The notes under the pieces were generated by a model. That model made no database searches, was not told where the DNA came from, and saw only the letters and a list, made by a program, of their open reading frames with translations. Of a stretch of DNA of 27,392 nucleotides, positions 1 to 27,392 are shown piece after piece. Position numbers and translations under genes: made by a program. The DNA is from a virus, in the IMG/VR virus record IMGVR_UViG_3300025102_000224, positions 1-27,392 of that record; one strand, 5' to 3'. The stretch's first letter is position 1, and every line of letters starts with the position of its first letter.

Positions 1-1
1 G

Positions 2-1801
2 TTATTGGAGGAAGAGGATACATTGAGATTGATGCATAATCCTACAGAATCGCAGACTTACAAAGGCCCTGTCTTCTTCGATAATTACATACTTGGTAAT
101 TCTGTTGCTTTCTTGGGTAACCAATTTCCGCTTACAAGTTTACCACCGTTGATAATAGATTCAGAGGATAATAATCAACGATTAGTTCCTTCTGAAATAA
201 AGTCACAGTTTGGTATTATATCAAACTTTAATACACTATTAGTACCATACGGACAAAGGTACTTTGACAACTCTATTGAACTCGGTAACGGTAGTCAACT
301 CATTTTGAGTAATATGAAAGGAAAGTCTCTTCGGGATGTCGGATTTACCAGCAAAACAGTTCAGTTGGGACAAAGGGTAGGAGTCGGTTTACGCACCAGT
401 GACATGGCTATGAGGGTAGTTGCAAATAATACCAATAGCCTGAATTCATTTTCAGTAGATAGTCACAGTACTACATTTATAGCACAGGATTTCTATGGAG
501 TAGAGGCAGTAACTGCACTTAGGTTCATTTCTAAACATGATGGTTATAGTGCAAGAACTGACCAATATGGTAACTTACAATATGTTAACCAAAGTAAGTT
601 TAACAAAGAGCATTTCATTACAGAATCTAGGACACAAGGTTTTATTGAAAATAAAGCAGAGTCGGTCCCTAATAGAGTAATAGTTAGAGGTAAGAGTCGA
701 GGCAATAATGACGAAAATGTTGTACAAATAGATGACTTTGGCAGCCAAGAGACTGGTGTAAATGAGATACCGGGAGGGGTATTCGCACCAACTTCTCTGA
801 GTAAGAAGAGTTCAAGAAAAATAGGCCAAAGGTTGCTAAAAATGGCAAAAGATGCAAAAAATGGACTTGTCATAGAAGGAGTACAAAATGCTCCTAACAT
901 GCATCCGGGAGATATTGTTACCTACCAATCATTATCAGATAGGCGTAGAGAAATAATAATATCAAGTAAGCAGGACTTAATTAACAAAACTGGAGACTTA
1001 TCTATAAATGCAGTAGATGCTACATTAGAAGATATTTTACAAAGGTTCCAAGAAGGAGATATAACTAATTCGTTTGATAATAATGAAGATAGGAATAAGC
1101 AGTTTACAGTAGAAGAATTCTCTACTTCGGCTGGATTTAAATTTAAGGTTAGTTGGGAAATTAGAGAGAGGGTAGATGAAAATAACGGGGTGGGCACTGT
1201 CATAGGTGACCGGCGTAGTGGTGTAGTACACGGAATAACTAATTATACAACTACTGCTAATTTCTCCACCGCAGATTACCCAATAGGTTACATGAACGCT
1301 TCTCCAGTAGTAGGGACTGCCCTCAAGGTACATGCCGGTGGTGCTGGTTATGGAGCCAGTGCCACTTATACTAATTTAGCAACAACTCATCCTACTGGTA
1401 GTGGGTTAAAGGTCAACATTACCACTGTAGATAATGTAATTACAGAAGCAGTAGTACATACTGCTGGTTCAGGTTATGCACTTAATGATGTAGTTACAGT
1501 AGTCAAGACTGGAGGTTCTAATGGTAAAGTAAGGTTAACATCTACCATAATAGTAGACAATGGCTCTGGAGGCGCCACTACAGCAATCCCAGCGGGTACA
1601 AAGATATTCAGAAATAACGGTGCACTTGTAGGTACAGTCGCAGCGAGCACTACCACAAGTGTCACATTCGAATCAGGAATAAATCAAAAGATAGATAACA
1701 ACGAAGTCTTACTAAAACTAGGTGCCATACAGGTACCTAGTAGTGGTAGGTTAAAGATAGGGAACAAATCAAGTAATTACCTGATACAGAGGAGAGGATG
1801 A
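2..1801 (+). CDS. Baseplate hub-like tail protein, 5' end cut by window edge
   Basis: The reading frame is open from the first bases, so this is probably the C-terminal part of a longer gene; a TTG at 5 would only be a nominal start. About the first 330 residues resemble the hub/late-control (gpD, gp27-like) fold of contractile or long tails. The clue is a segment near residues 275-310 with a helix followed by NAPNMHPGDIVTY, like the p-x-l-x-pGd-v turn of those proteins. Residues about 440-520 hold Gly/Thr-rich beta repeats of the GAGYGAS and TAGSGYALND kind, common in marine phage virion proteins. It is followed three bases later by another structural gene. Virion role is fairly sure; the hub assignment is an inference from weak similarity. 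Confidence 0.6.
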   Translation, partial: LLEEEDTLRLMHNPTESQTYKGPVFFDNYILGNSVAFLGNQFPLTSLPPLIIDSEDNNQRLVPSEIKSQFGIISNFNTLLVPYGQRYFDNSIELGNGSQLILSNMKGKSLRDVGFTSKTVQLGQRVGVGLRTSDMAMRVVANNTNSLNSFSVDSHSTTFIAQDFYGVEAVTALRFISKHDGYSARTDQYGNLQYVNQSKFNKEHFITESRTQGFIENKAESVPNRVIVRGKSRGNNDENVVQIDDFGSQETGVNEIPGGVFAPTSLSKKSSRKIGQRLLKMAKDAKNGLVIEGVQNAPNMHPGDIVTYQSLSDRRREIIISSKQDLINKTGDLSINAVDATLEDILQRFQEGDITNSFDNNEDRNKQFTVEEFSTSAGFKFKVSWEIRERVDENNGVGTVIGDRRSGVVHGITNYTTTANFSTADYPIGYMNASPVVGTALKVHAGGAGYGASATYTNLATTHPTGSGLKVNITTVDNVITEAVVHTAGSGYALNDVVTVVKTGGSNGKVRLTSTIIVDNGSGGATTAIPAGTKIFRNNGALVGTVAASTTTSVTFESGINQKIDNNEVLLKLGAIQVPSSGRLKIGNKSSNYLIQRRG

Positions 1802-1804
1802 TAA

Positions 1805-2161
1805 ATGCCATTATTGAATGAAGGAACTAAGTTTATGTTAGATACGCTAAAGAACAGAATAAATCAGGTAGCATTTGGTTTTGATGGTACCATCGCTACA
1901 CAGGAAGATGGTGGTATAGGGAGGCTTGCTGTTACCGTTACTCCTGTAGTAACTACTATCAATGACAATACTATACTAGTAGAAGCCACTTTACCGCTGA
2001 GCAATTCTTACGATATACCTTTGAGGGAAGTAGTAATCCGTTATCAAAATCCAGCAGACGCCAGTGATACTACAGATTTATTCAGATACACATACAATGC
2101 AATCACCAAAACAGTAAACAACGAGATACGATTGTCCGTGGTTATAGAGGTGACAGTATGA
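1805..2161 (+). CDS. Small tail-associated protein, function unknown
   Basis: This 118-residue protein starts at an ATG preceded by GGAGAGG at a good distance, three bases after the hub-like gene. It begins with a helix (LNEGTKFMLDTLKNRI), then is mostly beta-rich (VTVTPVVTTI, ILVEATLPL, IRLSVVIEVTV) with no cysteines and no membrane segment. Its stop overlaps the ATG of the fibre-like gene (ATGA), so the two are translationally coupled. Position between a hub-like and a fibre-like gene suggests a baseplate or fibre-attachment part. I do not recognise the family. Confidence 0.6.
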   Translation: MPLLNEGTKFMLDTLKNRINQVAFGFDGTIATQEDGGIGRLAVTVTPVVTTINDNTILVEATLPLSNSYDIPLREVVIRYQNPADASDTTDLFRYTYNAITKTVNNEIRLSVVIEVTV

Positions 2162-3363
2162 CCAACCCTATTGCAGGACACACATCAGCGACTGGCTTTA
2201 GTGCAAATGCACAGGGGCTAAGAGATGGTGATGGCTTAACGAGTGCTAGTCTTACCAATGCATACGAGGGTATACATGGTAATGGTATAATTAGATTAGA
2301 GTCAGGGGCTGCTGCTGATTCTTTGAGAAATAGCATAATAAGTAATACACCGGGCTTTGTAGAAAAAGGGCCTACTGGTAATTCGTATGTCAAAGTATCC
2401 GGTGGATATTGTGTATTAGACGGTACACTGTACAAGTTTGCAGGCGGCCCCAGTCAAGTCGAAGAGTTCCAAGTAGGAGTCAGTACTAATTTCAGCGGAA
2501 CCCTACCGAGCCCGCCTACAGCAGTAAGTGATGTATTTGTAGTAGTTTATGCTATAGGAAATGATGGAACAGAGCAAAATGTAATGTACGAAGTAGGAAC
2601 TCCTGTAGCAGTTAGTCAAGGTACACCTACACTACCTAACTCATTCTTATCCAAGCCTAGTGAAGATGCTAACTTAGACTCAAATCAACAGTGCACGATA
2701 CTAGCAGTCTTGAGATATACAATGGCAGCCAATCAAGCAAATTTAGCCGCTGCACTGACTGCACCTCCAGTAATAAATGATAGGAGAACATATGTAAGAG
2801 CACCGCCTCTGTATCTTACTCCTTTGACTAAAGGGAATGTAGGAAATGTGGCTGATGGTAACAATGTAGACTCATCTATTGTACTTGATAACAAATTTGC
2901 CTCTCCTGAGAACGGAGACTTCGATGGTAGTCCCTTTGGAGCAATATGGCAGACTCATAATGAAGGAGATAATACAGATGATTCGGCAGCACACGCTGTT
3001 ATACTTTATTCAATCCCTCGTAATCTACACAGTGCTGCTGCCACCCGTACACATCGTTTAGGAAACCAGATGTCTGAAATATTGACTACCAGTAAGACAT
3101 TTACATTTGACCAAGCCAATATATTCTTAGCCAATTCAGCCAGTGGTGACATTACACTTACCCCATCTGGAGAATTTCCACCGGGTCACATCGTTGAAAT
3201 TAGAAACATCGCTACATCTGGTTCTAACGATGTAATATTCAGTGCAAAGACAAATGATGCTACTGCTGCTCCTGTCACCATAGCAAACGGTAAGTATGCT
3301 AGATTTGTTTACCAGTGGGTATCTAGTTCAGATAAAAACTGGCATCTATTATTCTTGAGTTGA
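2158..3363 (+). CDS. Tail fibre-like / receptor-binding structural protein
   Basis: A 401-residue protein rich in Gly, Ser, Thr, Asn and Ala with no enzyme motif. The ATG has GAGGTGA upstream, inside the end of the preceding gene. The N-terminal half (GGYCVLDGTLYKFAGG near residues 80-97) resembles head or attachment domains of fibre proteins. The last 80 residues form a beta-rich tip (DITLTPSGEFPPGHIVEIRN, then FVYQWVSSSDKNWHLLFLS), the usual end of marine phage fibre or spike proteins. As last large gene of the structural block it is a candidate for host recognition. Virion role is likely; receptor binding is inferred from architecture and position. Confidence 0.6.
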   Translation: MTNPIAGHTSATGFSANAQGLRDGDGLTSASLTNAYEGIHGNGIIRLESGAAADSLRNSIISNTPGFVEKGPTGNSYVKVSGGYCVLDGTLYKFAGGPSQVEEFQVGVSTNFSGTLPSPPTAVSDVFVVVYAIGNDGTEQNVMYEVGTPVAVSQGTPTLPNSFLSKPSEDANLDSNQQCTILAVLRYTMAANQANLAAALTAPPVINDRRTYVRAPPLYLTPLTKGNVGNVADGNNVDSSIVLDNKFASPENGDFDGSPFGAIWQTHNEGDNTDDSAAHAVILYSIPRNLHSAAATRTHRLGNQMSEILTTSKTFTFDQANIFLANSASGDITLTPSGEFPPGHIVEIRNIATSGSNDVIFSAKTNDATAAPVTIANGKYARFVYQWVSSSDKNWHLLFLS

Positions 3364-3367
3364 TTAC

Positions 3368-3619
3368 TTGGGCAGACTAATAGACATGCTTAGGCATAAG
3401 TGCGAGGAGTGCAGTAAGGTATCTCTACCTCTCTCTATATCAGGGAAATACCTGTCTGGAGAGCCTATCGTGATTCATCAATGTTCCTTCTGTGGATACC
3501 TAAGACAACATGGTCAACTTGGTTTACACGGTGTGCGTAAACAGAAGTCAAGTAATGTCACTAGGTCTAGGCAAGGCAGACTGAGTCGTTATCTCAGGCA
3601 AATTGCTAAGAAACTATAG
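3368..3619 (+). CDS. Small zinc-ribbon protein
   Basis: An 83-residue protein with two CxxC pairs, CEEC near residue 12 and CSFC near residue 39, spaced as in a zinc ribbon, followed by a strongly basic C-terminal half (many Arg and Lys). That suggests a nucleic-acid-binding protein. The frame opens with TTG at 3368; an ATG at 3386 is the alternative start, and neither has a convincing Shine-Dalgarno sequence. It lies four bases after the fibre-like gene and ends two bases before the convergent minus-strand gene, so it closes the plus-strand block. Specific role unknown. Confidence 0.6.
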   Translation: MGRLIDMLRHKCEECSKVSLPLSISGKYLSGEPIVIHQCSFCGYLRQHGQLGLHGVRKQKSSNVTRSRQGRLSRYLRQIAKKL

Positions 3620-3621
3620 TA

Positions 3622-4170
3622 TTATTTACCCTTCTCCATCATTGCTAAGAAAGCCTGTCTTCTCATTTCATTAGCGTAATCGTTTTTCAATTTCGCTTCT
3701 TCGCAAAATTCTAATTGACCTTTCTCATTTTTTATCAACATAGGTTTAAGTCCAGTAGTTTTCCAAAACTCTTCTGCATCTTCTGTGTGAGCATAATCAT
3801 ACCAAGGAACATCTAACTCTATCTGTAAAAGGTTGATTGCTTCTGTAGCATAACTTTTTCTTCTGAAGTTTTGCTTTATCCAAATAAACTCTATACATTG
3901 TTCAAAAAATCGACGAGTAGTTACCACTATGAACCCTAAGTAATTGTCTTCACCTTCAATTTCACCATCGTCATAATGTGCGTCAAGAGACTCTACAATA
4001 AAATAAAATTCTCCGGGTATAGTGAAACTCTCTATTATATTTTCAGCATGTAATTCATCTTTAAATTGGTCATAAAGTTCTATGAAGTGTTTAAGAGAAC
4101 TATAATCATCCATTTCTTCAGTACTAATAAGTTGTAGATATGCTTCAATTGTAGGGATGTCATCATCCAT
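3622..4170 (-). CDS. GNAT-like N-acetyltransferase domain protein
   Basis: The likely start is the ATG at 4170, one base after the chaperonin stop (TAAgATG); the frame is open further upstream but that part lies inside the chaperonin gene. The 182-residue product has a GNAT-like order: a strand (YLGFIVVTTRR, about 78-87), then IEFIWIKQNFRRKSYATEAI (about 93-112), matching the acetyl-CoA motif A with RRKSYA in place of Q/RxxGxG/A, then AEEFWKTTGLKPM (132-144), like the usual A-x-x-F/W-Y-x-x-x-G-F segment. The pyrophosphate loop is degenerate, so activity is uncertain. Tight coupling to the chaperonin gene suggests co-expression. Substrate unknown. Confidence 0.55.
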   Translation of the reverse strand: MDDDIPTIEAYLQLISTEEMDDYSSLKHFIELYDQFKDELHAENIIESFTIPGEFYFIVESLDAHYDDGEIEGEDNYLGFIVVTTRRFFEQCIEFIWIKQNFRRKSYATEAINLLQIELDVPWYDYAHTEDAEEFWKTTGLKPMLIKNEKGQLEFCEEAKLKNDYANEMRRQAFLAMMEKGK

Positions 4171-4171
4171 C

Positions 4172-5668
4172 TTACTCGCCACGCTTACCAATGATGTCAT
4201 CGATGCGTAGAATACTAATGGTGACTTCACTAGCAGATTGAACTGCTTGTCTAACGAGTTCCAATGGTTCCCATACATTTGCATCAGACATAGAGCAACT
4301 GCCTCCTGTTTCAATATCAGGCCCTGCATCACTGTTACCATTCTGGTGCTCATTTCTTAGTGTAAGTACAGTATCTAGTGGGTCGTGACCAGCATTTTCT
4401 GCTATGGTAGCAGGGATGGATTCCAATGCATCAGCAAATGCATCAATTGCCATTTGTTCACGACCACCTGCTTCTGCTGCACGAGAGCGCAAGTGAAGTG
4501 CTGTGTTAAGATAAGATGCTCCGCCTCCGGGTACGACATTGCCGTTGTTGTAGGCTAAGCAGACTACACCAAGTGCATCTTCAAATCCACGCTCAGTCTC
4601 ATCAAGGGTTTGTTTGGTAGCACCTCTTAGAATAAGAGTAGTAACTTCTCCTTCACCTTTAACTACGATATACTTCATGTCGCCAATGGTCTTGCACTCA
4701 GCATTACATACTACTGCTTCATTCAAGTCTTCTAATGTATGTGCTACTGTAGCGTTTAGTAGTTTACATAGAGCAGTCATAGAACTCTCAGGAACCCTAT
4801 GTACTACAGAAATATTACTCTTTGACAAAGAAGCGGCGACTACCTCATTTACGCTATCTCTAACGAATACTGTACCACCTTCTGGTAACAAAGAAGCAAT
4901 TTGCTGCGCTTTTTCGACCCAGTTATCTCTACCCGATTGTCGTTTATATTGCTGGTATTCGGCAGCAGAGCCTAAAGATAATTGTACATTATCTTCGCTT
5001 TTGTCAGCACTGAGACCTGTGTTTATCAGTAGTGCTTTTCTTTCAGGCTTGTCTGGCATAGAAGGTAGCATAAACTCCTTGTGCAAAACAACTCCACTGA
5101 AGCATGATGAATCATCTAATGCCCCTCCGGGTTGACACATTACACGGATTCTATTGAATTCACCCTTAGCGTTCTCTACTGCTTCTACACATAGACCACT
5201 AACATGTTCCATGGAAGACTCAAGCGCTTTACCTGTAATCGATGTCTTGGCAACATCTTTCAAGTGTTTCTTAGAGGGTTGCTTGAGCGTGTCTAAGTGC
5301 TCTGTAGCCCATCTACTAGCCATACGGTATCCTCTACATACTACATTTGCATGTAGTCCTTTGTTGAATAGTAATTCACTGTTACCTAATAGTTCACCTG
5401 CTAAAACAACTGTACTGGTTGTTCCGTCATAGCATATACTTTCTTGTGTATTTGCTGCTTCTACTACCATCTTGGCTGCTGGATGCGTGATGTCTAATTC
5501 TTGGAGTATAGTTGCTCCGTCGTTAGTGACTATGACATTACCGCCACCATCTACCATCATCTTATCCATACCCATAGGACCGAGTGTGGTCTTGACGGTA
5601 TTTACTATTCTCTTTGCTGCTCTAATGTTGTGCACTTGTGCACTCATGTTACTTTCATTATCTTGCAT
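4172..5668 (-). CDS. Group II chaperonin (thermosome subunit)
   Basis: This is a 498-residue thermosome/CCT-family chaperonin, an ATP-driven protein-folding ring subunit. Visible motifs are [11 protein letters not shown] (28-38), VTNDGATIL (47-55), [14 protein letters not shown] (62-75), [14 protein letters not shown] (81-94), [11 protein letters not shown] (381-391) and the catalytic-Asp helix [17 protein letters not shown] (411-427), ending [15 protein letters not shown]. The nucleotide-loop GDGTT reads YDGTT here (Y80), with the key Asp kept. It is shorter than the usual ~540-550 residues and lacks the Gly/Met-rich tail. The ATG has GAGAGGGA upstream. It overlaps the preceding small zinc gene by 25 bases. 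An archaeal origin is clear; a viral copy probably folds virion or replication proteins, which is inference. Confidence 0.95.
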
Positions 5669-5790
5669 TTATTTTCCCTCTCTTCATAATATTTTTCCAC
5701 TATGGAATTTAAGCAGGATGTACATACTTTGCGCCTACCGCAATGTATGCCATCCCAAGTTGACTTATGGCAAAAATCACATGTTGACAT
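5644..5790 (-). CDS. 48-residue zinc-ribbon miniprotein
   Basis: A short frame starts with [10 protein letters not shown] at the ATG overlapping the exonuclease stop as TAATG, and ends inside the chaperonin gene. It carries CDFC (residues 4-7) and CTSC (23-26), a classic paired CxxC zinc ribbon, then a charged helix ([10 protein letters not shown]). Apart from the 25-base overlap with the chaperonin start it fills the whole space between the exonuclease and chaperonin genes, which would otherwise be an unusual gap in this tightly packed operon. The Cys spacing and the coupled start support a real gene. Function unknown. Confidence 0.6.
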
Positions 5791-6398
5791 TACCAATCCA
5801 CCTCGTATTCTTTAATTTCACCAGATGCCCTGCACCTTGCTTTCACGAATCCCTCATCTACCCCATGACGCCAGAGTTCATAAACTAGTTGCGAATCTTT
5901 AAGACAATATTCTGCAACCTTGCTATAGTTACCCTTGCGCCACTCTACTGGGGCATCATGGCTATTCATAAGTTTACCCTTTGATAATGTGTGAAGGCAG
6001 GCGTCTGATAGTGGAACTGCGTGTCCGACTATACTCTTTAGTAAAACAGATGTATCAAAGACTTGCTCAGACGATTTGTGCATTATATCACCAGCAGTCC
6101 AACAGTCCAGTGCGTCTCTGAGTATAGGTAAGTCGAAGTTTTTTAGATTATGACCCAACACTAATCCTCCATCAGATACATGTTTCGCTAAGTCTTCACC
6201 GAGTGTCTTTGGATGTAGCGCCTTAACTACCGTATTTTCTGGTAGATATTTTGATACAGATTCATTAGAATAGACTACTCCATTTTCTCCATCCCATGTA
6301 GCAACTACAGTGGGTTCGAAAAGATGACTGTGTCCCCAGCCACCTATCTCATGAGAATAGTTTGCAGTCTCTATATCAAGCGCTAACATCTTTTGCAT
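5790..6398 (-). CDS. DnaQ-like 3'-5' exonuclease (DEDDy)
   Basis: I chose the ATG at 6398 because GGAGG lies six bases upstream; the longer frame would overlap the preceding small gene further. The 202-residue protein shows all three exonuclease motifs of the DEDD RNase-H-like family: LALDIET (D8, E10), [13 protein letters not shown] (81-93, D89) and [15 protein letters not shown] (161-175, Y164 and D168, hence DEDDy). It stands alone with no polymerase domain, while the PolB encoded further upstream carries its own exonuclease. It may proofread, trim ends, or degrade host or recombination intermediates. The family is sure, the substrate is not. Confidence 0.88.
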
Positions 6399-6540
6399 AT
6401 TTATCCTCCAAACACATTTTACACCAATCGCATACGCATACACGGTTCCTGTTGTGCATGCCTATGTAGTAGCCACCTATTTCCTTTCCTATTTCTACCT
6501 CGCAATATACACAGTGGTCAGGTAATTCTAACTTAAGCAC
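6376..6540 (-). CDS. 54-residue cysteine-rich (zinc-binding) miniprotein
   Basis: This frame begins at GTG 6540, overlapping the stop of the ATPase gene, with AGGTGG a few bases upstream as ribosome binding site. It encodes PDHCVYCEVE (CxxC at 10-13) and later VCVCDWCKMC (Cys 35, 37, 40, 43), enough ligands for one or two zinc sites. It overlaps the start of the exonuclease gene by 23 bases, the same arrangement as the 48-residue zinc protein before the chaperonin. Without it there would be an unexplained 135-base gap. Function unknown; nucleic-acid or protein binding is a guess from the Cys pattern. Confidence 0.6.
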   Translation of the reverse strand: MLKLELPDHCVYCEVEIGKEIGGYYIGMHNRNRVCVCDWCKMCLEDKYAKDVSA

Positions 6541-7954
6541 CGTTACCACCTTTGTCCATATAGTCTGGTCTTAGTCTAACATAAACCCTAACACCTTCTC
6601 TAGTTTCTTCAAACATCTTAGCACCATAATCATTGAACTTTGCATTAATTGTACTCTTACTGTTAAGGTTAGCCAGTTTACCAAAGATAACCATAACTTC
6701 TGATTTTTTGGCCCAGCCAGTACCTCTTCTATCATCGAAGTCCCATACTTCTGCCTTTCTATAAGAGTCTCTCCAGAATGAAGCAAGGGCCTTCTTTTCT
6801 TTGTCACCTGAACCAACCTTGACCTCCGACTCTAGCCAGTGAATGAGGTTTTGATATAGGTCATAAAGTACTTCTTTAGCCATATCTACATGGTCCCCTC
6901 TAACTTCCCAAGTGCCCTCAATCATAGCCATATGATGCGCCAGTACAGTGGTGTAGTTCTGTAGACCCATAATGAAAGAAGCACAGACACCCTGCTTTAG
7001 CGGGTCCATGTCTTCAATCAATGAGTAATATTCATCGATTGCTGAAATAAGCGCAGGTATGTAAGAATCATCTATTGTAAAAAGACCAGTCATAATAGTC
7101 TTGACTAGTTCATTTTGGTCTTCTCTTGTCATTTCATCCCATTCAAGATTAGACATTTGTGTAAGTTTCAAAACACGGTCATGAAGTCTTTTAGTAAGTC
7201 CTTTGAAGTAATTTACAACTTCGTCAAAGGATACTTCAAACTCAGGTTTATGGTGAACTGCACTTGCTAGTTCATGCGCTACTGCCCTCTTCATCTCAAG
7301 AGTCCAGTTACGCCAATAAGTAAGTACACGCTGAAATATACCCTTGTCAAGTACATGTTCTTTGATACCCTTTGGCGGGTATGTAGTAATCCACAGAGAT
7401 ACCTCAGATTCAATTTCGAAAGTTTCACGAGCCATGTGCTTTACTAATGTGTTACGACCAGTACCTGCCGAGTTTAACGCAGACTGTAAGAATAGTGTAG
7501 TATTTTCATTATGTTGTCCTGTCTTTAGAAGTACAGACCCCTCATCAAAGTTTAGACCCTTGCGGCCCGCAAGTATACCCTCTCTGACCATCATACCGTT
7601 AGGTTGGTCATCTGGGTCAGGGACAAGTGTACCTACAAGTGCAGCGTCATTACCTGAGTTGTAATCAACAGACCTTAGATTAGACTGCTTCAATACTTCT
7701 TCTATAACTTGGTAAGCGGCAGATTTACCTGTCCTAGTATCTTGAATCCAGAATATACTAACACGGGGGTCTAAGTTACTACCACCTACAGGAATACGGA
7801 CATAGGGTATAGCCGCCTGACCCTGTATGAAGAAGAAGGACAATAGTCCCGGTATCTCATTGTTCCTTGACACTTGGTTAAAGTGTTCTAAATAACCCTT
7901 TAAAATAGGATATTTGTGCACGCATTCATAGTTATCTGCTCTGTGTTCCATCAT
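6533..7954 (-). CDS. MCM/DUF3987-like P-loop ATPase, probable replicative helicase
   Basis: A 473-residue protein with an AAA+/helicase-like core in its N-terminal half. A degenerate Walker A is IFWIQDTRTGKSAAY (GKS at 76-78, first Gly absent), Walker B is GLNFDEG (133-139), a sensor-1-like strand is SLWITTYPP (186-194), and GIFQRVLTY (205-213) supplies a possible arginine finger. This order resembles MCM-type and DUF3987-type replication ATPases. The C-terminal part is helical with a possible winged helix. It starts MM after GAGAGGGAAAGG, overlapping the XPF nuclease gene by 23 bases. No other replicative helicase is visible here, so it is the best candidate; a plain AAA+ ATPase is the alternative. 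Confidence 0.6.
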   Translation of the reverse strand: MMEHRADNYECVHKYPILKGYLEHFNQVSRNNEIPGLLSFFFIQGQAAIPYVRIPVGGSNLDPRVSIFWIQDTRTGKSAAYQVIEEVLKQSNLRSVDYNSGNDAALVGTLVPDPDDQPNGMMVREGILAGRKGLNFDEGSVLLKTGQHNENTTLFLQSALNSAGTGRNTLVKHMARETFEIESEVSLWITTYPPKGIKEHVLDKGIFQRVLTYWRNWTLEMKRAVAHELASAVHHKPEFEVSFDEVVNYFKGLTKRLHDRVLKLTQMSNLEWDEMTREDQNELVKTIMTGLFTIDDSYIPALISAIDEYYSLIEDMDPLKQGVCASFIMGLQNYTTVLAHHMAMIEGTWEVRGDHVDMAKEVLYDLYQNLIHWLESEVKVGSGDKEKKALASFWRDSYRKAEVWDFDDRRGTGWAKKSEVMVIFGKLANLNSKSTINAKFNDYGAKMFEETREGVRVYVRLRPDYMDKGGNGA

Positions 7955-8663
7955 TTCCTTTCCCTCTCTTATTGTATGTTTTTTGGACTTTGATTGGCTT
8001 TTCTGAGGTTAAGACATCTAGTAGCCTTTGCCTCAAGGTAGTACCCATACCTTTCACTTGTTTCAGTGATTCTGGAAATAGCATTTCTTCAATAGAACCA
8101 CATTTGTCGAGTAACTTCTCTACCAATTCTGGACCAAATCCGGGTATTGTTACTAACATGTCTGCCCTTACATCATTAGTACTAACTCTAGTGATTGCTC
8201 TAGCACCATGCCTACTCGCAGGCTTATGCATTTTGCTGTGAAGTTTGGCTATAAACATAGCCGCTTCTGAGTGGTCTTTAGCACGATATATGTGACAGTC
8301 AAAGTCGGCCATTATTCGTGCGAATGTACCTAGTAGTTCATTCATGACCTTGGAATATGATACATTTCTACCTTGTTTTTTTGAGAGTGCTACATACTTG
8401 GCTATGTCACCATGTACGACAAGAAATACTCTTTCGCAATTAGCATCTAAGTTGTCAATCTGTCTCATAAGATGACCGCTGTGACTAGATTGGAATAAGT
8501 CAGATAGACTCTTACATTCTATGTGAGCATTACCTACTTTGTAATCACCCATGCCTTGCAGATGCTCTTTCTTAACAGAGAAGCCTTGCCTCTCCGCAGC
8601 ACGGACTACGGCGTCGTGTAACTGTCCTCTTTCATTAGTGTCAATTATTAGAGGTACCTTCAT
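7932..8663 (-). CDS. XPF/ERCC4-type structure-specific nuclease with HhH domain
   Basis: A 243-residue nuclease like the archaeal short XPF/Hef nuclease. The catalytic region shows IDTNERG (7-12), GMGDYKVG (37-44) and IECKSLSD (48-55), which align with the GD-Xn-ERK-XXX-D signature; the central Arg is Cys here (C50). A tandem helix-hairpin-helix follows: MLVTIPGFGPELVEKLL (169-185) and LKQVKGMGTTLRQRLL (200-215), which would bind branched DNA. These enzymes cut flaps, forks or 3' overhangs. The start overlaps the preceding winged-helix stop (ATGA). Family is sure; the Arg-to-Cys change may lower or alter activity. Confidence 0.88.
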   Translation of the reverse strand: MKVPLIIDTNERGQLHDAVVRAAERQGFSVKKEHLQGMGDYKVGNAHIECKSLSDLFQSSHSGHLMRQIDNLDANCERVFLVVHGDIAKYVALSKKQGRNVSYSKVMNELLGTFARIMADFDCHIYRAKDHSEAAMFIAKLHSKMHKPASRHGARAITRVSTNDVRADMLVTIPGFGPELVEKLLDKCGSIEEMLFPESLKQVKGMGTTLRQRLLDVLTSEKPIKVQKTYNKRGKGNDGTQSR

Positions 8664-8959
8664 ACAGAATCCTCCTCAACTAATTTCCACAAACATACAT
8701 CATATGCATAACGACCAGAACCTAAACTTGATTGGGTAGTTCCCTTATCACATGATACGAATTCTTTAGAACCAAGTAAAATTTGAGTCAGTACTTGTTT
8801 AGTAGGTGTATTTTTGTAAGTTCTAGTAGGTAGATTTTTTTGACGCTGATTCATGAGCCCTTCTAATATCTGAACAGTGCTCAAAGGTGAGCCTTCTTCT
8901 TTCATGAGGCGCTTAATTCGATTACGGAAGTTCATATTCCTTGATTTATTATTGGCCAT
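8660..8959 (-). CDS. Possible winged-helix DNA-binding protein
   Basis: A 99-residue basic protein starting MANNKSRNMNFRNRIKRLM after AGGTGAG. The segment SPLSTVQILEGLMNQRQ (about 24-40) followed by KNTPTKQVLTQILLGSKEF and a beta-like end (YDVCLWKLVEED) has the helix-turn-helix plus wing order of small winged-helix domains. Its stop overlaps the XPF nuclease start, so the two are coupled. It could be a regulator or a partner for the nuclease. The fold is inferred from pattern only. Confidence 0.45.
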   Translation of the reverse strand: MANNKSRNMNFRNRIKRLMKEEGSPLSTVQILEGLMNQRQKNLPTRTYKNTPTKQVLTQILLGSKEFVSCDKGTTQSSLGSGRYAYDVCLWKLVEEDSV

Positions 8960-8965
8960 CTATTC

Positions 8966-9091
8966 TCACCTCGAAAGTAGTTTTGTTGCTATGTGAACTG
9001 GTATGAGTAGTACAAGGAATGGAGGTATCACGATGATACAGATTATGGCAAGTATGACTTCCCACCATTCAAATTGCCTCCTCTTTTCCAT
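8966..9091 (-). CDS. 41-residue single-span membrane miniprotein
   Basis: A short frame with AGAGGGG before its ATG at 9091 overlaps the primase stop and runs to TGA at 8968-8966, just before the winged-helix gene. The product begins MEKRRQFEWWEV, then has a continuous hydrophobic stretch (about residues 11-35) rich in Ile, Leu, Val and Pro, ending ATKLLSR. That is one transmembrane helix with charged flanks, positive at both ends. It explains the gap between two coupled genes. It may be a holin-like, signalling or membrane-anchoring peptide; function unknown. Confidence 0.6.
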   Translation of the reverse strand: MEKRRQFEWWEVILAIICIIVIPPFLVLLIPVHIATKLLSR

Positions 9092-10196
9092 AATTCCCCT
9101 CTCCTACAATTGCTCCTGATTTATCCCAGTATCTGCACTTACCAAGGCAGAGCCCTTTAGTCCACAACATCTTACAGGTCTGAGGGTACTCAGTACCAAC
9201 GATAGTGCCAACTTGATAGCGAGTTACCCCTTCATCAAAGTCTGCCCATTGTAAGCCTCTGATGAAGGAGATTATAGTTTCTGTGTGCTTGTCAATATCT
9301 TCCTGACTTATTCTCTCTACATTTGTAAAGTTACGAAGTCTTTTGGAAAGATACTTGACCAACTGTACACGAGCATCATGACTAGGGTTACCCCCTACTT
9401 GACATGCTGCTGAGTTAAGACAAGGAAGTATAATGACCCCATCCATAGTCATGGTAGGTAAATCAATAGGAGTAGTATTAGGATTAAACATCTGTAATCT
9501 TTCCGATGGCTTCTTCACATCTAATGGAACGCCTGCTTTCCCGTAGGAAATTACACCATTTCTACTGATTTCTGCCTTTGCCATGATGTAATCAATACCT
9601 CGTTCTAAATCATTAGTAGTCAAAGGTATGCTCCAAAATCCACGCTTAGCGTTATACGAATTAGGTATACGAATCATACCACTTGTATCAAATGGTACTG
9701 CTGGGTCTGAGCAAAATAAATCTAATTTGTGAATCCAGTCGTTTACCAACTGCATCCCTGCTTCTTTGATTGAAGATAAATGTGCACCACTACCGGGTAT
9801 GTAGGACTTATCTAAGCCTACCCACACATGGAATCCTCCTCCGCTGTACCATATTCCATGAGTTATATCTTCCTCTAACAAGTGATAATGTAACCTAAGA
9901 GTCTGCTTAAGTGCCTCTTCAATTTCTACATCGGGTCGGTTTCTGTGCTTGAAGTCCTTTGGGTCAAAGTCCATAACGAAGTGTCTGATAATGGGTGTCA
10001 TCAAATCTACTCGCTTGTTATGAGGCTGTTGAGTACCTCTGTATCCATAGACGGTCATAAAGGCATTAGATACTCCGTTTTTACCTGCCCAGTATGTCTC
10101 TAAGTCTTCACTATTCCTAACTATTTTCCTGTAACCTTTACCTTTCTCGGTACTAAGTTCCATTACTTCTCTAGGAAAGTCAAATACAATCTTCAT
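9069..10196 (-). CDS. Archaeo-eukaryotic primase with PriL-like Fe-S domain
   Basis: The 375-residue protein is an AEP-superfamily primase that would make replication primers. Catalytic motif I is HFVMDFDPKD (D76, D78), motif II YSGGGFHVWV (His 123), and motif III DTSGMIRIPNSYN (Arg 176). The C-terminal part (residues 250-358) carries PCLNSAACQVGG, then CKMLWTKGLCLGKCRYW. Cys 259, 341, 350 and 354 are spaced like the four ligands of the 4Fe-4S cluster in the archaeal/eukaryotic large primase subunit. So the small catalytic and large Fe-S activities look fused in one chain. It overlaps the preceding 88-residue gene by four bases. Primase family is sure; the cluster is inferred from Cys spacing. 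Confidence 0.88.
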   Translation of the reverse strand: MKIVFDFPREVMELSTEKGKGYRKIVRNSEDLETYWAGKNGVSNAFMTVYGYRGTQQPHNKRVDLMTPIIRHFVMDFDPKDFKHRNRPDVEIEEALKQTLRLHYHLLEEDITHGIWYSGGGFHVWVGLDKSYIPGSGAHLSSIKEAGMQLVNDWIHKLDLFCSDPAVPFDTSGMIRIPNSYNAKRGFWSIPLTTNDLERGIDYIMAKAEISRNGVISYGKAGVPLDVKKPSERLQMFNPNTTPIDLPTMTMDGVIILPCLNSAACQVGGNPSHDARVQLVKYLSKRLRNFTNVERISQEDIDKHTETIISFIRGLQWADFDEGVTRYQVGTIVGTEYPQTCKMLWTKGLCLGKCRYWDKSGAIVGEGNYGKEEAI

Positions 10197-10453
10197 AGTG
10201 CATCACCTTTGTCATCTAATATTTGGTTGATGCACTTCATCAGATTGTCAGTATCGGTCAAGTGGGCTGAGTTAAAAGTGATATACATAGTACCAACAGG
10301 CCCCTCCTCATCACTGAATTCAAATAGACTTTTCTGGATAGCAACAGTGTAATCGCTGTTAGTACCAAGGTGTGCGAAGTTTACTGAAACAGGTCTACCG
10401 ACTATCCTTTCCATCATGGAACTTATGACAGTGCTCAGCATACCTTTGTTCAT
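10193..10453 (-). CDS. Small protein upstream of primase, unknown
   Basis: The frame can start at 10459, but GGAGG is best placed for the second ATG at 10453, giving 86 residues. The product has an N-terminal helix (MLSTVISSMMERIVG), beta strands (VSVNFAHL, DYTVAIQKSLFEF, GTMYITFN) and a C-terminal helix. There are no metal-binding pairs or membrane segments. Its stop overlaps the primase start (ATGA), and it follows the Cas4-like nuclease directly, so it is probably a replication accessory. I do not recognise the family. Confidence 0.55.
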   Translation of the reverse strand: MNKGMLSTVISSMMERIVGRPVSVNFAHLGTNSDYTVAIQKSLFEFSDEEGPVGTMYITFNSAHLTDTDNLMKCINQILDDKGDAL

Positions 10454-10455
10454 GT

Positions 10456-11472
10456 TCATTCCTCCGTATAGTTCTCTATGTATTCCTGCGGGTCATCGCT
10501 ACCATCCCAAGAAGGACAGATACTCTTGAAAGAGCACCATGCACATTTACCTGTACTAGGTTTAGTAGGGAAGGTTTCGGTCAAATAGGCAATGAACAAT
10601 GCTTCTTTGAGCCGGTTAATTTTCCTCTTGTAATCTTTATCTCTTCTACTTTCTTCCTCGCATGATTCATAAGTAATGTTATCGACTGAACGCTGCTCAT
10701 TACCATACTTGTTGAAAGTAGGTACTTCGACAAACTTTCCAGCAGGATAAACCCAACCCCAGTGACTTACATCTTGGTAGTCATGGTCTGCTGCTTCCAA
10801 TAGGAACTTGTAATATGCCATTTCTGTACGCATGGACTGTAACTTGTAACTAGAATCATTCCACTCTTCTTGCATTGGCTTCTTAGTTTGCATCCATTTA
10901 CCTGTCTTTAATTCCATGATAGCAACTCTATCTTCTTCTGTCTTGAAGCCCCTATCGATGGAGCCCGCATAGTGTAACGGTATGGTTATTTCTTCTCCAT
11001 TGAATTCAATAGTCTCCTCTACAAAGGCATGTACTTCTTCTTCATTCATTATCGGAAGATAGTTCTCTTTACCCGCACCTAGTAACCTATCTAAATCCAT
11101 AGATAACCTATTCCTAATGACCTCTTCTTCACCTAGAAGATAAGGAGTCTCAGGCTCGCCAATGACTGATATAGCAAGTTCAATCGCCTCTTCCTTCCTA
11201 CCGTGTTTCATTAAAGAATACAAATTATCCACTTTAGGAATAATATTGATGTAATATTCTTCTATAGCATTGTGAATATTGATACCCTTTGTCATAGCGT
11301 CAGTCTTCGGCTCTGGTAACTTGTGTATGCGCTTATACTCATATTGCTTAGGGCAGAAATCGAAGTCGCTAGTAAGGCTAGTTTTAGTCACCCTTAGTCT
11401 CTTTTCGTGACCGGGTTTCCAGTCATATACTGATTTAGCATAAGCAGCAAAGTCTACCATATTATCACTCAC
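10456..11472 (-). CDS. Cas4/RecB-type PD-(D/E)XK nuclease with Fe-S cysteines
   Basis: A 338-residue PD-(D/E)XK nuclease. It shows the N-terminal Cys in SDFDFCPKQYEY (C40), KGINIHNAIE with His 67, AGSIDRGF (D173), AIMELKTGKW (E187-x-K189), a Gln-containing motif YKLQSMRTEMAYY, and the C-terminal triplet KCAWCSFKSICP (C310, C313, C319). This one-plus-three Cys pattern is the 4Fe-4S layout of Cas4, AddB and RecB-like viral nucleases. It probably resects DNA ends during replication or recombination. It starts at GTG overlapping the previous stop; an ATG at 11460 after GGAGTGAG is an alternative. There is no CRISPR array or Cas1 here. Confidence 0.88.
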   Translation of the reverse strand: MSDNMVDFAAYAKSVYDWKPGHEKRLRVTKTSLTSDFDFCPKQYEYKRIHKLPEPKTDAMTKGINIHNAIEEYYINIIPKVDNLYSLMKHGRKEEAIELAISVIGEPETPYLLGEEEVIRNRLSMDLDRLLGAGKENYLPIMNEEEVHAFVEETIEFNGEEITIPLHYAGSIDRGFKTEEDRVAIMELKTGKWMQTKKPMQEEWNDSSYKLQSMRTEMAYYKFLLEAADHDYQDVSHWGWVYPAGKFVEVPTFNKYGNEQRSVDNITYESCEEESRRDKDYKRKINRLKEALFIAYLTETFPTKPSTGKCAWCSFKSICPSWDGSDDPQEYIENYTEE

Positions 11473-11702
11473 TCCATACTTAGACCGAATTCGTCAAGAG
11501 TAGTTTGCTTCATGTTGTCAGGCGTTTCTAACTCTAACAGTTTCTGCAAATACACGGCTAGGTCCATGGCTTCTTCTTGAGCATGGACTAACCACTCTAT
11601 TCGAGACAGCGGTGCTGTCTCCATCGTAACGCCATATTTATTCTTACCTACATCTGCTCTTTTCTTTATCTTCTTACATACTTCATCTTCTATTCTACTC
11701 AT
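11469..11702 (-). CDS. MazG-like nucleotide pyrophosphohydrolase with PIP-like tail
   Basis: A 77-residue protein resembling short phage MazG-like enzymes: RADVGKNKYGVTM (15-27), then RIEWLVHAQEEAMDLAVYL (34-52), whose EExxxD (E43, E44 and nearby D47) would bind Mg and hydrolyse dNTPs or related nucleotides. The last residues are KQTTLDEFG (65-73), which fits a PCNA-interacting peptide (Q-x-x-L-x-x-F) apart from the missing second aromatic. It is coupled by four-base overlaps to PolB and to the Cas4-like nuclease. Likely role is cleaning the nucleotide pool near the fork; clamp binding is inference. Confidence 0.65.
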   Translation of the reverse strand: MSRIEDEVCKKIKKRADVGKNKYGVTMETAPLSRIEWLVHAQEEAMDLAVYLQKLLELETPDNMKQTTLDEFGLSME

Positions 11703-14089
11703 TCTATCACCTCATAAGTTTTGGGCCTAGCAGCCCCTGATGCATAATCAAGGTTCCATTTCATCGCCTTGAATATACTCTTTACTTTGGCTTTCACCAA
11801 TTTATCTACCATGGTTTCGTAATCTAAACCATAGCCATCTAAATCTGATTCTTCTCTAAATGCAACTATATCTGTCCTAGGCTGACCATCTGGGCAGGAG
11901 TTGACATAAACCCAATTCACGCTGTCTCCATTACCAAAGTACTCACTCTTATTTTTAGCAATGTACTTGTTGTAATGTCTGGCGCCTTTGACACCGGGAA
12001 CCCCAGCACTTGCATCATAACTAGAGAGGGCTTTCTGTAATCTTGTAGTCCCAGCAATCTCTTCTATAGAAACTTCTCCTCTCTTAATACGCTTTGACAA
12101 AGGCCTTACCATATTGGTAACTTCTACTTCATCAGCACCACTACATATGGCTGTAAGGACATCATTTTCTAAGTCCTTTGAAATAGGTGCAAGTGTACTA
12201 ATCTTACCATACCTTGCTGACTTGACTTTCCCTTCATCCTCAGGAGGCCAAGAGCATATACCATAGTATAGATTCTTACCACCTACAATCCAGTAAGGCA
12301 TGTAGGCCTCAAACTCTACGAACAAGTGACTGGCTTCATGCTCACGCTGTACTGTTTCAGTCAAGTGTCTGGCCAATTCATGTGCCTCATCAAATGGTAC
12401 ACTGACGAATGCTGAATCCGTATGACCATAGAGAGCATCGTAACCTTGTGCTTCTGACTCTTCCATCAAGAATCTAATTGCTTCTCTGCCACATGCTGTG
12501 ATTGCACTAGCAATGTCAGGTGCAGCCCAACCCCAAGCAGTACTCGCACACATGCCGTATAGTGACGCCATGCAGCGCTTTACTGCCAATTGCATGGTGT
12601 TCCAACCGGAGCGTTCTGTGTCATCCTTTGCTTCTCTCATTCTACGCTTGTACTCATCACGCAGTTCGAACATCTCTGAAACAATACTAGGTAGCAGGCC
12701 TTTCTTATCCTGATACCAACATGTACCGTCAGGTAGTTCCCTGACATTTTCAAGGTGGCTGTCTTTTCTATCAGCACGAGTTTCCCAAGAAAGGTTGTGA
12801 CTCAGAATTAGTGAAGGGTACAGTCCCTTGTAATCTACACAAGCAACACCTTCGTACCTACCCGGAGTAGGAGGAGGTATGAATGCACCTTCGTAATCCT
12901 CAGCCTTTTCTCTAGTCCTAGTAGGGGCTTTCCAGTGGGTCCTTCTACCCAATAGTCCTCTAGCGAATATAGTTACATTGTGACAAGACTGGAATCTTAC
13001 ACCACACAGTCTCTGTAATGAAAGGAAGAAATTTAGAACATGATTACCCTCATCAATCTTCTTCAATAGAACGGTGTCTTGCATACAGTAATCAACATAA
13101 TCGTCAAATCTCTCAGTCCAACCAGTAAACACATCCATGTCGAACTTACCACCGTAACCTAGTGTCTCTGCAATTGTATCTAGTTTCCTGTTCTTCAATT
13201 GAGGCTGGCCACTGTCTTTCCACACACGCTCGAACCCGCTACCGCTACCTAATGGTGCGGCTGTATCAAAGCACAATCTACCTAGAATTGGTTGGTCTAC
13301 ATATCCGTATCCCTTTGAATCTGAACTAGAAGGAGGGCGCAGTACACGCCCTAGGGGACTTAGTTTCCTAAACTCAGGAAGCCTCCTGACAAGGTGAGGA
13401 AGGTCGGCCCACATTAAAGCGTGAGCAATGAATACATCTGGATTACATTCCTCAAGGTAATCCATGAACGCTTGGTGCATATCTTCTTCTGAACCATATT
13501 CGTATCTCTCGTAAGTGAATTCAGTATCTACACCCTTGGCCTCGTAACTAACGGTAATGACTTCTTGCCCTTTACCCATGTCGCAATAGTTGTGAGGGTT
13601 ATCTTTTCTCCAACAAAAGGCAACATTCCTGTTGTTGTAATTATCAATGACTGCCATTACTGTAGTCTGGTCAGTCTTAGGGTCCCATTCTAAATCGAAG
13701 TGCCATACACGAGGCTTCCACTCAGGCATTTCTTTTACTTCATCTATAAGGTATCTGTCTGCTAAACTGTAATCACCCTCCCATGTATAAATAAAATTGT
13801 TACCTAGTTCCTTGCACATAAATTGTATGTCGCTATTTCTATGAGCATATATTTTGATTAGTTCGTCACCTGTTTTGAGTGCTTCTGCTTTGTCAAAATA
13901 ATCTACTTCTGAACCGGGGTACCTGTGGAGTATCTGTCTTATTGCACTAGGAGGCGTGGAGGCCTTTATCCAAAAGTAAGGTTTGAAATCTGTAATGGTT
14001 TCTTCCATTAGGTTACCCTCAGCGTCACGCCACCTCTTGTAGATGTGAGTAGGCCCCTCAGGGTCTGGTTGAAAGGTATCAACTATCAC
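11699..14089 (-). CDS. polB: Family B DNA polymerase with 3'-5' exonuclease
   Basis: At 796 residues this is a full archaeal/viral type B polymerase and replicates the genome. Exonuclease motifs are WHFDLEWDP (D132, E134), FIAHALMWADLPHL (D229) and DYCMQDTVLLKK (Y334, D338). Polymerase motif A is CVDYKGLYPSLI (D419), motif B is LAVKRCMASLYGM (K504; Ala 508 where Asn is usual), and motif C is LYGHTDSAFV (Y554 to S559), with His in place of the first Asp of YxDTDS and the catalytic Asp 558 kept. GGKNLYYG (603-610) fits the KxY duplex-binding motif. It overlaps the genes on both sides by four bases. No C-terminal PCNA-binding peptide is seen. Confidence 0.96.
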   Translation of the reverse strand: MIVDTFQPDPEGPTHIYKRWRDAEGNLMEETITDFKPYFWIKASTPPSAIRQILHRYPGSEVDYFDKAEALKTGDELIKIYAHRNSDIQFMCKELGNNFIYTWEGDYSLADRYLIDEVKEMPEWKPRVWHFDLEWDPKTDQTTVMAVIDNYNNRNVAFCWRKDNPHNYCDMGKGQEVITVSYEAKGVDTEFTYERYEYGSEEDMHQAFMDYLEECNPDVFIAHALMWADLPHLVRRLPEFRKLSPLGRVLRPPSSSDSKGYGYVDQPILGRLCFDTAAPLGSGSGFERVWKDSGQPQLKNRKLDTIAETLGYGGKFDMDVFTGWTERFDDYVDYCMQDTVLLKKIDEGNHVLNFFLSLQRLCGVRFQSCHNVTIFARGLLGRRTHWKAPTRTREKAEDYEGAFIPPPTPGRYEGVACVDYKGLYPSLILSHNLSWETRADRKDSHLENVRELPDGTCWYQDKKGLLPSIVSEMFELRDEYKRRMREAKDDTERSGWNTMQLAVKRCMASLYGMCASTAWGWAAPDIASAITACGREAIRFLMEESEAQGYDALYGHTDSAFVSVPFDEAHELARHLTETVQREHEASHLFVEFEAYMPYWIVGGKNLYYGICSWPPEDEGKVKSARYGKISTLAPISKDLENDVLTAICSGADEVEVTNMVRPLSKRIKRGEVSIEEIAGTTRLQKALSSYDASAGVPGVKGARHYNKYIAKNKSEYFGNGDSVNWVYVNSCPDGQPRTDIVAFREESDLDGYGLDYETMVDKLVKAKVKSIFKAMKWNLDYASGAARPKTYEVIE

Positions 14090-14595
14090 TCTTCTTCACC
14101 GAGCCTTGTTTCTCTAAGCCATGTGCTCAGTTCTTTGGGAACTTTATTTTTAGTCATAGCCAACATAGCCATAGCCATGAAAACTACATAATGAGCATCT
14201 TCATCTTGAATTTTAAAATAAGTTCTACAATTCTTCTTATCCTTTGTACGAACATTCCACAAGTCGCAAATCTTACCATAAGCACTAAACCAAGGGTCAA
14301 CTATGACTTCATTACCTTCATTGTCGATGTAAGTAAGCCAAGCGTGTGCATCTAAACCTCCAAGGTTGTCCCACCCTTCACTAGTAGTGCGTAGCGGGTC
14401 ACCATACTCCCAATGTATACTACCGTCATCTGACTTGAATCCCATCGAGCCTACGCATATCTTTACATTAAGAGGGTCATTGCCTTTCACTTTATCTAAG
14501 TGGTTTTCTAAGAGTACCATTCGGTTGTATTGTGCATTGACAATACAGTTACCCATAGAAATTTTGGACCTTTCTTTGCTACCCTGCTTTATCAT
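14086..14595 (-). CDS. Transglutaminase/papain-like cysteine enzyme (putative)
   Basis: A 169-residue protein starting after GAGGAAT. It has the layout of the transglutaminase-like fold: a Cys at the start of a long helix (MGNCIVNAQYNRMVLL, C17), a His before a strand (LDAHAWLTYID, H84) and an Asp at the end of the next strand (EVIVDPWFSAYG, D100), with KICVGSMG and HWEYGDP between them. This Cys-His-Asp triad could act as a protease, amidase or crosslinking enzyme. It sits between the zinc-ribbon gene and PolB, overlapping PolB by four bases, which is an unexpected place for a protease. The triad is seen; activity is inferred. Confidence 0.5.
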   Translation of the reverse strand: MIKQGSKERSKISMGNCIVNAQYNRMVLLENHLDKVKGNDPLNVKICVGSMGFKSDDGSIHWEYGDPLRTTSEGWDNLGGLDAHAWLTYIDNEGNEVIVDPWFSAYGKICDLWNVRTKDKKNCRTYFKIQDEDAHYVVFMAMAMLAMTKNKVPKELSTWLRETRLGEEE

Positions 14596-14597
14596 AT

Positions 14598-14786
14598 CTA
14601 TTCCTCTTCGTCTATCTGTACATAGGTTACATCAGCCTTACAAGAAGAGCAATGTAGTGTCGCTACTATACCTTCACCTTCGTAACCGAAGTCTTCTGGG
14701 TCATAGTCACAGCCCCAGATTAATTTACCGCCGCATAGCCAACAGACATCTCGTCTTTGGTGGTTGACATGTATGTAATTAGCCAT
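14598..14786 (-). CDS. Small zinc-ribbon protein
   Basis: A 62-residue protein starting after GGAGGACTGAAT with two Cys pairs, VCWLCGGKL (C15, C18) and LHCSSCKAD (C46, C49), forming a zinc ribbon with an acidic loop between them and an acidic tail. It lies two bases from both neighbours, the PCNA-like clamp and the transglutaminase-like gene. Proteins of this size and pattern are common in head-tailed viruses and mostly uncharacterised. Nucleic-acid binding is possible but not shown. Confidence 0.65.
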   Translation of the reverse strand: MANYIHVNHQRRDVCWLCGGKLIWGCDYDPEDFGYEGEGIVATLHCSSCKADVTYVQIDEEE

Positions 14787-14788
14787 AT

Positions 14789-15550
14789 TCAGTCCTCCTC
14801 GTATTCTTGGTCAATTACTACCATCAAGAATGAAGTATCTACTTGCTCTAATATCAGTACTGTTTCATCACCTGTGTATACATTTATGTCACCGTTAGGT
14901 AAGTTAGTTAGTAAATCAGGTAGCCAGTTGTCGAATGCTGAACGGGCAGAAACCTCAGGGGCACTTACATTTGTCAAGGAGGCTTTGACAAACATCTTAC
15001 CCTTCTGAGAGTTTCCACCCCTGATTGTAAATTCAGAACTGGTTGCATCAAATTCAGTCTTACATGAATACTTGCCACCTAGAACCTTACTGAAACTCCC
15101 AGCAGGTTTCAATGAAGCGGAATCAACTACAGCGTGGTGAGTCAACTTACAATTAGACCAAGAGGTCCACATGCTTTCTTCTGCTCTGCTAATCAATGTC
15201 TCTAGTAACCTTACTTTGTCCTGAGACTGTATGTAACTAGAAGTGGGCAGTTGTAGTTTAGACGAACCACATGAGGCGTGTAATGTACCTGTCTTTGACG
15301 CTTGGGTGATTGTTATCTCTCCACCCTTTGCAGCATTGACAAACGCCTTTAGTTTAGTCAAGTCACTTATGTTAATCGTACCAGTCTGCTTAACGCCTAC
15401 TTCCATACTTCTCTTGATGTAGTGGGTAGTCTTGCCCACAGATGCTGTTATGACACCCGCATTAACTGTAATCTTAAGGTCTTCCAAATCCTTGCCAAGG
15501 CTAGAAATGAAATTCTTAAAGTTGTCCTGACCAATACTGAATTCTGCCAT
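14789..15550 (-). CDS. PCNA-like sliding clamp
   Basis: A 253-residue protein, the usual size of archaeal PCNA, starting after AAGGTG. It has the clamp's two-fold layout: an N-terminal helix (FKNFISSLGKDLEDL) followed by ITVNAGVITASV, a linker-like segment around KLQLPTSSYIQ, and a second half ending TVLILEQVDTSFLMVVIDQ then an acidic tail. This matches the repeated strand-helix order of PCNA and its C-terminal strand. It would ring DNA and tether polymerase, nuclease and ligase. Context supports it strongly, since PolB and a clamp loader lie in the same operon. Sequence conservation is low, so the call rests on length, pattern and context. Confidence 0.72.
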   Translation of the reverse strand: MAEFSIGQDNFKNFISSLGKDLEDLKITVNAGVITASVGKTTHYIKRSMEVGVKQTGTINISDLTKLKAFVNAAKGGEITITQASKTGTLHASCGSSKLQLPTSSYIQSQDKVRLLETLISRAEESMWTSWSNCKLTHHAVVDSASLKPAGSFSKVLGGKYSCKTEFDATSSEFTIRGGNSQKGKMFVKASLTNVSAPEVSARSAFDNWLPDLLTNLPNGDINVYTGDETVLILEQVDTSFLMVVIDQEYEED

Positions 15551-15570
15551 GCTTTCACCTTCCTAATACA

Positions 15571-15660
15571 CACGAGGTGGGGGATAGGCCAAAGACTACC
15601 TGTACGGATGGGATGCACAGGGTACCAAACCCAGACCAAGCCTATCCCCCATGAGTGTAT
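15571..15660. other. Two-stem inverted-repeat element before PCNA
   Basis: Between the RecA-like ATPase and the PCNA-like gene lie 112 non-coding bases, the largest gap in the operon. They hold a perfect 12-bp inverted repeat: TGGGGGATAGGC at 15578-15589 with GCCTATCCCCCA at 15640-15651. Inside it a second stem pairs TACCTGT (15597-15603) with ACAGGGTA (15617-15624) with one bulged base. Outside, ATACAC can pair with GTGTAT. The repeat is symmetrical, so either strand could fold. It could be an RNA leader controlling PCNA, a processing site, a protein-binding site or an origin element. It is not a tRNA. Confidence 0.55.
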
Positions 15661-15662
15661 AA

Positions 15663-16670
15663 TCAGAGCACCCCGTCTCTTAGTTCAGCCAAGCCTAGCC
15701 ATTCAGCAGGCTCTCCTTTCTTTGTTATGAAGTAAGTTCTCTCCTGACCTTTGAGGTTAGAATTAGTCTTCTCTTTGAAGAAATCTACCATGTATCTGGT
15801 CTCACCAGTCATACTACCGTCGTTGTTTCTAATGGTCTTGGCCTTACACCATAGAATCTGGAATACATCGTTAGTTGCATTCTTCTCCCATGCGAACTTC
15901 CATCCATCGAAACTTTCTCGCTTAGCGTCAGTGACTTCTTTCAAGTGAGTTTCCCAGAAAATATCTACACCTAGGCTGTTTAGTTTCTGACATATTGCAG
16001 TCAGTTGCTTGAATCTTGTTGAGCGAATACTCCAGTTCCAACCAATCTCTTGGTTTAGTTTAGAAGCGCTCGCCTCAATAGCATCAGTCGCTGACATCTC
16101 TAGGTCGTATATCTTCATGTTGTTAATACAAACACTGTCGAACTGGTCAACCGCAGTAACTAGAAGAGTCTTCAGTAGAGGTTGGTCAAAGCCGGGCTCA
16201 TGCTGCCTTTCAGCATATTCTACAGCGAACTTACCAATGTCCATTATCTTCTGGTAGGTGTCTATGTAATTGTAAGCAGTTCTGTCTTGCATCTGCATAA
16301 CCCATGGACTAAATATTCTAATCCTTGAGTTACCGTCGTAATGCGCTTGCTTACAAGCCATAGCCCCATTATCGAAATCAATAGCCCATAGTTGCTCATC
16401 TTTAGTGTAGCGGTGCATGTGACCATCCATGACAATACCAGTCTTACCAGTACCCTCATGACCTACAACTCCAGCGAAAATGTGTGAAGGCTTAATTGAG
16501 TTAGGCTTACCCTGTAACTCAAACTCTTCCATAATGTTAGGGAATTTGCTGACAAACTCAGTGGAGGTTGCCTTCTTCTCTACAGGCTTGGCCTCTTCGA
16601 CCTTACCTTCAACAATGAAGTCCTCTTTCTGAGTCTCGTGTGCTTCTGCTATTGCTCCCCAACCACTCAT
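15663..16670 (-). CDS. RecA/RadA-superfamily ATPase, Sak4-like
   Basis: A 335-residue P-loop ATPase. Walker A is VVGHEGTGKTGIV (68-80), a second strand is LWAIDFDNGAMAC (94-106) and Walker B is LLVTAVDQFD (169-178, D175). This matches the RecA core as found in viral Sak4-type single-strand annealing or recombinase proteins. The first 60 residues are a charged, probably disordered extension (EGKVEEAKPVEKK). The start has a near-perfect GGAGGTGA upstream, so it should be translated strongly. It overlaps the upstream gene by four bases. It likely works with that possible ssDNA-binding protein in recombination or replication restart. Confidence 0.75.
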   Translation of the reverse strand: MSGWGAIAEAHETQKEDFIVEGKVEEAKPVEKKATSTEFVSKFPNIMEEFELQGKPNSIKPSHIFAGVVGHEGTGKTGIVMDGHMHRYTKDEQLWAIDFDNGAMACKQAHYDGNSRIRIFSPWVMQMQDRTAYNYIDTYQKIMDIGKFAVEYAERQHEPGFDQPLLKTLLVTAVDQFDSVCINNMKIYDLEMSATDAIEASASKLNQEIGWNWSIRSTRFKQLTAICQKLNSLGVDIFWETHLKEVTDAKRESFDGWKFAWEKNATNDVFQILWCKAKTIRNNDGSMTGETRYMVDFFKEKTNSNLKGQERTYFITKKGEPAEWLGLAELRDGVL

Positions 16671-17959
16671 TGTCCGTCACCTCCGAACTGGTTAAGGCTG
16701 GTGTCACCGCTTACTGCTGCTGGTCTTGCTGTTCTAGGTGGAACATATATTCCAAGTGCAGTAATGCTAGGTAGCATGTCATCCTTGTAAGGTCTCATCT
16801 TGAGTCTACCGAATATAATTACTGGAGTTCTTTCAGCGTATGGTTTCCAACCTTCACCGTCATTGAAATCGAATGGGTGTTGTTCATCATACATTCCTCC
16901 GGGAATCCACACAGTTACTTGTGACTGAGGACTATCTCTACCGTTACGAGACTGCAAAGACAGACTTGTAATGTTCATTCTGAAAGAGCGACCAGTGGCA
17001 TCATACTCACTGTTCATAGGCGCTTTGTTCATCATACAGACATTGCCTCTAACAATCACTGTAGGGTTGAGAGTAATACCGCTAGGTAATTTCAACTTTC
17101 TATCAGAGTGCTCTTCTGACAATTCACTCAAATCTACTACCGCATTGTGCATTTGGTCGTTAATTAAGAATCGGTGAGGGTGCAGTTCTGCTCTCATGTG
17201 CTCTGGTACAAATGTATCTGTGTACTCTACTGTTTCGTGGAAGTTACGGTTAGTGTATAGAGTATCACGACCTTCTTGTGAAGGTGGAATTACTTGTATC
17301 TTACATGGAGTGTGGAAATCGTAGTCAGCATCCATCGACTTACCTGACAAATTGACTCTCCATTGTGAAATAGTATTGCTGTTTTCTTCTGAACCTAAGA
17401 AGTAAAGTGTACGACTGACGCTAGTAGGTGCCATAGGTTTACCTACGCTTTTACTAGCAGCATTAGTGTTAAGTAGACACAAAATCATGTCACCATGTTC
17501 AAAAGCAAACCAAGGTAGTTCACTACCCTCTACTCTTTCTTGTGTCTTTTCACCATTGACATACCACATACCTTCTTTGGCAGTAACAACGCCAATCAAC
17601 TTTTCATTAATTGCTCTATCAGAGTTGCTCTTAAACATGTTAATTGCTGTCTCTTTTGCATTTGCTCTGTTGTCACGAGTGGTATCTTCAATACCTACAA
17701 TCATACCAACATAAGTTGCTGTCTCTCTTCCTGAGGAAGTGTTGCCTCCAAGGTTTCTTGTTTCAATGACAAACATTTCTGCCCACTCTACAAGTAAGAA
17801 ACTATCTTCTTGCATTGGGTTATCTACTGAAAATTCAGCCTTCAACCATGCGGTGAATTCATTGGCTGCTTCTCCAATTTTCTTTTCTGTTCTGTCAGCA
17901 TACCCTTGCAATCGCTCAAGTACCTCTTCTGGCCATCTTCCTGTGTTATTTTCTTCCAT
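16667..17959 (-). CDS. Possible RPA-like ssDNA-binding protein with PIP-like tail
   Basis: A 430-residue, mostly beta-rich protein with a helical N-terminus (EVLERLQGYADRTEKKIGEA). Segments such as TVIVRGNVCMMNK, FRMNITSLSLQ, TPVIIFGRLKMRPYK and PSITALGIYVPPR look like OB-fold strands, as in replication protein A. No enzyme motif is visible. The tail DTSLNQFGGDGQ resembles the tail of the MazG-like protein (T-S/T-L-x-x-F-G) and weakly a PCNA-binding peptide. It lies between the clamp loader and the RecA-like ATPase, where an ssDNA-binding protein would fit. The function is mainly inferred from context. Confidence 0.4.
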   Translation of the reverse strand: MEENNTGRWPEEVLERLQGYADRTEKKIGEAANEFTAWLKAEFSVDNPMQEDSFLLVEWAEMFVIETRNLGGNTSSGRETATYVGMIVGIEDTTRDNRANAKETAINMFKSNSDRAINEKLIGVVTAKEGMWYVNGEKTQERVEGSELPWFAFEHGDMILCLLNTNAASKSVGKPMAPTSVSRTLYFLGSEENSNTISQWRVNLSGKSMDADYDFHTPCKIQVIPPSQEGRDTLYTNRNFHETVEYTDTFVPEHMRAELHPHRFLINDQMHNAVVDLSELSEEHSDRKLKLPSGITLNPTVIVRGNVCMMNKAPMNSEYDATGRSFRMNITSLSLQSRNGRDSPQSQVTVWIPGGMYDEQHPFDFNDGEGWKPYAERTPVIIFGRLKMRPYKDDMLPSITALGIYVPPRTARPAAVSGDTSLNQFGGDGQ

Positions 17960-17960
17960 A

Positions 17961-18893
17961 TTATCTACGCTCCATATTTTTCTTTAGTTTTGCTACAAAG
18001 TACTCAACAAACGCCAAGTCATCATCCGGCCACTGTATAGCCAGTACAACGAACTCTCCGTATGTGAGCATGAAATTGTGCCAATCTTCTTCACTTTCCA
18101 TAAGTGGTTTGGCACGGTGTCTGAGGCCTTTGAGCACACCCAGACGACTGTATCCGCTTTCAAGCGAATTTGCTAGTAGCGCAGTAACCTTTGGGAAATC
18201 TGACCCCATCAGGTTTAGCGCCGCTTGGTTGAGAGACCTAGTGTCTCTTTTGAGGTACTCAATCAAAGCATCCTCTTTGTCAGGTAGTCCGTCAATAATG
18301 TCTATTGCGCTTCTTAGACTACCATTGGTCAATCCTATCAGTGAATGTGTATGTGTGAACCACTCCGAAGGCTTACCTTCCTTTTCAATTATGTAGTTCA
18401 GCCTTTGTACAGCACTGTCATCGTCGACTGGCTTGAATTCGAATGTGAGACATCTGTCTCTAATTGCACTGTTTATGGGTGAAATGTCATTGGCTGCTAG
18501 AATGAATATGGCTGTACCATGACTGCCTTCCATAATCTGCTTGAGTGCTTTCTGAGCAGGGGCAGTAAAACTATCTGCTTCATCAAGGAAAATTATTCTG
18601 CGACTTACACCCAGTGCCTTTTGTTTACTAATACGCTTTAGTTCTCTGACATAGTCAATGCCTCTGTCATCACTAGCATTAGTAACTATGAAGTTCATCG
18701 GGTCGAAGAACTCCCCTAACATGTCCTTGGCTAATGCAATCGCAGCACTGGACTTACCAACACCCGGTGGACCTACGATGAGTATATTACTAGGACAGTT
18801 GTCCACAGACCAGTTGGAAGCAGACTCTACGAATGCTTCACATCCAACTAGTTCACCAATGGTGGTTGGTCGGTACTTTTCTCTGAGGTTCAT
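17961..18893 (-). CDS. RFC-type clamp loader subunit
   Basis: I place the start at ATG 18893 because the TATA box centre lies about 25 bases upstream, predicting a leaderless mRNA; GTG 18902 would be inside the untranscribed promoter. The 310-residue protein has the RFC small-subunit order: NLREKYRPTTIGELVG, Walker A IVGPPGVGKSS, Walker B IIFLDEADS, sensor 1 FILAANDISPI, the arginine-finger motif AIRDRC (SRC in most RFC proteins, here DRC), and sensor 2 TNGSLRSAIDII. It loads the clamp onto primed DNA using ATP. It has no C-terminal PCNA-binding peptide. No large subunit is in the window, so it may act as a homo-oligomer or with a partner elsewhere. Confidence 0.92.
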   Translation of the reverse strand: MNLREKYRPTTIGELVGCEAFVESASNWSVDNCPSNILIVGPPGVGKSSAAIALAKDMLGEFFDPMNFIVTNASDDRGIDYVRELKRISKQKALGVSRRIIFLDEADSFTAPAQKALKQIMEGSHGTAIFILAANDISPINSAIRDRCLTFEFKPVDDDSAVQRLNYIIEKEGKPSEWFTHTHSLIGLTNGSLRSAIDIIDGLPDKEDALIEYLKRDTRSLNQAALNLMGSDFPKVTALLANSLESGYSRLGVLKGLRHRAKPLMESEEDWHNFMLTYGEFVVLAIQWPDDDLAFVEYFVAKLKKNMERR

Positions 18894-18906
18894 TGCCTTC
18901 ACTATT

Positions 18907-18936
18907 CCTTATTCATTTATAACCAGTTAGTCTCAG
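18907..18936 (-). promoter_or_regulatory. TATA promoter P1 for clamp loader gene
   Basis: The minus strand reads ACTGGTTATAAATGAATAAG, with the TATA box TTATAAAT at 18915-18922. It lies in the 30-base space after the ligase-like stop. The same block, including the upstream GAGACTAA and downstream GAATAA, occurs at 23782-23812, and the core again at 25527-25540. The A of the RFC start is the 26th base after the box centre, as in archaeal leaderless promoters. Confidence 0.75.
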
Positions 18937-20387
18937 TTGGCCATTTCTATCAAATCTGTTAGTTGGCATATTTCACCATATCCTGCATTTTCATCTATGT
19001 ACTCTAGTGTTACTTTCTTAATACGCATGTCAATAAGACTGAACTCATTTATCTCAGACATGACTACAACTGCATACTCATCTACAGGTAACCAGTTGTT
19101 ACCCACCAGTACACCTTGTGTCGCTAACTTCTGTCTTATGTGCTGAGCCATACCTACAGGTAGTTTGCTTTCGCCCACCACATATGTCTCGTAGCCATCC
19201 ATGGAAGCAAGTCTTACATGAGTCTCGAATTCTTCATCCTTCATTATGTCTGTAACAAGAAGGTGTACATGGAATGCATCTTTCAATAGCACCCATCCAC
19301 CTTCTCCACCTATAGTGAAACCTGTGTTGACAGTCAGGCGGAGCCTCTCGTCTTTCTCTAGTGTCTCCAGTAAATGACTGACATCTTCGCTGGCACTTAT
19401 TGGCACACCTATCTTTACAGGGCATGTAAGTTTTAACTTACTTAGGTAGGAGGTCCTGTCTGCGTATCCTAGTTTGTATATGTCCCAGTCATCATCTATT
19501 GCCATGACATCGGTAATGCATTTGACTTGGTTGACATCAGCCTCTACCTCGAATATTGCTTCTGAGTCTGTGTAAGGTAGGTCAGTTACCTTCCCTATCA
19601 CTTGCTTGTCTCTGTTGTACAAGACTCCGTTGAACTTACCTTTGGGGAATTCAGTTATGTGTAGGTACCTACGAGGCTTAGATATTACTTCTGCGTACAC
19701 ATCAGTAGGCGCTATCAGTTTGTCCCACGCTCTATACATAGGTCCCTTGAATGCCTGACCGGGTTGCATAGTCCTAACCTCCATCTCTATCTGCTCACTG
19801 GAAAACAACTTACCTGCAATCTCAGAGGGGTGCATAGTTTCTAACATCCTTCTTACAGACTGTAGGCTCTGTCTATTGGTAGACAAGTATGAAATCAGTT
19901 GTAAGAATCGGTCTACTGGAATGGGTGGCCTTTCGTCTAGCGACCTTGCCCAGAATAACATTGCCTCTTTCTCATTCATTTTGCTGGCAATTTTCAGGAA
20001 GCCTTCGTCTTTTATTCTAGTCATGAGATGAAGCGCTTGCTTGACAGTCATACCCTCACCACCATACTCAGGTGACTCAAGGGAGAGTAGAGGTACTATC
20101 GGCTTACCTGCCATAGCCTCATCCCACACAAGGGGAGAGATGCTGAGTTTCTTACAAAGGTCATCTCGTATTTCTCTAACACTTGTGAACTGTCTCTGGT
20201 ATCTTGAATACTTAGGAAAGAATATGTCTATCAGGTTCTGCAAATCATCCTGACCATCATTCATCATCTGAGTAATGGTAGTCAGTGCACCTTCCCAATA
20301 CAGAGACCTGTTCTCAGAATCACTCATGTAATTCCTATACATTTCCCTGAGTTTCTCAGAAATGTGTGCTGCCTCAGCCAGTAACAT
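18933..20387 (-). CDS. DNA-ligase-like protein with degenerate active site
   Basis: The ATG at 20387 has GGAGGGG five bases upstream and is preferred over 20414; it gives 484 residues. The order resembles ATP-dependent DNA ligases: a helical N-terminal DNA-binding part, VRTMQPGQAFKGPMYRAW like the stretch before motif I, ITDVMAIDDDWDIYKLG with YADRTSYLSKL like motif IIIa, EGGWVLLKDA like the later EGxxxK motifs, and a C-terminal OB-like end (EYAVVVMSEINEF, then MRIKKVTLEY). But motif I KxDG reads ISKPRRYLH, so the catalytic centre is missing or changed. QNLIDIFF near residue 50 matches a PCNA-binding box exactly. It may be an inactive ligase used as a scaffold; the family call is tentative. 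Confidence 0.5.
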   Translation of the reverse strand: MLLAEAAHISEKLREMYRNYMSDSENRSLYWEGALTTITQMMNDGQDDLQNLIDIFFPKYSRYQRQFTSVREIRDDLCKKLSISPLVWDEAMAGKPIVPLLSLESPEYGGEGMTVKQALHLMTRIKDEGFLKIASKMNEKEAMLFWARSLDERPPIPVDRFLQLISYLSTNRQSLQSVRRMLETMHPSEIAGKLFSSEQIEMEVRTMQPGQAFKGPMYRAWDKLIAPTDVYAEVISKPRRYLHITEFPKGKFNGVLYNRDKQVIGKVTDLPYTDSEAIFEVEADVNQVKCITDVMAIDDDWDIYKLGYADRTSYLSKLKLTCPVKIGVPISASEDVSHLLETLEKDERLRLTVNTGFTIGGEGGWVLLKDAFHVHLLVTDIMKDEEFETHVRLASMDGYETYVVGESKLPVGMAQHIRQKLATQGVLVGNNWLPVDEYAVVVMSEINEFSLIDMRIKKVTLEYIDENAGYGEICQLTDLIEMAN

Positions 20388-20649
20388 CTGACCCCTCCAA
20401 TTCTTGGAGGGCATGTTGAATTGCTTTGGCTAGTGAAGTTGCATCCTCAAGGTTCAGCCGCACGCCCTCTCTCGTGTAGCCTTCTCCCTTAGGGTGCTCT
20501 ATTGTTTTTCTAACTCGAATATCTATACTGGCAGGTGACTTACCTTTGGGCTCGACGACACTCATTACGACTTCCGACTTGCCTCTCCACTTAACGGAGG
20601 TACAAGGGACACGCCACTTGATAGTCTGCTCGAAGCCTCTGGTACTCAT
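20374..20649 (-). CDS. PC4-like ssDNA-binding protein (putative)
   Basis: A 91-residue basic protein. After strands (TSVKWRGKSEVVMSVVEP) comes SIDIRVRKTIEHPKGEGY, TREGVRLNLEDATSLAKAI and a final helix, similar to the PC4/YdbC fold: strands with an IDIR segment, then tr-x-Gi-x-l, then a long helix. PC4-like proteins bind single-stranded DNA and act in transcription or replication. No clear Shine-Dalgarno precedes the ATG at 20649, five bases after the previous gene. Its end overlaps the ligase-like gene by 14 bases. The fold is inferred by eye. Confidence 0.45.
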   Translation of the reverse strand: MSTRGFEQTIKWRVPCTSVKWRGKSEVVMSVVEPKGKSPASIDIRVRKTIEHPKGEGYTREGVRLNLEDATSLAKAIQHALQELEGSDVTG

Positions 20650-20654
20650 GTCAA

Positions 20655-20942
20655 TCAGAAATCAAAGTGAGTTAGTCCTAATGGTTCATCGTGAGACATT
20701 ACTACGACTGCAAAGCCCGCTTGCACTTTATTCATTGTCCATGCTCCTAGTTCCGTGCTTGACATACCCCCACGGTGGTATTTATCGTCACATTTCATGC
20801 ACCAATCTTTGTTGGTCTTGGCTAACAACTTGTGGCTGTACACAGGCTTCCCGCAGTTTTCACAAGGGTTACTTGGAGTTGTCTTATCTACTATCAACGC
20901 TCTAACGAGCATACCCCTCACAGGGACCATTTCTATTTTCAT
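20655..20942 (-). CDS. Zinc-ribbon protein
   Basis: I use the ATG at 20942, since GGAGGAGGAG sits five bases upstream; the frame is open slightly further. The 95-residue product has CENCGKPVYSHKL (CxxC) and DWCMKCDDKYH (CxxC) separated by about 20 residues, a classic zinc ribbon, flanked by beta strands (MKIEMVPVRGMLVRALIV and AGFAVVVMSHD). It continues the run of small zinc proteins in this operon. Role unknown. Confidence 0.6.
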   Translation of the reverse strand: MKIEMVPVRGMLVRALIVDKTTPSNPCENCGKPVYSHKLLAKTNKDWCMKCDDKYHRGGMSSTELGAWTMNKVQAGFAVVVMSHDEPLGLTHFDF

Positions 20943-20944
20943 AT

Positions 20945-21130
20945 TCACTCCTCCTCCTCATGACTGCTGTGTAGTATCTCAGGCATAATGACCTCGAACC
21001 TACCACCGAATTTATTAATCCTAATCTTAGACTTCTCAAAATCAATCCCGTACTTTAGACAAAGTTCAACCCAAGCAGCGTGTGTATCTACAATCAAATG
21101 TTGCTCTAGCATATGTGGTACTCTAGTCAT
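20945..21130 (-). CDS. Small acidic-tailed protein, unknown
   Basis: A 61-residue protein with GGAGTGAATAAG before its ATG. It has a helix (THAAWVELCLKYGIDFEK), two short strands (IRINKFGGRFEVIMPE) and ends in SSHEEEE, whose GAG codons also act as the ribosome binding site of the next gene. There are no motifs I can name. Its start overlaps the 32-residue zinc protein by eight bases, as is usual in this operon. Confidence 0.5.
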   Translation of the reverse strand: MTRVPHMLEQHLIVDTHAAWVELCLKYGIDFEKSKIRINKFGGRFEVIMPEILHSSHEEEE

Positions 21131-21221
21131 TCTTATTCACTCCTATCAGACAATCGAAGCAAACCTCTGTTGGGTGAGGTAAGTCGTCAGGTAGTTTAAC
21201 TTCACAATCCTTGCACTTCAT
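21123..21221 (-). CDS. 32-residue zinc-ribbon miniprotein
   Basis: A very short frame starts at an ATG overlapping the preceding stop (ATGA), after GAGGA, and ends just inside the next gene. It encodes MKCKDCEVKL and VCFDCLIG, two CxxC pairs 15 residues apart, which is enough for one complete zinc site. It fills the 87 bases between two coupled genes exactly. The metal pattern, ribosome binding site and coupling support it as a real gene, one of the smallest zinc ribbons one could expect. Confidence 0.6.
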   Translation of the reverse strand: MKCKDCEVKLPDDLPHPTEVCFDCLIGVNKND

Positions 21222-21922
21222 TCTTCCTCACCTTTATCCGCTAGTTCAGACCATGTGACATTTGTACCTCTTACATGAGGAGGCAGCAGGCTTCCTGAGA
21301 ATGGACAAAAGGTACCGAGAATTATTACATCGTTAGCCTTCTCATCTATTTTGTGTATGACCTCAGGTCTACTGAGTACAGTGTACTTCACTACTTCGTT
21401 GTTGTAGGTAGTCATCAAGTCATCACCTGCAATCAGTCCGTAGTCGTATGGTTCCATAGGTACTTTAGTATCACAGACAGGGCACTGAATAACTGTGCAC
21501 CATTGCTCTACTTCTTCTACTGTACCGTCAGGTAGTTTCATCTCATGCTGACCATCGAATTGCCAGACAGCCTCCTCTAATGGGAATGCCACCAATGGTA
21601 CTTCGCACTTAGGACAAGGCCACTTCTGCGCTGCTTGTTGTCTGAGCATAATCTCTTGCATGTGTTTCTCTTGTGGAGTCAGGTTACTTGTATCAACCAT
21701 ATTGACTTCTTCTTCATCAACAGTCCAGCCTACACTCTCTACAAGCACTCGCATTCTCACACGAGCCTGAGCAGCAAGTGGCGTGTTCTCTTGTTGTACC
21801 AACTTGAGTTCTGTCTCACCTTCTCTGACATATGACAGACCCAGTCCTGCTGGCTCCCACATACCTCCCGGTCTTAGTTTCTCAAGTATCTGCTTCGCTT
21901 CTTCTTCTGGGTTATGTTGCAT
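21218..21922 (-). CDS. Zinc-ribbon protein of unknown function
   Basis: A 234-residue protein starting after GAGAGGG. The N-terminal half is helical and charged. The centre has CPKCEVPLVAF (CxxC) and WCTVIQCPVCDTKVP (CxxC plus an extra Cys), making one zinc ribbon, and GTFCPFSG near the end adds another Cys. The C-terminal part (YTVLSRPEVIHKI, DVIILGTFC) is beta-rich. It overlaps the next zinc miniprotein by four bases and the preceding gene by eleven. It lies early in the operon. I do not recognise the family; binding nucleic acids or transcription factors is possible. Confidence 0.5.
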   Translation of the reverse strand: MQHNPEEEAKQILEKLRPGGMWEPAGLGLSYVREGETELKLVQQENTPLAAQARVRMRVLVESVGWTVDEEEVNMVDTSNLTPQEKHMQEIMLRQQAAQKWPCPKCEVPLVAFPLEEAVWQFDGQHEMKLPDGTVEEVEQWCTVIQCPVCDTKVPMEPYDYGLIAGDDLMTTYNNEVVKYTVLSRPEVIHKIDEKANDVIILGTFCPFSGSLLPPHVRGTNVTWSELADKGEEE

Positions 21923-22226
21923 TTCTAATTCCCTCTCTTTCTTTCATCCATACCATAGTGTTGCAGCAATGTACAGGCATCAGTTTAGCATGTGCGGTCA
22001 ACAGTATAATAGTACTTTCAGGTAACTCCTGACTGCAACTAGGACACTGGGACAAGTAGGGCGTCGCCTCCACCATCATAATAATTTCGTGGTGTAACTC
22101 GCTCCCAGTCTCGTCTGCGACCTCTTGGGGAACAGGTATAGTAGCACCCACTAGAGGAACTACTACCCCGTTCTTTACCCAATTACCCTCGCCATCTATC
22201 TCTACTGCTTCCATATATTCGCTCAA
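21912..22226 (-). CDS. Small cysteine-containing protein, TTG start
   Basis: The chosen start is TTG 22226, inside the stop of the DUF932 gene, because AGAGGTG lies five bases upstream; the next ATG at 22214 has no such site. The 104-residue product begins with an acidic segment (MEAVEIDGEGNW), then has QCPSCSQEL (CxxC) and PVHCCNTMVW (CC), which could form a zinc site. It is coupled to DUF932 and to the next zinc protein. Function unknown. Confidence 0.5.
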   Translation of the reverse strand: MSEYMEAVEIDGEGNWVKNGVVVPLVGATIPVPQEVADETGSELHHEIIMMVEATPYLSQCPSCSQELPESTIILLTAHAKLMPVHCCNTMVWMKEREGIRNAT

Positions 22227-23722
22227 TAAAGCACCTCTGAAAACATTGGTATAGACTTTAATTGGTCATCTAGTGACACTCCAGACATAGCCTTGCTAGT
22301 CATGTCGCCTAGAATTTTGTGAACGCTCTGTAGTCGGTCAGTAACTGTGTTCATGTTTAGAGTAGCACCATTGAGAACTTGTGTACCATCAGTCCAAGAA
22401 GGCCTGTGTGTCAACGCTCCAGTCAATATGTTGTAGACTTGGTACAGTGAACCTGCATCTTCGTTGTTGACAGCAACCCAAGGTTCACTTGGGTTAGTCC
22501 ATCCTTGTCCCATGAGTCTCCACATATGGCCTCTGGTAATACCAGTTACATCTCCTGCGTCGTCTCTCTTCAAGACAGGCTTTTTAATCAATCCTTTTCT
22601 TTCACAAATGGTCATGAGTTTCTCAAAGGTATCTCTGTTTACCTTAACATCTTTCATGCCCTCTGCCACAAGTATCTCTTTAGCCGCTGCTTGAATGACC
22701 TCTCCTATTTTCTCAGCCATAGTGTCAAAGTCAAAGTTACCCAGAACTCCGTTAGTGTGCTTCAGTTTAATCAAGTTGGCTCTGTCACCCATAACCATTC
22801 CGTTAGTACATACAAGTCGCTCTGCAATTGCTTGTACTTTGAATGAGGAAGAACCATCTAGGCTGTTGTATATCGCAATACCAACTCTGTAGTCTCCGTT
22901 GTTTTTGTATCCCTTGTGAGTCCAGTTGTCACCCAATTGGCTCTCTGCTTGTTCCCAGTCAATGTTACTAGTTACATCACAGAAGCATGCTGCTTTCTTA
23001 CCTTCATCCCAAGCCATCACTTGTGCAGGCCAGCCTTCTTTAGCGGCCAAGTCTAGCACAGGTCCAAACCCTTTGCGGTAAGGCATAGGGTAGTATGAAG
23101 CGCTGAATGTACCTAGGTATGCCCCTGCTGGTCGCTTATCAGTTTCGTACTTAGGGTTGAATATGTGGTAAGCCACTGGTTCTCCTTTTTCAGAATTGAC
23201 ACGGGCTACTGTTGCTCCCATGGTAGGGTTGTCTTCATCACCATGCATGACAAAGGAAGGCTTCCTTACTGGAGTGAAGTCCCAATCATCTGTAATCTTA
23301 GGTGCTCTACCACCTGTTTTGAATACAGCGTCAAAGGGTCCTTCTGCATTTGCTACTACTCCATCAACTGTTACTGTAGGTGCAGCAGACGCTGACCACA
23401 TTGGTACTTCATCATCATATGAATCATCTGTACTTACTGCAGGTAAGTTTTCTCCATACTCAATTGCTGCTGCAATTTCTATTTGTTCTTGTGTTACAAT
23501 CAGTGGTGCCCAATCGCTGCTCAAAATTCTTTCAATGTGAGTCCCTCTGTGACTGTTGTCGTTAAGGAATAATACCGCTACTCTGTCGTTAGTCAGTTTT
23601 CTAAACTCTCCTATACAGGTCCTCGGTATCTTTATGTTCCTTATTCCTTCAATCGAAGGGTACTCCAATTGTATATCATCCTCTGTGCTACTTGTTGTCT
23701 TTCCAATTATTACTATGCTCAT
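22223..23722 (-). CDS. DUF932-family protein
   Basis: The frame opens at 23791, but that ATG lies inside a TATA box. The ATG at 23722, with GGAG upstream, is the likely start and gives 499 residues. The family is recognised by VGIAIYNSLDGSSSFKVQA followed by ERLVCTNGMVMGD and LKHTNG, the hallmark of DUF932 proteins of phages and plasmids: a nucleic-acid-like beta domain with C-x-NG and an HT motif. The N-terminal 140 residues hold an acidic low-complexity linker (about 95-115). It is the first gene of the large operon and therefore probably early. DUF932 has no well-defined biochemical role that I know of. Confidence 0.78.
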   Translation of the reverse strand: MSIVIIGKTTSSTEDDIQLEYPSIEGIRNIKIPRTCIGEFRKLTNDRVAVLFLNDNSHRGTHIERILSSDWAPLIVTQEQIEIAAAIEYGENLPAVSTDDSYDDEVPMWSASAAPTVTVDGVVANAEGPFDAVFKTGGRAPKITDDWDFTPVRKPSFVMHGDEDNPTMGATVARVNSEKGEPVAYHIFNPKYETDKRPAGAYLGTFSASYYPMPYRKGFGPVLDLAAKEGWPAQVMAWDEGKKAACFCDVTSNIDWEQAESQLGDNWTHKGYKNNGDYRVGIAIYNSLDGSSSFKVQAIAERLVCTNGMVMGDRANLIKLKHTNGVLGNFDFDTMAEKIGEVIQAAAKEILVAEGMKDVKVNRDTFEKLMTICERKGLIKKPVLKRDDAGDVTGITRGHMWRLMGQGWTNPSEPWVAVNNEDAGSLYQVYNILTGALTHRPSWTDGTQVLNGATLNMNTVTDRLQSVHKILGDMTSKAMSGVSLDDQLKSIPMFSEVLY

Positions 23723-23762
23723 TTTATCATCTCCATTTCTTATTCGTTTTGCTGGTTTCCTA

Positions 23763-23781
23763 AAAAGGTATTGGACCTTTT
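23763..23781 (-). promoter_or_regulatory. 7-bp dyad over the predicted transcription start
   Basis: The sequence AAAAGGT (23763-23769), ATTGG, ACCTTTT (23775-23781) is a perfect inverted repeat with a five-base loop. It begins about 12 bases after the TATA box centre of the DUF932 promoter and covers the predicted start site near 23768. That fits an operator for a dimeric repressor better than an RNA hairpin, but neither can be proved here. Promoters P1 and P3 lack it. Confidence 0.45.
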
Positions 23782-23812
23782 CATTATTCATTTATAACCA
23801 TTTAGTCTCAGT
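23782..23812 (-). promoter_or_regulatory. TATA promoter P2 for the 20-kb minus-strand operon
   Basis: TTATAAAT at 23790-23797 on the minus strand lies in a block nearly identical to P1: ACTGAGACTAA, then one changed base, then TGGTTATAAATGAATAA. It is in the divergent intergenic space, pointing at the DUF932 gene. The predicted start near 23768 leaves a leader of about 45 bases that contains the GGAG site, unlike the leaderless P1 and P3. Confidence 0.75.
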
Positions 23813-23841
23813 ACATCGTTTTTCAAAAAGCCAGAGAAACA

Positions 23842-23850
23842 AATAATAGA
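23842..23850 (+). promoter_or_regulatory. Weak TATA-like box for the kinase-like gene
   Basis: ACAAATAATAG on the plus strand is centred about 24 bases before the ATG at 23871, the distance of a leaderless archaeal start. There is no good Shine-Dalgarno before that ATG. The box is far from consensus. A TTTTTCAAAAA palindrome lies just upstream (about 23818-23828). Confidence 0.3.
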
Positions 23851-23870
23851 GAGTTACTCATGCGTGTAGC

Positions 23871-24668
23871 ATGGGCGGAGCGTTTGAGCAAGCATGGTTG
23901 CTTCTCAAGGCAGCGTTCCAGCCTGCACAAGGTAAATTCATGGGTGCGGGTATGAATCAATCTGTATACGAACAAGATGGTAACCCTGATGTAGTCAAAG
24001 TAGGTGACCTAGCGCAAAACCCTGCTGGATTAGACCACGGGTATTATAATCACCTACTCAGTCAAGTACCTAGCCTGCCATTCTTCCCCGGCCAAAGTCC
24101 AATGGAACAAACCGCTGAACTACCGAGTGAAGTTAATACTGCGAGTCTACCTATATTGTCCACCCAATCAAAACTTGATGGGTTAGATAGAGGCAAGGCC
24201 GGACTATATGCTGACACAGTGAGAGGTAGGCATCTAGCAAACACACTCTACGACATAGGTGACCAAGGTAAATTATTAGAAGCATTGGGTCTATCTGATT
24301 TGAAAAGAGAAAATTGGGGTGCTACTAAACAGGGTATACCTGAACATCTAGTTACAGGAGAGCCTAGTCAGAGACTAGTACAAGTGCACGACCCCGCTTT
24401 TTACTCTCACTTAGATACATCACAAGAGGCTGCGGAAGGTAGAGGGGCTGCTCCTCGTAAGTTAGGTAGGGACTACAACATACCCGCAGGTACATTGGAA
24501 GAGTTCGCTCGTACTGTAGATAAAAACCCCTTTGATGATTATATCGCTCCCATAGAAGATTCATATTATGACTTCAATGAAGGTGCTAAAACAGAGGATG
24601 CTCTTGCCATGTTGAATCAAAGGCAAGATGCAGTTAATGCTATGCTGGCCTCACTCGGAATCAGGTGA
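23871..24668 (+). CDS. Atypical protein-kinase-like protein
   Basis: This 265-residue protein is the only plus-strand gene in the right part of the window. GKFMGAGMNQSVYEQ (21-35) resembles a kinase glycine loop, VVKVGD (41-46) supplies the beta-3 Lys (K43), SLPILSTQSKL (92-102) fits the hinge strands, GLSDLKRENWGA (140-151) matches the catalytic loop D-L-K-x-x-N with Ser in place of HR, and VQVHDPAFYS (170-179) stands where DFG should be (D174). All main kinase residues are thus present in order, in a short, divergent chain. The C-terminal 80 residues are acidic and helical. It could phosphorylate host or viral proteins, or be a small-molecule kinase. Its end overlaps the convergent gene by 18 bases. 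Confidence 0.5.
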   Translation: MGGAFEQAWLLLKAAFQPAQGKFMGAGMNQSVYEQDGNPDVVKVGDLAQNPAGLDHGYYNHLLSQVPSLPFFPGQSPMEQTAELPSEVNTASLPILSTQSKLDGLDRGKAGLYADTVRGRHLANTLYDIGDQGKLLEALGLSDLKRENWGATKQGIPEHLVTGEPSQRLVQVHDPAFYSHLDTSQEAAEGRGAAPRKLGRDYNIPAGTLEEFARTVDKNPFDDYIAPIEDSYYDFNEGAKTEDALAMLNQRQDAVNAMLASLGIR

Positions 24669-24974
24669 ACCATGTGGTGAGTGTGCTGGTGTACCCCAGT
24701 CACGGACTTTATACTCAGCCACAAGGTGAGTAATACCGGGTTTGCCTGCGAACTTTGTCATCGTACCTACATCTGACCAATCTTCTTTAGTTTCGTAATC
24801 TAAGTTCCTCTGTACAACTTCCCAAATAAATTCACCCACCCAATGTTTAAGGGCTTTTTCTTCATGTCCACTTATTCTAATAATCTCATCAAGCATTTTC
24901 AACATCCCGTATAGGTTGTCGTACCACTCGTCATTGTTTCTTCCCGCTACTATATCATAATCTATTCCTTTCAT
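24651..24974 (-). CDS. Small helical protein, unknown
   Basis: Start chosen at ATG 24974, with GGAGGG six bases upstream, giving 107 residues; the frame continues upstream but into the neighbouring gene. It is helical (WYDNLYGMLKMLDEIIRI, then ALKHWVGEFIWEVVQRNL) with an acidic centre and a flexible end (TPAHSPHGSPDSE). No motif known to me. It is the last gene of the right minus-strand group and its stop overlaps the end of the convergent kinase-like gene. Role unknown. Confidence 0.5.
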   Translation of the reverse strand: MKGIDYDIVAGRNNDEWYDNLYGMLKMLDEIIRISGHEEKALKHWVGEFIWEVVQRNLDYETKEDWSDVGTMTKFAGKPGITHLVAEYKVRDWGTPAHSPHGSPDSE

Positions 24975-25192
24975 TTGTTTCCCTCCTTCTTGTAAATCAG
25001 TACACATGGTACTGGAAATCTTTTGGTTGAGCGTATGAGTATAGTTCTCTCCATACCCATTCTTTTCAATCCCTCATCTAGTATGTCTAGCATATCATTG
25101 ACCTTGTTATCCTTGCTGGGTAGAAACTGCACACACATCTCTCCATTGACATCGTGTTCTATGACAGTGCCTGTGTTACCAAAGTCTATCAT
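24971..25192 (-). CDS. Small protein, unknown
   Basis: A 73-residue protein starting at an ATG overlapping the preceding stop, with AAGGGTGA upstream. Two beta segments (GTVIEHDVNGEMCVQFLPS and RFPVPCVLIYKKE) flank a helix (KVNDMLDILDEGLKRMG). No metal or membrane pattern is evident. It is coupled to both neighbours. I do not recognise it. Confidence 0.5.
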   Translation of the reverse strand: MIDFGNTGTVIEHDVNGEMCVQFLPSKDNKVNDMLDILDEGLKRMGMERTILIRSTKRFPVPCVLIYKKEGNK

Positions 25193-25509
25193 ACAATCAC
25201 CCTTGTAATAAATCTAGCATCTGTTTTGAAGTTACCCGGTAAATCTTTCCTAAGCACCTTTCTAGTAACCGTCTTCCAACCACAGTCTAAGTACTTAGTT
25301 TCAGAAAACATAGGACCAAATCTCTCAACAGGCATGTGGTTGGAGTGGGAAACTCTATGACCGCTAACCTCAAAGTATCTTCTACAGACATTTGCAAGAA
25401 AATCTTTCTTAGGTAAAATCTTTACATCATCAGGTATTGTATCAATAACATCATAGAATGCTTGTTGAACTGAATCCCAGTCAAGTCTTCTTACTGCTCC
25501 TCTTCCCAT
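25189..25509 (-). CDS. Small basic protein behind promoter P3
   Basis: I place the start at ATG 25509 (MGRGAVRRLDW) because the TATA box centre is 25 bases upstream, the same leaderless geometry as the clamp loader gene; the ATG at 25524 would lie upstream of the predicted start site. The product has 106 residues, is basic, with helices (SVQQAFYDVIDTI, KDFLANVCRRYFEVSG) and a C-terminal beta part (KTVTRKVLRKDLPG). DNA binding is plausible but no family is recognised. It starts just after the SNF2 gene, sharing its promoter with that gene's last codons. Confidence 0.5.
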   Translation of the reverse strand: MGRGAVRRLDWDSVQQAFYDVIDTIPDDVKILPKKDFLANVCRRYFEVSGHRVSHSNHMPVERFGPMFSETKYLDCGWKTVTRKVLRKDLPGNFKTDARFITRVIV

Positions 25510-25523
25510 GCTAATCATAACCA

Positions 25524-27392
25524 TTATTCATTTATAACTGGTTCGTATTTCCATCCACGCTCTTTCTTTAGTTTCTGAACTAACTGTGCTACCAAACCCT
25601 TTCTTTGCTCTACATCTCCACCATCGAGGACAGCCTTGACAACTCTTCTTTTCTCTTCTACTACTCTGTCAAAGTGCTCATCAATTGTACCAGCACATGA
25701 GAGGTACACAGCGTGTACATTATCTGACTCTTGTCCAATACGGTACACACGGTCTTCTGCTTGCTCCTCATCAGTCGGTACCCACTCTCTTTCTATGAAC
25801 AAAACTGTGTCTGCCTTAGTAAGAGTAATACCTTCTTTAGCAGCAATTGTATTACATATCAGTACATTTATCTTACCTGCCTGAAAGTTCTCTACTATGT
25901 CCTGCCTCTTCTGTGAAGAGACGCTTCCGCTAATGTAGTCCACTGTTAATTTCACTGGGTCTATCTTCTTGTTAGCAAGTTCAAGTATACCCTGACCTAT
26001 CAACTCCATTACATCACGGTGGTGAGTGAAGACTACTATTGGTTTCCCTGTCTGCTGAGTGTACTGACTTATCCACTCAACTGCATGACCTGTCTTTATC
26101 CTACCACATATGTGCCTCAAGTCATTGAGCATGTTGAGCATCATACCCTGAGGTAGAGGCTCTCCGTTGAGGTAGTGCTCTTCTATTCGCCTCTCCCACT
26201 CATCTTGTGCAGCATCGTAAGGACTACGAATGTCTGCTGGTAAATGAATGGGTAAGAATGTACGAGTCTTAGGAGGCAAGTCAGGTAACACTTCACTCTT
26301 GAGTCTACGAATACACAGGTCACGAGTTCTCTCATTGAGTTCCTTTATGTTACTTGCACCTGAAAGGTCCCAGCCCCATCCTGTATTCCATGGGTCACAA
26401 TATCGTTGGTAAAAGTTCCAAGCGTTAGGAAACTGGTCAGGTCTCATTAGGTTGAGTGTGTTGAAAAACTCCTTCGGTCTACTAGCAATCGCTGTCCCTG
26501 ACAACGCAAGTACCTTAGGGCACACTGTAGCAATGTCTAGCGTAGCCTGTGTTCTCTGAACTGGTTTGTTCGTTGAACCTGAATTCTTGAGGTAATGTAC
26601 CTCATCGAGTATGACCATGCGTGGTGCGAGTTTTCTAATCTCCGACCTGTAATCCTTTACTATGTCGTAGTTAATCAATACGAAGTCAGACATGGGTATA
26701 GAGTTCAGTCCCTCGCCAATACTTTCTAGGTATTTCTCTGCAGTTGTACCAAATTTGACCTGTTCTTCTGTCGCCCCTTTCGAGAGTGCAAGTGCCTTCT
26801 TATCATCAGCGTTCATGTTACTTTTAGAATTGACAACATGTACTTTCTCATTAGGTAACCATTTGTTCAGTTCCTTTTTCCAATTGTATTTTACATTCGC
26901 AGGTGCGACTACAACAACTGGTCTGTCTGTAGGATTAATCGCTGCGTAACCAATTGCTGAAATCGTTTTTCCTATTCCCATTTCATCTCCAATCAAACAC
27001 CTGCCATTACTTGCTTCTGCAAATGCAACTGCTACTTTTTGAAACGGGTAGAGGTCAAGTCCTTCGGGCAACACTTGGTTGAGTGTATCAGAAATCCTCT
27101 TCTCATCTACTTCTTTCAATACAGAAGCCCCGCTTATCTCGACCCTACCAATGCTCTTCTCTATCTCCTCAGCAATCTCAGGGTTACTCAGTATAGCCTC
27201 AGCCAGTTTGTCATACATCCCTTCGACCATTGAGTACAGAGTACTCGCTTGTTGTACGGGTATCGACCAACACTTGTTGTCGTTGTGAAACTTTCTACCT
27301 GAAATAGACCTGACTGCATTCAAAACTCGGTCTCTTAAATCTGAATCTCGTATGAATGGCCAATGTAAGTATAACCTTACTCCCTTGACCTT
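25524..27392 (-). CDS. SNF2-family helicase with HARP-like N-terminus, cut by window edge
   Basis: The frame is open to the last base of the window (reading KVKGVRLYLHWPF), so the true start lies outside; TTG 27323 is not the start. The N-terminal stretch RSISGRKFHNDNKCWSIP resembles the HARP-like annealing-helicase module of SMARCAL1-type proteins. Helicase motifs follow: GDEMGIGKT (I), VVVVAPANV (Ia), VILDEVHYLKN (II), LALSGTAIASRP (III), IVVFTHHRDV (IV), NTIAAKEGITLT (V) and QAEDRVYRIGQ (VI). It is an ATP-driven dsDNA translocase that may remodel forks or displace proteins. The C-terminal codons contain promoter P3. Confidence 0.9.
   Translation of the reverse strand, partial: KVKGVRLYLHWPFIRDSDLRDRVLNAVRSISGRKFHNDNKCWSIPVQQASTLYSMVEGMYDKLAEAILSNPEIAEEIEKSIGRVEISGASVLKEVDEKRISDTLNQVLPEGLDLYPFQKVAVAFAEASNGRCLIGDEMGIGKTISAIGYAAINPTDRPVVVVAPANVKYNWKKELNKWLPNEKVHVVNSKSNMNADDKKALALSKGATEEQVKFGTTAEKYLESIGEGLNSIPMSDFVLINYDIVKDYRSEIRKLAPRMVILDEVHYLKNSGSTNKPVQRTQATLDIATVCPKVLALSGTAIASRPKEFFNTLNLMRPDQFPNAWNFYQRYCDPWNTGWGWDLSGASNIKELNERTRDLCIRRLKSEVLPDLPPKTRTFLPIHLPADIRSPYDAAQDEWERRIEEHYLNGEPLPQGMMLNMLNDLRHICGRIKTGHAVEWISQYTQQTGKPIVVFTHHRDVMELIGQGILELANKKIDPVKLTVDYISGSVSSQKRQDIVENFQAGKINVLICNTIAAKEGITLTKADTVLFIEREWVPTDEEQAEDRVYRIGQESDNVHAVYLSCAGTIDEHFDRVVEEKRRVVKAVLDGGDVEQRKGLVAQLVQKLKKERGWKYEPVINE
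25527..25540 (-). promoter_or_regulatory. TATA promoter P3 inside the end of the SNF2 gene
   Basis: The minus strand reads CCAGTTATAAATGAATAATG, with the box at 25530-25537, embedded in the last codons and stop of the helicase gene. It shares its core with P1 and P2 but lacks their upstream GAGACTAA. The centre is 25 bases before the ATG at 25509, predicting a leaderless transcript of the 106-residue gene and those after it. Confidence 0.65.

Follow-up and report, generated by a model that had tools for sequence, protein, structure and literature searches.

A short repeated block with the marks of a viral promoter carries genome-specific dialects in magroviruses

The window analyzed here, a 27,392-nucleotide stretch of viral DNA (IMG/VR record IMGVR_UViG_3300025102_000224), is a fragment of a magrovirus, a tailed virus of Poseidoniales archaea. 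It carries a 14-letter box, TTATAAATGAATAA, which is very probably a genuine viral promoter. Across related viruses, the bases flanking TATA form a genome-specific dialect, present at 2 to 7 sites per genome and changing together between viruses. From sequence comparison, P1 and P2, two of the window copies, likely represent a viral promoter cassette driving the magrovirus early/replication arm, with the dialect kept by a sequence-reading factor. Magroviruses are abundant, as is the uncultured group of ocean archaea that they infect, and we found no paper on magrovirus transcription.

An exact search of the window returned TTATAAATGAATAA three times (18909-18922, 23784-23797, and 25524-25537, all on the minus strand), as the first-pass annotation had claimed, and no additional site even with two mismatches allowed (shuffles gave a mean of 0.5 matches at that setting). 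The minus strand has three TTATAAA and the plus strand none, and TATAAA lies ≤75 nt from the start of only 3 of 28 minus-strand genes, those behind P1 to P3. The distance from TTATAAA to ATG is 29 nt at P1, 28 nt at P3, and 75 nt at P2; none precedes the 25 other minus-strand genes. The claimed agreement of P1 and P2 over about 30 bases was borne out (∼29 bp with one difference, ACTGAGACTAA[C/A]TGGTTATAAATGAATAA), and P3 has only the 14-mer plus one G in common with them. Shuffles put the expectation for any 14-mer of the P1/P2 block at 0.02 per window, and such 14-mers were found 0 times in 2.49 Mb of related virus DNA (both strands). The boxes look like promoters and head three same-strand gene runs. 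The features are as follows.

8660..8959 (−), candidate viral DNA-binding protein (winged-helix topology), 99 aa
17961..18893 (−), replication factor C small subunit (RFC-S), 310 aa, ATG at 18893, AAA domain
18894..18938 (−), P1 cassette (ACTGA box, TTATAAATGAATAA core at 18909..18922, spacer), ahead of the RFC small subunit
22223..23722 (−), DUF932 protein (PF06067), 499 aa, ATG at 23722, not 23791
23723..23770 (−), predicted DUF932 5′ leader (∼45 nt from the putative start site), with a conserved AAACCAGCAAAAC stretch and GGAG before the ATG
23784..23812 (−), P2 cassette, ACTGAGACTAAATGGTTATAAATGAATAA (core TTATAAATGAATAA at 23784..23797), intergenic, ahead of the DUF932 gene
25189..25509 (−), 106-aa gene downstream of P3, ATG at 25509 (MGRG...)
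25524..25537 (−), P3 core, TTATAAATGAATAA, within the 3′ end of the SNF2 helicase gene, without an ACTGA box
25524..27323 (−), SNF2-family helicase, with the P3 core in its last codons

Judged by gene order, transcripts from P1 would cover RFC-S and the following replication genes, those from P2 the DUF932 gene through a 493-aa gene, and those from P3 the 106-, 73-, and 118-aa genes. RFC-S is the first gene of a long replication run (PolB, PCNA-like, RadA-like, primase, and thermosome). All ATG positions given by the first-pass annotation (18893, 23722, and 25509, plus 23791 inside the P2 box) were correct, and the first three, its corrected gene starts, agree with homologues: tblastn and protein alignments of RFC-S begin at MNLREKYRP, DUF932 is conserved from residue 3 onward in most relatives, and relatives have MGRG as the first residues of the 106-aa protein, with the gene overlapping the stop codon of the helicase. 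Sequence alone suffices to find this short repeated block, which marks transcription units and corrects gene starts.

The chance that P1 and P3 yield leaderless mRNAs, as had been predicted, is somewhat below even. The spacing holds (25 to 26 nt from box center to ATG) and equals the usual archaeal transcription start distance, and the TATA boxes of halovirus HF2 begin at −26 from mapped starts (PMC8707807). In the homologous promoters of relatives, however, the box usually starts 35 to 38 nt ahead of the ATG, and an SD-like motif (GTGA or GGAG) lies just upstream of the ATG; short gaps are limited to window P1 (29 nt), P3 (28 nt), and a few others. Window P1 likewise has GTGA just before its ATG, and read-through transcripts could also supply RFC-S translation. 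The DUF932 leader was rejected as a structured RNA; it is predicted to be unstructured.

The three boxes had been read as promoter copies with a shared core, but P3 is not on a par with P1 and P2. The P3 box lies entirely in coding sequence (GTT ATA AAT GAA TAA, the V I N E stop of the helicase), lacks ACTGA, and has no counterpart at the helicase/106-aa junction in relatives; there, the gene after the helicase often overlaps its stop codon. All of this would fit a chance AT-rich match, with P1 and P2 the only promoters, but we consider that improbable, given an exact 14-mer at the expectation above, on the correct strand, a similar distance from a homology-supported start as at P1, and one of just three TTATAAA on either strand. 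P3 is probably a real but minimal third copy.

The cassette runs in the order ACTGA box, 10 variable bases, TTATAAA, 4 variable bases, and, in most cases, CAANAAAG close to the predicted start site. ACTGA stands exactly 15 nt upstream of the TATA start in 19 of 47 copies; in 12 of these it is not a stop codon, and at P1 its TGA doubles as the stop codon of the upstream gene. The bases just upstream of TATA (the position of the purine-rich archaeal B-recognition element [BRE]) vary by dialect (TGG, CGG, CCC, TCC, TCT, and GAC).

The first-pass annotation had expected the motif itself to be conserved in relatives; its positions are kept, but its sequence is not. The exact 14-mer was absent from the related contigs examined, save one near-identical contig, and a 17-mer scan of IMG/VR returned only that contig and four contigs without a tblastn match to window genes; the 14-mer was rejected as a conserved motif, being private to the window virus and its near-identical contig. 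At the P1 (RFC-S) and P2 (DUF932) positions, related contigs carry a TATA-box block of different sequence in each genome. Absence of the motif from relatives had been proposed as grounds for dismissing it; since the 14-mer is not conserved, that rule would wrongly have discarded it. An exact-motif search of relatives can overlook a conserved promoter.

Each genome's own version occurs in 2 to 7 copies on one strand of the early/replication arm, in keeping with the claim of a virus-wide set. Genome-specific 22-mers are present in 7 copies in G002, 5 in G005, 7 in G006, 7 in G019, and 5 in G023, all on the early-arm strand, and a cross-scan matrix between genomes was near-diagonal at ≤2 mismatches. 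P1-P2 identity over the core was 0.91 within genomes versus 0.53 between genomes, and over −15..+28 it was 0.76 versus 0.47 (permutation P = 5e-5, 12 genomes). As each virus carries near-identical private copies, noncorresponding copies within a genome are far more alike than corresponding copies across genomes. A motif-free test for a second copy (≥20/22 bases) was positive on the same strand in 18 of 43 dereplicated groups and on the opposite strand in 0 of 43; the other 25 had no second copy at 20/22, and several contigs in the test were too short upstream to hold P2. The more distant L013/G010 had no TATA box directly ahead of RFC-S and a second-copy match of 19/22. The same pattern upstream of RFC in halovirus HVTV-1 was rejected, because the second copy was not found.

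Copies could also have come to resemble each other by promoter duplication and recombination, through copy-paste accompanying new early genes or through short conversion tracts, with host TBP/TFB sufficient and no dedicated factor; we regard this as a credible but less than even prospect. In different genomes, variable early genes have copies in their own genome's dialect, and HF2 repeat promoters are active in a host without viral proteins (PMC8707807). Mixed-dialect recombinants also exist: G018 and G024 (near-identical contigs from different samples) carry different dialects at P1 and P2, and G018 is mixed at a further copy, so mixed dialects are tolerated for at least a short time. Within G023, the TATA boxes differ slightly from copy to copy. 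Against promoter spread, within-genome identity falls sharply outside ∼−8..+20 (0.49 at +21..+28), and in close pairs (G015/G016 and G007/G023), both sites changed together in the core while the P1 flanks were largely unchanged, which is short for recombination tracts. Moreover, the entire TATA neighborhood differs among viruses of one host order.

Alternatively, the dialect might mirror the host, each virus being tuned to a TFB variant or BRE of its Poseidoniales host. TFB contacts DNA flanking the TATA box, where the variable bases lie, and a host-order metagenome-assembled genome (MAG) has two TFB genes. This reading appears unlikely, as close relatives G015/G016 differ strongly, the single dialect family searched (GTTATAAANAAACAANAAAG, ≤1 mismatch) was absent from 146 host-order genomes, and host TATA-like boxes (small sample) lie ∼40 to 50 nt from the ATG, unlike the cassette. 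A copied host promoter was rejected for that dialect family on the same search.

Since TBP and TFB are both missing from the viruses (11 records examined), we infer that host TBP, TFB, and RNA polymerase read the TATA box, as had been suggested; on its own, such reading leaves the per-genome versions unexplained. Under the sequence-reading factor that we favor, copies would stay alike because one factor must recognize them all, and the reader would most likely be a DNA-binding protein that the virus encodes and that works together with host TBP/TFB. The 8660..8959 protein (AlphaFold pLDDT, 76; Foldseek matches to winged-helix proteins, E of 0.01 to 0.3) is, on its modeled fold, a possible partner of the promoter set; it was not found in most relatives. 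Pfam/PHROG scans returned no regulators among early-arm proteins. A 91-aa protein was rejected as a PC4-like coactivator (low-confidence beta4-alpha model, no sequence match; weak nonsignificant matches to T5 PC4 and MoSub1).

More speculatively, and with less than even odds, magroviruses may run a private transcription system, in which a fast-evolving viral DNA-binding protein reads the genome-specific code around TATA and coevolves with the promoters. If so, neighboring viruses in the same host order would be unable to use each other's promoters. The concerted change is a natural experiment in the shaping of viral promoters, whether by a regulator together with its sites or by recombination between those sites. 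One copy lies upstream of an ArdC-like antirestriction gene, the other downstream genes being mostly unknown small genes and replication genes, and the block points to early genes as antidefense candidates.

PeSL cassettes of T4-type phages, reportedly described by Arbiol in 2010, are a promoter joined to a stem-loop; here, no structure excess was found beside the 47 copies, and a PeSL-like stem-loop identity was rejected. Like the copies here, these cassettes and the PeSL-like motif of HGTV-1 are a repeated promoter motif before variable early ORFs (PMC3950731). Cluster A mycobacteriophage stoperators share an in-genome consensus that diverges between related phages, along with the cognate protein (PMC6550527), and the repeats here could, by that likeness, be repressor operators whose dialect sets immunity specificity. 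We think this very unlikely: stoperators are repressor sites, up to ∼30 per genome, that need no promoter (PMC6550527), whereas here there are just 2 to 7 sites, each a TATA box directly upstream of a gene. In addition, no general palindrome was visible by eye, and magroviruses of the described family lack an integrase and are predicted to be lytic (PMC12999244). The class I/II intergenic repeats of HF2 are likewise repeated promoter blocks of a tailed archaeal virus, with positions kept between relatives and promoter activity proven, but their sequence is strongly conserved across the genus (PMC8707807), whereas ours differs between viruses and agrees within each. SIRV2-type early regulatory sequences also place a shared TATA/BRE-centered sequence, differing between viruses, before several early genes, including antidefense genes (PMC11065993); here, one copy precedes the ArdC-like gene. 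Their TATA/BRE core is highly similar across viruses and mainly the flanks vary (PMC11065993), whereas here the TATA neighborhood differs and the outer ACTGA box is common; the set here would also drive core replication genes (RFC-S), and the wHTH regulator Aca8 proposed there (PMC11065993) has no established counterpart. The closest known kinds are thus early regulatory sequences of the SIRV2 type and the intergenic repeats of HF2.

The window, a complete IMG/VR record of 27,392 bases, encodes a thermosome, a family-B DNA polymerase, the RFC small subunit, an SNF2 helicase, DUF932 and the primase large subunit. Its replication genes lie on the minus strand and its tail-like genes on the plus; the two sets meet near 3.62 kb. 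Magroviruses are tailed viruses of Poseidoniales, predicted to have morphogenesis and replication modules that are read in opposite directions (PMC12999244); the gene set and layout of the window match theirs. Relatives with the same gene order as the window were used for comparison.

The first-pass annotation had placed a 14-mer TATA-box core at three sites, and all three were exact matches, with no fourth site in the window even at two mismatches:

18909-18922, minus strand: P1, ahead of RFC-S (replication factor C small subunit)
23784-23797, minus strand: P2, ahead of DUF932
25524-25537, minus strand: P3, ahead of a gene for a 106-aa protein

The window's minus strand has three TTATAAA sites and its plus strand none, and TATAAA lies ≤75 nt upstream of only 3 of 28 minus-strand genes (RFC-S, DUF932 and the 106-aa gene). 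The long block said to be shared by P1 and P2 was recovered as agreement across ACTGAGACTAA[C/A]TGGTTATAAATGAATAA.

The gene starts proposed with these promoters agree with homologue alignments and so have support that does not depend on the promoter: tblastn and protein alignments open at MNLREKYRP for RFC-S (ATG 18893) and, with most relatives, at residue 3 for DUF932 (23722), and relatives of the 106-aa protein (ATG 25509) open at MGRG. The gap from box start to ATG is usually 35 to 38 nt in relatives, most of which carry GTGA, GGTGA or GGAG in between; in the window it is 29 nt at P1 and 28 nt at P3. With transcription beginning at its usual distance, these two mRNAs would be leaderless, as had been claimed; the chances for and against leaderless translation are about evenly balanced. 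The DUF932 leader is longer (ATG 75 nt from the box) and contains GGAG and a conserved stretch; RNA folding predicted no structure in it:

23723-23770, minus strand: DUF932 leader, stretch starting AAACCAGCAAAAC kept in most relatives

Conservation of the motif in relatives, a further expectation, held for position and not for sequence. A TATA-box block again precedes both RFC-S and DUF932 at the matching positions, and its sequence differs from genome to genome; among the related contigs examined (G numbers; L numbers denote loci), the window's version was found only in the near-identical G001. Each such genome-specific version of the core is here called a dialect.

Examples of dialects present at both sites
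G002, G009: CGGTTATAAATAAACAAGAAA
G006: AAACTGGTTATAAAGAAACAATAAAG
G013, G017: CTTCTTTTATAAAGGTCCTAAG
G019: ACTATATAAAGAACTAACAAAG
G011: CCCCTTATAAATCTCCAAA

When each genome was scanned for its own 22-mer, seven copies were found in G002, G006 (five exact) and G019, five in G005 and G023, four in G009 and G017, and three in G015, all on a single strand within the early and replication arm, except for one extra weak match (5 mismatches) on the other strand of G013. A cross-scan of dialects against genomes was near-diagonal at ≤2 mismatches; off-diagonal matches involved similar dialects (G006 and G016; one G011 site with the G012 type) or common lineage (G002/G009, G023/G007, G017/G013, plus the recombinant G018).

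In the 12 genomes with both sites, mean core identity (−8 to +20) was 0.91 for P1 versus P2 within a genome and 0.53 between genomes, corresponding sites in different genomes also averaging 0.53; over −15 to +28 it was 0.76 within and 0.47 between (permutation p = 5e-5). Between-genome values, being ungapped and TATA-anchored, err somewhat on the pessimistic side, and the genomes have ancestry in common. A motif-free check used the 54 bases upstream of RFC-S at 76 loci: the rest of each locus was scanned with every 22-mer from these bases, and the best second match was kept. Of 43 dereplicated groups, 18 had a second copy on the same strand that matched at 20/22 or more, and none had one on the opposite strand, many negative loci being without the P2 region. 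Positive groups include viruses with RFC-S just 34 to 50% identical to the window's, so the repeat habit is spread through magroviruses.

Alignment of 47 copies on the TATA box gave the cassette ACTGA-N10-TTATAAA-N4-CAANAAAG. ACTGA lies at exactly −15 in 19 copies, with nearby variants in others, and in 12 of the 19 its TGA does not serve as the stop of an upstream gene. This recurrence indicates that the outer box and downstream element are common to these viruses and that the bases immediately around the TATA box differ by dialect.

P3 resembles P1 and P2 little beyond the 14-mer, has no ACTGA box, and doubles as the last codons of the SNF2 helicase (V-I-N-E-stop); it is on the right strand at the right distance from a homology-supported start. 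Relatives lack a counterpart at this junction; in them the following gene frequently has a start that overlaps the helicase stop or comes shortly after it. P3 is probably a recent, minimal copy. The unit from P3 (24651-25509) converges head-on with an oppositely oriented 265-aa gene (23871-24668; present in 12 genomes), for which no Pfam or PHROG match and no promoter of its own were found.

Genes behind the copies are RFC-S, DUF932 and variable early genes, mostly unknown. One of these early genes lies directly behind an early copy in G019 and is listed below; genes that follow the remaining copies are anti-defence candidates:

L089:14984-15934, minus strand: ArdC-like anti-restriction protein with MPTase-PolyVal domain

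Further small proteins were as follows:

L071:14931-15182 (G011), minus strand: winged-helix-like small protein directly after the SNF2 helicase
L035:15972-16226 (G002), plus strand: the same type and position
Window 20374-20649, minus strand: 91-aa protein conserved in magroviruses (60 to 91% identity among 9 aligned)

The 91-aa protein has a predicted beta-beta-beta-beta-alpha fold (low model confidence) resembling the single-strand-binding co-activator PC4/Sub1, with matches that are not significant. In the early arm, small proteins that read MIDTDKYEGHTPxPW...ADAPLLLAEVKRLRE are encoded in tandem arrays at L035:6804-9145 (G002), L067:12527-13894 (G015) and L089:12567-13431 (G019), a pattern we take to be that of bacteriophage small proteins.

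The proposed reading by host TBP and TFB is what we expect, together with host polymerase; no viral TBP or TFB was found in 11 records. The one dialect family searched, GTTATAAANAAACAANAAAG, was absent from 146 host-order genomes at ≤1 mismatch. Copies could be kept alike by adaptation to host TFB variants, and one host-order MAG has two TFB genes. They could also be kept alike through copying by recombination, in favor of which a recombinant genotype, G018/G024, combines two dialects (G017 at P1 and G019 at P2; in G018 also at one further copy), showing that such mixing is viable. This natural recombinant (L091 and L095; two independent assemblies and samples, 99.8% identical) is G019-like over the left ~9 kb and G017-like in the remainder of G018, and the promoter types differ accordingly. 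Of the three processes, we modestly favor a virus-encoded, sequence-reading factor that would keep the copies alike: the matching stretch is just ~28 bp long and ends abruptly, and in the close pairs G015/G016 and G007/G023 the core changed at both sites with P1 flanks largely unchanged. One lead for such a reader comes from a predicted fold, though sequence searches gave no counterpart of it in most relatives:

Window 8660-8959, minus strand: 99-aa protein, predicted winged-helix fold

Promoters are not mentioned in a magrovirus survey (PMC10160649), and a search of one literature library for magroviruses with promoters gave no match. T4-type PeSLs need a stem-loop, whereas none occurs at the magrovirus copies. 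In SIRV2 and other archaeal viruses, the early genes have in common a regulatory sequence around TATA/BRE that is particular to each virus (PMC11065993); HF2 carries repeat promoters of proven activity (PMC8707807). The magrovirus cassette belongs to the same kind, yet is different: SIRV-type viruses keep the core and vary in the flanks, and HF2 repeats are conserved between viruses, whereas in magroviruses the core neighborhood itself varies between genomes and agrees within them.
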